In this document: in pieces, positions 1-64,000 of the stretch
Layout: the number at the start of each line of letters is the position of its first letter
How positions within the stretch are numbered: the stretch's first letter is position 1
NCBI GenBank assembly: GCA_030686115.1
Contig: CP131612.1
Span: forward strand, 1,116,001-1,180,000
DNA from: Psychrobacter cibarius
GTDB lineage: Bacteria > Pseudomonadota > Gammaproteobacteria > Pseudomonadales > Moraxellaceae
DNA length: 64,000 nt
Reading direction: 5' to 3'
Program-made: the position numbers and the translations under genes
The notes under the pieces: model-generated
The model's input: only the letters and a program-made list of their open reading frames with translations
Database searches by the model: none
What the model was told of the DNA's origin: nothing

Positions 1-1410
1 CAGATAGATAGCGTCGACTTTGAAACTCGTCAAGAGGTGTATGACAATCAGCATGGACTGCTGAATGGCTGTATCAGTATCAAATTTAAGGGGCTTAATT
101 CAAGCTTTGACTATCAAGCCTTATTAAACCACTCGTTAGATTTGTATATAGACGAGGACGCCAGTCAGGGTACTAGTCTATGGGATTTACTAGGGTGTGA
201 TGTCAAGCAAACGCATCTGCATGGTAGGCAGGTCAATAAGATTACGGGTAGTCCGTTTGAGATTATAGGCTTCGATCCTGAGCAGCAAATTCTTCCGAGT
301 CATCGAGTGAGTAATGCTGCCTCTGCCTTATTAAAGGAATACTTCTATTTCCCTGAAAAATTCAATTTCTTGCGCCTTAATCTTGGTAAGGTTTGTCCAA
401 ATTTAAAGATCGATAGCAATGGCTTTGAGATTCGCTGTTACTTTAGATTTGATAAAAAAAATACCATCCGCCTAAAAAACTTGCAGCAGCTCAGTGCCAG
501 CAGTATTAAATTGTTTTGCACGCCCGTCGTCAATTTATTCAAGGCGGCTGCTAAGCCTATTCAAGTGACCCATCGTTCGATCTATTACGATTTGGTGCCT
601 GATACTCGTGCGCTGTTTCAACATGAAATCTATGAGGTTAATAAAGTCATAGAGTCGAAGCAAAGCGACAATCGTTTGATACAACGTGAATATCATCCGT
701 TTTATGCGCTCAATCACTATGAGCAGCAAGATGATGGTCGTTATTATCATATCAAACGTGATAAGGATATGGCTGAGTTCAAGCAGGGTTTTGAATATCA
801 GATTATGTTTGTAGAAAAAAATCGCGAAGATTTAGCTGGCGCGGTGAGTATGAGTGCGTCTTTATTGTGTACCAATAGAGATTTGCCGGCTCAAGTGGTA
901 TTCGGTCAAAGCCGTGGCGATTTGTTTAGCGAAGGGATGACTGGCTTTAGCAGTTTGTCTTTATTAAAGCAGCCAACTCGGACGGCAAGGTTTGACTATA
1001 CCGGTGAAGAGCGTTGGCGCTTGATATCGCTGATTAGTCTGAATTTTTTATCGCTTGCCGCCCAAGATGCTGAGCTGATGAAGGAGTATTTATCGCTATA
1101 TGACATTACCCAGTCTGCTTCTAATAAACTGTTGGTCGAAGGTATTGTGTCTGTCGAAACCAGTATCGAAGCTCGACGTATTCAGCGCTTGCCACAGCCT
1201 GGTTTTGTGCGCGGTACACTGATCAATATTCAAATCAGCCAAAAGAATTTTGCTGGAGTGAGTATCCGCCAGTTTGCCCATTTATTGGCGCATGTGTTTG
1301 GCTATCACGCCAGCTTAAACAGCTTTGTTGAAGTGTCCATTAGTGATGCCATTACCAAAGAGGAGATATACAGATGTCAGCCACGCAGCGGTCTCAGTCC
1401 TCTTATTTAA
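1..1410 (+). CDS. tssF: T6SS baseplate protein TssF (5' end outside window)
   Basis: The frame is open from base 1, so the true start lies upstream; the GTG at 37 is only the first possible start inside the window. The visible part is about 470 residues, whereas TssF proteins are usually around 600. The protein resembles TssF/VasA, a baseplate wedge component that works with TssG, TssE and TssK in the cytoplasm. The 3' end overlaps tssG by 37 bases, the usual coupled tssF-tssG arrangement. Identification rests on the C-terminal sequence and on the following tssG, tssH, tssA and vgrG genes. tssE, tssBC and hcp are presumably upstream, outside the window. Confidence 0.88.
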   Translation, partial: QIDSVDFETRQEVYDNQHGLLNGCISIKFKGLNSSFDYQALLNHSLDLYIDEDASQGTSLWDLLGCDVKQTHLHGRQVNKITGSPFEIIGFDPEQQILPSHRVSNAASALLKEYFYFPEKFNFLRLNLGKVCPNLKIDSNGFEIRCYFRFDKKNTIRLKNLQQLSASSIKLFCTPVVNLFKAAAKPIQVTHRSIYYDLVPDTRALFQHEIYEVNKVIESKQSDNRLIQREYHPFYALNHYEQQDDGRYYHIKRDKDMAEFKQGFEYQIMFVEKNREDLAGAVSMSASLLCTNRDLPAQVVFGQSRGDLFSEGMTGFSSLSLLKQPTRTARFDYTGEERWRLISLISLNFLSLAAQDAELMKEYLSLYDITQSASNKLLVEGIVSVETSIEARRIQRLPQPGFVRGTLINIQISQKNFAGVSIRQFAHLLAHVFGYHASLNSFVEVSISDAITKEEIYRCQPRSGLSPLI

Positions 1411-2414
1411 CGGATCTAATAGCGGCGCCGCAATCCTATGAGTTATTACAAGCACTACGTTTGGTTCAGCATGAAGTCAGTATGGGACATGCACCTATTG
1501 AGGTACGTTACCGTGCCTCGTTGTCATTGGCCTATCCGCAAGCTGAAATTGAGTCGATGGCGCTCATTGCTCAGGACAATATGGAAGACAGTGGCAGCTC
1601 ATTAAAGGATGGTCAAGTAAAAACCAGTTCATTAAATGCTAGGCGGATAGAGGTTTGCCCTGCAGTTATCGGATTGACTGGCCCGTTGTCAGCCTTGCCA
1701 GCGATGTATACCGACCATCTAGCCTCGCGAGTCAATCATGCAAAAGATAAAGCGGCACCAGCATTTTTAGATTTATTTAACCATCGATTGACGGATTTGT
1801 ACGTGCAAGCGAGTTGGTTTTATAACTTGCCATTACAGTATGAGATAAATAATAAAAAAGACAACTATCTACTGAGCTTGCGGGCATTGGCGCGTCAGCC
1901 GAAGAAGCTAACCGCCATCGATAGCTTGATTGCTTATGCTGGCATGATCGCCCCAGGACGTCTGACAGCCGATCAGTTGTCACATGTACTGTCGCATTTT
2001 TTAGATAGCACCGTCAGTGTCGAGCAATTCGTACCGGAGTGGTTTGATCTACCAGCTAGTGAACAGACAGCACTTGGTGGTCAGCATGCTGCCCTTGGGT
2101 TGTCCGCATTTTGCGGTGCGCGCGTCGTACAGTTTGATAGCAAAATTAGAATTATCTTTCATCAGTTGGACGCGAAGCGTTATTTAAGACTGTTACCAGC
2201 AGGGGATATGTATCAAGTCATTATTGATTTTATCCGTAAATGGTGCGGTGTTTGCTTGGCGGTCGAGATGCAACTCGAGTTGGACAAGAAATATATTACC
2301 CCTTTGTCGTTATCAGAGAGCAGTTTTGGTAGTTTGGGTCAGGGTGGGTTTTTGATATCGCAGCCTGCGACGCAGCATCATGATGACACCCGCTATGTGC
2401 TGCCGATTCAGTAG
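1374..2414 (+). CDS. tssG: T6SS baseplate protein TssG
   Basis: A 346-residue protein of normal TssG/VasB length, the baseplate partner of TssF. The ATG at 1374 lies inside the end of tssF and is preceded by a GAGGAG-like ribosome-binding site at about 1359-1365, which suggests translational coupling. The N-terminal part (LLQALRLVQHE, later IEVCPAVIGLTGPLSALP) matches the TssG pattern in which an FxxPxxLxGpxGpLP-type motif follows an N-terminal helical region. There is no membrane segment, consistent with a cytoplasmic baseplate component. It is followed by a 287-base spacer that carries a dispersed repeat before tssH. Confidence 0.9.
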   Translation: MSATQRSQSSYLTDLIAAPQSYELLQALRLVQHEVSMGHAPIEVRYRASLSLAYPQAEIESMALIAQDNMEDSGSSLKDGQVKTSSLNARRIEVCPAVIGLTGPLSALPAMYTDHLASRVNHAKDKAAPAFLDLFNHRLTDLYVQASWFYNLPLQYEINNKKDNYLLSLRALARQPKKLTAIDSLIAYAGMIAPGRLTADQLSHVLSHFLDSTVSVEQFVPEWFDLPASEQTALGGQHAALGLSAFCGARVVQFDSKIRIIFHQLDAKRYLRLLPAGDMYQVIIDFIRKWCGVCLAVEMQLELDKKYITPLSLSESSFGSLGQGGFLISQPATQHHDDTRYVLPIQ

Positions 2415-2582
2415 AAAGGTATTACTAAAAAAACACGGTTAATAGGTGTATATAAGCAGTTTTAAAGTGAATCAATTATAAATTGCTTGTTTACTAATAA
2501 TGCTCAATAGCTGCTCTAATTTTGTATATCAGTTTTATATCGCCGTTTAATAAAAATAATTTTATACCATTCATAGAAATTA

Positions 2583-2669
2583 GAGTGGCAAGGAAAACGA
2601 GTGAAAGTACTACGCCTTGTAGGCTAAGCGAGTTTGACACAGCTAATCTTGCTTTTTGGGTTTGGTATT
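2583..2669. repeat. Dispersed ~86-bp repeat, copy A (tssG-tssH spacer)
   Basis: The stretch starting GAGTGGCAAGGAAAACGAG recurs at 37933-38018 with the same order of blocks. The first 26 bases are identical. The core then has CTAC-N5-GTAG, CTAAG, GAGTTTGACAC and TTTTTGGG, with roughly 14 differences over the whole length. CTAC/GTAG can form a short hairpin, and the ends GTGGCAA and TTTGACAC are imperfect inverted repeats. This copy ends about 30 bases upstream of the tssH start. The function is unknown; it could be a small mobile repeat or an RNA-level element. Confidence 0.8.
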
Positions 2670-2701
2670 AAGTCTAATAAGAATGCTAAAGGAAAAGATT
2701 T

Positions 2702-5665
2702 ATGAGCCAGTTAAAAGCTGTAATTACTCGCTTAAGCCCAAGCTGTCGACAGTGTTTGCAGCAGGCTGCTAGGCTTTGTATTAATAATGGGCATCGTGAA
2801 GTCGATACCGTCCATCTGCTGCACGAACTGATTGCAACGCCGCACAATGATGTGGCTCAAATTTTAAAAGTAAATAAGATTAATCAGCAGTCATTACTAG
2901 CCGACATCACAGACTTACTAAATACCTTTGGTCAGGCAACAGGTTCAACGCCTGTGTTTAGTCAAGGTTTGATGGCATTACTAGAAGATGCGTGGGAGCT
3001 AGCCAGTAGCCAATATAATCAAAGTGCTGATAATAACAGTCCACTAGAAATCCGCTCTGGCCATATACTGCTCGTGCTATTGGCTTATGAGCGTTATCAG
3101 TCGCTACTCAACACCCTCCCTGAGCCACTACAGTATATCGACCGCTTTACCCTAAAAGATGATTATGAGCGTCAATGTCTCGGTAGTACTGAGGGCAGTG
3201 GATCAAGCAGTAATAAAATTACCAATAGTAAAGGCGTCAATAAGGGTGCTGATGATGGTGCGAATAGTGCAGACAATGATATTAACAATCAAGAATCTTT
3301 AGACACTAAGCAAACTGAAGCTAAGCCAACCCCTGCGTTGGATAAATATACTTATGATTTGACTGCTAAAGCCAGCGCTGAGCAAATAGATCCAGTCATT
3401 GGCCGTGAGTTTGAAATTCATCAGTTGATCGATATTTTGATTCGTCGTCGTCAAAATAACCCTATCTTGACGGGTGAGGCAGGGGTAGGTAAAACAGCAG
3501 TGGTAGAAGGATTGGCGCAAAAGATAGTCGCCGGTCAAGTACCTGATCAGCTCAAAGACGTGACGATACGCAGTCTCGATATGGGATTGCTACAAGCAGG
3601 GGCGAGCGTCAAAGGGGAGTTTGAGAACCGTCTCAAGCAAGTCATCGAAGAAGTGCAAGCCTCGGTACAGCCGATTATCTTATTCATCGATGAAGCGCAT
3701 ACTTTGATTGGTGCTGGTGGGCAAGCGGGTCAAAACGACGCGGCGAACTTACTTAAGCCTGCGCTGGCTCGTGGTGAGCTTAGAACGATTGCCGCGACGA
3801 CGTGGTCAGAGTATAAGAAATACTTTGAAAAAGACGCAGCATTGTCACGTCGCTTCCAAGTGGTCAAAGTCGATGAGCCTGATATCGATACGGCAGTGGC
3901 GATGATTCGTGGTTTGAGTGCTAAGATGCAGGCGCACTTTGGCATATTGATAGACGATGATGCGTTACAAGCAGCCGTTGAGCTGTCAGCACGTTATATC
4001 AGCGATCGACAACTGCCTGATAAAGCGGTTAGCGTATTAGACACGGCAGCTGCACGGGTGAGCTTGTCTAAGACCGCGATACCTAATCAACTTGATAGAT
4101 TAAAAGCGAAAGGATTGCAGTTAGAGCAGCATATTAATAATCTCAGTCAGCAGCTTGAGCGTATTGGCGGTGTGGACGAAAAAGAAAAAGTCAGTCAAAA
4201 AATTGCCGTACTAGATGAGCAGCGCCAAGTTAATCAACAAAGCATCGCTGATATGACCAGTCGCTGGCACGAACAGCGCGAGCTTAATGATCAGCTTGAT
4301 GCCTTAAATCAGCAGTTGAATGACAAGACAGATGGTTCTGATGCGCTTAGTGCAAAAGAGCGTTTAGACAAACAAGCTGAGTATCAAAATATTGAGCAAT
4401 CGCTAAAACAGGTGCAAGAGACGCAGCGACTGATTCATGCGGTATTAGATAGACAGGTTATTAAGCAGATTATCTCAGATTGGACAGGGATTCCACTGAC
4501 CGATATGGCAGGCAATGAAAAAGACCATATCTTGGGTTTGGCTGACACCTTGCAATCGCGCGTCATTGGTCAAGATCACTCGGTGGCGGCTATCGTCAAA
4601 CGTATCCAAACGGCGAAAGCACGCCTAGACGATCCTAATCGCCCGCAAGGGGTGTTTATGCTCGTCGGGCCAAGTGGTGTGGGTAAGACAGAAACGGCAC
4701 TGGCACTATCAGAAGTATTGTACGGTGGTGAGCGTAACCTTATTACGATCAACTTATCAGAGTATCAAGAAGCCCATAGTGTTGCCTCCTTAAAAGGCTC
4801 GCCTCCAGGTTATGTTGGCTATGGTGAAGGTGGTGTATTAACCGAAGCGATTCGCCGTCGTCCTTACAGCGTGCTCTTGCTCGACGAAGTAGAAAAAGCC
4901 CATCCAGACGTACTGGATTTGTTTTATCAGGTCTTTGATAAAGGGGTGATGGAAGACAGCGAAGGGCGTTTAATTGATTTCAAAAACACGCTTATTTTAT
5001 TGACCAGTAATGTTGGTTCATCTGCGATTATGCAGGCATGTATCAATACAGATCCAGCCATTACTGACTTTAGCTTGCCAGACAGCGACAGTCTAAAACA
5101 GGTCATTAATCCGCATTTATATAAATCATTCAAGCCTGCCTTTTTGGGTCGTTTGACGGTCATTCCTTATTATCCGTTAACAGATGATGCGCTCGCAGAA
5201 ATTATTCGCCTTAAGCTGGACAAAATCACTGGCCGCATCCGTGATAATTATGATGTGCCTTGTGTCATTGATGACGAGGTGGTTGAGCTGATTTTATCGC
5301 GTTGTCATGAGGTTGATTCTGGTGCACGTAACGCCGATGCCATTATCAGTCATACCTTGCTGCCGCAGCTGGCAGGTCAGCTACTGGCTCATGATGACAG
5401 TCAGAGTGTGTTGAAGCAAATTAATGTATTCGTCGATGCCGATGATAATTTTGCTTATCGTCTGGATATTGATGCGGTTGTGCCTTTGAATCAGATGGCG
5501 CAAAGCAGTGAGAGCCATGGTGAGGAAACAGCTACCAAAGCAGCTGCTAAAAAACCGCGTGCCAAGAAAGCTACGACAGCAACGCCAGTCAAAAAAGTAC
5601 CAGTCAAACAGGCAGCTAGCAAAAAAGCACCCAGTAAAAAATCGATTAAGGAAGAATCTCTATAA
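2702..5665 (+). CDS. tssH: T6SS ATPase TssH/ClpV with basic C-terminal tail
   Basis: An AAA+ disaggregase of the Clp/Hsp100 family that recycles the contracted TssBC sheath. Visible parts are a Clp N-domain (residues ~1-150), a low-complexity Ser/Asn/Asp linker (~160-205), D1 with Walker A GEAGVGKT (258-265) and Walker B LFIDEAH (~326), a coiled middle region (~450-590), and D2 with Walker A GPSGVGKT (~656) and Walker B LLLDEVEKAHP (~724). At 987 residues it is longer than the usual 850-900. The excess is partly the linker and partly a Lys/Ala/Pro tail (~941-987, AAAKKPRAKK then PVKKVPVK) that resembles histone H1-type basic tails and is not a usual ClpV feature. Its TAA overlaps the tssA ATG. 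Confidence 0.95.
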   Translation: MSQLKAVITRLSPSCRQCLQQAARLCINNGHREVDTVHLLHELIATPHNDVAQILKVNKINQQSLLADITDLLNTFGQATGSTPVFSQGLMALLEDAWELASSQYNQSADNNSPLEIRSGHILLVLLAYERYQSLLNTLPEPLQYIDRFTLKDDYERQCLGSTEGSGSSSNKITNSKGVNKGADDGANSADNDINNQESLDTKQTEAKPTPALDKYTYDLTAKASAEQIDPVIGREFEIHQLIDILIRRRQNNPILTGEAGVGKTAVVEGLAQKIVAGQVPDQLKDVTIRSLDMGLLQAGASVKGEFENRLKQVIEEVQASVQPIILFIDEAHTLIGAGGQAGQNDAANLLKPALARGELRTIAATTWSEYKKYFEKDAALSRRFQVVKVDEPDIDTAVAMIRGLSAKMQAHFGILIDDDALQAAVELSARYISDRQLPDKAVSVLDTAAARVSLSKTAIPNQLDRLKAKGLQLEQHINNLSQQLERIGGVDEKEKVSQKIAVLDEQRQVNQQSIADMTSRWHEQRELNDQLDALNQQLNDKTDGSDALSAKERLDKQAEYQNIEQSLKQVQETQRLIHAVLDRQVIKQIISDWTGIPLTDMAGNEKDHILGLADTLQSRVIGQDHSVAAIVKRIQTAKARLDDPNRPQGVFMLVGPSGVGKTETALALSEVLYGGERNLITINLSEYQEAHSVASLKGSPPGYVGYGEGGVLTEAIRRRPYSVLLLDEVEKAHPDVLDLFYQVFDKGVMEDSEGRLIDFKNTLILLTSNVGSSAIMQACINTDPAITDFSLPDSDSLKQVINPHLYKSFKPAFLGRLTVIPYYPLTDDALAEIIRLKLDKITGRIRDNYDVPCVIDDEVVELILSRCHEVDSGARNADAIISHTLLPQLAGQLLAHDDSQSVLKQINVFVDADDNFAYRLDIDAVVPLNQMAQSSESHGEETATKAAAKKPRAKKATTATPVKKVPVKQAASKKAPSKKSIKEESL

Positions 5666-6819
5666 TGAACACTAATAATGCCTTAGTGGCGAATATAGAT
5701 GCCCTCATTGCCCCTATTGATGGCAGTCGTCATGGTGTGGGTGAAGACCTCACCTTTGACATGCGTATCGATGCCATCGTCGCTGCTCGTCAAGAGGACG
5801 ATCCGTTATTGGCGCAAGGTAATTGGGTCACTGAGCTAAAAGTGGCTGATTGGGACTTTGTGAAGGATCAGTGTGCAGATTTGTTGATTCATACCAGTAA
5901 AGATATGAAGCTGGCGCTTTGGTATGTCGATGCGTTGAGTCATACCGATCATTTAGCGGGTATCAGCCAAGGTCTTAGTCTACTACAGGCACTTAATGAC
6001 GAGTATTGGCTCACTATGTATCCGCCACTAGATGGCGAAGAAGACAGTATGGATATCAGGGCAGGGCTGTTCTCATGGTTCGTAAAAGCGCTCACTGATG
6101 ATCTAAAACAGCTGTCGCTCTCTGATACAAAGACAGAAAAATATAATTACAATTATTATTTAACGGCTCGAGATCATGATAAGCAGCGTCAGCAAAATCC
6201 TGATAGCGAATCGTCTAGCCAATTAACGCTTAGTGACTATAACAGCGCTATCAAGAACAGTAGTGATGCGTGGCAACAAGGACTCATGACTCATCTCAAT
6301 AGCATCACAGAGCAATGGCAAGCGCTCACGGATCAGCTAAACAATCTGATGGGTATGGATGCGCCTGTGTTTGCGCCCGTGACAGATCTATTGGTATCTC
6401 TAAAACAGCATTTGCGCCCACTAATACCGGAGCAAGCTGATGCAGCAGACAGTAATGATAAAGAGAGTGCAGCTGATGATATAAATGCTGACTTTGCTAC
6501 TGATAGTACGATGCTGAATGATGGGCAAGCAACTGGTACAAAAAATATCGCACTAACCAGCTTTAATCCGAGTAACCGCGATCATCAAAGCAATCGCCGG
6601 CAAGCGCTTAAACTATTGGGTCAAATCCAAGATTACTTTGCGACCAATGAGCCGCACAGTCCCGTGACATTTTTACTTGGTCGGGCGATTGATTGGGCCG
6701 ATATGCCACTCGATCAATGGTTGGCTCATATCATTAAGAACGAAGATCAATTATCGATGCTCTCTGACATGATTGGTATTCAGCCAAAACGCGACTCATC
6801 TGACGATAGCTATAACTAA
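5665..6819 (+). CDS. tssA: T6SS protein TssA (ImpA N-terminal domain)
   Basis: A 384-residue TssA/ImpA-family protein. The N-terminal ImpA domain (residues ~8-130) has the typical pattern IDGSRHGVGEDLTFD, then DWDFVKDQCADLL and YWLTMYPPLDGEED. The C-terminal part (~310-375) has the RRQALKLLGQIQDYF and GRAIDWADMPLDQWL patterns of the short TssA type. TssA caps the growing sheath or links baseplate and tail assembly. The start overlaps the tssH stop (TAATG), so the two are translationally coupled. The middle (~250-305) is an acidic low-complexity spacer. Confidence 0.9.
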   Translation: MNTNNALVANIDALIAPIDGSRHGVGEDLTFDMRIDAIVAARQEDDPLLAQGNWVTELKVADWDFVKDQCADLLIHTSKDMKLALWYVDALSHTDHLAGISQGLSLLQALNDEYWLTMYPPLDGEEDSMDIRAGLFSWFVKALTDDLKQLSLSDTKTEKYNYNYYLTARDHDKQRQQNPDSESSSQLTLSDYNSAIKNSSDAWQQGLMTHLNSITEQWQALTDQLNNLMGMDAPVFAPVTDLLVSLKQHLRPLIPEQADAADSNDKESAADDINADFATDSTMLNDGQATGTKNIALTSFNPSNRDHQSNRRQALKLLGQIQDYFATNEPHSPVTFLLGRAIDWADMPLDQWLAHIIKNEDQLSMLSDMIGIQPKRDSSDDSYN

Positions 6820-6910
6820 ATGTAGTTAATTTGGCTGCGGCTTAACTGGCACTCTGTGTGTCATTTTTAATATATGTTTACACCTTTGGACTGATAGAGA
6901 AGGGCTTGTC

Positions 6911-9631
6911 ATGGTATGGACTCAAACAAAGCGGCATGTGCAACTGAGTAGTGCCCATCCTGATATTGCCACCAGCCTCATTCAACAGGCTGACTTGGTT
7001 GAAAGCTTACTCGGGATGCCATTGCCCGACAGCGTTTGGAGTAAGCCCGCTCTTATGCCAACGCCTGACGCTTATCCAAGCCCGTATCATCAAGACCAAC
7101 GGGCGCAGTCTTATCAGCAGCGCCAGCTCGCCCTCTATTGCGGCTACCGTATTAGCATTACTCTACTGCATCCACGAGCAGGACTGGATATAAAGCAATG
7201 GCTAGGGCAAAGTCTCTCGATACATTGGCATACCGGCGATACGCTACTACCAAGCCAAACCCGTCATGGTATCATCACCGAAGTCGTTGCCCTCGGTAGC
7301 AACAGTGGTATGGCCGCTTATCGCATCATCTGTGAACCTAACTTAGGTCAATTACGCCTGAACAGTCATAATCGCCGTCATCATCATCTCAGTCTCAGTG
7401 AACTCATTACCCAAATCATCAGTCCATACGATATGAACGTTGAGATTGACGAGCGCCTCAGTGATGACAGCAACTATCATATACAGCATAGCGTCCAATA
7501 CAACCAAACCGATCTTGCTTATCTAACCCAATACCTTGCTCTCTATGGCATCACAGGCTATTACCGTCATGACATCGACAAGCACACTCTAGTCTTACTA
7601 CCTAGTGATGGAGAAGAATTGCGTCCTGATGTCAATGATATCCAAAGCATCCTCAGTCAAAACCCTGCCAACCTTGCTGATAGACAAGACCGCATTACTG
7701 CCATTCGTCCGCGTATTGCTCAGCATACTCAGCAAAGCGACCTACATCGTTATGACAGTCGCTTGATGAGTATCTATACTGGCAGTAGCAGTAGTGAGCA
7801 ACCGATCGATTCATCAAACAGCACGCATCAGCGCTTTTTACACAGTCATAGCCGTTTTGATGATGACAGTCTCGATAAGCTTGCTACTCGCTACCAGCAG
7901 AACGCACAGCAGCGTGCCAATCTAGGCAGCCTAACCGGTAACATCCGTCATCTGAGTTTGCCAAGTAGCCACTATATCGATGGCAACCCTTATTTGACCG
8001 ATCCGATCAGTCTGGTGTCTCTTCATCAGCATATTAATAATCATATTCCAGCAGATTGGTTGGGGGTAGTACCCTTTGATCCCATTACCTTACAGCCAAA
8101 TACCAACTATGACAATGATGACGACAATGACGACAACGTCCATCATATCAATGCCTGCTACCTACCGTTTCCGCATCATCACCATATTCCTTATGGGGAA
8201 CAGCTGGACAAACTAGGACAACCGCATCCGAGTCTGACAGGTCTGATGAGTGCCAGTATTATTGACACAGACAGCAGCGCCATTACTCATGATCGTAATC
8301 ATCGTGCGCATATTAGATATCACTGGCAAAGCGAAGGCGACGATAGCGCACACTGGATACCCATCGCCAGTCACCTCGTCGCCGATCACATGGGACAAAC
8401 CCATCCTCTGCGTCATGGGCAACATGTTCTGATCGACTTCATCGGCGGTGACATTACTCATCCCATCATCCTTGGCAGCACCCATAACGGCCAAGGCAAT
8501 TCTGATGCTCAGCACAATAGCATCGTCAGTGACTCAGGTAGCATTGATGCCACCAGTCCCGCTTGGTTTATCAATCAAAGCCATGCCTATCCCATAGACG
8601 GTATCAAAACTCAAAGCATCGACAGTAGCCGCACAGGGGAGGCGACCAAAGACAGCGTCACTAATGGCTACAACCAGCTCATGTTTGATGCCCATCCTGA
8701 GAGTCCGCAGATCAACGCCTATAGCAGCAGCTACCAGTCCAGCCTAACCATTGGTCATCTGTATCAGCATACCGACCATACTCGTGGTCAAGCACGTGGG
8801 CAAGGTATCAGTTTAGAGACTGAGGCCGCTGCCAATATCCAAGGCAGCAAAGGTATTCATATCAGTAGTAGCCAGTCAGACCCCTCATCAAACCCTCACA
8901 TGAGTCATGACAGGCATAGCAAACTACAAACCGCTGACCAACATCAAATAGCCTATCAAAGCCTAGCAGAAACGCATCAACCAGTAGGCATAAATGGTAG
9001 CAGTCAAAGCAGTAGCCTAAATAATAACAAAGGAGGAGAACAACAAACCGCATTTGGTCAATTTAGCAAAGACACTAATGACGCAACCTTAAACGAAGCA
9101 GGTCAATGGCAACAAGCCCATCTGCTGATCGACTCTCAGCGTCATCTCGCACTATTAAGCGGACAACACAGTCAGCATACCAGTACCCAAAGCGTGCACA
9201 GCCATGCGACAGACAACACCCATCATCACAGTCAAACCGAGATGAATCAATTGGTGGCAGGGGATATTCACTACTACAGCAATAAAGCCCAAACTCATAC
9301 CGCCGCTCATGGCGATGTGACCATACAAGCGCATCAAGCGCAAATGCGACTCGATAGTGAGCAAGTACTGCGGATCCATAGTCGAGACAGTATAGAGATT
9401 ATCGCGCCTGATACGCTAACGCTGAAAGCCGCAGGCAGTGGCATTGAGATATCGGGTGGCAATGTGACCTTTATTACGCCAAGTCAAGTGGGCTATAAGG
9501 CAAGTAAGGTGGATTGGGGCAGTGGGGGTGGATCAGCCAAAAATTTAGTCATGAAGCAGATGCAGTTTGAAGCTTGTGAGAAGCTATCTGAACAAGCTGA
9601 AGACAATAACGCTGCCAGTACCGACTTATAA
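6911..9631 (+). CDS. vgrG: T6SS spike protein VgrG (TssI) with DUF2345 C-terminal region
   Basis: A 906-residue spike protein. The gp27-like part is followed by a gp5-like OB-fold (about residues 465-535: HIRYHWQSEGDD, HPLRHGQHVLIDFIGGD, then HPIILGSTHN) and a C-terminal DUF2345-type beta-prism region (~755-885, with IHSRDSIEIIAPDTLTLKAAG). Start: ATG 6911 with an AGAGAAGGGC ribosome-binding site. Oddities are an extra N-terminal ~60 residues before the usual gp27-like start, a Ser/His/Gln/Asn-rich stretch (~630-750), and Asp/His clusters near 395-430. No separate enzymatic extension is seen beyond DUF2345, so I read it as a carrier for the effector two genes downstream. Confidence 0.93.
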   Translation: MVWTQTKRHVQLSSAHPDIATSLIQQADLVESLLGMPLPDSVWSKPALMPTPDAYPSPYHQDQRAQSYQQRQLALYCGYRISITLLHPRAGLDIKQWLGQSLSIHWHTGDTLLPSQTRHGIITEVVALGSNSGMAAYRIICEPNLGQLRLNSHNRRHHHLSLSELITQIISPYDMNVEIDERLSDDSNYHIQHSVQYNQTDLAYLTQYLALYGITGYYRHDIDKHTLVLLPSDGEELRPDVNDIQSILSQNPANLADRQDRITAIRPRIAQHTQQSDLHRYDSRLMSIYTGSSSSEQPIDSSNSTHQRFLHSHSRFDDDSLDKLATRYQQNAQQRANLGSLTGNIRHLSLPSSHYIDGNPYLTDPISLVSLHQHINNHIPADWLGVVPFDPITLQPNTNYDNDDDNDDNVHHINACYLPFPHHHHIPYGEQLDKLGQPHPSLTGLMSASIIDTDSSAITHDRNHRAHIRYHWQSEGDDSAHWIPIASHLVADHMGQTHPLRHGQHVLIDFIGGDITHPIILGSTHNGQGNSDAQHNSIVSDSGSIDATSPAWFINQSHAYPIDGIKTQSIDSSRTGEATKDSVTNGYNQLMFDAHPESPQINAYSSSYQSSLTIGHLYQHTDHTRGQARGQGISLETEAAANIQGSKGIHISSSQSDPSSNPHMSHDRHSKLQTADQHQIAYQSLAETHQPVGINGSSQSSSLNNNKGGEQQTAFGQFSKDTNDATLNEAGQWQQAHLLIDSQRHLALLSGQHSQHTSTQSVHSHATDNTHHHSQTEMNQLVAGDIHYYSNKAQTHTAAHGDVTIQAHQAQMRLDSEQVLRIHSRDSIEIIAPDTLTLKAAGSGIEISGGNVTFITPSQVGYKASKVDWGSGGGSAKNLVMKQMQFEACEKLSEQAEDNNAASTDL

Positions 9632-9679
9632 TTGACCTCACGAATTAGTGACTTTTAAACCAATATTAGCAACGATACT

Positions 9680-10594
9680 ATGACTATACCGCCGCCAATA
9701 CTACTGACTATGACACCACAACCAAATGAGCTTGATTATCGAGCCTTTAGCACTTTTGATGTTGCTATTATCCATCATCGTCAAACAGAGCTGATTGAAC
9801 AGATTAGTAATTTATACCCTGATGCTGTTTATACATTAGAACAAGAGTTGCTTAGCTATCATATGATTGATAGTCCAGTCATGATTACCCTAACCTCAGA
9901 CATTATTAATATATTAGAAGCACATCTACAACACTGTGAACTGTTATCTCGTAATAATGGATTGCTTGCACTACTGGACTACACTCCGCCCAATATAAGA
10001 GCGAATAAAACTCGAATTAGTGCCGCAGAGTATCTACCACAGTTACCTGAATGGCAGCAGTCAGACACAACTGACGAAGATGAATGGTTGCTAGACACAG
10101 CACAACTGGCTAAAACATTAGGCCTTAATCAAATCATTCAAAAAGGCCGTCAAAAAAAGCATTTTCGCTACTTAGATTCGCAGGTACTTATTCACCTGTT
10201 ACCGCTGAAACAGCACCACTATATCGCTAATCGCTATGCTTATCCCAAGCGGCTTTGGTTGCCATTAGATAACCACTGGCACAGCTTAGATAATATTCAT
10301 CACTATATCCCTGACCATACGAATTATATTCAACGTCAGTCAAGCTATTGCCCACTGACGCAAAACTGTTTAGATGATATTAGCATCATTAATCGCTTCT
10401 TCGCTAAGAAAGGTATTGAGAGTAGCGATTTGATACTAAACCATTATGGGACATTACTTAGCTGGTTAGACAAAGTGAATACTCAATTAAAAGCTGCCAC
10501 GCATCTGACTAATCCTGTTGACCGTATGACAATGATTAACAGGTGGCTGTATGAGTGCTATGAACAATCTGGTTCAGCAGAAATGGATAGTTAA
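9680..10594 (+). CDS. DUF4123-like T6SS effector adaptor/chaperone
   Basis: A 304-residue soluble protein between vgrG and a VasX-N-type effector, where DUF4123 adaptors (Tap/TEC) normally sit. The central pattern, a predicted helix (LDTAQLAKTLGLNQIIQ) followed by KKHFRYLDSQVLIHLLP, resembles the DUF4123 core in which 'FRyyDPRvL' follows a helix. The N-terminal half is diverged. DUF4123 proteins load a cognate effector onto VgrG. The start is uncertain: there is only a weak ribosome-binding site before ATG 9680, and ATG 9710 is an alternative. Assignment rests on one motif plus context. Confidence 0.62.
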   Translation: MTIPPPILLTMTPQPNELDYRAFSTFDVAIIHHRQTELIEQISNLYPDAVYTLEQELLSYHMIDSPVMITLTSDIINILEAHLQHCELLSRNNGLLALLDYTPPNIRANKTRISAAEYLPQLPEWQQSDTTDEDEWLLDTAQLAKTLGLNQIIQKGRQKKHFRYLDSQVLIHLLPLKQHHYIANRYAYPKRLWLPLDNHWHSLDNIHHYIPDHTNYIQRQSSYCPLTQNCLDDISIINRFFAKKGIESSDLILNHYGTLLSWLDKVNTQLKAATHLTNPVDRMTMINRWLYECYEQSGSAEMDS

Positions 10595-10612
10595 AGGATA
10601 AGGAATAAGGCC

Positions 10613-13225
10613 ATGGCAGAGAGATGTGAGCAGTGTCAAGCGCAGGGGATTACGATATTGCCTGTACGTTGGGGATACCGCTTTAAAGAAAAAGAATTGA
10701 AATCTGTATCGAGATTGCTTCATGAAGGCTATATTTATATTCTTGATAATAATCGAGAGTGGTATGGATTTGTTGTCACACAAGGTCGCTATTTAAAAAG
10801 TTTTACGGTGACTGGTATATCAGGTATGCCGCCATATTCAAATGAGCCAGACTTGCCATATGCAGACTCAACATGCTTGGCAGGGAGTAACTGTCAAGCA
10901 TTAAACAGCTTTATCCGTATTCCCAATCCAAACAAAGATATCGACACATTATGGGTCGCTTATAGCCCTGTTAAATGGACGAAAGCAGTCATTGAAAGAC
11001 ATCAAAATAATACTGATGGCGCTAAAACTAACAATATGATTGAAGTACCTGTATCTGTCACCCAGTCAAGTAGTAAATCATCTTTAGAACTTAGTGAATC
11101 ACAAAATGGCGGAGGCTATAACTTATGGGAGTATGACCCAGATGGGGAAGGAAAAGAGCCAATCACTCAGTATTATGCCACTGAATATTTAAATTATATC
11201 AATCCGTTCACTAAACAGCCTTATGCTCCAGATAAATCACATGAAAAAAAGAGTCTCACAACTGAATTATCGAAGATAGAAGAAAGTGGAAATCGTGTTT
11301 TGAATGTTTATTTCAATGACGAAGTTGGAAAGCTAATTGATTTAAATGAAATGATGCTGAATATTGAAGATTACTATGACTCAAAATTATTAAAAAGTAT
11401 GTTTACTAATTCATTCGATAAATTAAATCAGAAACAATTAGTTGCCAACACCATACTTGATATAGAAAAACAAATAAAAGCTAATGCTCCAGCATATGTT
11501 GCCAAGCAGAAATCTGAAGCGTTGAGGAAACCTTATGGTTCTGATGCAACTTTATTGAGCTCTAGAGAGGATTTGATAAGAGGTTATTATAAAAGAAACT
11601 GGGAAAATGGATTCAAAGATTCAATAAGATATGATGAAATGTTGAAATGGCTATCTTTTTATAGTTCAACTCAGGCTAGCAATAATGAAGAAAGAAAAAA
11701 GCAATTAGCAATGATAGTTGAAAGATATAACAACATGTGGTTTTCAGAATATTTAAATAATGAAATGACTTATAATTTTGATAATACTGATACTGATAGT
11801 TGTGCCAGCTATACGCTTACCGTACAAAATTTTGTTGGTTCAACAGCTAAGTACTCGGAAGTAGCAAAAAGTTATATGTATATGTTGTCACTATATTCGC
11901 TCCTAGAACCTTACAATTATCTAGGGCGCGCCTGCTGTTTTAATAATGAAACCATTATTAGTGAAGTAGAGTCTATCTCTACTAGTAATGGTATGACTAT
12001 TGACGGTATTGTCACTTTGTCATGGTCTGCTGCTGCAGGTGAAGTACTATCAAAGATAAAAAATCAATATCTAGAAAAAATAAAAATGTCTGGTACTACT
12101 ATCACCCTAGAAAATCTTATTTTTGATCCATATCTCTATATTCGTAAAAAGGGCATTGAGAGAAAAGCAACCAGTACTTCATACCCTAACATACGGCTTG
12201 GACGCAGTGATTTATTAATGAGTATATTTACTAGAAGGCCTTTGTCTGTAGTTACTGTTGAGGGCAACATTAGAGATATTACTAAAGGTGTTTATGGACT
12301 ATTGAAAACAGAGTTGAGCAAAAATGGAGGTAGTCAATTAAGTAACAATAAACTTAAAGATGCCGCTTCACAGTTTGTCGATCAAATGAAAAGTGAAGGA
12401 ATTGATGTAGATAAAAATATATCTACTAAAGTGACCGCATTTGTGAGTATAGATGCTTTGACTAGTGCTAACGATGCTAAAAGTTCAGCAGGTATAGCAA
12501 AGTCTATGTTGACTGACCGAAGACTACAGTTTGAGGAGTTTAAAAGCTTCTATAAAAACCAAGCAGCTCAGTCAGGTGTTGGTAATTTTGGCGGTGTACT
12601 ACAAGTATTGTCTTGTTTGAGTTTGTTCAAAGGCGTTATAGAGTCTGCCGGTACTGATGCAAAAGAGCCTTTACATAAGTTCGGTGGTAGTATAGCGATA
12701 CTTGCAGGCGGTGTGGTACAGCATAGAGCTGATGTTGTTGGCTTAAGAAGAGAGCTTTATGGGGCAGTACCAACTGATAGCTCTCATAGACAGCTTAAAT
12801 TGGCTAGAATGTTAGAAGGTACTGAAGTTGCGTACTCAAGTCTAAAAGCAGGTGCTAGGGGGCTCAATATAGGTGGGGCTGCCGTTTTTGCTTATTATGA
12901 TTATCAAGCAGCTCAGGAGAATTATGCTAATGATGATGTCGTAATGGGAACACTATATTTAACGTCTGCTGGTTCGGGCGTTATATCAACTACTTTGCTC
13001 GTATTTGGCGTTAGTGGCTCATGGGTACCTATAGCTGGATGGGTCATTTTGGGTGTATCTATTGTCGCTGGTTTGGCTATCATGTGGTTCCAAAAAACAC
13101 CACTAGAAAAATGGGTCAAGTATGGTACTTGGGGTATAGATTCTAATGAGTGGTCATTAGATTTTGAGAAGGCACAGCTGGAAAAAGCTTCTGAAGGCAT
13201 AGAAATTGACATTAAGGACAACTAA
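10613..13225 (+). CDS. T6SS effector with VasX-type N-terminal domain and C-terminal membrane helices
   Basis: An 870-residue protein. The N-terminus CEQCQAQGITILPVRWGY, then LLHEGYIYILDN, WYGFVVTQGRYL and later DTLWVAYSPVKWTKAVIERH, follows the 'toxin VasX N-terminal region' pattern of T6SS cargo effectors. The middle is Lys/Asn/Ser-rich and recognisable only as a long helical region. The C-terminal third has several hydrophobic stretches (residues ~660-680, 690-702, 747-762, 778-800 and 801-826). The last two could form a hairpin, as in VasX-like or colicin-like pore formers. A clear ribosome-binding site (AAGGA) precedes ATG 10613. The central part (11250-12150) is visibly more AT-rich than vgrG, suggesting separate acquisition. 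Killing activity and pore formation are inferred. Confidence 0.78.
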   Translation: MAERCEQCQAQGITILPVRWGYRFKEKELKSVSRLLHEGYIYILDNNREWYGFVVTQGRYLKSFTVTGISGMPPYSNEPDLPYADSTCLAGSNCQALNSFIRIPNPNKDIDTLWVAYSPVKWTKAVIERHQNNTDGAKTNNMIEVPVSVTQSSSKSSLELSESQNGGGYNLWEYDPDGEGKEPITQYYATEYLNYINPFTKQPYAPDKSHEKKSLTTELSKIEESGNRVLNVYFNDEVGKLIDLNEMMLNIEDYYDSKLLKSMFTNSFDKLNQKQLVANTILDIEKQIKANAPAYVAKQKSEALRKPYGSDATLLSSREDLIRGYYKRNWENGFKDSIRYDEMLKWLSFYSSTQASNNEERKKQLAMIVERYNNMWFSEYLNNEMTYNFDNTDTDSCASYTLTVQNFVGSTAKYSEVAKSYMYMLSLYSLLEPYNYLGRACCFNNETIISEVESISTSNGMTIDGIVTLSWSAAAGEVLSKIKNQYLEKIKMSGTTITLENLIFDPYLYIRKKGIERKATSTSYPNIRLGRSDLLMSIFTRRPLSVVTVEGNIRDITKGVYGLLKTELSKNGGSQLSNNKLKDAASQFVDQMKSEGIDVDKNISTKVTAFVSIDALTSANDAKSSAGIAKSMLTDRRLQFEEFKSFYKNQAAQSGVGNFGGVLQVLSCLSLFKGVIESAGTDAKEPLHKFGGSIAILAGGVVQHRADVVGLRRELYGAVPTDSSHRQLKLARMLEGTEVAYSSLKAGARGLNIGGAAVFAYYDYQAAQENYANDDVVMGTLYLTSAGSGVISTTLLVFGVSGSWVPIAGWVILGVSIVAGLAIMWFQKTPLEKWVKYGTWGIDSNEWSLDFEKAQLEKASEGIEIDIKDN

Positions 13226-13227
13226 AA

Positions 13228-14430
13228 ATGAGTGGATTCGTTGTAGACATGGAAGGGCGGTTTCGACTGACAAAGAAACCGCCATTTTTGACCCCAGGTT
13301 ATCAAGCGGTAGGGCAGAAGCTTGCAGACGTTAAAGGCATCCATGAGACAGTGCCTTTGGATAAATATAAAAACTATGATGTGCCATTGCACCCTCAACA
13401 AACGGTGGTACAGTTTAACTCGACTTATCTTGAGACTACAGGGCGCAATGAAAGACGACGTGGTGATGCGGTAGGATGGGGATTATGTTTAGGGTTTGTG
13501 GGGCTATCTGTGAGTAATGGTATCCTCTATCTGATTGTAAAATCCACAATAGATTTTGACATCGTATTTCTTAGTATTGGTCTTATTCTCGCTTTTTCTA
13601 TGATTCTATTCTTCGCTCCATTAATCAATGTGCTCTCAACCGAACTATTTACCACATGGCATTATCCCATCCGTTTTAATCGTAAAACCCGTAAGGTCTA
13701 TGTCCGTCAATACAATCGTAAAGTAGAAGTATATAACTGGGATGACTTAACTTTTTTTATTGCCTATATCAATGAAGATAGAGACATCAGAGCCGTGACC
13801 TTTGATAAAAACGGCGAAACCATTACGGGTATGTTTGCACTTGCCTTTCAAAACAATGTCTTTGATAAAAGTTTAATCAGTTATTTTGAGTTTATCCGTC
13901 GTTATATGGAAGGTGACGATCAGCAACTAAAAGAAGTCAAAGAGGCCATACGTTACATCTATCCCATACATAAGAAACGTGAAACCCCGCTGATGTCATT
14001 TAAGCGTTTGATATTGAACGTAGTACATTACTCTCACGAAAACATGGAGTACCCTGAACGAACTTTTAGGTTTTACCCAGTGACAATAGTTATTCTACCT
14101 TTATTAGCTCTGCGTTATGTTGGCCGTGTGATCTCAATGCTGACCAGCTACCGCCATCAGTTTAGCAAAGCTATTGAAGCGGAATGTCAGATTGATCCCA
14201 ATGACCCTTATGATTTAAACAAACATTTACCAGAGGGCAACCTTGAACAGAATAACCAGCCTATTTGGAAGACCATTGTTTACAGTGTAGGTATTATTAT
14301 TGCTACTATTATCATGCTGTTTATCGGTGCATTTATTATAGACATGATAGGCGCGGCAAGACCACATGGTGACTATCCGAGCATGGTCGATAAACTCTGG
14401 TATGTGATTGGTTTGGGGTGGTTGTCTTAA
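13228..14430 (+). CDS. DUF6708-like membrane protein, candidate immunity protein 1
   Basis: A 400-residue membrane protein beginning two bases after the effector stop. Hydrophobic segments lie near residues 85-105 and 112-140, then around 285-300, and a pair at the C-terminus (~345-365). A soluble segment between them carries YPIRFNRKTRKVYV and FIRRYMEG, a DUF6708-like pattern. The same pattern, in weaker form, is in the next two genes (FIRTYMEG, FIRTYMER). A membrane protein coupled directly to a putative pore-forming effector is the expected arrangement for an immunity protein acting in the inner membrane. Function is inferred from position and topology. Confidence 0.65.
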   Translation: MSGFVVDMEGRFRLTKKPPFLTPGYQAVGQKLADVKGIHETVPLDKYKNYDVPLHPQQTVVQFNSTYLETTGRNERRRGDAVGWGLCLGFVGLSVSNGILYLIVKSTIDFDIVFLSIGLILAFSMILFFAPLINVLSTELFTTWHYPIRFNRKTRKVYVRQYNRKVEVYNWDDLTFFIAYINEDRDIRAVTFDKNGETITGMFALAFQNNVFDKSLISYFEFIRRYMEGDDQQLKEVKEAIRYIYPIHKKRETPLMSFKRLILNVVHYSHENMEYPERTFRFYPVTIVILPLLALRYVGRVISMLTSYRHQFSKAIEAECQIDPNDPYDLNKHLPEGNLEQNNQPIWKTIVYSVGIIIATIIMLFIGAFIIDMIGAARPHGDYPSMVDKLWYVIGLGWLS

Positions 14431-14497
14431 TAAATCATTGGCTACCTTTTTATTACTGTATGTGATTGCTTAGATAAAAGTAATTAGGGATAATAAC

Positions 14498-15559
14498 ATG
14501 CAACTACGCGATGATTTCGCTACCCACCTTAGTAAGCTTCACAATCCTATTGACCGTCCTTATACCGCCAGTATAGACAAAAGCTTATTAAAGAGCACTG
14601 AAGAGATTGAACATCTTAACAAAGAAATTCATGATGTTAATCCTGATTACTTAACCTTCCTACCCGCATACTTCTGGGTGTTTTATTTTGCTGTTGGCTG
14701 GGTTTATTTTTCTTCATTTTGGTTAGGTAATTATTTTCTTCAAGATATTGGAGAGGTTGTCTTTATAGATGGTGAATTTAGTATTTTTGATATAGTATTC
14801 AGCTTCTTATGGATTGTTGTATTTGGTACGCCACTAATTTTATTTCTCTATCAACTCATCAGAAAGCGCTTCATTCGTACCCAGTACTACTTTTTAAAAA
14901 AAGAACAGAAAATAGCTTATTATTACCGTCCATTATGGAATTTTAGACAGCCTTATGCGCTTAAGATAGTCGACTATAAAGATGTGCATCCAGACTTACA
15001 TCAAGACCCATATAATCGAGCCTACACACCGCTTAATCTGTATGTCGCTGATCCTGAGACAGGCGATATCACCCATCATCTCAAGCTAGAAGATTACAGA
15101 GTAAACCCACGCGTACAATGGGCGTTTATTCGTACTTACATGGAAGGCCCTGCGGATGATCTGCCAATAGACGCTCAGTTCTGTGAGGCTTATCCAGCTG
15201 ATACAAGTGGTTCACTATTTGCCTACGCTGATATTGTCTTTCGCAAAAACGGTATACTGCCGAGTGATCATTCTGGCGGTGGTCAGATCATGCTCTTTAT
15301 AATAGGCTCAATAATAGCTTTAGGTAATCTATTTCAGGCTAATCATTACCAATGTACCAAGCGAGCCATCTTACATCCTGACGTGCAAAAGCTTTTGACA
15401 TGGAACGGTCAAAACAACCCGTACCCCATTCAGCTTATAACTGATGAAGCCAAATTAGCTTTTGACGGTAGAAATTGGGAAGTTAATGTCAGATGGGTGT
15501 GTATCATACTCATTAACGTTGGTTTATTTGTATGGGCGGTGGTGGCTTATAATAGCTAG
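14498..15559 (+). CDS. DUF6708-like membrane protein, candidate immunity protein 2
   Basis: A 353-residue membrane protein with segments near residues 55-75, 90-120, about 258-280 and the C-terminal ~25 residues. It shares EIHDVNPDYLTFLPAYFW, FIRTYMEGPADDLPID and a C-terminal LTWNGQNNPYPI pattern with the next gene, and the FIRxYMEG motif with the previous one. ATG 14498 is preceded by an AGGGATAA-type ribosome-binding site. It is probably a duplicated, diverged immunity gene kept against related effector variants. Direct evidence for immunity is absent. Confidence 0.6.
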   Translation: MQLRDDFATHLSKLHNPIDRPYTASIDKSLLKSTEEIEHLNKEIHDVNPDYLTFLPAYFWVFYFAVGWVYFSSFWLGNYFLQDIGEVVFIDGEFSIFDIVFSFLWIVVFGTPLILFLYQLIRKRFIRTQYYFLKKEQKIAYYYRPLWNFRQPYALKIVDYKDVHPDLHQDPYNRAYTPLNLYVADPETGDITHHLKLEDYRVNPRVQWAFIRTYMEGPADDLPIDAQFCEAYPADTSGSLFAYADIVFRKNGILPSDHSGGGQIMLFIIGSIIALGNLFQANHYQCTKRAILHPDVQKLLTWNGQNNPYPIQLITDEAKLAFDGRNWEVNVRWVCIILINVGLFVWAVVAYNS

Positions 15560-15593
15560 CAAAAATTAGCATATATTTAAGTTGAGTTCTATT

Positions 15594-16655
15594 ATGTTCC
15601 TACCACTTCCACCTAAGCCCCCAGTGTTCAAAATAATCAGTCGCCCCTATGAAGGTAAGATATCCAGCTTTAAAGAAAAAAATGACAGTATTGATAGACT
15701 AAGTAATCTTATTCATGAGGTCAACCCAGATTATTTACTGTTTCATCCAGTGATTAATTCTATTCAAAATGTATGGCTTTTAGCTTCTTATGGGTCATTA
15801 TGGTTGTTTGGTCAGTTTTTATTTTTATTTTTATATGTAGTTCTTAAATATTTTTTTATTGAAGAGTTTGAGCTAATAGTTTTATTTCCAATTATTATGC
15901 TTATAATATTCCTAACAATGCTTGGCTTTTCACCATATTTAACTCTAAAGCAACTAAAAAGAAAGCAATCTCGATACCACAAAATCTTACTACTAAAAAA
16001 TACCCAGCAGATTGCTTACTACGAGCATAATCGCAAGCAAGCCCCTATTTTTCATCTGATTAATTATAAAGATATCACAGCCTCTATAAGGCGTAATGAA
16101 GGTTTGGTGTATGAAGTACTGAATCTACATGTAATAGATAAGGCAACAAGAGAACCAAGCTTATCTATTAACTGTGAAGATATGCAGCTAAACCCCTATG
16201 ACCAATGGACCTTTATCCGCACCTACATGGAGCGTCCAGCCGATGACTTACCGCTTGATCCTCGATATGCCCACGCCTGTCCCACCGATATCAGTACCTC
16301 ACTGCTTGCCTGTGCTGATATCGCTCAAGAGAAGAAAAACAAGGGCTTAACAGGACTACGCCATGAAGTGACAGTTATGGGATGGTTGCGAGCCTGTACA
16401 GTTAGCTTTTTAGACCTTGCCGAAGGTAATATCTATCAATCAAGCGCCAATCCTGCTTTGCATCCTGAAGTGCAGCGACGGCTCATGTGGGATGGCATAA
16501 ACAATCCGTATAACATCTTGCCTGTCACCGCAGAGCGCCAAGCCGCATTTGCAAACCAAAATCAAGCCTTTAAGCGGAAATGGTATTCAGGCATTGCTGT
16601 GAATGCAACGTGGTTTATCGGTTCGATACTGTATGTGATGCTGGTGATTGCTTAG
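15594..16655 (+). CDS. DUF6708-like membrane protein, candidate immunity protein 3
   Basis: About 353 residues from the ATG at 15594; a TTG at 15582 in the same frame is an alternative, and neither has a strong ribosome-binding site (a GAG lies seven bases before the ATG). It is paralogous to the preceding gene: LIHEVNPDYLLFHPV, FIRTYMERPADDLPLD and LMWDGINNPYNI align with their counterparts there. It has a pair of hydrophobic segments (~60-120) and one at the C-terminus. It is the third member of the tandem array behind the effector. Confidence 0.58.
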   Translation: MFLPLPPKPPVFKIISRPYEGKISSFKEKNDSIDRLSNLIHEVNPDYLLFHPVINSIQNVWLLASYGSLWLFGQFLFLFLYVVLKYFFIEEFELIVLFPIIMLIIFLTMLGFSPYLTLKQLKRKQSRYHKILLLKNTQQIAYYEHNRKQAPIFHLINYKDITASIRRNEGLVYEVLNLHVIDKATREPSLSINCEDMQLNPYDQWTFIRTYMERPADDLPLDPRYAHACPTDISTSLLACADIAQEKKNKGLTGLRHEVTVMGWLRACTVSFLDLAEGNIYQSSANPALHPEVQRRLMWDGINNPYNILPVTAERQAAFANQNQAFKRKWYSGIAVNATWFIGSILYVMLVIA

Positions 16656-16705
16656 ATAAAAACTTATCAGCTAACATCAATTAAACAGTATGAGAACCAC
16701 TAAAA

Positions 16706-17686
16706 ATGAACAACTACATCATCAGACCGCAAGAGATTTATTTATTAGAGCGTTACAGCTCACCCGCCTACTTTAAAGAGATGCGTGATGCTTTTGCGAA
16801 TATGCTAGAAGCTGCTGAATATGCGCTAGAGCTATTTGTCAATGATTTGCCGTTTGATTACCGTACGCGTCCTATCAATAGACAGCCTGATATCGTTTGG
16901 GGTGAGCGGGTATTACCGAATTTACGTGATACTTTAGATAGTCTCAATGTTGGCTATCAAGAGCTTTTAAAAGGGGATCTAGCGGCAATAAGATATGGCG
17001 GTAATGTACAAAGTGATTTTCGCGCTATCAGTACGGATTATGATTTCGACTGGATGCCAAAGCAGCAACAACTGGATTATGAAAAATGGCGGAGAGAGGC
17101 AAGCTTACGCGCTTTTAACATGGGAATAACCAGTTATTTTGGTTGGTGTTTATACGACTTAATAGAAAATTATAGCATTGAATCAAGAGGAGCGCTTAAT
17201 GCGCCTGAATCATGGCCTATCTATAGTCTCAATCAACAATATAGCGTTAAGGTAGATGAGGTCGTCCCTGTCGCTGGCATTTATGTACCAAATCGAGCAG
17301 ATGCCAGTGCTCAAGTGCTATTAGATGGCATGTTAGCGAATGAAGCTAATGTCGGTTATGACCCTGATACGACACATGCTGTCGGTAGAGCTCCTGTTAC
17401 TTGGATGCTCGTTGAGCGTATCGCGGGTAGTGGTGGTGGCAGTAGTAGTGTAGTATCGGAATCTTCACGTTGTGAAGCAGACCATCCTTGTCCGCAGACA
17501 GGATATTGGTGGTCACCTGCCAGTCAGGAGTTGCAGCATTTTCAAGCAGAAGACATCATGCCAGACATGACTAAAGGAAGGTGGGAAACCATTTGGTATT
17601 TTAACGCAACCAACCCGATGACTATTCAACCTACCACGAGTTATATAAAAAGGAAAAGAGCCAGGCGACCTAAAGCTTATAAATGA
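16706..17686 (+). CDS. Imm71/Imm72-like immunity-type protein
   Basis: A 326-residue soluble protein. The C-terminal half has VVPVAGIYVPNR, then CEADHPCPQTGYWWSPA followed by FQAEDIMPDM. This resembles the C-terminal signature of Imm71/Imm72-type immunity proteins, where a 'GxPCPrsGyWftPA' segment is followed by a 'F..GE.MP' segment. The N-terminal half is helical and has no recognised motif. It is the last gene of the T6SS module and may protect against a different effector from the membrane proteins upstream, or be an orphan. It ends in a basic tail (KRKRARRPK). Family assignment is from memory of the motif only. Confidence 0.5.
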   Translation: MNNYIIRPQEIYLLERYSSPAYFKEMRDAFANMLEAAEYALELFVNDLPFDYRTRPINRQPDIVWGERVLPNLRDTLDSLNVGYQELLKGDLAAIRYGGNVQSDFRAISTDYDFDWMPKQQQLDYEKWRREASLRAFNMGITSYFGWCLYDLIENYSIESRGALNAPESWPIYSLNQQYSVKVDEVVPVAGIYVPNRADASAQVLLDGMLANEANVGYDPDTTHAVGRAPVTWMLVERIAGSGGGSSSVVSESSRCEADHPCPQTGYWWSPASQELQHFQAEDIMPDMTKGRWETIWYFNATNPMTIQPTTSYIKRKRARRPKAYK

Positions 17687-18150
17687 CACAATGGAAATGC
17701 GTATTTAAATAACTATGTTAAATATACTTTTTTTACTACAGTCATCGTCGATATATCGATTCTGCTGTTTGTTAAACAAAACTGTGGAGCCACTATCTAT
17801 GAGCAATTATTAAAGGCTATCTTTATGCAGGCACTGCGTTTATTTATGCTCACGGATTCCAAATTAATGCTTGCGCTGGCTAGTGTCACCAATAGGCCGT
17901 TAAGTACTATGAAAGTGGCTGCTTTTTTTATCATGTTAGGGTCGTTCTATCTATTTTTTATTACGACACAAGGTTTGCCTTTTCAGAATAGGATAACAGG
18001 ATGTGGCTAACTATTGATTATATACAATTGATATAGCTTATTACCCTAAACGTGAGAAGGACGTTTAACAGTAAAGCTAGCAGTTCATTACTAGTAAATT
18101 GTCTAAATAGTGGAAAAAATTTAGTTTAATAAGAGAAAGTGCACAATAAG
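17687..18150. other. Spacer after T6SS module
   Basis: About 460 AT-rich bases between the last immunity-type gene and the tRNA-Leu terminator. Apart from the small doubtful reading frame at 17825 I see no gene, repeat or integrase. No strong terminator is visible after 17686. Confidence 0.5.
17825..18010 (+). CDS. Small hypothetical membrane protein (uncertain)
   Basis: A 61-codon reading frame with a plausible ribosome-binding site (AAAGG, eight bases before ATG 17825) and one hydrophobic stretch (VAAFFIMLGSFYLFFITT). I recognise no family. It lies alone in the spacer after the T6SS module and could be a chance frame. Confidence 0.25.
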   Translation: MQALRLFMLTDSKLMLALASVTNRPLSTMKVAAFFIMLGSFYLFFITTQGLPFQNRITGCG

Positions 18151-18183
18151 AAAAAGGCTTCCAATTGCTTGGAAGCCTTTTAA
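18151..18183 (-). terminator. Intrinsic terminator downstream of tRNA-Leu
   Basis: A perfect 12-base stem AAAGGCTTCCAA / TTGGAAGCCTTT with a TTGC loop (18153-18180), flanked by A's on the left and T's on the right, sits six bases beyond the 3' end of the minus-strand tRNA-Leu. It could act in both directions. Confidence 0.85.
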
Positions 18184-18188
18184 TATAA

Positions 18189-18275
18189 TGGTACCCGGAG
18201 CCGGACTTGAACCGGCACGCTATTACTAGCGAGGGATTTTAAATCCCTTGTGTCTACCAATTTCACCACCCGGGC
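18189..18275 (-). tRNA. tRNA-Leu (anticodon UAA)
   Basis: Read on the minus strand this is an 87-base class II tRNA. The acceptor stem GCCCGGG pairs with TCCGGGT, the 3' CCA is encoded, the anticodon stem GGGAT/ATCCC encloses the TAA anticodon, and there is a variable arm of the Leu type and a T-arm GCCGGTTCAAGTCCGGC. It is 123 bases downstream of tRNA-Cys on the same strand and probably co-transcribed with it. Confidence 0.96.
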
Positions 18276-18398
18276 AAAACTTGTATTATCTAAAAGTAAG
18301 CTTTCTACTTGTTAGATAGTGGTCGCTATTATAAGCATTTATATTAATAAAGCAAGCTAAAATTAATATAATATGAATAAAATTTTAACCTAAATAAT

Positions 18399-18472
18399 TG
18401 GAGGCTGAGGTCGGAATCGAACCGGCGTTAACGGAGTTGCAGTCCGCTGCATGACCACTCTGCCACCCAGCC
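18399..18472 (-). tRNA. tRNA-Cys (anticodon GCA)
   Basis: Read on the minus strand this is a 74-base tRNA. The acceptor stem GGCTGGG pairs with CTCAGCC allowing wobble, the discriminator is U73 (typical of tRNA-Cys), the 3' CCA is encoded, and the anticodon loop CTGCAAC has anticodon GCA. The T-arm has one imperfect pair (GCCGG/CCGAC). Confidence 0.95.
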
Positions 18473-18655
18473 AATCAAGGACGCCTATATTAGCAAATAT
18501 AATTTAAATTACAAGTTATTTTTTAGCTAAATGCGAATTATCTACTCAATTCTCCTTATTTGACCATAAATTAATGGCTATTCAAAGTATTAAGAGGTCA
18601 AATTAAGCTATTATCAAGCTTAAAATTAGGAATGGTTCGTCAAAAAACATCATAA

Positions 18656-18709
18656 TTATCAAACACACAACGAAATAATATCTTTATTATTTCGTTGTGT
18701 GTTTGATAA
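18656..18709 (-). terminator. Perfect 25-bp palindrome downstream of fdhD
   Basis: Two exactly complementary 25-base arms (18656-18680 and 18685-18709) flank a TCTT loop. It is about 160 bases beyond the fdhD stop on the minus strand and upstream of tRNA-Cys. It may terminate the fdh transcript, but there is no T-run directly after the stem, and the stem is longer than needed for a terminator. The rest of 18473-18868 is AT-rich and I see no gene in it. Confidence 0.55.
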
Positions 18710-18868
18710 AACGAGATAGGGAATAGATAGTGTTTTAAAAAGGTCTTGTTTGAGCTAAAAAGGAGACCGTTTATTATCGAAAAATCAGCGTTATATGTCT
18801 GTCATTAAAGCGCTGCAAATGAGAGTTTATGAATAAGTGCGCTTAATGAGAGAGTCGAGCATAAAACT

Positions 18869-19966
18869 TTATAGGTCTGAATAATTTGAATAGTAAGTGA
18901 CTCTGTTATCACGCAAAAAACCCGCTAATCCTAAGCCATAACGCTCAGCGACACGCACTGCGGTACTGGTAGGTGCAGACATACCGACTAGCCAAGGGAT
19001 GCGCCCACGAATCGATTTTTGTATCAGTTCAATCGATAGGCGCGAGGTCATAAGGACGCAGCTAATCTCTATTTTATTGCGCAGTTGCCAACCGATCAGC
19101 TTATCAAGCGCATTATGGCGTCCTACATCTTCGAATAGGTATAGCTGCTGATTATACATCGTCGCAGCGGCGTGTACGGCACCAGTCAATTGGTGAGTAT
19201 GCTGCATCGCATCGACTTGCTGGCGTATTGCTAATAGACAGTCAAGACTTGGTGTATCTGTCTTTTGTCTGTTTTGACGATAGATACTCAAGTCAGGCAG
19301 TGCTTGTGTTAGCCCTGTGATGCCGCACATACCACAACCTGTACGCCCTGCTAGCTGACGTTTTTGCGCTTGGATACGCTGATGACAACGCTGGTTTAGT
19401 AATAGCTCCACCACATAAATGTCATAATCTTGCAGTGACGATAAGCTTTGTTCAAATGCTGCAGATTCAAAACTTTCATCCGTAGCATCTCTTATAAATC
19501 GTTCCTTTATAAATGAATCTTGCGTGAATTGTTGATAATTTTCGATATCATTCAGTTGGGTAACTTCCCAATCAAGCAGCTCATGGCTATGTTGAATTAA
19601 GCCTTCGCTAAACAAAAATCCGACGGCTAAATACTCTAACTGGTGAGGGCTTGCCATCAATACCGCATAGTGAATACCATTGATAACGATAGCAACCGCA
19701 GCTTCCACTGCCAAGCTCGCTGATTGGCAATCGATACTGATTTGCTGCATATGGGTCTGTGCAATATTGGTCTTAGCAACACGGGTCTCAATAATGTTGT
19801 TAGGGTTATATTTATCTGTCGGATAATGATGCTTTTGCGCCCAATGATTACGTGCAAGCGGCGTTGCAGATGCCTTTAGAGTTTCTGATGTCTTATCTGT
19901 TAGGGTATTTACCAAAAAACTATCGCTATATTTTGCGTCAGTTTCAGTATCACTTTGGGCAATCAT
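18869..19966 (-). CDS. fdhD: Formate dehydrogenase accessory sulfurtransferase FdhD
   Basis: A 365-residue FdhD-family protein. The family transfers sulfur from IscS to the molybdenum cofactor of formate dehydrogenases. The catalytic Cys pair is visible in GRTGCGMCGI (around residue 210). A C-terminal ALDKLIGW and SRLSIELIQKS pattern is also typical. It has an extended N-terminus (~75 residues) before the conserved core. A GAGGT ribosome-binding site precedes the ATG at 19966. It lies 85 bases downstream of the molybdopterin oxidoreductase gene on the same strand, so they form an operon and FdhD probably matures that enzyme. Confidence 0.93.
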   Translation of the reverse strand: MIAQSDTETDAKYSDSFLVNTLTDKTSETLKASATPLARNHWAQKHHYPTDKYNPNNIIETRVAKTNIAQTHMQQISIDCQSASLAVEAAVAIVINGIHYAVLMASPHQLEYLAVGFLFSEGLIQHSHELLDWEVTQLNDIENYQQFTQDSFIKERFIRDATDESFESAAFEQSLSSLQDYDIYVVELLLNQRCHQRIQAQKRQLAGRTGCGMCGITGLTQALPDLSIYRQNRQKTDTPSLDCLLAIRQQVDAMQHTHQLTGAVHAAATMYNQQLYLFEDVGRHNALDKLIGWQLRNKIEISCVLMTSRLSIELIQKSIRGRIPWLVGMSAPTSTAVRVAERYGLGLAGFLRDNRVTYYSNYSDL

Positions 19967-20051
19967 AATACCTCGTTATATCGTATGGTCATTGCCAAAG
20001 TTATCATCTCCTTTAAATATATGCATCATTCAATGATCTGCCCGTTGCTGA

Positions 20052-22424
20052 CTATGCATGACTAGTCGTACCAGCATTTGCCTCAACGCGTTGCAAAACA
20101 ACGGTCGTCGATTTATACGCTGGTATGTGAGAGTCTGGTGCATGCGTGTCTAAATCAAATATATCATTACATTCAGGATAATAAGTTGCGACAGCGTTAG
20201 CGGCGATATCCATATCAGTCAATACTAACGGCCCTAGCGTGCGTGGCTGAACGGTACCGTCTGTGTTATTTGAATTATTTGAGCTGGCATGGCGGGATAC
20301 CATTACTCGGTCACCTGCTTGCCAACCCAAACGAGTCATCTCATCTGGGTGCATAAACAACACATCACGGCGATTGGTTTGGCGATAGCGATCTTCAAAT
20401 CCGAAAATCATGGTATTAAATTGGTCATGGCTACGGACACTGGTCAATTGCCAAATCTTTTGTTCATTGTTTGGCGCACTATTAATATTATCAGCGGGTT
20501 TTTTGTCATGGTGAAAGGCTAAGGAGGTCTCTGCCATTTGTGCTGCAATGTAGGTGATAGGGTATTTTGGTACTTCAAATTGCGCTTTGCCACTATCAGT
20601 ATTCCATACACGATGACGCGCAGAATGGTACAAATGAAAGCCACGCTCGGTTTCGCGAATACGCTGATTAAAGTCTTCAAAGCCATCAATCGCTTGGGCG
20701 ATATAATCACGAACGATGTCAAAGTCTTTACTCATTGCTTGCCAAGGAATGGACGAATCAGCACCAAGCACATGAGTGGCGATATCTGCTACAATTTGTG
20801 CTTCAGATTTCAACGTATCGCTGACGGGTTTCAGGTTGCCTCGAGTGGGTACAATCTGACACATGGAATCTTCGATAGTGGCAAATTGCTCACCTTTGGC
20901 AGTAATAATACGTTCGGTACGACCTAAGCAAGGCAGAATAAGATTGTTCGCGCCCGGATACAGCATAGTTTCATTAAGTTTAGTACCGACAAAAATATTG
21001 AGCTGAGTGGTGGTTAAAGCTTGCTGAATTGCACTGGTATCAGGTGCTGCCACGGCATAATTACCGCCCATACTCATAAAGACCTTAAGCTTACCAGCAA
21101 TCAATGCTTTCGCACCAGAGACCACATCAAAGCCATTTTCTTGCGGCATCGGACGTTCAAACACACGCTCAAGGCTGTCTAGTAGCTTTTGTGCAGGGCG
21201 CTCATGGATGCCCATGGTACGGTCGCCCTGTACGTTAGAGTGACCACGAACAGGAGACGCGCCTGCGCCATCAATACCAATCATCCCCATTAATAATAAT
21301 AGGTTGGTAATCATCGCTACATTGTCATCGCCTTGGACGTGCTGAGTGATGCCCATGCCCCACGTGCAAATGGTCGCAGGACTCGCCGCTACCAGTTTTG
21401 CTATATTAATGATTTCCTCTTTACTGATACCAGACCCACGTTCCACATCAGGCCATGATTGTTGGCGCAGCCACGCGTCGAGTGCCTCATATCCTGAGGT
21501 ATGTTCATCGATAAAGCTCTGATCGATTTTATTGTTTTTAGTCAGCCACTTAGCGATACCGGTTAAGAGTGCTGCATCGCCGCCGATCTGAATTTGAATG
21601 ACCTCATCGACCATCTCATCACTTTGACCTGCCGCCATATGCGTGGGCTTTTGCGGATTTCTAAATTTACGTAAGCCTTGTTCGCGCATAGGGTTGATTG
21701 AGAGGATTCGACAGCCTTGCTCGTGAGCATGAGCAAGCATTTCAAGCATGCGTGGATGATTGGTCGCAGGATTTTGTCCAAACATCAATATCAGTTTGGC
21801 TTGCTCAAAGTCTTCCAGTTTCACGGTCGCTTTACCAATACCCAACTGTCTACCGAGCATTACCGACGTTGGTTCGTGACACATATTGGAACAATCTGGT
21901 AAATTATTGGTGCCAAAACAGCGCACAAACAGTTGATACATAAAGGCGGGCTCGTTAGTGACACGCCCTGAAGTATAAAATAGCGCCTCATCTGGTGAGT
22001 CAAGCTGTCCTAACTGTTCAGCGATACATGTATAAGCGGCTTCCCAAGAGATTGGTAAGTAGCGCTCTTGCGCGGCATCATAATATACAGGCTCTGATAA
22101 ACGACCACTATGCTCAAGCTCATAGCCCGACCAGCCTTGTAGTTGGGTGACGCTATGTCGCGCAAAAAACTGCGCATCGGCTTTTTTAGTCATGGTCTCA
22201 CTGGCGATGACTTTGATGCCGTTTTCACAGACATCAATGGCTTTATGTGACTTATGATCTGGCCAAGCGCAACCTGGACAATCAAACCCGCCTTTGGGCT
22301 GATTGCTTTTTAACACACTCAAACCACCACGTAAAAAAGTCTGATAATCCATCAATTTACGAGTAGAGGAAATCAGCGCAGGCCAACCGGCAGCAGGGTG
22401 GGAGTAGACAGGAATTTTGCGCAT
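20052..22424 (-). CDS. FdhF/YdeP-family molybdopterin oxidoreductase
   Basis: About 790 residues. The N-terminal FDCPGCAWPD motif (Cys 49 and 52), then NLPDCSNMCHEPTS, GHSNVQGDRTMG and the C-terminal molydopterin-binding domain (DRYRQTNRRDVLFMHP) fit the FdhF-like/YdeP oxidoreductase family (bis-MGD). The substrate is not known for most members; formate is assumed because of the adjacent fdhD. An upstream in-frame ATG at 22436 exists, but the GAGGT ribosome-binding site lies between the two and favours 22424. No beta or gamma subunit gene is adjacent, so electron transfer partners are unknown. Confidence 0.85.
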   Translation of the reverse strand: MRKIPVYSHPAAGWPALISSTRKLMDYQTFLRGGLSVLKSNQPKGGFDCPGCAWPDHKSHKAIDVCENGIKVIASETMTKKADAQFFARHSVTQLQGWSGYELEHSGRLSEPVYYDAAQERYLPISWEAAYTCIAEQLGQLDSPDEALFYTSGRVTNEPAFMYQLFVRCFGTNNLPDCSNMCHEPTSVMLGRQLGIGKATVKLEDFEQAKLILMFGQNPATNHPRMLEMLAHAHEQGCRILSINPMREQGLRKFRNPQKPTHMAAGQSDEMVDEVIQIQIGGDAALLTGIAKWLTKNNKIDQSFIDEHTSGYEALDAWLRQQSWPDVERGSGISKEEIINIAKLVAASPATICTWGMGITQHVQGDDNVAMITNLLLLMGMIGIDGAGASPVRGHSNVQGDRTMGIHERPAQKLLDSLERVFERPMPQENGFDVVSGAKALIAGKLKVFMSMGGNYAVAAPDTSAIQQALTTTQLNIFVGTKLNETMLYPGANNLILPCLGRTERIITAKGEQFATIEDSMCQIVPTRGNLKPVSDTLKSEAQIVADIATHVLGADSSIPWQAMSKDFDIVRDYIAQAIDGFEDFNQRIRETERGFHLYHSARHRVWNTDSGKAQFEVPKYPITYIAAQMAETSLAFHHDKKPADNINSAPNNEQKIWQLTSVRSHDQFNTMIFGFEDRYRQTNRRDVLFMHPDEMTRLGWQAGDRVMVSRHASSNNSNNTDGTVQPRTLGPLVLTDMDIAANAVATYYPECNDIFDLDTHAPDSHIPAYKSTTVVLQRVEANAGTTSHA

Positions 22425-22524
22425 GACAGACCTCATAGTAAATGGCGGTAGCGAACTTTGATATACAGCAACTATATAGTGACGAGCGAGAAGTTTGTAG
22501 AAGCATTAACTATAGATAACAAAA

Positions 22525-22559
22525 AAACCTTTAAGAAAAATGTATTTTCTTAAAGGTTT
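22525..22559 (-). terminator. Intrinsic terminator downstream of TsdA-like gene
   Basis: 15-base perfect arms AAACCTTTAAGAAAA / TTTTCTTAAAGGTTT around an ATGTA loop. On the minus strand the stem is followed by a T7 run, so it ends the cytochrome transcript. Confidence 0.85.
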
Positions 22560-22566
22560 ATCGTGT

Positions 22567-22592
22567 CTATGCTCGCTCACAAGCGAGCATAG
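22567..22592 (-). terminator. Second hairpin next to the terminator
   Basis: A perfect 11-base stem CTATGCTCGCT / AGCGAGCATAG with a CACA loop, just 5' of the terminator in minus-strand transcription order. It could stabilise the 3' end of the mRNA or serve as a pause hairpin. Confidence 0.5.
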
Positions 22593-22657
22593 AATGATGT
22601 TTGCTTAAGTAAAGTCCTCTTAAGTGAAGTCTTTATAAATACCGTCTTCTTAATATA

Positions 22658-23626
22658 TCAGTAACGCGCGTCTTTAGGTTTTTTACCATTTGGCCAATCA
22701 TTGACCTTACCAGCAAAGTCAGGGCGCGGCTGATGAGTAAAGAAGTGCGCCACATCGACGGCATCTTGATCGCTCAGCACATTTCCGTGACCCCATAAGC
22801 CTTTGGTCTGAATACCCATCGGCATGTTGTATTTTACAAAGGCAGCCGCCTTGTAAGTACGTGCCATACCAGCACCGATGTTAAAGGATTCATCGCCCCA
22901 TAATGGCGGGAACACGATATCGCCGCGACTGTCTTTGATGCCTTCGCCATTATCACCATGACAAGTTGCACATTGAGCTTTATAAATTTGTTCGCCGCGG
23001 ACAGGATCTGGGATTAGTGATTCATCCACTTTACCTGCATTTTGGATATCGACTTTTTGCTCTTTTGGGGTGTTTTGCGACAGCCACTTCATATAAGCCA
23101 ACATTGCCAGCATTTCAGGGGATTCAGGTTTCAACGGTTTGCCATTCATTGAGCGCTGGAAGCAGCCATTAATACGTTTGGTTAAATCAACTTCCTTACC
23201 AGATCTTGGCATCACGCGCGGATAGAAGTTATAACTATTGATATACGGGTCGCCAAGTGGGATTTTACCTTGTGAGATATGGCAACTGTTACAGTTCATT
23301 TGCGCGCCAACGTGCTCTGGGAGTAAGCGCTTGGTTTCGTTTAATAAGCGTTTACCATAAAATATCTCATCAGCATTTGGTTCATCCAAGATAGAGGTAT
23401 CTTGCGGCAGCACATAAGTGCCGATATCTTCGTTGGCATCATCAGCAGTGACTAAGCCGTACTCAGGCGCATTCTGCTCGATAGGCTCGGGCTGTGAGCA
23501 ACCACTACTGATAGCGGCGATACTGAACGCTGAAGCAGTAAGGATAGCGGTGGTTAAGTTGCCCATATTGATTTTTTGAGAGATAACGCTAGCAATAGTA
23601 GGCAAGTTGAGTGGAGATTTTTTCAT
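22658..23626 (-). CDS. TsdA-like diheme cytochrome c lipoprotein
   Basis: 322 residues. The N-terminus ends in a lipobox ISSGC (Cys43), so it is predicted to be a lipoprotein. Two CxxCH heme sites are visible: CNSCH (112-116) and CATCH (219-223). The intervening RINGCFQRSMNG segment with Cys155, and later PPLWGDESFNIGAGMART and KYNMPMG, resemble thiosulfate dehydrogenase TsdA, in which heme 1 has a Cys axial ligand. That makes thiosulfate/tetrathionate interconversion the likely reaction. The start overlaps the stop of the upstream triheme cytochrome gene by one base, so they are coupled. Family naming is from motif recognition only. Confidence 0.75.
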   Translation of the reverse strand: MKKSPLNLPTIASVISQKINMGNLTTAILTASAFSIAAISSGCSQPEPIEQNAPEYGLVTADDANEDIGTYVLPQDTSILDEPNADEIFYGKRLLNETKRLLPEHVGAQMNCNSCHISQGKIPLGDPYINSYNFYPRVMPRSGKEVDLTKRINGCFQRSMNGKPLKPESPEMLAMLAYMKWLSQNTPKEQKVDIQNAGKVDESLIPDPVRGEQIYKAQCATCHGDNGEGIKDSRGDIVFPPLWGDESFNIGAGMARTYKAAAFVKYNMPMGIQTKGLWGHGNVLSDQDAVDVAHFFTHQPRPDFAGKVNDWPNGKKPKDARY

Positions 23627-25002
23627 TATTCTGCTCCTTTTGTTTGCGCATCAATACTTAAGTCTGGGGCAATATCCGTACTGGTTTTTGGTTTTTTGGC
23701 GAGGAAAGCCCGCATTTTTACCACGTCATCGACATCGATTTCAGGCGCTTGGTTGGTCCAGCTATTACGGACATAATTGACCACCTCTGCCACATCTGCA
23801 TCGCTAAGATTACTGAATTCAGGCATAGTAAACGCCATACGGTCATGTGGGGTTTCAGGCATACGACCACCGCTTAAGGTAATCTGTAAGACCGAATCGG
23901 CATTGTTAGAATAAACCGCACTATTGCCATCAAGCGCTGGGAAAATACGCGCGACTCCTTTACCATCGACACGGTGACAAATTTGGCAATATTCGGCGTA
24001 CAAAATCGAACCGCGTGAATCATAGTCGCCATCTAGTAATTTTTGCGTAGTGATGTCTTTTTTCGCAGGCAGTGTGGCTTCTTTGTTTGGTGCTGGCGTT
24101 AATGTTTTAAGATAAGATGACATGGCGTTGATGTCGTAGTCGGTCATATACTGAGTGCTATGCTCAACCACTTCGGCCATGGCACCAAAGGCAGCAGTGG
24201 TATCAGTACGACCAGTTTTAAAGAAGTCATTTAATTCTGCGACCGTCCAAGTGCCAAGTCCGCGATGCTCACCGCGGATACTTTTGGCGCGCCAACCATC
24301 GATGATTGCACCGCTCAAATACTTGTTAGAATCTGCATTACTTAGAGTGATTTCTTGAAAGCCAATACCGCGCCCAGTGTGACAAGAGCCGCAGTGCCCA
24401 GGACCTTCGACTAAGTATTGACCACGAGTCAATAGGGCATCGTCTGTTTCAGGGACAAAGTCACGCTTGCGATCAAATAAGACCTGCCAGTATGCCAATG
24501 GCCAGCGCCAGTTTGCTATGGGAGGGAGCTCGCTTTTTAGATTGGCTTGCTTGACGGCTTTGACATCGGACATAAAGAAAGCGTACATCGCGGCTAAGTC
24601 TTCGTCTGGCATGAGCTGGTAAGAGGGATACGGCATAGCAGGGTATAAGGCTTTATTATCACTGCGTACCCCATGCTTCACGGCGTTTTTAAAGTCGTCG
24701 AAACTATAGTTGCCGATGCCAGTTTCTTTATCGGGTGTGATATTGGTCGAGTAAATTGCCCCAAGTGGCGTTAGCATAGGCAGACCGCCTGCATAAGTCT
24801 CGCCATCGAGCGTGGTATGACACGCGACACAGTCAGCAGTGCGCGCGATATATTCGCCCTGCTTGATGAGAGCAGGATCAGTGATATTGACCTCGATATC
24901 GCTACTGTTGGTGCGCATATTTGGCAATAATTGCCCAATAATAAAGGCAACCACCAGCCCGATGATGGCTGCTATGATTATAATCAGTGGCCATTTTTTC
25001 AT
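23626..25002 (-). CDS. Membrane-anchored triheme cytochrome c
   Basis: About 458 residues with an N-terminal hydrophobic anchor (residues ~4-24) and three CxxCH sites (CVACH at 58-62, CGSCH about 205, CQICH about 345). This is the layout of the cytochrome c subunits of alcohol, gluconate or sorbitol dehydrogenases, but no dehydrogenase subunit is nearby. An in-frame ATG at 25017 exists, but a GGAGG site (25011-25015) lies between the two ATGs, which favours 25002. It is coupled to the TsdA-like gene and probably passes electrons between it and the respiratory chain. Confidence 0.82.
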   Translation of the reverse strand: MKKWPLIIIIAAIIGLVVAFIIGQLLPNMRTNSSDIEVNITDPALIKQGEYIARTADCVACHTTLDGETYAGGLPMLTPLGAIYSTNITPDKETGIGNYSFDDFKNAVKHGVRSDNKALYPAMPYPSYQLMPDEDLAAMYAFFMSDVKAVKQANLKSELPPIANWRWPLAYWQVLFDRKRDFVPETDDALLTRGQYLVEGPGHCGSCHTGRGIGFQEITLSNADSNKYLSGAIIDGWRAKSIRGEHRGLGTWTVAELNDFFKTGRTDTTAAFGAMAEVVEHSTQYMTDYDINAMSSYLKTLTPAPNKEATLPAKKDITTQKLLDGDYDSRGSILYAEYCQICHRVDGKGVARIFPALDGNSAVYSNNADSVLQITLSGGRMPETPHDRMAFTMPEFSNLSDADVAEVVNYVRNSWTNQAPEIDVDDVVKMRAFLAKKPKTSTDIAPDLSIDAQTKGAE

Positions 25003-25256
25003 AAGCCCGCCCTCCATAAGATATTTTTACTAAGCTTATAATTCATCACCCATATTTCATGAGGTGTATTAATCATTCTTATTGAAATCAAAATTGAAAT
25101 CGAATATTTGTGATTTAAGCTCAGCGAATTAAAAGTTACACGACTGTCATATAGTATAGGGTAGCGGGTAATATTGTGATATTGTGGAAAACCACATTAT
25201 AATTAAGGTTTTTGCTTATAATGTACGTTTGGTAGGTCAAATATAAGGCTAGGTGT

Positions 25257-27362
25257 ATGCATAAAAAGTCTAAAATTTGGACTATCTTAAAGGCTTGTTT
25301 TATTACCGTGGTAGCATGGGCTGCTTGGTTGCCGCTATCTAATGCCACCGCCCAGACTTACTATTTAGGTGTGTTGGCACCGCAAGGCGAGACAGCCGCA
25401 CAAAATCGCTGGCAGCCCTGGCTTGACGAGCTTAATGATCAGTTATCAGATGACACCGTGATATTGGTACCTTTGGCGCTGGAGAATTGGCAACAGCAAA
25501 TAGAAGCACAGCAGTTTGCGCTAGTGCTTGGCCCGCAAGTACAGTTTATAAAAATGAATACCATCAGGTGGCGCTGGCTGGCTACCTTACAAACAGAGAC
25601 GGCTCAATTAAATAGCAATGCGCAAAACGCTCGTGATAAAAGTTCTCGTGATAAAATTTTTAGCAATCAAGGATTTGATGCTGAGGGTGTTAATGGGCAA
25701 CAATCGCAAAATCAGCTATCGACGACAGTCACCCTCGCCAATGAATTTAATAAGCTAAATGAATATACGCCATTAAAACAGCCGAGTGCGATGGAAGAGG
25801 TCGCCAGTGCTTTATGGGTCGCTGCCGACAGTGATATTTATCGTTTGCAGGATTTGGAGCAACGGCATATTGCTGCCGTCGACACTGACGCATTTGGCGG
25901 TTATTTATTGGGCGCGCATTTATTACAGCAAAATGGCATTATGCCAAATCATTACCAAACACAGTTTGTCGGTTATCCGATAGAGCGCACTTTGCATGCC
26001 TTGGCTAGCGGCAAGGTAGACGCTGCTATTACGCCGCTTTGTCTGATGGAGGAGATGGCAAGGCGCGGTCAAATCAATGATAAGCAATACCGTCTCATTC
26101 ATCCAGTCACCACTGTATCCAGCTGCCACTCTTCAACGAGAATATACCCAAATTGGACATTGGCCGCGACCGAGCAAGCGCCAGATGCTTTGGTGCGCCA
26201 GATCAATCAACATCTATTTGGCAAGAGTCAATTAGAGCAGCGCTGGTTGCCAGCAGAATCGAGTAGCGATGCTGAGCGCATTCTTTATGAGATGAATCGT
26301 CATCCCGCCCAAAAGCAGCTGAGCGCGCATATGATCGACTGGATAAAGGCGCATCGATTGTGGATGGCTGTGATTATTTTGGTTATCCTGATATCGACAG
26401 TAAATTATGCTTGGATGAGCTGGCTAACATGGCGGCGGCAAAAAAAGATAGTGCGGCAAAATAGACTAATCCGTGATTATGATCAGCAGTTACACCAATC
26501 AGAGCGCTTTGCGGTCATCGGTGAGATGAGCGGTGCTATTGCTCATGAAATCAATCAGCCGCTGGCAACCATTCAAAATTATGCGCAAGGGTTATTGATA
26601 CGCAGTCGACATGCAAGGTTGTCTAAAAATGCTATCGGCATAGCGCCACTTGATAATGCGGCAACAGAGAATGCTCTACAGCAGATTGTCAATGAAACAG
26701 AACGTGTCGCTGCTGTAGTGACTAATATTCGCCGCTGGGCTGGACGGTCGCAAGCGAATGAAACTCGTGTCGATATCTCAGCTATCTATCAACAGTGCAT
26801 TTTATTATTGGGTGAGCAAGCAGTAGGTGTCAATTTTTGGCTGGCAAGTGATTATCAGCATTTAACCTTGCCAAATTTACTATTAGATCAGTTACTGATA
26901 AATAGCATGACCAATGCTGCGCAGCAAGGGGCGACCAATATCATGCTACGCTGTCAGGCAGAAGAACACGATGGCAAGCAATGGTTGGTATTGCATCTAA
27001 GCGATGATGCTGGCGGCTTTGATCAAGCCCAGCTTAAAGCACAGCACCTACCAGAGAACCTACCCAGTCAGTATGCTACTCAATCAACAAAAGCAGACGG
27101 TCTAGGATTAGGACTGATGATATGTCAGCGTTTATGCAAGTCATTGGGCGGTATGATGCAGCTAAATAATATTGATGCCGAATGTGAAATTGAGCAAGTT
27201 TACCAAGTAATGAGCAGTGAGCAGCGCCGCTTTAAACGTAGCTTAAATGGTAAAATCCAGCTACTACAAATCAATGCTAACTATCAGATGTCAAACACGG
27301 TGGGCGCACAAATATCTTTTTATCTGCCATTATCTTTAGCGAATAATGATGAAAAACTCTAA
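25257..27362 (+). CDS. TtrS-like sensor histidine kinase with periplasmic PhnD-like domain
   Basis: 701 residues. A signal/anchor segment (~10-32) precedes a periplasmic domain (~35-340) of the PhnD/phosphonate-binding type (YLGVLAPQGE, FALVLGPQ, GKVDAAITPL). A membrane segment (~362-385) follows, then a kinase core with H-box GAIAHEINQPLATIQNY, N-box (LLINSMTNAAQQGA) and G2-box GLGLGLMICQRL. This matches the TtrS layout (tetrathionate sensor). A poorly conserved insert occurs after the G2 box. It is divergent from the triheme cytochrome gene, which suggests it controls that operon. The ligand is inferred, not shown. Confidence 0.78.
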   Translation: MHKKSKIWTILKACFITVVAWAAWLPLSNATAQTYYLGVLAPQGETAAQNRWQPWLDELNDQLSDDTVILVPLALENWQQQIEAQQFALVLGPQVQFIKMNTIRWRWLATLQTETAQLNSNAQNARDKSSRDKIFSNQGFDAEGVNGQQSQNQLSTTVTLANEFNKLNEYTPLKQPSAMEEVASALWVAADSDIYRLQDLEQRHIAAVDTDAFGGYLLGAHLLQQNGIMPNHYQTQFVGYPIERTLHALASGKVDAAITPLCLMEEMARRGQINDKQYRLIHPVTTVSSCHSSTRIYPNWTLAATEQAPDALVRQINQHLFGKSQLEQRWLPAESSSDAERILYEMNRHPAQKQLSAHMIDWIKAHRLWMAVIILVILISTVNYAWMSWLTWRRQKKIVRQNRLIRDYDQQLHQSERFAVIGEMSGAIAHEINQPLATIQNYAQGLLIRSRHARLSKNAIGIAPLDNAATENALQQIVNETERVAAVVTNIRRWAGRSQANETRVDISAIYQQCILLLGEQAVGVNFWLASDYQHLTLPNLLLDQLLINSMTNAAQQGATNIMLRCQAEEHDGKQWLVLHLSDDAGGFDQAQLKAQHLPENLPSQYATQSTKADGLGLGLMICQRLCKSLGGMMQLNNIDAECEIEQVYQVMSSEQRRFKRSLNGKIQLLQINANYQMSNTVGAQISFYLPLSLANNDEKL

Positions 27363-27398
27363 TGAATATCAATAATGTATTTAGCCATAAGGTCACAT

Positions 27399-28076
27399 AT
27401 GACGTCTAATCAACTCTCAAATGAGTCTACGTGCTGGCAAGATAAAAGCAGTCATCTGTCTGACGATTTATCAGGCATTACGCCAGAATCGCTTATCATT
27501 CATATCATTGATGACGAAGAAAGTGTGCGCATGTCCTGTGATTTTTTGATTAGCAGCTTAGGGCTATCGACCAAAGTGTGGGCAAGTGCACTGACGTTTT
27601 TGCAACAAGTTAATATCTATCGTCCAGCAGTGATTGTGAGTGATTTGATGATGCCAGAGATGAGTGGTCAAGCGCTACAGGTACATCTCAGTCAACAGGA
27701 TAGCCCTATGGCATTGATAGCGCTAACTGGAAATGGCGAGATTGCTGATGCTGTCAATATGCTGAAGCAAGGTGCGGCTGATTATCTGGAAAAACCGATT
27801 AATAGCCGCCGGCTACAAGAAGCGCTTGCATGTGCGCAAGACCTCACTCTAAAACGCGCCACGCTTTATGATATTAAAAAGCTCTATGCGCAGCTGACCG
27901 ATAAAGAAAAGCAGGTTGCCAATGAATTGTTAGAAGGTAATTTGAATAAAAATATCGCTGATCATTTAGACGTTTCTGTCCGTACGGTAGAGGTGCATCG
28001 TTCACAAGTGATGAAAAAAATGCAGTCACAACATGTCAGTGAGTTGATTCAAAAGTTAGTATTGCTTGATGCTTAA
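27399..28076 (+). CDS. TtrR-like response regulator (FixJ/LuxR type)
   Basis: About 225 residues. The receiver domain (~20-140) has the DDEESVRMS acidic pair, phospho-acceptor in VSDLMMPEMSG and the switch residues IALTG and LEKPI. The C-terminus is a LuxR-type helix-turn-helix with NKNIADHLDVSVRTVEVHRS. This is the FixJ/TtrR architecture, expected to activate transcription on phosphorylation. Starting at ATG 27399, with an AAGGT site five bases upstream, fits better than ATG 27375. It is transcribed with the kinase gene, 36 bases away. Confidence 0.85.
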   Translation: MTSNQLSNESTCWQDKSSHLSDDLSGITPESLIIHIIDDEESVRMSCDFLISSLGLSTKVWASALTFLQQVNIYRPAVIVSDLMMPEMSGQALQVHLSQQDSPMALIALTGNGEIADAVNMLKQGAADYLEKPINSRRLQEALACAQDLTLKRATLYDIKKLYAQLTDKEKQVANELLEGNLNKNIADHLDVSVRTVEVHRSQVMKKMQSQHVSELIQKLVLLDA

Positions 28077-28115
28077 AAATTAAGACAGTCGTACCAATTA
28101 AAGCAGTCATAAAAA

Positions 28116-28148
28116 AACGCCTGATATTAAACAGACGTTCTATTTTTT
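28116..28148 (+). terminator. Intrinsic terminator between ttrR-like and ABC genes
   Basis: The stem AACGCCTG / CAGACGTT (one mismatch) is followed by CTATTTTTT. It sits in the 100-base gap between two convergent genes and is preceded by A7, so it may work in both directions. Confidence 0.6.
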
Positions 28149-28176
28149 CAAGAGTTGAAGAATTTTGCTAAGTTAT

Positions 28177-28971
28177 TTAACTCAATATCAAGCTATCATC
28201 TTCGACTTTTTCGCCGCGCGTTTGCTCAAACATATCAAGTAAGTCATGTACAGTCATGCCTTGACGTTTATCACCAGCCACATCTAATACTACTTGTCCT
28301 TGATGTAACATCACTGTTCTGGTGCCATGCGCCAATGCCTGCTGCATTGAATGCGTGACCATCATCGTTGTAAGCTGATTGTCCGTCACAATCTTATCGG
28401 TCAATTCTAAAACGAAAGCAGCAGTCTTAGGATCGAGGGCAGCAGTATGCTCATCTAGCAATAAAATTTTGGAAGGTTGCAGTGAAGCCATCAATAGGCT
28501 AACAGCTTGACGTTGACCACCGGATAACAGACCCATACGGTCAGTCAAGCGATTTTCTAGCCCCAATTTTAATACTGATAATTTTTCGCGAAATAAATCA
28601 CGGTTATTTTGGTTGAGTGCAAAGCTCAAACCACGTTTGCCGCCGCGCTTATAAGCCAGCGCCATATTTTCCTCGATGGTTAATGCTTCACAAGTTCCCG
28701 CCATCGGATCTTGGAAGACACGAGCTACCCAATGGGCGCGTTGGTGCGCGGTCTTTTTGGTAACATCGATACCATTTAATAAGATTGAACCGCTATCGAC
28801 GCGCGTGGTACCACTGACCGCATTTAAAAAAGTTGATTTACCCGCACCATTGGTACCGATGACAGTGACAAATTCACCATCAGCGATGTTGAGATTGATA
28901 CCGCGTAGGGCAGGGTTTTCAATGGGCGTTCCAGGATTAAAGGTCAACCGCAAATCTGTAGCTTGCATCAT
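28177..28971 (-). CDS. ABC transporter ATP-binding protein
   Basis: 264 residues with Walker A GTNGAGKST, signature LLSGGQRQAVSL and Walker B KILLLDEHTAALD, plus the H-loop MVTHSMQQA. It follows the permease gene by 31 bases on the same strand. Taken with the binding lipoproteins of the ABC_sub_bind (PF04392) type, it belongs to the importer family that includes TrpXYZ-like amino acid transporters. The substrate cannot be read from the sequence. Confidence 0.88.
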   Translation of the reverse strand: MMQATDLRLTFNPGTPIENPALRGINLNIADGEFVTVIGTNGAGKSTFLNAVSGTTRVDSGSILLNGIDVTKKTAHQRAHWVARVFQDPMAGTCEALTIEENMALAYKRGGKRGLSFALNQNNRDLFREKLSVLKLGLENRLTDRMGLLSGGQRQAVSLLMASLQPSKILLLDEHTAALDPKTAAFVLELTDKIVTDNQLTTMMVTHSMQQALAHGTRTVMLHQGQVVLDVAGDKRQGMTVHDLLDMFEQTRGEKVEDDSLILS

Positions 28972-29002
28972 AATAATTATTCCTTATGGTTGCACATTGA
29001 CA

Positions 29003-29902
29003 TTAAGCCCGAACTTTACGACTTAAAAATTTATTTTTAGCTTTTGGCAATACCAAGGCAAATACGACGAGTAGCGCTGTAATCAAGTTTAAATCTTGCG
29101 GGCCAAAACCAATACTACGTAGCGTATCGCTCGATAGCGCCACCTGAATAAATAGCTTATATAGCACCGCACCGACGACCACGGCAAAGGTAATCAGCCA
29201 AATACGCTTGGCAGGAATGATGGTTTCACCAATGATGACCGCTGCTAAACCGATGACAATGGTACCAATACCAATCGAGATATCTGCGCCACCTTGAGTC
29301 TGCACAAACAATGCACCTGCTAGAGCAATCAAACCGTTAGAAATCGCCATACCAATGATGGTCATCCATGAGGTGTTAATGCCTTGCGCCTGTGCCATTC
29401 GGAGGTTGGAACCCGTCGCCCGCATCGAAAGACCCGTTTCGGTACTATAGAACCAGTTTAAAAATAACATGGCAGCTATCACCACGACACCAATAATTAG
29501 ACAGCGCATCCAATAACCGTTGCCATCCGTGACCAAGGTGCTAAAGACCGTGGTTTCACCCAATAATGGCAAGTTCGGTGCACCCATAATCCGTAAATTG
29601 ATAGAATATAGTGCGACCATTACCAAGATACTGGCAAGTAGTTGCAGGATGCCAAGTTTGACGTGTAGCCATGCCGTAACAATACCAGCAACGGAACCTG
29701 CCAACATACCGAAAGCACAGGCAAGCCATGGGTTGACACCAGCGATGATAGAAATACCAGCGACAGCGCCACCTAGTGGAAAACTACCGTCAGCGGTCAA
29801 GTCGGGGAAGTCGAGGGTGCGAAATGAGATCAGCACACCAAGTGCTACTAGGCCATAAATCAGACCGCTTTCAAGTGCACCAAAAAAAGCAATTAAAGAC
29901 AT
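29003..29902 (-). CDS. ABC transporter permease
   Basis: 299 residues, strongly hydrophobic with about 8-9 membrane segments; LDFPDLTADGSFPLGGAV and GETIIPAKRIWLI are typical of the permeases that partner PF04392-type binding proteins (COG4120-like). It lies between the ATPase gene and the binding-protein genes, all transcribed leftwards. Confidence 0.87.
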   Translation of the reverse strand: MSLIAFFGALESGLIYGLVALGVLISFRTLDFPDLTADGSFPLGGAVAGISIIAGVNPWLACAFGMLAGSVAGIVTAWLHVKLGILQLLASILVMVALYSINLRIMGAPNLPLLGETTVFSTLVTDGNGYWMRCLIIGVVVIAAMLFLNWFYSTETGLSMRATGSNLRMAQAQGINTSWMTIIGMAISNGLIALAGALFVQTQGGADISIGIGTIVIGLAAVIIGETIIPAKRIWLITFAVVVGAVLYKLFIQVALSSDTLRSIGFGPQDLNLITALLVVFALVLPKAKNKFLSRKVRA

Positions 29903-30188
29903 AAGAGATCAGTAAGTCATAACCAAGCGTTTAGCCACTAACGTTCTAATATCGATTCATAGAATGAGTGCGTGAGATAGATCAGCGCTGTCTCATCTAT
30001 ACGTCAATTTTAGCTAAACGACTAAGCGGTGAATTTAACAGATTAAACAATCTGCGGTTAGGGTAAACCAAAACATGTCACGATCAACAGCTATCATAAG
30101 CTACCTAGGTTCAAAGCTTTGATTAAAAAAAGGGCAAATTTAGAAATGACGCAAATACTTTATATTTAATCAATGTGGTTTAAATAAG
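29903..30188. other. Spacer upstream of permease gene
   Basis: About 290 bases with no reading frame I can support. It separates the binding-protein terminator from the permease and probably holds a second promoter for permease and ATPase; I cannot define its elements. Confidence 0.4.
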
Positions 30189-30219
30189 AAGCCCAGCCTA
30201 CTGCTTCATAGCTGGGTTT
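30189..30219 (-). terminator. Terminator/attenuator after binding-protein gene
   Basis: The stem AAGCCCAGC / GCTGGGTTT with a 13-base loop lies about 115 bases beyond the stop of the first binding-protein gene in transcription order. It separates the binding proteins from the permease and ATPase, so it may set a higher expression of the binding proteins. Confidence 0.6.
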
Positions 30220-30332
30220 CTGATGTTAAACATTTAGCCTCATCGCATAAAGGTAGATGACGGCTGACACCAAATCCATCAAACTCGGTATCTACCTTAT
30301 GATAGCTGTAATGAGCTAGCTATAAAAGTGCG

Positions 30333-31373
30333 TTATTCTACCACTTCTTTTGCTTTATCGATAACCGCTTGTGACAAAGTAATGCCTTCTTCTTTGGCAT
30401 GCTTTGGACTAACGTATAGATCCAACATTTGCGGGGTGTAGACAGGAATAGCGCCTGCTTTTTCACCATTTAAAATACGTACCACGATTTTGCCTGTTTC
30501 GCGACCAAGCTCGTAGTAATTCACGCCCAATGCAGCAACGGCACCACGCTCAACTGAGCTAGTGTCAGACGCAATCAGTGGGATTTTGCTCTCTTTAGCG
30601 ACTTGATATAGTGATTCGTAAGCCGATACGACGTTATTATCGGTTGAGGTGTAGATCATATCGACCTTACCTTCGAGGCTACGTGCTGCCATCGCAATAT
30701 CAGTACTACGCTGGGCAGGCGCTTCGAGTACATTGATACCTAGTGGTGTCAGTTTTTCTTTTAAGTTTTTCAAGATAATCGTTGAATTGACTTCGCCTGG
30801 GCTATAAACATAGCCGACATTTTTTAGACTAGGAATGATTTGACGCATCAGCTCAATTTGTGGCTCATAAGGCAGTGCATCAGAGCCGCCAGTGACATTG
30901 GTGCCAGAGCCATCTAGTTTTGTCACTAGTTTGGCGGCAACTGGGTCAGTGACTGCTGAGAATACTAAAGGGATACTGCTAGTAGCAGCAGCTACTGACT
31001 GCGCTGATGGAGTACCAATCGCAACGATAACGTCTGAATTGTCTGCGACGAATTGCTTAGCAATCTGTCCAGCAGTAGCAGTGTTACCCTGTGCGCTTTG
31101 GAAATTAACCGTTAAGTTTTCACCATCTTTAAAGCCTGCTTCATTGAGCTCGTCGATAACGCCCTTACGGACGTCATCAAGCGCTGGATGTTCGACGATA
31201 GCCGTAATAGCGACGGTCTTCATCGCTGTGGCTGCATCGCCAGTAGCAGCTGTATCAGTAGTGCTGGTATCTTGTGCTGATTGATTACAGCCAGTCAAGA
31301 TGGCAGTACAAACGCCACCTAATAATAGTGCTTTACTAAAGTTAAAATGACCAAAACGATTTTGATACAACAT
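30333..31373 (-). CDS. ABC substrate-binding lipoprotein (PF04392 type), copy 1
   Basis: About 346 residues with a lipobox LTGC. TAIVEHPALDDVRKGVIDEL, VNFQSAQGNTATAGQIAKQ and later YSPGEVNS, IYTSTDNNVVSAYES are typical of ABC_sub_bind proteins. An upstream GTG at 31382 is in frame, but the AGGAG site overlaps it, so ATG 31373 is preferred. It is a paralogue of the next gene, with long blocks of identity (GNTATAGQIAKQF). Confidence 0.87.
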   Translation of the reverse strand: MLYQNRFGHFNFSKALLLGGVCTAILTGCNQSAQDTSTTDTAATGDAATAMKTVAITAIVEHPALDDVRKGVIDELNEAGFKDGENLTVNFQSAQGNTATAGQIAKQFVADNSDVIVAIGTPSAQSVAAATSSIPLVFSAVTDPVAAKLVTKLDGSGTNVTGGSDALPYEPQIELMRQIIPSLKNVGYVYSPGEVNSTIILKNLKEKLTPLGINVLEAPAQRSTDIAMAARSLEGKVDMIYTSTDNNVVSAYESLYQVAKESKIPLIASDTSSVERGAVAALGVNYYELGRETGKIVVRILNGEKAGAIPVYTPQMLDLYVSPKHAKEEGITLSQAVIDKAKEVVE

Positions 31374-31519
31374 GGGTCTCACTCCTGAAAATAATAATGT
31401 GTCCGTACATTATTTAATTTATAGATAAAAGGTATAGATGGATAAAGGGTAAAGCAGTTATCTGTATAGAAGGCTAAATGTTATTTTTCAGTGCTACTTG
31501 TCAAAACTATTTATCCGTA

Positions 31520-32587
31520 TTATTTATCCGCACTCTGCGCTTGTTTGTCGACATTAATGGCATTTTTTAGCAGCTCATCAGTCAGGCTGACGCCTTGCTC
31601 AGCAGCATGTTTCGGGCTTGCATATAAGGTTAAGGTATTCATCACTTCAGGCTTGACGCTGCTAACTGCTTCGCCATTTAACACACGATACACCATTTTG
31701 CCTGTGGTACGACCAAAGTCATAATCATTGACACCAAGTGCCGCAGTTGCACCACGTCGCACACTAAACTCGTCCGAGGCAATGACAGGAATATCAAGCT
31801 CATTGGCAGCACCTGCCATCGCTTCAAAGGCGGATACCACATTGTTATCTAGTGAGGTATAAATCATATCAACACGACCAGCAAGGCTACGAGTCGCCAT
31901 GGCCACATCCGTCGGGCGATTGGCGGTGACGTCTAATATCTTAAGCCCACGTGCAGGCGCAGCTTTTTTAAGTTGATTGAGTACCACCACCGAATTGACT
32001 TCACCTGGACTATAAACATAGCCAATGGTTTTTGCATTAGGTACAATTTTTTGAATATTGTCTAGTTGCGGCTCGATAGGTAGCTCACTAGACAGTCCTG
32101 TCACATTAGATTGGATAGGCGTATTGTTTTCGTTAATGAGCTTTGCTGCGACAGGATCTGAGATAGCCGTATAAATAACTGGAACCGTATTAGTTGACGC
32201 AACGATAGACTGAGCTGATGGCGTCGAGATTGCCACGATGGCATCAGGGTTGTCTCCTGCAAACTGCTTAGCAATCTGACCTGCTGTCGCTGTATTGCCT
32301 TGAGCACTTTGGAAATTAATGGTTAGATTTTGGCCTTCCACATAGCCATTATCTGCCAACTCATCAATAATGCCGCGGCGCATCGCATCTAATGAAGGAT
32401 GTTCGACGATTTGAGTGATGGCTAATGTCTTGGCAGGCTTGTCAGAATCTGCGGCGGCACTTGTATCTGTCGTTGCAGCAGTGTCGGTCGTGTTTGAGCA
32501 GCCAATTAATCCAAGCGCGGCGCTCATAGCAGCACCGAATAGGCTGAAGCGTAAAGTAGTAGCAAAGGTCATTTTATTGGGGCTCAT
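31520..32587 (-). CDS. ABC substrate-binding lipoprotein (PF04392 type), copy 2
   Basis: 355 residues with a lipobox LIGC after a hydrophobic leader. It is paralogous to the adjacent gene: TQIVEHPSLDAMRRGIIDEL, INFQSAQGNTATAGQIAKQ, IYTSLDNNVVSAFEAM. The two copies lie 146 bases apart on the same strand. The start is not well defined by a ribosome-binding site; an internal ATG 15 bases downstream is possible. Two copies may widen the substrate range of one permease. Confidence 0.86.
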   Translation of the reverse strand: MSPNKMTFATTLRFSLFGAAMSAALGLIGCSNTTDTAATTDTSAAADSDKPAKTLAITQIVEHPSLDAMRRGIIDELADNGYVEGQNLTINFQSAQGNTATAGQIAKQFAGDNPDAIVAISTPSAQSIVASTNTVPVIYTAISDPVAAKLINENNTPIQSNVTGLSSELPIEPQLDNIQKIVPNAKTIGYVYSPGEVNSVVVLNQLKKAAPARGLKILDVTANRPTDVAMATRSLAGRVDMIYTSLDNNVVSAFEAMAGAANELDIPVIASDEFSVRRGATAALGVNDYDFGRTTGKMVYRVLNGEAVSSVKPEVMNTLTLYASPKHAAEQGVSLTDELLKNAINVDKQAQSADK

Positions 32588-32833
32588 AGGTTAGAGAGTG
32601 CAGGTTACCCGAGTCAATGTTATGTGCATGCTGAGATAACGGGCTAACATCAAAGTAATCAATCCATTGATCATTACGTCCATATTATGACAGTAATGTA
32701 ACTTATGGCAATAAGAAATTAAAACGCGTTTGTCATTACTTCTATAAAGAACGTGCTGAGTCAATATTCATCGATATTATCTTCTATATAAGCACTGATT
32801 TTGGCGATTGACCAGCGATAGTTTTGGGACAAT

Positions 32834-32866
32834 AAAAAAGATGCCCAGCTGGACATCTTTTTTGTT
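32834..32866 (-). terminator. Intrinsic terminator downstream of metG
   Basis: The stem AAAAAAGATG-CCCAGCTGG-CATCTTTTTT is nearly perfect and ends with T's on both strands. It lies about 20 bases beyond the metG stop. Confidence 0.85.
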
Positions 32867-32885
32867 TGTTGAGTAAGCCTAACTA

Positions 32886-34985
32886 TTAAGCAAGCACATC
32901 GCCAATCACGCAGTTGTCAGGCAAGGTAATCACCGTCAGCTGGGTTTTTGGATTGCCAGTTGATAGCACCATACCCTCTGAGACACCAAACTTCATTTTG
33001 CGCGGGGCAAGATTGGTCACGCAAATGACCTTTTTATCTAGCAACTGCTCAGGCTCATAAAACTTACGGATGCCGCTAAACACATTGCGGGGTTTGTCTT
33101 CGCCAACGTCTAGGGTAAATTGTAAAAGCTTATCTGCGCCTTCGACATGATTGCAGGCTAAAACGTGAGCGACTTTCATCTCAACTTTGGCAAAGTCTTC
33201 GATACCGATATAGTCAGCTTGCTCAGTATTTATATCAGCATCAGCTTCTTTTGCGGGCTTGTTATCTTTTTTAGCAACGGCTTTGCTAGCCACAGGAGCA
33301 GCAGCTTGAGCCAAAGACTCTTTTGACGCCTCAACCATCGCGGCAACGTCTTTTTCTTCGATACGCTGCATCAAAGGCTTGAACTTATTAATTTTATGAC
33401 CCAGTAGCCACTCATTACGGCTGGCAAAGCTTAAGTCGTCAATGTTCAAAAACTCTTTGGCATTGGCGGTTAGCTCAGGCAATACTGGCGCAAGATAAAC
33501 CATCAATTGACGGAAGATATTAATCGCGACCGAGCAAACATCTTGAACTTCTTGCTCTGCGCCTTCGACCTTAGCAAGCGCCCACGGTTTTTTCTCATCG
33601 ATATATTCATTGGCTTTATCAGCACATTGCATAATCAAACGCATGGCACGCGAAAACTCACGGTTCTCGTAAGCGGCAGCAATCTCATCACCGGTTTTGG
33701 TAATGTCTTCTAATAAACTTGGCTCAGCGCAGACCTCTGTGAGCATGCCATCGTACTTTTTGACCAAGAATCCAGCGCTGCGACTGGCGATATTGACCAC
33801 TTTACCGACTAGATCAGAGTTGACCTTTTGCATGAAATCTTCTAAATCAAGGTTGATATCCTCGACTTTATCAGACAGTTTGCTAGCAAAGTAATAACGC
33901 AAGTATTCAGGATGTAAGTGATCAGCATACGTTTCGGCTTTAATAAAAGTACCGCGTGACTTACTCATTTTTTCGCCATTGACCATCAAGAAGCCATGAG
34001 CAAAAACACCCGTTGGTGTACGGAACTCACTACCGGCTAGCATGGCAGGCCAAAATAGCGCATGGAAATAAACGATGTCTTTACCGATGAAGTGATACAC
34101 CTCGGTTTTATGTTCGTTTTCTTGCGTCCAATAACGGTCGAAATCAAGCGCCTTGTCTGTACCTGCGCGCTTATCGCAGAGATTTTTGAAGCTCGCCATG
34201 TAACCGACTGGCGCATCGAGCCATACATAAAAATATTTGTCTGGCTCATCGCTTGGGGTATCTGGAATCTGAAAACCAAAGTAGGGCGCATCACGGGAAA
34301 TGTCCCACGTTGCCAGACCTGCTTCAAACCATTCTTGTAGTTTATTGGCGACCGATGTTTGCAAGCGATTGTCACTACGCGTCCAATCCTTTAAGAATTG
34401 CTCAAATTCAGGCAAATTAAAGAAGTAATGCTTGGAGGTTTTTAGAATAGGCGTGGCATCTGATAACGTTGAATGCGGGTCTTTAAGATCCGTTGCATCA
34501 TAGGTCGTACCGCAAACTTCACAGTTATCGCCATATTGGTCTGCCGCTGCGCATTCAGGGCAAGTACCCTTGACAAAGCGATCGGCTAAAAATAGCTGTT
34601 TTTCAGGGTCAAATAATTGTTCGACATCTTTGGTACTAATATGCCCAGCATCATTTAAACGACGATAAATCAGCTCAGAGAAATGTTTGTTTTCTTCTGA
34701 GTGGGTGGAGTGATAATTGTCAAAGTTAATCAAAAATTTAGCAAAATCTGCTTCATGCGACGCTTTCACCGAGGCAATTTGTTCCTCTGGCGTGACGCCA
34801 TTGGCTTCTGCTTTGAGCATGATTGCCGTACCGTGTGCATCGTCTGCGCAGACATAAGTGACCTGATGGCCTTGCGCTTTCATGGCACGTGCCCAAATGT
34901 CGGTCTGAATATATTCTACAAGATGCCCCAAATGGATATAGCCATTGGCGTAGGGCAGCGCACTGGTTACTAGAATCTCACGCAC
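32886..34985 (-). CDS. metG: Methionyl-tRNA synthetase
   Basis: About 699 residues. The HIGH-type motif (HLGH near residue 20), zinc-knuckle Cys residues (CPECAA and CEVCGTTY, ~145-165), KMSKS (~335), and a C-terminal EMAP/OB tRNA-binding domain ([23 protein letters not shown]) identify MetG, which charges tRNA-Met. The GTG at 34985 follows an AGGTGA ribosome-binding site by five bases; an upstream GTG at 34994 overlaps that site and is less likely. A Lys/Ala-rich linker separates the catalytic and C-terminal domains. Confidence 0.97.
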
Positions 34986-34994
34986 TTTTATCAC

Positions 34995-35283
34995 CTATAT
35001 TTTTATATAAACGGGTTGGTTATCAAACGTCTTAAGCGGTTTTGAGCTATTAGACGCGATACTATTAATATCAAACTATCAATGCTAAAACGTATTAAGC
35101 AAATAAAAATTTAAAAAAGTGTGCCTATGATACCGTAATTCGGCCAAATTTGTGACATTACCTGAGTAATTAATATAGTCGTTAATAAAGCGATTAACTC
35201 TATACGGTATATAGAGTGTCAATCAATTATGAGAGATAAATAGTCGGTTGTATTTAGAGGTAGTAATGAGAAAGCGTCCATAA
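34995..35283. other. Spacer between metG and gntP-like gene
   Basis: About 290 AT-rich bases presumably containing the metG promoter. I see no gene or clear repeat. Confidence 0.4.
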
Positions 35284-35313
35284 AAAACCCACCAAGCAAT
35301 CGCTTAGTGGGCT
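35284..35313 (-). terminator. Intrinsic terminator downstream of GntP-family gene
   Basis: The stem CCCAC-AAGC / GCTT-GTGGG with one mismatch (35288-35311) is followed by T6 on the minus strand. It lies ~70 bases beyond the permease stop. Confidence 0.8.
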
Positions 35314-35383
35314 CTTCGGTATCAAGCAATAATCGTTAAATTTAATTATCTTTAAGGTTTAATAAATACCTCATTTCAGGACA

Positions 35384-36799
35384 TTAGAACGAGCCAAATA
35401 TCGTCCCTAAAATGATAACGGCGACCACAGCAATAAGTGGAATCACCATCGTTACCATGGCGACGTTTAGATAAGACTGCTTATGGGTCAAACCACAAAT
35501 CGCAAGTAAGGTGATGACCGCGCCACTATGCGGTAACGTATCCAAACCACCCGCTGCCATCACAGCAACACGGTGCATGAGCTCTGGGTCAATACCCGCT
35601 GCGACCGCCATTCTTAAATAGTCTTCACCCAACGTAGAGAGGGCAATGCTTAAACCTCCAGATGACGAGCCAGTAATACCAGCCAGCGTGGTCATCGCCA
35701 CCGCTTCTGAGATTAAAGGATTGTCAGGCGTTAGATTTAAGATACTATCACGAATGATAAGGAAGCCTGCTAACGAGGCGATAACCGCGCCGTAACCAAC
35801 TTCTGAGGCGGTATTAAAAATAGGCAACATCGAATCATAAGTACCACGGTTGATGGTTTTTTGCAGATTATTCCAATGACCGATACGTAACAAAATTAAC
35901 ACCGCACAAGCCACGACTAACGAGATGATAATTGACCATAAACCCAGTGAGCCTGCGATATTTAGATCAGGAAACTGAGCTTGTAAGCCGCTAAAATCCA
36001 CTGATGGAAAGACAGCGTAAGTTAATAAAGCATTTAAGCCAATGACCAACACCAGTGGAATCATAGCAATGGTAAATGAGGTGTGATGCGTATTTAATAC
36101 CTCAGCTTCTTTTTTAGCTGCGCCAACGCCGCCCACATCCTCTTCGTCATGCTGACCATAGCCTTCGCCTGCTGCATTGGCTTTTCTGGCGCGTGATTGT
36201 AGCCATAACCAACCGCAAATAAACATGATGGTGCCGCCGATAATACCCAAGATAGGCGCGGCAAAAACGTTGGTATTATAGTAAGGAATCGGAATGGCGT
36301 TTTGAATGGCAGGCGTACCTGGCAATGCCGTCATCGTAAAGGTGAATGAGCCTAAGGCAATCGCTGCCGGAATCAAGCGCTTAGGAATATCAGCGGCTTT
36401 AAACAAGTCTTTGGCGATTGGGTAAATAGCAAATGCCACGACAAATAACGAGACGCCACCATAGGTTAAAATGGCACAAACTAAGATAACCGCTAAGATG
36501 GCTTTGCTAGCACCAAGCTTTTCGACCACAGTTTTGGCAATCGCGGTCGCCGCACCAGAGTCTGCCATCAAACGCCCAAATAGTGCACCCAGCAAGAATA
36601 TAGGGAAAAACTTAAGTAAGAATCCACTTAGCGCCCCCATAAAGACATCGGTATAGGCAGGAATTGTGCTTAAAAAATCACCTGATAATAGTACGGCTAA
36701 TGTCGCCATAATCGGTGCTAATATCAGCACGGAATAACCGCGATAAGCAAAAAACATCAATAATAATAAAGTAATGACAATAGCAAAGGTACTAAACAT
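35384..36799 (-). CDS. GntP-family permease, probable 3-hydroxybutyrate/short organic acid transporter
   Basis: About 471 residues with roughly 12 membrane segments and the GntP-family patterns (FLLGALFGRLMADSGAA, GSSSGGLSIALSTLG, SGAVITLLAICGLTH). Start ATG 36799 follows an AAGGAGG site by six bases; an upstream alternative at 36817 lacks this. It is divergent from the CoA-transferase and 3-hydroxybutyrate dehydrogenase genes, so its substrate is probably D-3-hydroxybutyrate or a related acid rather than gluconate. The substrate is inferred from neighbours. Confidence 0.85.
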   Translation of the reverse strand: MFSTFAIVITLLLLMFFAYRGYSVLILAPIMATLAVLLSGDFLSTIPAYTDVFMGALSGFLLKFFPIFLLGALFGRLMADSGAATAIAKTVVEKLGASKAILAVILVCAILTYGGVSLFVVAFAIYPIAKDLFKAADIPKRLIPAAIALGSFTFTMTALPGTPAIQNAIPIPYYNTNVFAAPILGIIGGTIMFICGWLWLQSRARKANAAGEGYGQHDEEDVGGVGAAKKEAEVLNTHHTSFTIAMIPLVLVIGLNALLTYAVFPSVDFSGLQAQFPDLNIAGSLGLWSIIISLVVACAVLILLRIGHWNNLQKTINRGTYDSMLPIFNTASEVGYGAVIASLAGFLIIRDSILNLTPDNPLISEAVAMTTLAGITGSSSGGLSIALSTLGEDYLRMAVAAGIDPELMHRVAVMAAGGLDTLPHSGAVITLLAICGLTHKQSYLNVAMVTMVIPLIAVVAVIILGTIFGSF

Positions 36800-36853
36800 G
36801 ATCGCCCTCCTTGGCAAAGTTCAATCAGCGAGTATGCAGAGCATAGTGATATT

Positions 36854-36930
36854 GGTCAATAAAATTACTTAAAATAGGCAATATTTGATATTTTATTAAA
36901 CATAAATCCTGTTTTAATAAGATATTGACC
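36854..36930. promoter_or_regulatory. Possible operator region between divergent gntP-like and scoA genes
   Basis: The inverted half-sites GGTCAATA (36854-36861) and TATTGACC (36923-36930) flank a second imperfect palindrome (TATTTTATTAAAC and GTTTTAATAAGATA). It lies in the 347-base gap between divergent genes, where a common regulator would bind. No regulator gene is in the neighbourhood. Confidence 0.35.
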
Positions 36931-37146
36931 CATCATATATACCGCTACTGCGCTGGCTTGTATATTCCTATGGTTATTCTCTTCTCGCTACGAGAATAAT
37001 ATGGTAAGTTAGCACAAGATTTTTAATTATGATATATCGATAGAAATTGTATTAATATAAATATGGAAATATTGAGTGATATCACCCACTCATAATCATT
37101 GATGATAGAAGTTAATAACAAAAAATAGACTTGCAAGGAGATAAGC

Positions 37147-37860
37147 ATGAGTCAATCAAAAGTATATAGCAGTGCCGAAGAAGCGCTAAAAGGTATCGTC
37201 AGCGATGGACAAACACTCGCTATCGGTGGTTTTGGTCTGTGCGGTATTCCGGAAGCGTTAATCGCCGCATTGCGTGATAGTGGTGTTAAAGGGTTAACTT
37301 GCATCAGTAATAACGCTGGGGTCGATGACTTCGGCTTAGGGTTGCTATTACAAACGCGGCAGATTAAAAAAATGATTTCATCTTATGTCGGTGAAAATAA
37401 AGAATTTGAGCGTCAATACTTGGCAGGCGAGTTAGAAGTTGAATTAACGCCGCAAGGGACGTTAGCGGAAAAACTACGTTCGGGCGGTGCTGGTATTCCT
37501 GCTTTCTATACCGCAACTGGCGTTGGTACACTAGTCGCTGAAGGCAAAGAAACCCGTGATTTTGACGGTCGTACTTATATACTTGAGCATTCATTGCGCG
37601 CTGATGTGTCATTAATCAAAGCGCAAAAAGCGGACAAAGCGGGCAATTTAATTTTTAACAAGACGGCGCGTAACTTTAATCCAGATTGCGCCATGGCAGG
37701 CAAAATTACCATTGTTGAAGTCGAAGAAATCGTAGAGACGGGCACCTTTGATCCTGATGACGTGCACCTGCCGGGTATCTTTGTGCAGCGTATCGTCTTG
37801 AATAGTAATCCTGAAAAGCGTATTGAAAAGACTACGACTAAAGCAGTCGAAAGCGCTTAG
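37147..37860 (+). CDS. scoA: 3-oxoacid CoA-transferase subunit A
   Basis: 237 residues, the usual length for ScoA/AtoD. The N-terminal [19 protein letters not shown] and [13 protein letters not shown] patterns are characteristic. With subunit B it moves CoA from succinyl-CoA (or acetyl-CoA) to acetoacetate, opening ketone-body use. A strong AAGGAG site precedes ATG 37147. The gap to scoB (176 bases) contains a dispersed repeat. Confidence 0.94.
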
Positions 37861-37932
37861 TTAAAGGCTTTATAGGATTTTTTAAAGTGTTAAATTAATA
37901 ATAGAATATTGTAATACTATTCCTAAAAATTT

Positions 37933-38018
37933 GAGTGGCAAGGAAAACGAGTGAAAGTGCTACATCTAGTAGACTAAGTGAGTTTGACACCGCTCATCAT
38001 ATTTTTTGGGGTCGTTAT
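37933..38018. repeat. Dispersed ~86-bp repeat, copy B (scoA-scoB spacer)
   Basis: Second copy of the element at 2583-2669, sharing the same first 26 bases, CTAC-N5-GTAG hairpin, CTAAG, GAGTTTGACAC and TTTTTTGGG. It ends 18 bases upstream of the scoB start. By chance it opens a reading frame in frame with scoB from a GTG at 37935, which could mislead start prediction. Confidence 0.8.
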
Positions 38019-38036
38019 AAAAATAAGGAAGTTATC

Positions 38037-38666
38037 ATGGCATGGACAAGAGAGCAGATGGCACAGCGTGCCGCACAAGAGCTACAAGACGGCTATTACG
38101 TAAACCTAGGTATTGGACTACCAACCCTAGTCGCCAATTATATCCCTAAAGATGTCGATGTTTGGCTACAGTCTGAAAATGGTCTATTAGGTATTGGCGA
38201 GTTTCCGACGGCAGAAAATGTCGATGCAGACTTGATTAATGCGGGTAAACAAACCGTCACTGCCGAAGCGGGTGCCAGTTATTTTAGTAGCTCAGAGTCG
38301 TTTGCGATGATTCGAGGCGGTCATGTTAATCTTGCGATATTGGGTGCGATGGAAGTGTCAGAAAAAGGCGATTTGGCCAACTGGATGATTCCTAAGAAAA
38401 TGGTTAAAGGCATGGGCGGTGCGATGGATCTAGTCGCTGGCGTGCAGCGCGTGATTGTTTTAATGGAACAAGTCAATAAACACGGCGAGCCAAAAATCCT
38501 TGCCAATTGCGAGCTACCATTGACGGGCAAAGGGGTGGTTGATCGGATTATTACCGAACTTGCTGTACTAGATGTTACTGACAACGGTCTAAAGCTAGTT
38601 GAGCTGGCAGAAGGTGTTAGCTTTGATGAGCTACAAGAAAAAACGCCAGTGAGCATTGCTCAATAA
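38037..38666 (+). CDS. scoB: 3-oxoacid CoA-transferase subunit B
   Basis: 209 residues from ATG 38037 (AAGGAA site upstream). A longer frame from GTG 37935 would add 34 residues, but those are encoded by the dispersed repeat and are not part of the family. The active-site Glu is visible in [24 protein letters not shown] and GAMDLVAG are typical. It pairs with ScoA, whose gene is immediately upstream. Confidence 0.94.
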
Positions 38667-38727
38667 GCTTGTTAGATATATTTGGCACAAACCTCTAAAA
38701 AACCTATTTGATAATGGACTATAAAAT

Positions 38728-39528
38728 ATGGCGACCACATTACAACAAGATTTGACCGGCAAAGTGGCATTGGTCACAGGCGCTGCCAGCGGTATCGGAC
38801 GTGATATCGCTGAAACTTATGCCAAAGCAGGCGCAGCGGTTGGTATTGCTGATATTAATCTTGAAGCAGCTCAGAAAACTGTTGATTCTATTGAAGCGGC
38901 AGGCGGACGCGCACTGGCCATTGCCATGGATGTGACTTCAGAGGAGGCGGTAAACGCTGGTGTGCAGCAGCTTGTCGATACCTTTGGTGCTATTGATATT
39001 CTCGTCTCCAATGCTGGTATTCAGATTATCGATCCGATTCATAAAATGGCGTTTGATGATTGGAAAAAGATGCTTGCTATTCATTTGGATGGGGCATTTT
39101 TGACCACCAAAGCGGCGATACAGCACATGTATAAAGATGACAAAGGCGGTACGGTCATTTATATGGGGTCAGTCCATTCGCATGAAGCATCCATGTTTAA
39201 GGCGCCTTACGTCACAGCGAAACATGGGTTACTTGGGCTGTGCCGTGTGTTGGCCAAAGAAGGCGCTGAGCATAATGTACGCACGCATGTAATTTGCCCA
39301 GGGTTTGTCAAAACGCCATTGGTCGAAAAGCAAATTCCGCAACAAGCGGCCGAAAAAGGCATTAGCGAAGAATCTGTAGTCAATGATATTATGTTGGTCA
39401 ATACGGTAGATAAAGAATTCACGACCGTCGATGATATTGCCCAATTGGCATTGTTTTTGGCAGCATTCCCGAGCAATGTATTCACAGGTCAGTCTATCGT
39501 TGCCAGTCATGGTTGGTTTATGAATTAA
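38728..39528 (+). CDS. D-3-hydroxybutyrate dehydrogenase (SDR family)
   Basis: 266 residues, classical short-chain dehydrogenase: TGAASGIG nucleotide-binding motif, NAGIQ, Ser in YMGSVHSH and the catalytic YVTAKHG (YxxxK). The match to bdhA-type enzymes ([16 protein letters not shown], and [14 protein letters not shown]) plus the CoA-transferase neighbours gives oxidation of 3-hydroxybutyrate to acetoacetate with NAD. It is 61 bases downstream of scoB and ends with a clear terminator. Confidence 0.92.
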
Positions 39529-39631
39529 CAGAGTGGTCAATGAATAGGTTCGCGGGCTGTTTGGTTGGTTTAAGAATCATGGGCTTGCTAATAAAAGACC
39601 AATCCATTAGCATCTAGTTTTATATTAATTT

Positions 39632-39656
39632 GAGCCAATTAGATTGGCTCTTTTTT
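39632..39656 (+). terminator. Intrinsic terminator of the scoAB-bdh operon
   Basis: A perfect GAGCCAAT / ATTGGCTC stem with TAG loop and T6. Confidence 0.9.
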
Positions 39657-39699
39657 ATGAGCGCTTGAATAGCGTTTCGGGTCGCACGGAGTAAGTATA

Positions 39700-41052
39700 A
39701 TGAATGATAAGGATTTTGCAAAAACGCTTGCAGCAAAATTAAGCCGTGCTATCGAACAACAGCAGTTTGAGCAATCAATCAATCAACTTCAAAATTTGCG
39801 CCCGATTGATATTGCCGATGTTCTAGCACTCATGGAGCCAAATCTTGCATGGCAGCTACTTGAGCATCTGCCCAATCGTTCTACCGTGTTCTCCTATTTA
39901 GAAACGGATATTCAGGTTGCCCTTGCCTATGTATTTCCTCGGGCTGCATTAGCAAAGATAGTAGGCGAGATGCCCGCAGATGAGCGTACCGACTTATATA
40001 AGCACCTCAATCAGGAGCAGCGGGATGCTTTGTTACCCGCATTGGCACAGGCACAACGTGAAGATATTCGTAAGTTATCTGCCTATGAGGAGCGCACTGC
40101 TGGTGCGTTGATGACGTCTGATTATGCGACTTTAGCTGCTCATATGACCGTCTCTGAGGCATTGGCAGTACTGCGCCTAGAAGCACCTGATGCCGAGACT
40201 ATTTATCATGCTTATGTGATTGATGACGAGCGTAAGTTATTAGGCGTTGTCTCTTTACGAGTACTTATTTTAGCGGCTCCTGAACAGCTGATTAATGACA
40301 TTATGATGAGTAAAGTAGTGTCTTGTAATGTCAATGATGATCAAGAAGACGTTGCGAAAGTCGTGGCTCGCTATGACTTAATTGCGCTGCCTATTACCGA
40401 TGATAGTGGTGCTTTGGTCGGTATTGTTACCCACGACGATGCGATGGATGTGGCGAGTGATGAGGCAACCGATGATTTCCATAAGTCGGGCGGTGTCTCG
40501 ACCATGGTTGGCAAATTAAAGGACGTAAGCGTTCGAGTGTTATACCGTAAGCGCGTATTCTGGCTAGTGTTTTTGGTATTTGGCAACTTGCTCTCAGGCT
40601 TTAGTATTGCAAAATTTGAAGATGTGATTGCCGCCAATTTGGTATTGGTGTTCTTTTTGCCTTTATTGGTCGACAGTGGTGGTAACGCTGGCTCGCAGTC
40701 AGCGACCTTGATGGTGCGAGCTTTGGCGACTGGCGATGTGGTCATGCGTGACTGGTTTTCATTATTGGGTCGAGAGGCAGTGGTTGCGTTGATGCTTGGG
40801 GCGACGATGGCGGTGGCTATCTCAATCATCGGTTATGTACGTGGTGATGCAGTGGTGTCGTTAGTGCTGGCACTGAGTATGATGTCGGTGGTGATGATTG
40901 GTTGTGTGATTGGTATGAGCTTACCTTTTGTGCTTAATAAATTGGGTTTTGATCCTGCCACTGCCAGTGCACCTTTGATTACCTCTGTCTGTGATGCCTC
41001 GGGTGTGCTTATTTATTTGTTTATTGCTTCACAGTTTTTATCTATCGGTTAA
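39700..41052 (+). CDS. mgtE: Magnesium transporter MgtE
   Basis: 450 residues. The N-terminal helical domain (~20-130) is followed by a CBS pair (~135-255) and about five membrane segments (~285-450), with the family signature SGGNAGSQSATLMVRAL. This is a Mg2+-gated channel in the inner membrane. Start ATG 39700 follows a GGAG site. It follows the ketone-body operon but has its own promoter, after the terminator at 39632. Confidence 0.95.
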   Translation: MNDKDFAKTLAAKLSRAIEQQQFEQSINQLQNLRPIDIADVLALMEPNLAWQLLEHLPNRSTVFSYLETDIQVALAYVFPRAALAKIVGEMPADERTDLYKHLNQEQRDALLPALAQAQREDIRKLSAYEERTAGALMTSDYATLAAHMTVSEALAVLRLEAPDAETIYHAYVIDDERKLLGVVSLRVLILAAPEQLINDIMMSKVVSCNVNDDQEDVAKVVARYDLIALPITDDSGALVGIVTHDDAMDVASDEATDDFHKSGGVSTMVGKLKDVSVRVLYRKRVFWLVFLVFGNLLSGFSIAKFEDVIAANLVLVFFLPLLVDSGGNAGSQSATLMVRALATGDVVMRDWFSLLGREAVVALMLGATMAVAISIIGYVRGDAVVSLVLALSMMSVVMIGCVIGMSLPFVLNKLGFDPATASAPLITSVCDASGVLIYLFIASQFLSIG

Positions 41053-41090
41053 CGCTGCTATAAAGCCTAGTCCTACTAGCGTTGTGGTTT

Positions 41091-41128
41091 TTTTATAGTG
41101 GCAATTCAGCTACACTGTCACTATAAAA
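41091..41128. repeat. Imperfect palindrome between mgtE and mrp
   Basis: TTTTATAGTG and CACTATAAAA form a 10-13-base stem with a 12-18-base loop. It may be the mgtE terminator or part of the mrp promoter region. The plus strand has no T-run after it. Confidence 0.4.
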
Positions 41129-41223
41129 GGTCTGGCTAACACGCTCACGAGCGGTATTGTTCACGATAGTATTCGCTGAGTTTTTGCCATGCCCACTCAC
41201 TTGTATAGGCAGTAATAGTCGCT

Positions 41224-42447
41224 ATGTTTAACTTTATGAAGAAAACCTCCACCAAAAAATCAGAAACACCAGAGCAGCGAGCAGAGCGCGATAGTGCCGT
41301 GGACAAGGTGCTGCTTGGTTATGAGGTAGGTACTGTCAGTATTGCCACCATGGTAACGGGGCTAGAGCGTGATGGTGACCAGCTCACCTTAGACTTGCGT
41401 CTACCCGTAAATAGTAATCCTGAAATTATCCAACAAGAACTTGGGCAACTGTTACATCCACACGGGATCAAGACTATTCATATGAATGTTCGTCTGCCCG
41501 CACCGACGAAAGGCTCGGGGTCAAGTCTGCCAAAAGCAATGCCAAAAACCACTAATGCCATGGACAATCAACATAAACCAGCGGCAAATGCTGATAGCAA
41601 TACTACTGTTGAACCACCAATTACTAAAGCCGCGCCGACACAAGCGTCACTCGCCGCGCATCCGCGTATTCGTCATATTATCGTCGTGGCGTCGGGTAAA
41701 GGCGGTGTTGGTAAATCCACTACCACGGTCAACATTGCTTTGGCATTACAAAAGCTAGGCAACCGTGTTGGCGTACTTGATGCCGATATTTATGGTCCTA
41801 GTATGCCAACGATGCTGGGCGTCGATAATGTCAAACCTGAGCTGGAAAACGAGCAGTTTGTTCCTATCAATGCGCACGGCATGGCAATGCTATCGATTGG
41901 TAGCTTACTCGATGGTGACAATACGCCTGTCGCATGGCGCGGACCAAAAGCCACTGGTGCGCTGATGCAACTGTATAATCAAACCAACTGGCCGCAGCTG
42001 GATTACTTAGTGATTGATATGCCACCGGGTACGGGCGATATTCAGTTGACATTAGCTCAGCGTATTCCCGTGACGGGTGCCGTGATTGTTACGACGCCGC
42101 AGCATATTGCCTTACTTGATGCGCAAAAAGGCATTGAGATGTTTAACAAAACCAATATCCCAGTACTCGGCGTGGTCGAAAACATGGCACTGCATACCTG
42201 TAGCAACTGTAATCATACCGAAGCTATCTTTGGCACAGGTGGCGGCGAAAAAATTGCTGAGCAATATCAGGTGCCGCTGTTAGGTCAGTTGCCATTGGCC
42301 AGCGGTATTCGTGCACAAGTGGATAAAGGTGAGCCAAGCGTATTAGCCGATGACGAGTTTGCGCCGTACTATCTTAGCATTGCTAAAAATATCGAAGCCA
42401 ATATTAATAAATTCGCCAAGCCTGTCGATGATAAACGTATTTTTTAA
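41224..42447 (+). CDS. apbC: Mrp/ApbC-family iron-sulfur carrier ATPase
   Basis: 407 residues. An N-terminal DUF59/MIP18-like domain (~25-90), a Gln/Ala/Pro-rich linker (~100-145) and a P-loop NTPase with the deviant Walker A motif SGKGGVGKST (around residue 158) are visible. A C-terminal CSNCNH (CxxC, ~326) binds a shared [4Fe-4S] cluster between two monomers. The family delivers iron-sulfur clusters to target proteins in the cytoplasm. Confidence 0.93.
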   Translation: MFNFMKKTSTKKSETPEQRAERDSAVDKVLLGYEVGTVSIATMVTGLERDGDQLTLDLRLPVNSNPEIIQQELGQLLHPHGIKTIHMNVRLPAPTKGSGSSLPKAMPKTTNAMDNQHKPAANADSNTTVEPPITKAAPTQASLAAHPRIRHIIVVASGKGGVGKSTTTVNIALALQKLGNRVGVLDADIYGPSMPTMLGVDNVKPELENEQFVPINAHGMAMLSIGSLLDGDNTPVAWRGPKATGALMQLYNQTNWPQLDYLVIDMPPGTGDIQLTLAQRIPVTGAVIVTTPQHIALLDAQKGIEMFNKTNIPVLGVVENMALHTCSNCNHTEAIFGTGGGEKIAEQYQVPLLGQLPLASGIRAQVDKGEPSVLADDEFAPYYLSIAKNIEANINKFAKPVDDKRIF

Positions 42448-42540
42448 TAGTTTTATAACGGTTCTCGATGATTTTTAGCGATAGCTAAATAGCCTAAGTA
42501 TAAAAAATTGCAAGGATTTGGGTTTTAAAAAGGGAATATT

Positions 42541-42875
42541 GTGAGCTTATCGATTTATCAACGACATTTAGATAATATTCCCAAACAGTATAATCTCCTA
42601 AATTATTCCGCCCGCCGTTATACGTGATTGATCTCTCAAACAATCAAGTCATTGCCGTTTGCTACTATAAAGATGGAAGTAGCAAACGGCATCAAGTTAA
42701 TGATGACTTTAGTAATCGCCGCATGGTGATTGCTGATTTTTTTAAAGCGGTACAAGCGCTAGCCAATTTACTACTTAAATTTCCTAAGCATCCGTTTGGA
42801 ATAAGTGCTTTTGCAGTAGTCAATGTCTCTGAAGAATTGGCAGATGGATTGCAGATGATAGAAAAAAGCGATTAG
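42541..42875 (+). pseudogene. Probable decayed short gene (two frames)
   Basis: A frame from GTG 42541 encodes VSLSIYQRHLDNIPKQYNLL and stops at TGA 42625. A GTG at 42624 in another frame runs to a stop at 42875 with DLSNNQVIAVCYYKDGSSKR and then DDFSNRRMVIADFFKAVQAL. Both pieces look like coding sequence and resemble consecutive parts of one protein with an internal deletion at the junction. I do not recognise the family with confidence. They could instead be two tiny overlapping genes. The rest of 42448-42980 holds nothing else I can support. Confidence 0.45.
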
Positions 42876-42980
42876 AGAAGCAAATTGGGTGGCGTCCGCA
42901 AAGACAAAAAGAAGAGTCGTAAGTACCACCGTCAGCTACCAAGGACAGCTAATCTCACAATGATATTTGGCTAGGATGCC

Positions 42981-44129
42981 ATGACTATGAATAAAAACTT
43001 TAATAACCAAGATCAGCAACAACTATCTACCAGCAGTAAGCCAGTTGCTCTCAATGAGCTGATTAAAAACGGTCAGCCTACTTTTGGCATCTTTGCTCAC
43101 GTTAAAAATATCAACTATTTGGACTACTACAGTCATCTTATTTCGCAAAAGACGCTGCCAAACTGGCGCAAAGAGTTAAAAGCCAATCAATTCTGTTTTA
43201 TTCAAATTATCCAGCCGCCTTATCGGGTTTGTCTGGCATTGGCAACGATTAAGTTGGCAACCAGTGCCTTTGTTTATCTTTATAACGATGAGACTAAGCA
43301 GTTAGAGGTTTGTGAAGCATTGCAGCCGTTGACGCGGCAAACACAGTTAGAAGGCGATTGCTATCAAGGGAAAATGGCATTTACCCATAGTAATCTCACA
43401 TTAACATTGGATTTTACGCCTTCACAAATCGCAGTAGCATTGGACAGTAAACACATTACGCTTGATGCGACGCTACAGCGGCAAGCAGTGCCATTAGCAG
43501 TCTGCACACCAACGGGCAGGCGCGGCTGGACCTTCACCCAAAAAGAACCGTTGACGGGTATATCTGGTTGTTTGCTTATTAAAGCCCATTCAAAATTTAA
43601 CACTGATGCTCAAGCCAAACAAATCCACTTTTCCGAAACGACTATCGCCAATCTCGATTGGACGCTTGGTTATATGCGTCACAAGACCAATTGGTTTTGG
43701 AGTTGTATCAATAGTTATTTGCCAGACGGTCGTCATTTTGTCCTAAATCTAGCGATGGGCGTCAATGAAACAGGGGTTAGCGAAAATGCGTGCTGGCTGG
43801 ATGGGCAGATTTATTATTTACCGCCTGTGATGTTTGTCCGTGATGGTTCAAATTTGCCAGTTAATGGGCAAGATGATAATGCTAAAACCATAGATAATAC
43901 GCGACAGCCTTGGCGCATCTATCATCAAAACCTAGGCTGGAGCAATGTTGATATTGACTTAACCTTCACGCCGATAACCGTTTATAAAAAGACGGATAAC
44001 TTTGGTGTGCTTGCCAGTATATTTGAGCAATGGCTTGGCTTTTATAGTGGTGAGATTCGTGTAAAAGATGACGTGATTAAAATCGATAAGATAACGGGCT
44101 TAGCAGAAGATCATTTCGCAAAATGGTAG
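42981..44129 (+). CDS. DUF2804 domain protein
   Basis: 382 residues, no signal peptide. The sequence follows the DUF2804 layout: an N-terminal GIFAHVKNINYLDYY, a central TPTGRRGWTFTQKEP and LDWTLGYMRHKTNWFWSC, a catalytic-looking NLAMGVNETGVSEN, and a C-terminal beta-rich end. The biochemical role of the family is unknown. The gene is preceded by an AGGATGCC site and is independent of its neighbours. Confidence 0.75.
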   Translation: MTMNKNFNNQDQQQLSTSSKPVALNELIKNGQPTFGIFAHVKNINYLDYYSHLISQKTLPNWRKELKANQFCFIQIIQPPYRVCLALATIKLATSAFVYLYNDETKQLEVCEALQPLTRQTQLEGDCYQGKMAFTHSNLTLTLDFTPSQIAVALDSKHITLDATLQRQAVPLAVCTPTGRRGWTFTQKEPLTGISGCLLIKAHSKFNTDAQAKQIHFSETTIANLDWTLGYMRHKTNWFWSCINSYLPDGRHFVLNLAMGVNETGVSENACWLDGQIYYLPPVMFVRDGSNLPVNGQDDNAKTIDNTRQPWRIYHQNLGWSNVDIDLTFTPITVYKKTDNFGVLASIFEQWLGFYSGEIRVKDDVIKIDKITGLAEDHFAKW

Positions 44130-44265
44130 GCGGTTGTCATGTTGATTGTAGATTTATATTAAACGCAGGCAAGCCTATAAATTGAGCGCTCAATTCCGTA
44201 TAATCGTCGCTATCAAAATACCGTTCATATCGTAAATTTTATTTTATAGCTGCTAAGGAACAACA

Positions 44266-44841
44266 ATGTCTATCAAGTCTGACCGCTGGATTCGTAAAAT
44301 GGCTGAAGAACACGGCATGATTGAGCCGTTTGAAGCGGGCCAAGTACGTTTTAATGATGCAGGCGAGCGTTTGGTTAGCTACGGTACGTCAAGCTATGGT
44401 TATGATGTACGCTGCGCGCCTGAATTTAAAGTTTTTACCAACGTTCATTCAGTGATTGTAGATCCAAAAAACTTTGATGAAAAAAGCTTTATTGATGTTA
44501 TCGGTGACGAGTGCATTATTCCGCCAAACTCGTTTGCGCTAGCACGCACCATGGAATATTTCCGCATTCCACGCGATGTATTGACGATCTGTCTTGGTAA
44601 ATCAACGTATGCCCGTTGCGGAATTATCGTCAACGTGACGCCGCTGGAGCCTGAGTGGGAAGGGCATGTCACTTTGGAATTTAGTAATACCACCAATCTA
44701 CCAGCACGTATTTATGCAGGCGAAGGGGTGGCACAAATGCTGTTTTTCCAAAGTGATGCTGATGACGTATGTGAAACCAGCTATAAAGATCGCGGCGGTA
44801 AGTATCAAGGTCAACGTGGCGTGACATTGCCAAGAACCTAG
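44266..44841 (+). CDS. dcd: dCTP deaminase
   Basis: 191 residues, a normal Dcd. It converts dCTP to dUTP for pyrimidine deoxynucleotide synthesis. [13 protein letters not shown], then [24 protein letters not shown] and EGVAQMLFF match the trimeric dUTPase/Dcd fold. An AAGGA site precedes ATG 44266. Confidence 0.97.
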
Positions 44842-44895
44842 TAATCTTATATGCTAACTGAAAGTGCACAATGATAAATCTTTTAGATTAATCAC

Positions 44896-44932
44896 AAAAA
44901 GGCTGACCGTATATAATACGACCAGCCTTTTT
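44896..44932. terminator. Bidirectional terminator between dcd and sspB
   Basis: The stem AAAAAGGCTG...CAGCCTTTTTT with two inner mismatches and T-runs on both strands sits between convergent genes. Confidence 0.85.
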
Positions 44933-44948
44933 TATACCGAAAAATTGA

Positions 44949-45386
44949 CTATTTCAACACTTTTAAACCAGCTTTATTATCACGTTTGGCTTTAGGTGTC
45001 GCAGTAGGGCTCTTCTGTGAGCTTACTATCGCATCATCTTCAGGTTGATAGTTGTCATATTCATTGGGGTCAAAAAACATCCCTTGCGAGTTTTCCTTCG
45101 CATAAATACCTAACACCGACGTCATTGGTACCCAAATCTCTTGTGACACGCCGCCAAAACGCGCACTAAAATGAATATAATCATTTTCCATACTCATATT
45201 ACCAGTCGCACGGCTGGCGATATTCAATACGATACGACCATCTTGCACGTGTTCCCTTGGAATCTGTACGTTTTCGGCAGTGGCATCAACCATCAGGTAA
45301 GGCGTTAGTTGATTGTCTTCTATCCACTGATAAAGTGCGCGCACCATATAAGGACGTGTTGGGGTAATAGAGGTGGTTTCGCTCAT
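44949..45386 (-). CDS. sspB: ClpXP protease specificity-enhancing factor SspB
   Basis: 145 residues. The N-terminal RPYMVRALYQWIEDNQLTPY, LMVDAT, then NDYIHFSARFGG and IWVPMTSVLGIYAKEN are the SspB core that binds ssrA-tagged proteins and delivers them to ClpXP. The C-terminal tail (KAGLKVLK) fits the short ClpX-binding motif of the family. It is downstream of sspA, separated by 254 bases. Confidence 0.94.
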   Translation of the reverse strand: MSETTSITPTRPYMVRALYQWIEDNQLTPYLMVDATAENVQIPREHVQDGRIVLNIASRATGNMSMENDYIHFSARFGGVSQEIWVPMTSVLGIYAKENSQGMFFDPNEYDNYQPEDDAIVSSQKSPTATPKAKRDNKAGLKVLK

Positions 45387-45640
45387 CTAAGGGTTTCCTA
45401 TACTGATAATTTGAAGATAATAACTTAAAGGTATTTTGTTGTTTTCTATTTTAAGACAGCGGTTAAGCATTGTCTAGGGCGTGTCCTGATTTTGAAAATG
45501 GTGATAAAAATTGCAGCCAAACAAGGAAAGTAGTGCTGATAATATCTAAATATAAGCAAGTTACTTTGACACAGTTTGACAAAGATTTAGTCATTTTGGC
45601 CCATTTAAGGTTTAATGCTCAGATTGAGGGTACACCCTAA

Positions 45641-46255
45641 TTAACGCACACTTTTTTGAAAGCTAGTACGCTCAAAGACCCGCTGTTGATAATCAAATAA
45701 AGGGCGACTAATCGCACGTGGCAGCTCAATTCCCATTTCTTCAAGTCGCCATAACAAAGGTGCTAACAATACATCACACCAGCCAAAATCATCTGCCATA
45801 AAATAAGGTTTATGAGCAAACAGTGGTGACAACGTAATCAGAGAATCGCTTAACTGTTTTTTCGCAATAGCAGCTTGTGCTTTATTAAAGCTATTAGGGT
45901 GCATGAGTAGACGCTTACCGAGTACCAGCCAATCGTGCTGAATACGCCAAGCCAGCTGGCGAAATTGGGCACGCTCTTGCGGGGTATCTGGCAGTAGCTT
46001 GTTTGTATGGTAACGCTCTTCAAGATACTCAAAGATAACGTTGATCTCATACAGTGCGATTTCACGTTGTTGCAGAACAGGCAAGGTGTGATAGGGATTC
46101 AGCTCGGTTAAATCTTCAGGCCGTTCAGAGTGCAAGCGTGATAGATAATAGGCAAGCTTTTTTTCCTCAAGCAATAGGCGCACTACATGACTGTCGTAGC
46201 CGTCATCAGCGTATAAAATCAGCTGACTACTTGGAATGTCGTTCGCATCAATCAT
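45641..46255 (-). CDS. sspA: Stringent starvation protein A (SspA)
   Basis: 204 residues with a GST-like thioredoxin N-domain (NPYHTLPVLQQREIALYE) and an all-helical C-domain (WCDVLLAPLLWRL). SspA binds RNA polymerase and acts as a transcription regulator in stationary phase. The sspA-sspB order after petABC is common in gamma-proteobacteria, supporting the name. A 254-base spacer to sspB shows no clear gene. Confidence 0.92.
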   Translation of the reverse strand: MIDANDIPSSQLILYADDGYDSHVVRLLLEEKKLAYYLSRLHSERPEDLTELNPYHTLPVLQQREIALYEINVIFEYLEERYHTNKLLPDTPQERAQFRQLAWRIQHDWLVLGKRLLMHPNSFNKAQAAIAKKQLSDSLITLSPLFAHKPYFMADDFGWCDVLLAPLLWRLEEMGIELPRAISRPLFDYQQRVFERTSFQKSVR

Positions 46256-46387
46256 GAAAGCCTAATGTTAATAGTAAAGCCTATCATCGTAAACAAAGTT
46301 GCCCTGATTATCAAGGCAAGGTACGTAAACATTGCGGGTGAGCCTTGTTTTAAATAATGGTTCAGTGTTTTCTAGTCTTTTAAGAGA

Positions 46388-46424
46388 CAAAAAAAGGCAC
46401 TACCAGAGTAGTGCCCTTTTTTTC
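46388..46424 (-). terminator. Terminator downstream of petC
   Basis: The stem GGCACTAC / GTAGTGCC with CAGA loop, flanked by A7 and T7, ends the petABC transcript before sspA. Confidence 0.9.
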
Positions 46425-46451
46425 GATAAAAATATATTTTTTAATACTTAA

Positions 46452-47168
46452 TTATTTTACATCTTTCCAGAATTCTTTGTTCAATAAGTAAACTGGAATG
46501 AGTAATACTAATAAGAATAAAATTACAAAGAAGCCAATCACTTGACGGTCATGACGGTTAGGCTCTGCCATCCACGCCATAAAGTTAACCAAATCACCCA
46601 CTTCGGATTCAAACTCTTCAGCACTCAGCTCTTCTTGCATATTATGCAATACATGAGGCATCGCCGCATTGGCAAGTACTAAGTTATTGGCACCCCAAGG
46701 ACGGCTTGGGTCTTCATAAAACGATAACAGGTAAGTATATACCCAGTCATCGCCACGTAGTCTGGTCTCAAGTGATAAGTCTGGTGGTGCTGCGCCAAAC
46801 CATGATGCTTGTACTTCAGGATCAATTTCAGCATTGATATGATCACCGATTTGATCGGTGGTGACCATCAAATACTTTTCGACCAACTCAGGTGGTATCT
46901 CTAAATCTTTAGCAATGCGCGAGTGACGAACATACTGGGCAGAGTGACAACCAGCACAGTAGTTCATAAAGATTTTCGCACCGTTTTGTAGCGAGCCCTT
47001 ATTGGTAAAATCAATAGGGGCAGTACTACAAGCTAAATGTTCTTCAACACCCTCAGCATTGGTGAATGTACCACATCCACCGCCACCAGCTGCCAGTGCA
47101 GTACCAGCCGTCAAGGTTAATGCCGCGCCTAAGCCTAGACCCGCTAGGGATTTAATTAGCGTGTTCAT
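46452..47168 (-). CDS. petC: Cytochrome c1 of the bc1 complex
   Basis: 238 residues. It has a signal peptide ending near TALAAG, a heme c site CAGCH (about residue 75), an axial Met region (NAAMPHVL), and a C-terminal membrane anchor (VIGFFVILFLLVLLIPVYLL). It moves electrons from the Rieske protein to cytochrome c. The start ATG overlaps the petB stop (TAATG). Confidence 0.95.
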   Translation of the reverse strand: MNTLIKSLAGLGLGAALTLTAGTALAAGGGGCGTFTNAEGVEEHLACSTAPIDFTNKGSLQNGAKIFMNYCAGCHSAQYVRHSRIAKDLEIPPELVEKYLMVTTDQIGDHINAEIDPEVQASWFGAAPPDLSLETRLRGDDWVYTYLLSFYEDPSRPWGANNLVLANAAMPHVLHNMQEELSAEEFESEVGDLVNFMAWMAEPNRHDRQVIGFFVILFLLVLLIPVYLLNKEFWKDVK

Positions 47169-48394
47169 TAGTGACCTCCGGTAACGCGTTCTGGTGGCTG
47201 TTTACACTTCTCAATAGAGGTATAAATTGGCATCAGTAAGAAAAACAAGAAATACAAGACAGTGAAGATACGAGCCATCAATGTTGCTGTTGGTGTCGTT
47301 GGCGTCGCGCCTAAGTAACCTAAAACTAAGAAACTAATCGCAAACACGGTTAAAGCAATTTTAGATAAAATGCCTTTATAACGTATAGAGCGTACAGGCG
47401 ATCTGTCTAACCATGGTATCAAGAATAGTACGGCAATCGCACCACCCATCGCAATCACACCACCCAACTTGTCAGGAACCGCACGTAAAATGGCATAGAA
47501 TGGCGTGTAATACCATACTGGTGCAATGTGTGCTGGTGTTTTCAATGAATTCGCTGTCTCAAAGTTTGGTGGCTCAAGGAAGAATCCGCCGCCTTCTGGG
47601 AAGAAGAATACCACTGCAAAGAACAAGATAAAGAAGACCACGATACCAATCATATCGTGTACTGTGTAGTACGGATGGAATTCAATACCATCTAACGGCA
47701 CACCATTTTTATCTTTTAGCTTCTTGATATCAATACCATCAGGGTTGTTCGAACCCACATGGTGTAGCGCTACAATATGCATGAATACTAAGCCCACAAG
47801 TACGAGCGGGATAGCAACCACATGTAGAGCAAAGAAGCGGTTTAGGGTGATACCTGAGATAATATAATCACCACGTACCCATTCTGCAAGCCCATCACCA
47901 ATCACAGGTAGAGCAGCAGGAAGGTTCAAGATAACCTGTGCACCCCAAAATGACATATTGCCCCAAGGAAGTAGGTAACCGAAGAAACCTTCTGCCATCA
48001 ATGCTAAGTAAATACCCATACCGATAAGCCAAATAAGCTCACGTGGTTTCTGGTATGAACCATATAGCAGTGCTCTAAACATATGCAGATATACGACCAC
48101 AAAGAACGCAGATGCGCCAGTTGAGTGCATATAACGGATGAGCCAACCACCTTTGACATCGCGCATGATGTATTCAACAGATGCAAATGCCCCTTCGGCA
48201 CTTGGGTTGTACATCATGGTCAGCCAAATACCTGTTACCAATTGGTTAACCAATACCACCATTGATAACACGCCAAAAAAGTACCAAAAATTAAAGTTTT
48301 TTGGTGCATAGTACTTTGACATATGGTATTCATAGGTTTCGGTCGCTGGAAAGCGTGCGTCCACCCAATGCATTAACTTTTTACCCATGCTCAT
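47168..48394 (-). CDS. petB: Cytochrome b of the bc1 complex
   Basis: About 408 residues with eight or so membrane segments. His residues for two b hemes appear in IRYMHSTGASAFF plus VYLHMF and in FALHVVAIP plus FMHIVALHHV. The Qo-site PEWY motif is replaced by PVWY (IAPVWYYTPFYAILRAVP), a variant known in gamma-proteobacteria. ATG 48394 follows a GGGGAGG site by six bases; an upstream in-frame start at 48409 overlaps the end of petA and lacks this site. Confidence 0.95.
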   Translation of the reverse strand: MSMGKKLMHWVDARFPATETYEYHMSKYYAPKNFNFWYFFGVLSMVVLVNQLVTGIWLTMMYNPSAEGAFASVEYIMRDVKGGWLIRYMHSTGASAFFVVVYLHMFRALLYGSYQKPRELIWLIGMGIYLALMAEGFFGYLLPWGNMSFWGAQVILNLPAALPVIGDGLAEWVRGDYIISGITLNRFFALHVVAIPLVLVGLVFMHIVALHHVGSNNPDGIDIKKLKDKNGVPLDGIEFHPYYTVHDMIGIVVFFILFFAVVFFFPEGGGFFLEPPNFETANSLKTPAHIAPVWYYTPFYAILRAVPDKLGGVIAMGGAIAVLFLIPWLDRSPVRSIRYKGILSKIALTVFAISFLVLGYLGATPTTPTATLMARIFTVLYFLFFLLMPIYTSIEKCKQPPERVTGGH

Positions 48395-48395
48395 A

Positions 48396-48980
48396 TTAAG
48401 CCTCCCCAATCGTCAAGATGGTACCATCCATGTTGTAATCTGGGACAGGTAAGTTAAGCGGTGCAGGAACGCCACTATAAACGCGACCCGCCAAGTCATA
48501 TTTAGACCCGTGGCATGGGCAGAAAAATCCGCCATACCAATCATTACCACCCAAGTCAGCCGCGCCAACATCAGGACGGTAGTTTGGTGCACAACCTAAA
48601 TGTGTACAGACGCCTTCTACTACCAAGACTTCTGGTGAGATAGAGCGTTCTGGATTTTTACAGTATTCAGGTTGTAATGATGCATCAGATTCAGGGTCAG
48701 ACAGTAAAGGTTTTACTGACGCTAAAGTCGCTAGCATGTCTTCTGTGCGTTTGACCACAAAAATGGGTTTACCGCGATATTTGACAACGATCATCTGTCC
48801 TGCTTCGATAGAACCAATATCTTGGGTCACTGCAGCCCCTGCAGCCTCAGCTTTAGCGCTTGGGTACCAAGAACGGACAAAAGGTGTTGCCACAGCAGCT
48901 ACCCCAGCTGCACCAATCGCGGCAGTCGAGGCAATAAGAACTCTACGGCGTTGTACGTTAACGCCTTCGGCTTGGCTCAT
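48396..48980 (-). CDS. petA: Rieske iron-sulfur subunit of the bc1 complex
   Basis: 194 residues. A twin-arginine leader (RRRVLIASTAAIGAAG) and two cluster-binding motifs (CTHLGCAP and CPCHGSKYD) identify the Rieske protein. It is first in the petABC operon and its stop lies one base before the petB start. The operon feeds ubiquinol electrons to cytochrome c. Confidence 0.96.
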   Translation of the reverse strand: MSQAEGVNVQRRRVLIASTAAIGAAGVAAVATPFVRSWYPSAKAEAAGAAVTQDIGSIEAGQMIVVKYRGKPIFVVKRTEDMLATLASVKPLLSDPESDASLQPEYCKNPERSISPEVLVVEGVCTHLGCAPNYRPDVGAADLGGNDWYGGFFCPCHGSKYDLAGRVYSGVPAPLNLPVPDYNMDGTILTIGEA

Positions 48981-49351
48981 TAATACTTCCTCCAGGTGAA
49001 TGAAATGGGATTATCCCACACTGGGTTTGTGGCTTAGAAAATGTACAATATCAAGCCACTTTGGCTGTGCCTAATTTTGCTAATTGTTGCTATTCTAAGC
49101 TATTTCGGTGATAAAATAAATTATTGCGTTAAAAATAAAGCAACCTTGATAGAACATACTCTAAGGTTGAATAGGAGAATTGATGCAAAATAGCTGCATT
49201 ATCAATGTCTCACATAGATTTTTTGGCAAGGGTTATAAGCGTGATGACCTTATAATTAATAAGGATATTTTGCAATAGCGAATGATACTCGAAATTAAGG
49301 TAATGTTCACTAACTTTCACTATCTAACTACTATGTAAGTAGTCGTAAACC
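48981..49351. other. Spacer upstream of petABC
   Basis: About 370 bases with no reading frame I support; it must hold the petABC promoter. I see no known element beyond AT-rich stretches. Confidence 0.4.
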
Positions 49352-49389
49352 AATAATCACCGCTTTATAAGAACAAAACGGTGATTATT
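49352..49389 (-). terminator. Hairpin downstream of uup
   Basis: The stem AATAATCACCG / CGGTGATTATT (11 bases) with a 16-base loop lies about 60 bases beyond the uup stop. It has no clear T-run, so it may be a terminator or an mRNA 3' stabiliser. Confidence 0.5.
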
Positions 49390-49451
49390 TCATTACTTTT
49401 TATGTCTTATCAAACTCCAAGTTTTATAAAACATCGCTTCAGTCGCTAACG

Positions 49452-51395
49452 TTAGCTCTCAAGCTCACTCCAACGCTCAAGCTTGCTCATCATCTCATCT
49501 TCAATCGTCAATAGGCGCTCACTGGCAGCAGTCGCTGCATTAACGTCAGTGGTGAACCAGGAGCCATCTGCTAATTTCTCTTGCAATTGGGCTTGTTCAG
49601 CTTCTAATGCAGCGATTTCTTTTGGCAAATTGTCCAGTTCACGCTGTTCATTGAAATTGAGCTTTTTGGCAGATTTGTTAGGTTTTGCTGCGGTTGTCTT
49701 ATTGGTAACTTTACTGGCAGTATTTGCATTATTAGCTGGTGCTCTAGCAGCTTGTGCGGCTTGCTCACGGTTTTTTTGTACCAAGTATTCTTGATAACCA
49801 CCGACATACTCTTTGACGATACCTTTGCCGTCTTCATCTTGGTCAAATACCCAAGTAGAGGTAACGACATTGTCCATAAATGAGCGGTCATGGCTGATGA
49901 GCAAAATCGTACCGCCAAAGCTGGCGACTGACTCTTCTAGTAGCTCAAGTGTCGCCATATCCAAGTCGTTGGTTGGCTCATCGAGTACCAGAATGTTGGC
50001 AGGCTTTAATAGCTGCTTGGCAAGTAATACGCGGTTACGCTCACCACCTGATAGTGCTTTGACAGGGGTACGCGCACGTTCTGGGGCAAATAAGAAATCT
50101 TGTAGATAGCTCATGATGTGTGTCTTGCGACCACCCACTTCGACGAAGTCTGAGCCTTCAGAGACGTTTTGCGCCACACTGGCTTCAAGGTCTAACTGAT
50201 CGCGTAACTGGTCGAAGAAAGCGATTTTTAAGTTAGTGCCTAATTCAACACTACCAGTTTTGGTGACTTCATCATCAGACATATCGAGTAGGGCTTTAAT
50301 CAGTGTGGTTTTACCCGCACCGTTGGGTCCGACAATACCGATTTTATCGCCGCGCATGATAGTGGTGGTAAAGTCATCAACCAATACGTTGCCATCATAC
50401 TCAAGATGTAAGTTTTTGACTTTACAGACCAGCTTACCGCTTTTCTCGCCTTGACCCATCGTAATGTTCACATTACCCACTTGCTCACGGCGATCGCTAC
50501 GCTCTTCACGTAAAGCTTTTAGCTCACGGACGCGGCCTTCGTTACGGGTACGACGGGCTTTGATACCTTGGCGAATCCATACTTCTTCTTGCGCCAGTTT
50601 TTTATCAAAGTTGGCATTATTTTTTTCCTCAGCCAATAACTGTAGCTCTTTGAGCTCTTGATAGCGGGCATAGCCACCTTCGCCTTGAGTGACGTCATAG
50701 CTGGTCAATTGACCACGATCTAGCTCAATGATGCGCGTCGATAGTTTATTAACGAATGCTCTATCGTGGGTGACAAACAATAATGTCAGGCCTTGCCAAT
50801 CTAATAAAAAGCGCTCTAGCCATTCAATACTATCAACGTCTAAATGGTTGGTTGGTTCATCGAGCAGCAAGACATCAGGTTTGGTGACCAATGAGCGTGC
50901 TAGTAGTACACGGCGCTTACGCCCACCTGATAATGAAGACAAATCATCATCTGGATCCAGCCCCATGGTTTTGATCAGGCGGGTGGCTTCGCGCTCTAAA
51001 TCCCAACCGTGTACCGCATCGATATCATGCTGCAAATCGGCCATACGCTCACAAGCATCCATGTCGCCATTAGCACATAAATCTGTTTGGGCATTGTAGT
51101 TGATAAGCAGCTCAGCCGTGCGGCTGCTACCACCCATAACGATGTCTAGGATACGTCCGCTTGTCTCGGGAACGTCTTGTTCTAGCATCGCAACGCGCAC
51201 GCTGCTATTGATAATGACTTCGCCGCTATCAGGTTGTAAGGTGCCGTTAATTAGCTTAAATAAGGTGGATTTGCCTTCGCCATTACGGCCAATTAAACAG
51301 ACACGTTCACCTGCTTCAATAGCAAAATCAATGCCATCAAGAACAGGAGCGACGCCAAAAGCGAGGTGGATATCTTTTAAATGTATCAGAGCCAT
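49452..51395 (-). CDS. uup: ABC-F family ATPase (Uup-like)
   Basis: About 647 residues with two ABC cassettes. The first has GRNGEGKST, LSSLSGGRKRRV, VLLLDEPTNHLD, the second GPNGAGKTT, LSGGERNRV, ILVLDEPTNDLD. The C-terminal coiled coil (~565-647; NEQRELDNLPKEIAALEAEQ) is the Uup feature. ABC-F proteins act on ribosomes or stalled translation and have no membrane domain. ATG 51395 (MALIHLKDIHLAFG) is the family's usual start; the upstream ATG at 51440 adds 15 atypical residues. Confidence 0.93.
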   Translation of the reverse strand: MALIHLKDIHLAFGVAPVLDGIDFAIEAGERVCLIGRNGEGKSTLFKLINGTLQPDSGEVIINSSVRVAMLEQDVPETSGRILDIVMGGSSRTAELLINYNAQTDLCANGDMDACERMADLQHDIDAVHGWDLEREATRLIKTMGLDPDDDLSSLSGGRKRRVLLARSLVTKPDVLLLDEPTNHLDVDSIEWLERFLLDWQGLTLLFVTHDRAFVNKLSTRIIELDRGQLTSYDVTQGEGGYARYQELKELQLLAEEKNNANFDKKLAQEEVWIRQGIKARRTRNEGRVRELKALREERSDRREQVGNVNITMGQGEKSGKLVCKVKNLHLEYDGNVLVDDFTTTIMRGDKIGIVGPNGAGKTTLIKALLDMSDDEVTKTGSVELGTNLKIAFFDQLRDQLDLEASVAQNVSEGSDFVEVGGRKTHIMSYLQDFLFAPERARTPVKALSGGERNRVLLAKQLLKPANILVLDEPTNDLDMATLELLEESVASFGGTILLISHDRSFMDNVVTSTWVFDQDEDGKGIVKEYVGGYQEYLVQKNREQAAQAARAPANNANTASKVTNKTTAAKPNKSAKKLNFNEQRELDNLPKEIAALEAEQAQLQEKLADGSWFTTDVNAATAASERLLTIEDEMMSKLERWSELES

Positions 51396-51636
51396 AGAAT
51401 ATCTTAAGCTTATATAATAGTGAGGTAGGGGTTGCTGCAAAATTGCGAGCAGTATAACATGCCATCACGTGACTGTAGTGAGCGTAAATGATTTTATCCG
51501 CACTATTTATGACTTTTGTTCAAGGCTGCTATTTTATAAAGAGCATCGTCGTCTAATTGCTACTTTTTATCGGTCATCGAGCCATTTTATTAATGAATCC
51601 TACCAGTCTTATGTTTATGATAATTCAGAGAAAAAT

Positions 51637-51909
51637 ATGAATCAATTTAATCCTCAAGATAAGGCTCAGAACGAGGCTTTAGCTGTGCATGCTGACTTAC
51701 AAACGCAACAAGTCATTGATTTACAGATGAGTATGGCGCATCTAGAGATGACAGTAGAGCGACTCGATGAGGTGATTGCGCGGCAAGATAAAGATATTCA
51801 GACATTACAACGACAGTTGCAGCTGATTTATAAACAAGTGGAAAGTCAGGATCCTGAAGGCGGCATTGCACCTTTTGATGTAATGGCAGAAAGACCCCCT
51901 CATTATTAA
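51637..51909 (+). CDS. slyX: SlyX family protein
   Basis: 90 residues from ATG 51637. It is mainly a coiled coil (IDLQMSMAHLEMTVERLDEV then IARQDKDIQTLQRQLQLIY) with a C-terminal motif PPHY, as in SlyX. The longer frame from 51469 includes ~56 upstream codons that are not part of the family. It is divergent from uup. Function unknown. Confidence 0.82.
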   Translation: MNQFNPQDKAQNEALAVHADLQTQQVIDLQMSMAHLEMTVERLDEVIARQDKDIQTLQRQLQLIYKQVESQDPEGGIAPFDVMAERPPHY

Positions 51910-52011
51910 TATCTGCAAAAACTAAATGGTTGAAAATTTATAACTATTATATCCGCATTGTGAGATACAGATACTGTTCAGTCATAATCAGGAAATAATG
52001 TGTTTTTGCAG

Positions 52012-52040
52012 TTGTTTTAATGTTCGAAAATCATTACTAT
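52012..52040 (+). promoter_or_regulatory. Candidate sigma-70 promoter of fadL paralogue 1
   Basis: TTGTTT, 17-base spacer, TACTAT, ending 75 bases before the start codon. The same element with a 17-base spacer and TCATTACTAT lies before paralogue 2, and a variant lies before paralogue 3. Conservation in otherwise diverged spacers supports function. Confidence 0.55.
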
Positions 52041-52115
52041 CCTCCACCTCGGATGCTGCTTGCTTATTAAAATTAAGTAAAGTAGTAAAACAATGCGGAC
52101 GTTTGGAGATACATA

Positions 52116-53510
52116 ATGCGCGCAAATTTTCATTTGAAAACTCTCACAGTAGCTGTTGCTGCTCTTTCTATTGCTAGCGTTGCTAGTGCTGCTGGTCTTG
52201 ATCGTTCAGGTCAAGATATCACTGCATTCTTACAAGATGGCACCTATGCCGAATCTGTTTATACTTATATCGATGCCGATGTGAGTGGTAAAGACTTGTC
52301 AGGCAATAAGCTCAATGATATCGCAGAGTCTTATGATTTTTTCCGTTATGGTGTAAAAGCAGATATTAACGACACGTTTAGCATCGGTATTTTATATGAT
52401 GAGCCTTTTGGTGCCGCCGCTGATTATAACGGTCAAAACGATTTCGTTACCGACAGTGATCGTGACGCTATCATTCAAGACTTTACAAAAAACCCTAATA
52501 TTACCGAAGCTTATGTCGATAACGTATTAATACCACAATTGCAAGGGGCGCTTGCTCCAGGTAATCCAGGTGGTTTAACTGCTGAGCAGTTACAAGCCGC
52601 TCAAGGTCAGCTTATTGGTCTTGAAGCCGCTAAAGGTCTAGCAGCAGTAGCCGGCGAAGCGACGCAAGTAGAAGTACGTACTGAGAGCATTACTGGTATT
52701 CTTGGTGCTAAATTTGGCGCTAACAAAGAGTTTCAAGCTTATGGTGGTCCAGTTGCTCAGCGCGTAAAGGCAGATGTAAAATTGCGCGGTGATGCATACA
52801 GTTCAGCCAAGGGTTATACCACTCACATCAGTAATGACCAAGACTATGGCTGGATCGCTGGTATGGCTTATAGCAAGCCTGAAATTGCACTTAAAGCTGC
52901 TTTGACGTATCGCTCTGAAATCAAGCACAATGCAAAAGCTTTTGAGACTTTTCCAATTGCTACGGCTGCAGGTGCTACCGCTGGCCTAGCGTTGCCGACT
53001 ACCAGACATTCTGATATTGAAATCAACACACCAGAATCAGTCAACTTTGATTTCCAGACGGGTATCAATCCTACCATGCTAGCTACTGCGAAAGTCCGTT
53101 GGGTGCCTTGGAGTGATTTTGCTATCGTACCGTCACTATACAATGATGTCAGTAAAGTATCGACAAAAGATGATGAAGGCTTGGCATTAGTTAGTTACGA
53201 TGAAGATCAATGGCAAGTTGAGCTAGGTCTCGCCAAGCGCATGACGCCAGCATTAGCAGTGACAGGTACTGTCGGTTGGGATAGTGGTGCTGGTAACCCT
53301 GTAACCTCGCTAGGCCCTATCGAAGGCTACTACAGTGCTGGTTTGGGTGCCAAGTACAATGTGACTGAAAACTGGGCAGTATCAGCTGGTGGTAAATACC
53401 TATGGTTCGGTGATGCTAAAGGCCAAATTCCGACTAAAGCCGTGGTTAGTAACTTTGAAGACAACGATGGTTTTGCACTTGGCGTGAAGCTTTCTTACCA
53501 AGCAAACTAA
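52116..53510 (+). CDS. FadL/OmpP1-family outer membrane protein, paralogue 1
   Basis: 464 residues with signal peptide (cleaved near ASAAG). The N-terminal GLDRSGQDITAFLQDGTYAE, a conserved FGAA (YDEPFGAA), and the ending GVKLSYQAN are the FadL-type pattern: a long beta-barrel whose N-terminal hatch (S-G-Q) plugs the pore. Substrates are hydrophobic molecules such as fatty acids or aromatics. An Ala/Gln-rich variable insert (~130-190) lies between conserved blocks. It is the first of three tandem paralogues; a GGAG-type site precedes ATG 52116. Confidence 0.88.
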   Translation: MRANFHLKTLTVAVAALSIASVASAAGLDRSGQDITAFLQDGTYAESVYTYIDADVSGKDLSGNKLNDIAESYDFFRYGVKADINDTFSIGILYDEPFGAAADYNGQNDFVTDSDRDAIIQDFTKNPNITEAYVDNVLIPQLQGALAPGNPGGLTAEQLQAAQGQLIGLEAAKGLAAVAGEATQVEVRTESITGILGAKFGANKEFQAYGGPVAQRVKADVKLRGDAYSSAKGYTTHISNDQDYGWIAGMAYSKPEIALKAALTYRSEIKHNAKAFETFPIATAAGATAGLALPTTRHSDIEINTPESVNFDFQTGINPTMLATAKVRWVPWSDFAIVPSLYNDVSKVSTKDDEGLALVSYDEDQWQVELGLAKRMTPALAVTGTVGWDSGAGNPVTSLGPIEGYYSAGLGAKYNVTENWAVSAGGKYLWFGDAKGQIPTKAVVSNFEDNDGFALGVKLSYQAN

Positions 53511-53555
53511 TTTGATGTGTAATTTGCTAAATTATAAATCCATAGTCTAAATAAT

Positions 53556-53586
53556 AAAAAGCGATCCTGATTGGGTCGCTTTTTTA
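53556..53586 (+). terminator. Intrinsic terminator after fadL paralogue 1
   Basis: The stem AAAAAGCGATC / GGTCGCTTTTTT (one wobble) followed by T's; the following gene therefore has its own promoter. Confidence 0.85.
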
Positions 53587-53787
53587 TGCCTAAAGTAAAG
53601 CAATTTCGACTTAGAGAGTTTTTTATTGAATATATTGGGCATTCTCAGAGGCTAAAATTAATGAACTATAGTTTAATTGTTGTATATAAGTGTTTATGCC
53701 TCGGCTCATAGTAAAACAATTGTTTAGATAATTGCTAACAAGATAAAACGATAACATTATAAAAGATAAAATAATTTCTTTTAAATA
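53587..53787. other. AT-rich spacer between fadL paralogues 1 and 2
   Basis: No gene or repeat seen between the terminator and the promoter at 53788. Confidence 0.4.
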
Positions 53788-53816
53788 TTGTTTTACGATT
53801 GAAAAGTCATTACTAT
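53788..53816 (+). promoter_or_regulatory. Candidate sigma-70 promoter of fadL paralogue 2
   Basis: TTGTTT, 17-base spacer, TACTAT, ending 100 bases before the start codon. The spacer ends GTCATTACTAT, nearly identical to the element before paralogue 1 (ATCATTACTAT). Confidence 0.55.
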
Positions 53817-53916
53817 CGAAAGCAGGACACCTTTTATGTAAAGCAATCTTGCGATTATTAATGTCGCTTATAGTTTATGTAAATGGTTAAACAACTGGGA
53901 TGTTTGGAGATAAACA

Positions 53917-55323
53917 ATGCGCGCTACTTTTCACTTAAAAACTCTTGCCGTAGCTATTGCTACTATTTCTGTAGCTACTATGACCAATGCTGCAGGTCTT
54001 GATCGTTCGGGTCAAGATGTCACAGCCTTCCTCCAAGATGGCACCTATGCTGAAGCTGTTTACACCTATATCGATGCTGACGTTAGTGGTTATGATAGTG
54101 CCAATAACGTTCCTAGCAACAATACCTATGTTAGAGGTGATAAGACTGGCGATATCGCTGAGTATTATGATTTTTTTCGTTATGGTGTAAAAACAGATAT
54201 CAATGAAACCTTTAGTGTTGGTATCTTATATGATGAGCCCTTTGGCGCAGCAGCGCAATATACTGGCGACAACAATTTTGTGTCGAAAGGCGACCTTGAT
54301 GCTTCTGTCGCTGCCATTACTAACAATCAAGCTCCCACTTATGCCGCAGCTTTGGCTGGAATAGGTGCGCTCACGCCAGGAGAAACGGCTGGAGTCTTGA
54401 CAGATGAACAGCAAGCGCAGTTAGATGGTTTGCGTGGAGCAGTAGGTATCGCAAATGCTGAAGCAGCTAATGCAGGGGAAGGTACTAATGTTGAAGTACG
54501 TAGTAACAGCCTGACAGCTATTCTTGGGGCAAAATTTGGTGCCAATAAAGAGTTTCAAGTATACGGTGGTCCAGTTGCTCAGCGTATTGAGTCTGAAGTA
54601 AAATTACGAGGTTTGGCTTATGGTCCTGCTACTGGCTATACCTCACGTAACAGCCCTGATATGGACTATGGTTATATAGCTGGTATTGCCTATAGCAAAC
54701 CTGAAATTGCCTTAAAAGCAGCGCTGACCTATCGCTCTGAAATCGACCACAACATGAAGATTGCTGAAAACTACCCGATTGCAGGTGCTTTAGCTGGTGA
54801 TCCAGCTGCAGCCAATCGTACCAGTAATATGGAAATTACTACTCCTAAATCCGTAAACTTTGATTTTCAAACGGGTATTAACCCTACAACTTTAGCAACT
54901 GCAAAAGTGCGCTGGGTACCTTGGGGTGACTTTAAGATTACGCCACCATTATATAATGAAGTTAGTAAAAGATCTTATGGACCTGATGGTTTGAACTTGG
55001 TTGAGTACGAAGAGGATCAATGGCAAGTTGAGCTTGGTCTTGCCAAACGTGTTGCACCAGCACTTGCAATTAGTGGTACCGTTGGTTGGGATAGTGGTGC
55101 TGGCAACCCTGTCACTTCGTTAGGTCCTATCGAAGGTTATTACAGCGCTGGTTTGGGTGCAAAGTATAACGTGACAGAAAACTGGGCAGTATCAGCGGGT
55201 GGCAAATACTTATGGTTCGGTGATGCCCAAGGTGTGTTGCCAAGTGGTAAAATTGTTGGTGATTTTCAGGATAATGATGGATACATATTTGGTGTGAAAT
55301 TGTCCTATCAAGATGTTAAATAG
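53917..55323 (+). CDS. FadL/OmpP1-family outer membrane protein, paralogue 2
   Basis: 468 residues with a signal peptide ending near TNAAG. It is highly similar to paralogue 1: SGQDVTAFLQDGTYAE, YDEPFGAAAQY, and an identical C-terminal stretch from VGWDSGAGNPVTSLGP to KYLWFGDA. The coding DNA in that stretch differs at many synonymous sites, so the identity reflects selection rather than recent copying. The variable insert is longer and different in sequence. It has its own promoter and terminator. Confidence 0.88.
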   Translation: MRATFHLKTLAVAIATISVATMTNAAGLDRSGQDVTAFLQDGTYAEAVYTYIDADVSGYDSANNVPSNNTYVRGDKTGDIAEYYDFFRYGVKTDINETFSVGILYDEPFGAAAQYTGDNNFVSKGDLDASVAAITNNQAPTYAAALAGIGALTPGETAGVLTDEQQAQLDGLRGAVGIANAEAANAGEGTNVEVRSNSLTAILGAKFGANKEFQVYGGPVAQRIESEVKLRGLAYGPATGYTSRNSPDMDYGYIAGIAYSKPEIALKAALTYRSEIDHNMKIAENYPIAGALAGDPAAANRTSNMEITTPKSVNFDFQTGINPTTLATAKVRWVPWGDFKITPPLYNEVSKRSYGPDGLNLVEYEEDQWQVELGLAKRVAPALAISGTVGWDSGAGNPVTSLGPIEGYYSAGLGAKYNVTENWAVSAGGKYLWFGDAQGVLPSGKIVGDFQDNDGYIFGVKLSYQDVK

Positions 55324-55387
55324 TGAGAAAATATCGAATATTAAGTGAACACTTGTTTTAATAAAATTGTATTCAGCACGATTGAAA

Positions 55388-55418
55388 AAGAGCAGCCCTT
55401 TGAGGCTGCTTTTTTTTA
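55388..55418 (+). terminator. Intrinsic terminator after fadL paralogue 2
   Basis: The stem AGCAGCC / GGCTGCT followed by T8. Confidence 0.9.
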
Positions 55419-55827
55419 ATTTTGTTTTTTATCAAAAAATACTACTGTTAATCAATGCTTTATATAGATTTCGAGAACTAAATGCAAGTTTTTTTAATGA
55501 CTGCTCATAGAAAATAATGGTTTACATAGTCCAAATCATTATGATTTTAATACTAAATTAGTTAACATAAATCTATCTTCACAAAAAATTAAAAAGGGTG
55601 TTGCTATAGTGTTGAACTTTAATTATGATACTGAAATCAGTTACGTTATCTTACATAGTAGAAATGTCTGATAACAACGAAAGTGTGATCGTGTAAGCGA
55701 TAGTTACATTCAATCGTTAAGTATAAAAGTCGTTTGGCAAAGGATTGCTCAGCATAAGCTTTAGTGACTAGTCGTTATATAGCAACTAAGCTACTTGCCA
55801 GTTATTTTATTCATGGAGGATATCTAA
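55419..55827. other. Spacer upstream of fadL paralogue 3 with candidate promoters
   Basis: About 410 AT-rich bases. One candidate promoter is TGGTTT-N16-TATGAT (55518-55545), with the AATCATTA context of the other two copies. A second is TTGCTA-N17-TATGAT (55601-55629). Either gives a leader of 200-280 bases, longer than for paralogues 1 and 2. No gene seen. Confidence 0.4.
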
Positions 55828-57216
55828 GTGTCTCATCAGCTCCCTATCTCTAAACTCACTCTCGCTCTTATTACCTTATCGGCTGCATCGTTGACGCAGG
55901 CGGCTGGTCTTGATCGTTCAGGTCAAGATATTAAGGGCTTTTTTAACTCTGGCACTTATGCCGAAATTGATTACGCTTATATTGATAGTGATGTTTCTGG
56001 TAACGATAATGCAGGTGCTATTCGTACCTCTCCCACTACAGAAATACGAAATGGCATAACGTCGGATGAAGCTTCATATGAGAAAGGTGCGCCTACTGGT
56101 AATATTACTGGTGATACCTATTCTTTTATGCGCTACGGTGTAAAAACGGATATCAATGACAACGTTAGTATCGGTGTATTTTATGATGAACCTTGGGGTG
56201 CAGAAGTAGAATATACTGGAAACAGCACTTTTGTATCTCAAGCAGGAAAAGATACCATAGCGGACTCATCTTCAGGTATTTCAGTGCCAAATGAAGTTAT
56301 CAATCCTTCAGTACTAGATCCTGACTACGATAAAAATACTAATGTTCGCGTCCATACCGAGACATGGACAGGCTTGGTTGGTTTTAAATCTAATGGCTTC
56401 CAAGTATATGGTGGTCCAGTATTGCAAAAAGCGGAAGCGGAAGTACACTTGCGTGGTCAGGCGTATGGACCATTGACTGGCTATGATGCAAATGTAAATA
56501 ACGATACTGCTTATGGTTGGGCAGCTGGTCTTGCTTATAGTAAACCTGAGATTGCATTAAAGGCCGCACTAACGTATCGCTCTGAAATCGAGCATGAGAC
56601 ACCAATAGGTGAAAGAGTGCCACTATTAGGGTCACCTCTAAAAGGCGTAGTACTAGATAAGCTTGGAATTGATCCAAATTCTGATCTTGGAAAATCGATT
56701 GGTGAGTATGCTACGACTGATGCTACTGTCACTACGCCAGAATCTGTTAATTTAAATATTGAAACTGGATTAAGTCAAAAGTATCAGTTATTAGGTACGT
56801 TGGATGTACGTTGGGTGCCGTGGAGTGATTTTTCTATTGTGCCGCCACTTTACAATGCCTACTCAAAAGCAGCTGTTCCAGAGGGATTACCTCTACTATC
56901 TTATGATAAAGACCAATGGAAAGTGGATGTTGGCTTAGCTAAACGTTTTAATGAGAAGCTAGCTGGCTCAGTGGTCGTTGGTTATGACTCTGGTGCAGGT
57001 GACCCTATAAGCTCACTTGGTACTATTGATGGATATTACAGTCTTGGTGGTGGTGTTAAGTACAATGTGACACCTGAATGGGCAGTTTCAGTGGGCGGAA
57101 AATATTTAAAATTTGGCGATGCTACAGGACAGCTACCTAACGGTAGTATCGTTAGCAAGTTTCAAGATAACGATGGCTACATCGCTGGTGTAAAACTCTC
57201 TTATCAGAGCCAGTAA
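55828..57216 (+). CDS. FadL/OmpP1-family outer membrane protein, paralogue 3
   Basis: 462 residues starting at a GTG (55828) with a strong ATGGAGGAT site six bases upstream. It has a signal peptide ending near TQAAG, the SGQDIKGFFNSGTYAE N-terminal pattern, and a conserved C-terminus. It is more diverged than paralogues 1 and 2 and lacks their Ala/Gln-rich insert. It shares the YDEPWGA site. The three genes may cover different hydrophobic substrates. Confidence 0.87.
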   Translation: MSHQLPISKLTLALITLSAASLTQAAGLDRSGQDIKGFFNSGTYAEIDYAYIDSDVSGNDNAGAIRTSPTTEIRNGITSDEASYEKGAPTGNITGDTYSFMRYGVKTDINDNVSIGVFYDEPWGAEVEYTGNSTFVSQAGKDTIADSSSGISVPNEVINPSVLDPDYDKNTNVRVHTETWTGLVGFKSNGFQVYGGPVLQKAEAEVHLRGQAYGPLTGYDANVNNDTAYGWAAGLAYSKPEIALKAALTYRSEIEHETPIGERVPLLGSPLKGVVLDKLGIDPNSDLGKSIGEYATTDATVTTPESVNLNIETGLSQKYQLLGTLDVRWVPWSDFSIVPPLYNAYSKAAVPEGLPLLSYDKDQWKVDVGLAKRFNEKLAGSVVVGYDSGAGDPISSLGTIDGYYSLGGGVKYNVTPEWAVSVGGKYLKFGDATGQLPNGSIVSKFQDNDGYIAGVKLSYQSQ

Positions 57217-57458
57217 TTTATCATCTGACTATAGCCTCTCAAAATAAATGTTAGAAAACAGCTTGTTTAACCATTGAGTTAGGTAAGCTTTATTTAGGGT
57301 ATGTCATCATTTAAACATTCATCGTTTGAATCGAGGACATGTTCGAATATGAATAATTTGTATGAATCAAATTTGGTCATCTACAAATATTGCCCAAATA
57401 CTAATTCTATAATTAGTAGATAAAGGAATATCTATCAATCATCCATGGAGGAAGACGA

Positions 57459-59456
57459 ATGTCACCTAACCGTCATTCAATATCAGCTGTACCTACAGCC
57501 AAGAAACTAAAAACCCCCTTAAAAGCCAGTGTTGTCATACTAACTTCTGTCATCTTGTCCGCATGCGGAAGCAGTGGAAGCGATTCATATACCTTAAATG
57601 ATATTTTTGATGGTAGTAGCCCAGTAATCACACCGACACCAACACCAACACCAACACCAACACCAACGCCAACACCAACACCAACACCAACGCCAACGCC
57701 TGAAGACACAAGAACTGGCGTTCAGTCACTAAATATCAACGCAGGCTCACTCGGTGTATTTAACACAACTACCCGAGACTTCACCATTAATGAAGATGGC
57801 TCTACTGTCGATGCAAGAGCAGATATTGCTTCACAAAATCCAGCCACACCAGACCAACCTGGTTTACTACCGAAAGTTGCTATTAACACATCAGGCTCGA
57901 ATGACACCGAGCTTCAAAATGGTTTTAAAGCTCATAAAGACAGTACCGATATAGTTGTTGCTGCTCTTGGTCAAACACTACCGTTAGACTATACCTCAAC
58001 GTATAAAGACTTTGGCGATGACCTGCGCATCGGTCATATCGATGGTAAAGCAGAAGTCGTTGCTTTAGGTTCAACATTACCCGTAAATGGCGTTATCGTC
58101 ACAGGCAATGCGACCACAGCTGAAAACATGCCAATGGATGGTACGGTCAACTACACTGGAGACGCAACTTATCGTGAGCTTGGTCTAGACAAAGCTATTG
58201 AATATGGCACCTCAGCATTCACCGCAGACTTTGTTGCTAAGAACGTCAAAGGCGATCTCACTTTTAGTGATAAAAACATTGGTTTATCCGCTGATATCAC
58301 AGGCAATGAGTTCTCAGGCACAGCAGCAGCTAATAATGGTTACAAGACCGAAGGTGGTTTTTTCGGTGGTGATGCCCAATACCTAGGCGGTGTTTACGAA
58401 GGTAACGGTGCTCAAGGTACATATGGGGCAGAAAAAGATAAGGTTGTAACGCCGACTCCAACACCAACACCAACACCAACGCCAACACCAACGCCAACAG
58501 CGCCTATTAATCCAGATGCTAAAGTGGATACTGAGTTTACTGGCTTCCAAAGCAATACGTTAAGTAGTAAAAAAGGTAACTTTACAGCTGACGCCATTGG
58601 TTATGCAGAAATACGTGATGACAAGTCTGACTTTAAAGAAACGGTAGATGTAGACGGTTCTAAGGTGCCAGTAGATAATCATGCTGGAAATAATTTCACT
58701 GGTTATGATAAATTCATAGCTCGTGCTGACATGACCAAACCTGACTCTGTGAAAGAGCAAGTTTTAATCAATATAAGTGGAGACGCAGACACAGATTACG
58801 GTAATGGATTTAAGTTGCATACTGAGTCTACTAAAGTTCAAGGTCCTGTAGCATTAGACCTCAATTACTCATCTGTTTATAAGAACTTTGATTCGCAAAT
58901 GCAGATCGGTCATGTTTATGGTGATCCTAGAACTGACCTATTTGGTTTAGGTGACCTAGCTCGTGTTTCTACTGTTTACGTACAGGGTAACGGTACCAAT
59001 CTTGACGACATGCAGTACATGAAAGACTTAGCACAATACGATATCGATAATAATATCAATGACGGTATGGTGGCTTATGGCGGTGTTGCTACCTACATGG
59101 AAAATCTACATCTAAAAGATGGTGTTCGTGGTGGACCAGTAGTTGATGGTACTTCAGCATTTGACGTAGACTTTGTTGGTGGTAAAGTTGCAGGTACGCT
59201 GTCTTTTGCAGCAGGTGATTATAGTTACATGCCTACTGGTAACAAGATTGATATCAATGCAGATATTACAGGAAATACTTTCGCTGGTAATAAGAATGGT
59301 ATCGATACAGCAGGTGGTTTCTACGGTGAGGATGCTAACTTCTTAGGTGGCGTTTATCAAGAGGCTCTAACTCAAGGGGGTAAAGGTGCTCAGCCAGGTG
59401 AAGGTACTACTTTCCAAGGTACTTTTGGTGCTGAGAAGCAGCCTAATTCCAAATAA
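57459..59456 (+). CDS. Two-barrel Slam-type (TbpB-like) surface lipoprotein with Pro-Thr linkers
   Basis: 665 residues. A lipobox ILSAC (Cys36) follows an N-terminal leader. Two Thr-Pro repeat linkers (about residues 58-80 and 332-348) each precede a barrel domain. Barrel 1 (~85-328) and barrel 2 (~355-665) both have a 'GTSAF.VDF' strand, GDLTF/GTLSF, and end in TEGGFFGGDAQYLGGVY / TAGGFYGEDANFLGGVY then GTYGAEK / GTFGAEK. This is the TbpB-like beta-barrel pattern of Slam-dependent surface lipoproteins. A GGAGGAAG site precedes ATG 57459. The role is unknown; adhesion or ligand binding is inferred. Confidence 0.75.
   Translation: MSPNRHSISAVPTAKKLKTPLKASVVILTSVILSACGSSGSDSYTLNDIFDGSSPVITPTPTPTPTPTPTPTPTPTPTPTPEDTRTGVQSLNINAGSLGVFNTTTRDFTINEDGSTVDARADIASQNPATPDQPGLLPKVAINTSGSNDTELQNGFKAHKDSTDIVVAALGQTLPLDYTSTYKDFGDDLRIGHIDGKAEVVALGSTLPVNGVIVTGNATTAENMPMDGTVNYTGDATYRELGLDKAIEYGTSAFTADFVAKNVKGDLTFSDKNIGLSADITGNEFSGTAAANNGYKTEGGFFGGDAQYLGGVYEGNGAQGTYGAEKDKVVTPTPTPTPTPTPTPTPTAPINPDAKVDTEFTGFQSNTLSSKKGNFTADAIGYAEIRDDKSDFKETVDVDGSKVPVDNHAGNNFTGYDKFIARADMTKPDSVKEQVLINISGDADTDYGNGFKLHTESTKVQGPVALDLNYSSVYKNFDSQMQIGHVYGDPRTDLFGLGDLARVSTVYVQGNGTNLDDMQYMKDLAQYDIDNNINDGMVAYGGVATYMENLHLKDGVRGGPVVDGTSAFDVDFVGGKVAGTLSFAAGDYSYMPTGNKIDINADITGNTFAGNKNGIDTAGGFYGEDANFLGGVYQEALTQGGKGAQPGEGTTFQGTFGAEKQPNSK
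57631..57700. repeat. Hexanucleotide repeat encoding (Pro-Thr)n, first linker
   Basis: About 70 bases of ACACCA/ACGCCA units encode a Thr-Pro run. Unit length is a multiple of three, so changes in copy number would change linker length but keep frame. Confidence 0.85.
58449..58499. repeat. Hexanucleotide repeat encoding (Pro-Thr)n, second linker
   Basis: About 50 bases of the same unit as at 57631, between barrel 1 and barrel 2. Confidence 0.85.
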
Positions 59457-59474
59457 AGATCATATAAATTCTTA

Positions 59475-59522
59475 ATTCAGACATAAAAAAAGTACCTTAG
59501 GGTGCTTTTTTTATGTCTGAAT
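59475..59522 (+). terminator. Long-stem terminator after the first lipoprotein gene
   Basis: 22-base arms with one G-U pair around a TTAG loop, containing A7/T7 tracts; it may act in both directions. Confidence 0.85.
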
Positions 59523-60132
59523 CTATATACCTGATATTGTGACTGTGAAGATGAGCAGAGGGTTCTTCTAAAATGATAAGAATTTTATTGATTAACTAAT
59601 GTTTGTCTATATAGTCAGATTTTAGTTATATTATATAAATAATAATAATAAAATTTAAGGATATTATTTTTGAAGTAGTTTTTTTAATAATCAATATAAC
59701 TTTTTAATGTATTTATTGGCTGATATTCTATTTTTTATCTATTTTAATAAAATAACGCTATCTGTCGCTGGTATCAAAATTTTTAAAATGAAATAAATTT
59801 TTAGTGGTTTTTATAGTTAAAATTATGATTTTATTGAATATTAAGGGTAGTTTTTTAGGATTTTACTTAATGATAACTCGTTTTTATTTTTTCTAAAATA
59901 TATTTGTATATCATATTAAAATTTAGTTGTTTATTGTTTATATAATACGATTTATATCATTTAAACTATTGATTAAATTTATTTAGTAACTAGAAGTTAC
60001 TGGCATTAATATTTGAATAATATTAATTGACTTTTTATATTACATTTGTTTATCTATTCAAGGCACTGAATATATGTTGTGTCTAAGTTAGTAAATAATG
60101 GAATATTACCAGTTCTTCATGGAGGAAGACGA
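59523..60132. other. AT-rich 610-base spacer upstream of the large lipoprotein gene
   Basis: Extremely AT-rich (long runs of A/T with almost no G/C for several hundred bases). No gene, tRNA or repeat seen. It ends in the same leader, GGAGGAAGACGAATGTCA, as the paralogue at 57459. It probably holds the promoter of the large gene and may bind nucleoid proteins; that is inference. Confidence 0.5.
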
Positions 60133-63100
60133 ATGTCATTTAATCATCATTCAATACCAGCGATATCTGCCGTAAAAAAACTACAGACACCGCTCAAAGC
60201 CAGCGTGGTTATTTTAACCACTGTCATTTTAGCTTCGTGTTCAACGAGCGGTAGTGATAGCACGGTTACGCCTAAGTCGTCACCTGTAATAGGATCAGAA
60301 AGTGGCGAAAATGTTGGTAGTGGAGGCAATGTCAGCAATGCTGACGCAGTAAAGGCTATCAAAGCTGCAGAAGCAAAAACTAAAGCTGCACAAGAAGCGC
60401 TCAAGGTTGCAGAAGCAAAAACCAAAGCTGCGCAAGATGCTCTTAAAGCAGCCCAAGAGAGTTTTGGAAAAGAGTCAGAGAAGGTAATGGTGGCATCTAA
60501 AACAGCGATAGATGCTGCAAAAGATGAAGCTGCAAAGGCCAAGCTCGCTGCAGAAGCCGCTCGAGTAGAGGCGGTAACAAAAATTGAAGCGGCTGCAAAA
60601 GCTTCTAAAACGGAAATAACAGCCGCTAAAAAATCCGCCGCCGATGCAGTTGCCAAAGTGAAAGCGGCTGAAGAAAAGGCTAAAGCCGCAGATAATCGTG
60701 CAACCGTAGCAGAGGCCAAGGCTAAAGAGATTGAGACATCTTTGAAAGCTGCAGAAGAAGCCAAAACTCAAGCAGAAAAACAAGCCACAGCTGCCAAAAT
60801 CCAAGCTGCGCTTGAGAAACAAAAAGCAGATAAAGCCCAAGGCGAAGCAGACAAAGCTAAAGCTGATTTATTGAAAGCAACAGATGATCTAGCAGCTGCA
60901 GAGAAAGCTTTAGCCGCCGCACTTGCCTCAGGTGGCAACACCGAAGCTTTACAAGCAGAAGTTGACCGTCGCCAAGTCGCTCTTGACGCCGCTAATGCCC
61001 AAGCCGCTGCAGCTCAGCAAGCTCAAGCCGCTGCCTCTGCTCAAGCTTCCGCCCAAGTAACTGCGGCTCAAGCTTCCGCCCAAGCGGCTAAAGATGCCTT
61101 AGCTGCCGCCACCATTAAGAATGCCCCTGAAGCAGAGAAATCTGGCGTGCAGTCGCTGAATATCAACGCTGGATCATTGGGTGTATTTAATACCACCACC
61201 CGCGACTTTGACATCAGCGCAGATGGTTCCACAGTAGATGCTAGAGCTGACATCGCTTCACAAGATCCCTCCACGCCAGATCAACCTGGTCTACTACCTA
61301 AAGTCGCTATCGTAACATCAGGGGCCAACGATACTGAAACTCAGAGCGGGTTTAAAACCTATGAAGGCGATACTGAAATTATCGTCGCAGCAATTGGTCA
61401 AACCTTACCACTTAACTACACCTCAACTTATAAAGACTTTGGCGATGACATGCGCATCGGTCATATCGATGGTGCCGCTGAAGTAGCATTGTTAGGCTCA
61501 ACCCTACCTGTGAATGGCGTTGTCGTTACTGGTAATGCTACTCAAGCTGCCAATATACCAACCGAAGGTAAAGTAGGTTATACAGGTGATGCTACTTATC
61601 GTGAACTTGGTTTAGGTAATGATATCGAATTTGGCAAATCAGTATTCACCGCAGACTTTGTGGCTAAAAACGTAAAAGGGGATCTCACATTTAATAAAGC
61701 CGGTAAAATTGGTTTAACCGCCAGCATTAATGGCAACCAATTCTCAGGGACTGCTGCTAACAATGCAGGCTATACAACCGAAGGTGGATTCTTTGGTGGT
61801 GATGCCCAGTACCTAGGCGGTGTTTACGCTGGCAATAATGCCCAAGGAACTTATGGCGCGACCAGCGATAAACAAACCGCTGCTGAGCAGTCTGCCAAAA
61901 ACGCTCAAGCAGCCGCAGCTGCTGCTAATGCTGCCATCGCTAATGCTCAGGCACAGGCAAATGCTGCTAAAGCTGCTGCTGATAAAGCTCAAGCAGACGC
62001 TGTCAAAGCACAAGAAGCCTTACAAAGAGCAGAAGACGCTCTAGCCAATGCTGGTAATGGTGAAAAGCAATTAGCTGCTGCCCTAGAACGTGCATCCGCA
62101 GCAGAAATGGCTGAAGCCGCTGCATTACAAGCCTTGTCGACGGCAGAAGCTGCAAGAAAAGCTGCGGAGACTGCAAAAGACGCCGCATTACAAGCTGCAC
62201 AAGCAGCACAAAATGCTGCAGACAAAGCGATTGGTGAGGCCAAAGTGGAAGCGGATAAAAAAGTCGCAGAAGCCAATCAGCAAGCCGCAGATGCGACAGC
62301 ACAAGCTGCTGCTGCTCAAACGCGCGCTGATGAAGCTTTACAAGCGAAAGCAGATGCAGAAGCTAGAGCAAAAGCTGCAGAAGAGGCTCTTGAAGCATCG
62401 CAGCAGTTACCACCAGCACCAACCAATCCACAGTCTCCAGTGAATGCAACAATAAGTGGTTTCCAAAATACGATCTCAGGTAGTGACAATAGCGCTATCA
62501 ATACCAATACTTCTGCTAACTACGATACGCTTAAAGTTAATTTATTAGAAACTGGGTCTGGACGTTTTGATAAAAATACTACTACTAACTTTAAGTTACG
62601 AGATGCAGGTGATGAGGACTACGAAGCAGGATTTAAAAAGAGTGCTTTATATTCATTGCCAGCAGGGTATTTGAACAGACGTTTCAAATATACGTCTTTT
62701 TATAAAAACTACAATGATCAGATGCAAATCGGTCATTTATACGGTGATCTCAAAACGACAAACAATGGAATTCGATTAGACACCTTATCTAATGTCTACG
62801 TACAAGGTAACAGTACAAGCACTGACGATATGCAGTACATGAAAGGCTTGTCACAATACAATATTGATAATGGTATTAATGATGGCAAAGTAGCTTATAA
62901 AGGTGATGCCACTTATATTGGTAATAGTGAGCAAGAAATCATTGGTGTTAATCCGATTATAGGTACCTCTGAGTTTGATGTGGACTTTGTCGACAGTCAA
63001 ATAGATGGTACGTTATCATTTGAAGGTTCTAATGTCAGTGAGAAGAAAATCAAAGCCGAGATTATTGGAAATACCTTTGCTGGTAATTGGAATGGGGTTG

Positions 63101-64000
63101 ATACTAAAGGGGGTTTCTTTGGTGAAGATGCAGGTCTATTAGGTGGTGTTTATCAAGTTTCTGGTGGTAAAGGCACTTATGGCGCTAGCAAAGTAGATCC
63201 AAGCGCTGCTCCTGCTCCAGTAGAGTCTACAATGACAGGCTTCCAATCTACCGCCTTAAGTAGCAAAAATAAAACATTACCATTGGGTCAAGGTCAACTG
63301 GTAGACGCGATTGGTTATTTGGAAATCAGAGATGATAAATCGGCATGGACAGAAACGAACGTTAAGGATGGTTCTAATGTCCCAATAGACAATCGCAAAG
63401 GCAACAATTTCAATAGCTTTAGTAAAGGCAAAGTACTTGCTGATATGGTTAAGCCAGACACGGTCCTTAAACCAATAGAGGTGTCTTTGACCAATGCAAC
63501 TGGCGCAGTCACAGTTGATGCAGGGAGAGGTAACCTTAATCCAAGTTATCAATACAGCGCTGTTTATGAGAACTTTGACAATCAAATGCAGATTGGTCAT
63601 GTATATGGCAATCTTAACTCATCGTTTGCAGGCGATGTCTCACGTGCAGCCAATGTATATGTACAAGGCTACTTAACCTCGCAAGCAGGTATGGACAGTC
63701 TGAAAGGTGTTAATGATGGTAAGGCTCAATATACAGGCAGTGCGACTTATATTGAAAATATCCATTTAGCGGATAATGCTTCGACAGCCCCAGTTAATGG
63801 TACTTCTGCTTTCAACGTTGATTTTGTCAATGGCTCAGTCGATGGCACATTATCATTTACTGGTACGGACTATAAATATATGCCTGCTGGCAATCAGATC
63901 AAAATTGATGCAGATATTGCGGGCAATACTTTTGTGGGTAATAAAAATGGCATCGATACCGCAGGTGGTTTCTATGGTGAAGGTGCGAAGTTCTTAGGCG
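60133..64000 (+). CDS. Very large Slam-type lipoprotein with alternating helical stalks and TbpB-like barrels (3' end outside window)
   Basis: The frame from ATG 60133 has no stop to the window end (1289 codons). Lipobox ILASC, Cys36. Order of parts: Ser/Gly spacer (~37-69); Ala/Lys/Glu/Gln-rich helical stalk 1 (~70-336, KAAEAKTKAAQEALKVAEAK); barrel 1 (~337-576, close to barrel 1 of the previous gene); stalk 2 (~577-756); Pro-rich hinge (QQLPPAPTNPQSPV); barrel 2 (~770-1020); barrel 3 (~1033 on, just reaching GGFYGEGAKFLG at the edge). The end is predicted 30-60 residues beyond. It has the GGAGGAAG site and N-terminus of its neighbour. Role inferred as a long surface-exposed lipoprotein. Confidence 0.82.
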   Translation, partial: MSFNHHSIPAISAVKKLQTPLKASVVILTTVILASCSTSGSDSTVTPKSSPVIGSESGENVGSGGNVSNADAVKAIKAAEAKTKAAQEALKVAEAKTKAAQDALKAAQESFGKESEKVMVASKTAIDAAKDEAAKAKLAAEAARVEAVTKIEAAAKASKTEITAAKKSAADAVAKVKAAEEKAKAADNRATVAEAKAKEIETSLKAAEEAKTQAEKQATAAKIQAALEKQKADKAQGEADKAKADLLKATDDLAAAEKALAAALASGGNTEALQAEVDRRQVALDAANAQAAAAQQAQAAASAQASAQVTAAQASAQAAKDALAAATIKNAPEAEKSGVQSLNINAGSLGVFNTTTRDFDISADGSTVDARADIASQDPSTPDQPGLLPKVAIVTSGANDTETQSGFKTYEGDTEIIVAAIGQTLPLNYTSTYKDFGDDMRIGHIDGAAEVALLGSTLPVNGVVVTGNATQAANIPTEGKVGYTGDATYRELGLGNDIEFGKSVFTADFVAKNVKGDLTFNKAGKIGLTASINGNQFSGTAANNAGYTTEGGFFGGDAQYLGGVYAGNNAQGTYGATSDKQTAAEQSAKNAQAAAAAANAAIANAQAQANAAKAAADKAQADAVKAQEALQRAEDALANAGNGEKQLAAALERASAAEMAEAAALQALSTAEAARKAAETAKDAALQAAQAAQNAADKAIGEAKVEADKKVAEANQQAADATAQAAAAQTRADEALQAKADAEARAKAAEEALEASQQLPPAPTNPQSPVNATISGFQNTISGSDNSAINTNTSANYDTLKVNLLETGSGRFDKNTTTNFKLRDAGDEDYEAGFKKSALYSLPAGYLNRRFKYTSFYKNYNDQMQIGHLYGDLKTTNNGIRLDTLSNVYVQGNSTSTDDMQYMKGLSQYNIDNGINDGKVAYKGDATYIGNSEQEIIGVNPIIGTSEFDVDFVDSQIDGTLSFEGSNVSEKKIKAEIIGNTFAGNWNGVDTKGGFFGEDAGLLGGVYQVSGGKGTYGASKVDPSAAPAPVESTMTGFQSTALSSKNKTLPLGQGQLVDAIGYLEIRDDKSAWTETNVKDGSNVPIDNRKGNNFNSFSKGKVLADMVKPDTVLKPIEVSLTNATGAVTVDAGRGNLNPSYQYSAVYENFDNQMQIGHVYGNLNSSFAGDVSRAANVYVQGYLTSQAGMDSLKGVNDGKAQYTGSATYIENIHLADNASTAPVNGTSAFNVDFVNGSVDGTLSFTGTDYKYMPAGNQIKIDADIAGNTFVGNKNGIDTAGGFYGEGAKFLG

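What the first reader, a model, noticed from the sequence alone, without database searches (positions are those of the whole stretch)
60133..64000. Giant lipoprotein of alternating helical stalks and TbpB-like barrels
The sequence directly shows an uninterrupted frame of at least 1289 codons, a lipobox, two long Ala-rich heptad-like regions (about 265 and 180 residues) and three barrel modules. Slam-substrate lipoproteins are usually one or two domains with short anchors. A multi-barrel protein on stalks long enough to project well beyond the cell surface is an unusual architecture that may be undescribed.
Basis: partly seen in the sequence, partly recalled or inferred. Interest (0 to 1): 0.78.

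Follow-up and report, generated by a model that had tools for sequence, protein, structure and literature searches.

The report
Giant stalk-and-barrel surface lipoprotein
A Psychrobacter gene next to its own outer-membrane exporter encodes a very long lipid-anchored, probably surface-exposed protein in which barrel domains alternate with long alanine-rich helical rods; the general class is known, but this rod-spaced, growing form appears undescribed.

Summary
The frame is intact and ends 31 codons past the window: 1,320 aa with a lipobox, two Ala-rich stalks (about 258 and 182 residues) and three TbpB-type lobes. The next gene encodes a Slam exporter, the genome's only one over cut-off. All three barrels match solved TbpB by profile. 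Raw composition shows no significant heptads, but conservation in the long helices repeats every 3.56 residues (0 of 2,000 shuffles), as in a coiled coil. At least 14 of 105 Psychrobacter genomes carry such proteins (19 frames of 1,200 aa or more, 3-5 lobes, up to 2,666 aa). Stalk+lobe units duplicated in tandem; in the nine genes of the main plan with repeated A lobes, all 12 spacers between them are 311-315 residues, though a second paralogue type has 230-243. Prior art: "Psychrobacter surface proteins" with 2-3 handle-barrel pairs and Pro-Thr-Asp repeats, and single-barrel helical Pls-like cargo (PMC12282271). So: a new variant of a known kind. Ligand, surface exposure and fold are untested; the structure server stayed full.

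The parts
60133..60240 (+). Signal peptide and lipobox LASC; lipidated Cys is residue 36 (60238-60240)
   Evidence: signal peptide and lipobox conserved in homologues; ribosome-binding site TGGAGGA at 60120-60126
60349..61122 (+). Stalk 1: about 258 residues, 36.8% Ala, no Pro, with a conserved Gly-Gly hinge (SGGNTEALQAEVDRR) near its end
   Evidence: conservation period 3.56 in the long helix, 0 of 2,000 shuffles; the part after the hinge is not significant, 462 of 2,000
61141..61860 (+). Lobe A (handle plus barrel; barrel about 61405-61860)
   Evidence: PF01298 and NF041636; A-lobe profile to TbpB 3hol, E 5.9e-10; 77% identical to the first lobe of the upstream paralogue
61861..62406 (+). 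Stalk 2: about 182 residues, 43.4% Ala, no Pro, with an AGNG hinge
   Evidence: conservation period 3.42 overall and 3.57 after the hinge, 0 of 2,000 shuffles each
62455..63186 (+). Lobe B (handle plus barrel; barrel about 62677-63186)
   Evidence: B-lobe profile to TbpB 3pqs, E 1.2e-11; hhalign to lobe C probability 100%
63235..64000 (+). Lobe C (barrel from about 63538), the C-terminal lobe; continues 31 codons past the window and ends FQGTFGAAKQ
   Evidence: C-lobe profile to TbpB 4o3y, E 2.3e-9. The Slam gene follows outside the window (L003:12236-13786, window numbering 64235-65785)
57459..59456 (+). Paralogous 665-aa lipoprotein with two lobes joined by Pro-Thr repeats instead of helical stalks
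59986..60000 (+). Conserved dyad GTAAC-N5-GTTAC upstream of the gene (putative operator); promoter-like TTGACT at 60027-60032 and a weak TATCTA at 60051-60056
   Evidence: this promoter-like pair was read from the alignment and is not among the sites listed by the promoter scan

Best explanation
A lipid-anchored cell-surface protein exported by the Slam (type 11 secretion) gene just downstream. SHOWN BY SEQUENCE: lipoprotein signal, three TbpB-type handle-barrel lobes, two Ala-rich helical stalks with heptad-type conservation, adjacent Slam. INFERRED: after Sec export and lipidation the unfolded chain is recognised by Slam through its C-terminal barrel and threaded out, lobe C first (model proposed for TbpB in PMC9090332), then folds outside. 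The Ala-core coiled-coil stalks act as stiff spacers that hold the binding lobes at set distances from the membrane and from each other. The protein is most likely a multivalent binding or adhesion molecule; related species tune reach and valency by duplicating stalk+lobe units. The ligand is not known.
For: Slam family hits PF04575 (1e-59) and PF24575 (4e-27) for the next gene; only Slam over cut-off in the genome. Of 105 Psychrobacter genomes, 29 of the 30 with PF01298 barrels also have a Slam match over cut-off, against 3 of the 75 without (Fisher p 2e-21; relatedness not corrected). NF041636 104 bits > 80. Solved-structure profile hits for all three lobes. Stalk conservation periodicity. 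Spacer role: in the nine genes of the stalk-A(n)-stalk-B-C plan with n of 2 or 3, all 12 spacers between A lobes are 311-315 residues at 43-100% pair identity, while the first spacer of the same genes varies from 170 to 532. Related lobes sit on helical stalks in one protein and on Pro-Thr linkers in another: own lobe A and its neighbour's first lobe are 77% identical, and G085_1243 lobe 2 is sister to G024_672 lobe 1. Units repeated in tandem at 67-97% DNA identity in five relatives. Precedent: single-barrel helical-repeat Pls needs its T11SS protein for surface display (PMC12282271 section 16).
Against: No surface-exposure or binding data. The 3D model could not be run, so extended rod versus folded-back hairpins is open. 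The constant spacer is not general: five second-type paralogues have A-type to A-type spacers of 230-243 residues, and constancy could reflect shared descent and gene conversion. The short helices do not reach significance in the conservation test. One relative (L048) has no Slam hit in its fetched region although its genome has Slam elsewhere. One genome with barrels (G039) has no Slam over cut-off. Four shorter lipoproteins end in an A-type lobe, so a C-type lobe is not strictly required. Nothing in the data names a ligand.
Confidence: 0.63

Rival explanations
1. A nutrient-capture lipoprotein like TbpB or hemophilin: the lobes bind an iron or haem carrier and pass it to a TonB-dependent receptor; stalks merely extend reach.
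For: Lobes are closest among solved structures to TbpB, with weaker hits to hemophilin for lobes B and C.
Against: 15 scanned neighbouring frames include no TonB-dependent receptor (not every frame of the window was scanned, nor the rest of the genome). The best Fur-box match upstream is no better than in shuffles (11 of 19 bases, shuffled mean 12.0, consensus recalled). Repeated identical A lobes are not a feature of TbpB as described in PMC5449769 (two lobes).
Confidence: 0.2
2. A surface coat or decoy: a long, variable-length filament that shields the cell from phage, predators or grazers, with lobes serving mainly as export signals.
For: Length varies strongly between species and grows by near-identical repeats; stalk-only repeats occur too (five tandem 152-aa copies at 99.8-100% DNA identity).
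Against: A lobes keep many invariant residues across the nine compared sequences; Pro-Thr paralogues keep the same lobes without helical stalks.
Confidence: 0.12
3. A periplasm-spanning rod (TolA-like, recalled): the Ala-rich helices cross the periplasm and the protein faces inward.
For: Composition resembles the recalled TolA middle domain; no experiment places the protein outside.
Against: Adjacent Slam and Slam-type barrels on both sides of stalk 2.
Confidence: 0.04
4. An assembly or reading-frame artefact.
For: Low-complexity repeats; a near-identical draft genome (JCM 18903, L011/L061) carries the gene in two frames.
Against: Own genome is two contigs with no stop in 1,320 codons; the architecture recurs in single-contig genomes G006, G055 and G089.
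Confidence: 0.01

Closest known systems
Psychrobacter surface proteins (T11SS cargo architecture, PMC12282271)
   Same: Same genus label, mostly lipoproteins, two to three handle-barrel (TbpBBD) pairs, predicted Slam/T11SS cargo
   Different: Published form has about 12 N-terminal Pro-Thr-Asp repeats and long disordered loops; here Ala-rich helical stalks lie before and between lobes, and relatives have 4-5 lobes. The upstream 665-aa paralogue, with Pro-Thr runs, is close to the published form
Pls-like T11SS cargo (H. parahaemolyticus Pls with TepS, PMC12282271)
   Same: Long alpha-helical repeat before the handle and barrel; surface display shown to need its T11SS protein
   Different: One C-terminal barrel and an EEARKA repeat, a string absent from the own protein; no alternation of stalks and lobes
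TbpB / LbpB
   Same: Handle-barrel lobes; profile matches to solved TbpB for all three barrels
   Different: Two lobes, no long helical stalks (recalled); bind transferrin or lactoferrin with a TonB-dependent partner (recalled), a kind of gene not found among the 15 neighbours scanned

Membership tests
Slam (T11SS)-dependent surface lipoproteins | Lipoprotein signal with lipobox | tested here: met
   LASC, Cys at residue 36, read by motif; no signal-peptide predictor was available
Slam (T11SS)-dependent surface lipoproteins | TbpB-type eight-stranded barrel at the C-terminus | tested here: met
   PF01298 best stretch 1195-1319 of 1,320; NF041636 over cut-off; profile match to TbpB structures. 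The strand count itself was not tested
Slam (T11SS)-dependent surface lipoproteins | Slam gene present, often adjacent | tested here: met
   L003:12236-13786, PF04575 and PF24575
Slam (T11SS)-dependent surface lipoproteins | One or two barrel copies (2017 description, PMC5449769) | tested here: not met
   Three barrels. A later survey reports two to three in Psychrobacter (PMC12282271), so this is the count in one description and I do not treat it as a defining bar
Slam (T11SS)-dependent surface lipoproteins | Surface display depends on Slam | not testable with these tools
   Needs a wet assay
Psychrobacter surface protein architecture (PMC12282271) | N-terminal Pro-Thr-Asp repeats, disordered linkers | tested here: not met
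   No PT run found in the giant; Ala-rich Pro-free stalks instead. The 665-aa neighbour has PT runs
Psychrobacter surface protein architecture (PMC12282271) | Two to three handle-barrel pairs | tested here: met
   Three lobes
Pls-like T11SS cargo | EEARKA-type helical repeat followed by one handle-barrel | tested here: not met
   Three lobes and two stalks; string EEARKA absent
TbpB | Two lobes working with a TonB-dependent receptor (TbpA) | tested here: not met
   Three lobes. The receptor part is only partly tested: none among 15 neighbouring frames scanned; the genome was not searched for one
TbpB | Binds transferrin | not testable with these tools
   No binding data

The most novel reading that the evidence does not exclude
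A single-chain, lipid-anchored surface fibre exported by one outer-membrane protein, in which Ala-core coiled-coil rods of near-fixed length (about 314 residues in the main plan) act as molecular rulers between repeated binding lobes, and reach and valency evolve by tandem duplication of rod+lobe units, up to five lobes and, if fully extended, on the order of 100-200 nm.
Probability: 0.37. Interest if true: 0.68.

Novelty: new variant of a known kind. Interest (0 to 1): 0.52.

Why it matters
It shows predicted Slam cargo going well beyond the compact one- or two-lobe proteins on which the export model rests: chains from frames of up to 2,666 aa, with several barrels and hundreds of residues of helix, would have to pass one predicted 14-stranded pore (strand number as given in a passage of PMC5449769). 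That makes a sharp test of whether Slam threads unfolded chains C-terminus first without a length limit. The near-constant spacer between repeated lobes also offers a natural series for asking how bacteria set the distance between surface binding sites.

Tried and rejected
Structure prediction (alignment A1 covering residues 36-1022; A2 for the paralogue) was asked for 21 times (20 for A1, once for A2) and each time answered 'machine busy, 100 jobs waiting'. No model exists, so no fold search was made.

Raw hydrophobicity spectra of the stalks: not significant. Conservation tests that failed: the part of stalk 1 after its hinge (462 of 2,000), and helix 1 (124 of 2,000) and helix 3 (621 of 2,000) of the A-A spacers. 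mis-set the segment limits of helices 2 and 3; its figures are discarded and replaced. For one search three of twelve spacers were left out (an identical copy in G055, a partly rearranged copy in G044, the divergent G006) and gapped columns were dropped. The 12 A-A spacers aligned were picked by a rule of more than 300 residues; the claim of constancy therefore rests, where all A-A spacers of the nine main-plan genes with repeated A lobes are listed (12 of 12 at 311-315) and five second-type paralogues have 230-243. Lobe limits there come from a motif rule and may be a few residues off.

Fur box: no better than shuffles; iron uptake is weakened, not excluded. SMC, NlpC/P60 and klebicin hits were taken as coiled-coil or low-complexity matches, not tested further. 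The lobe tree uses 117 of 119 barrels; two cut ones were dropped by a length rule; its linker label is a crude composition call. Tandem A copies are not sisters in G017_1896, G037_1770 and G035_2666. Of the Slam-positive genomes without barrels, G013 holds only a short match with stop codons.
Full report
THE OBSERVATION. The window lies in a 3.43-Mb, two-contig genome. Six of six distinct loci found by similarity to the protein in named genomes are Psychrobacter, the nearest with 99% identity in its best segment, so the host is taken as Psychrobacter. The frame that starts with ATG at 60133 stops 31 codons past the window end, giving 1,320 residues. A ribosome-binding site precedes the ATG and the signal peptide with lipobox is conserved in homologues. 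Pfam and NCBIfam each find three TbpB-type stretches, and the whole protein passes the NF041636 'Slam-dependent surface lipoprotein' cut-off, 104 against 80 bits. Stalks of about 258 and 182 residues are 37% and 43% Ala and contain no Pro.

SURROUNDINGS. The next gene downstream encodes Slam: PF04575 over its full length and the Slam TPR domain PF24575. It is the only Slam over the cut-off in the genome, and only two open frames in the genome match PF01298: the giant and the 665-aa paralogue just upstream, whose two lobes are joined by Pro-Thr runs. Fifteen further neighbouring frames that I scanned hold transporters, metabolic enzymes, a LysR regulator, outer-membrane-protein-like genes and others, with no TonB-dependent receptor; other frames of the window were not scanned.

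THE FAMILY. Of 105 Psychrobacter genomes 30 have PF01298 barrels and 32 have a Slam match over cut-off. Comparing the two lists, 29 of the 30 barrel-bearing genomes have Slam (G039 does not), and 3 of the other 75 do (G013, a short broken match, G030 and G087); Fisher p 2e-21, without correction for relatedness. I fetched 20 regions from 18 of those genomes, chosen for large or clustered frames, and mapped 119 barrels in them and in the own region. Nineteen stop-to-stop frames of 1,200 aa or more, from 14 genomes counting the own one, have 3 lobes (9), 4 lobes (7) or 5 lobes (3), each with Ala-rich helix-prone stretches; the longest is 2,666. The match list was cut, so 14 is a lower bound. All 19 end in a lobe of the B/C clade. 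A Slam similar to the own one lies in 15 of the 20 regions; four of the other five end at a contig edge within 1 kb of the last lobe gene, and one (L048) does not. In a sample of 398 genomes of the phylum, with at most ten candidates scored in some genomes, the longest frames with a listed barrel outside Psychrobacter were 1,164 aa (a weak match) and 886 aa. In 348 Moraxellaceae genomes the listed frames outside Psychrobacter reach 1,127 aa, and that list was cut.

MODULES. The main plan is lipobox, then [stalk, lobe A] once to three times, stalk, lobe B, short linker, lobe C; the own protein has one A lobe. A second paralogue type and L048 depart from it. Eight genes were compared with themselves: five relatives (G044, G055_2417, G035, G089, G007) show long tandem repeats of stalk+lobe at 67-97% DNA identity, L048 shows a 152-residue stalk repeat at 99.8-100% plus a weaker lobe repeat, and the two own genes show none. 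In the lobe tree A-type (59 rows) and B/C-type (58 rows) barrels separate (100/99). Tandem A copies are identical or each other's nearest in ten genes, six of them among the nine main-plan genes with repeated A lobes; G017_1896, G037_1770 and G035_2666 are the exceptions. The own lobe B groups with G024 (99/96) and then G007, G035 and G085 (93/81), the own lobe C with G089, G066 and G017 (100/81), whose B lobes form another clade (100/100), so lobes have probably been reshuffled. In the nine main-plan genes with repeated A lobes all 12 spacers between A lobes are 311-315 residues, with pair identities of 43-100%, whereas their first spacers range from 170 to 532 residues. In five second-type paralogues the spacer between two A-type lobes is 230-243.

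WHAT THE STALKS ARE. Conservation tells more: along the long helix of stalk 1 it repeats every 3.56 residues, along stalk 2 after its hinge every 3.57 (0 of 2,000 shuffles each), and along helix 2 of nine A-A spacers every 3.56 (0 of 2,000), where 37 of 46 gaps between invariant Ala are 3, 4 or 7 (no null was made for this count). The short helices do not reach significance for conservation. This fits an Ala-core coiled coil interrupted by conserved Gly hinges. Whether the pieces form one rod or fold back as hairpins is open. If every residue of the long spacers were in one straight helix (0.15 nm per residue, recalled) the own protein would have 75 nm of spacer and the largest relative 204 nm; these are upper bounds.

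LOBES. Profiles of lobes A, B and C match solved TbpB chains with E 5.9e-10, 1.2e-11 and 2.3e-9, mostly over the barrel, and hhalign relates A to C and B to C at 99.8% and 100%.

HOW IT LIKELY WORKS. PMC9090332 (abstract and passages) reports that TbpB crosses the membrane unfolded through Slam1 with help of Skp, and proposes recognition of a motif at the C-terminus. PMC12282271 (sections 15 and 16) reports that a helical-repeat, single-barrel cargo needs its T11SS protein to reach the surface. By analogy the giant is exported by its neighbour, lobe C first. Related lobes carried on helical stalks in one protein and on Pro-Thr linkers in another (own lobe A and its neighbour's first lobe, 77% identical; G085_1243 lobe 2 and G024_672 lobe 1, support 99/83) argue that the stalks are spacers. 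Multivalent binding or adhesion is the most economical function but is inference.

NOVELTY. PMC5449769 (passages) says all Slam-dependent cargo known to it has one or two barrels. PMC12282271 describes Psychrobacter surface proteins with two to three handle-barrel pairs and Pro-Thr-Asp repeats. Neither, in what I read, describes helical stalks between lobes, four or five lobes, or unit duplication; the searches showed no other description in their listings, and supplements were not readable. I file it as a new variant of a known kind.

LIMITS. No structural model, no experiment, one genome per species, and a co-occurrence test not corrected for relatedness.

Noticed in passing
window 59986-60000: Dyad GTAAC-N5-GTTAC is the only exact occurrence in the own genome (control pattern 11). 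It lies in a short conserved block upstream of the giants' starts and also just upstream of large lobe genes in G007, G017, G035, G050, G061 and G066 (list cut); G089 and G024 have an altered right arm. Against a dedicated operator: 63 of 105 genomes hold the pattern, many without these genes, usually 1-3 times.
   Followed up: partly
L048:1725-7592 (genome G055): A 1,955-aa relative with five near-identical 152-residue stalk repeats followed by four lobes, without a Slam hit in the fetched region.
   Followed up: partly
L011 / L061 (Psychrobacter sp. JCM 18903 draft): In this near-identical draft both the giant and the Slam gene are spread over two frames; draft sequencing error or real decay cannot be told apart here. 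Described only, not mended.
   Followed up: no
window 52116-57216: Three consecutive outer-membrane-protein-like genes (one matches Toluene_X/FadL over cut-off, the other two only below cut-off) lie upstream of the lipoprotein pair.
   Followed up: no
window 60147-60764 (minus strand): A 205-codon antisense frame over the start of the gene and stalk 1, most likely a shadow of the Ala-rich composition.
   Followed up: no
L047 (genome G055): The last barrel of the 745-aa frame is identical to the last barrel of the 2,417-aa frame in the same genome, suggesting gene conversion of C lobes.
   Followed up: no
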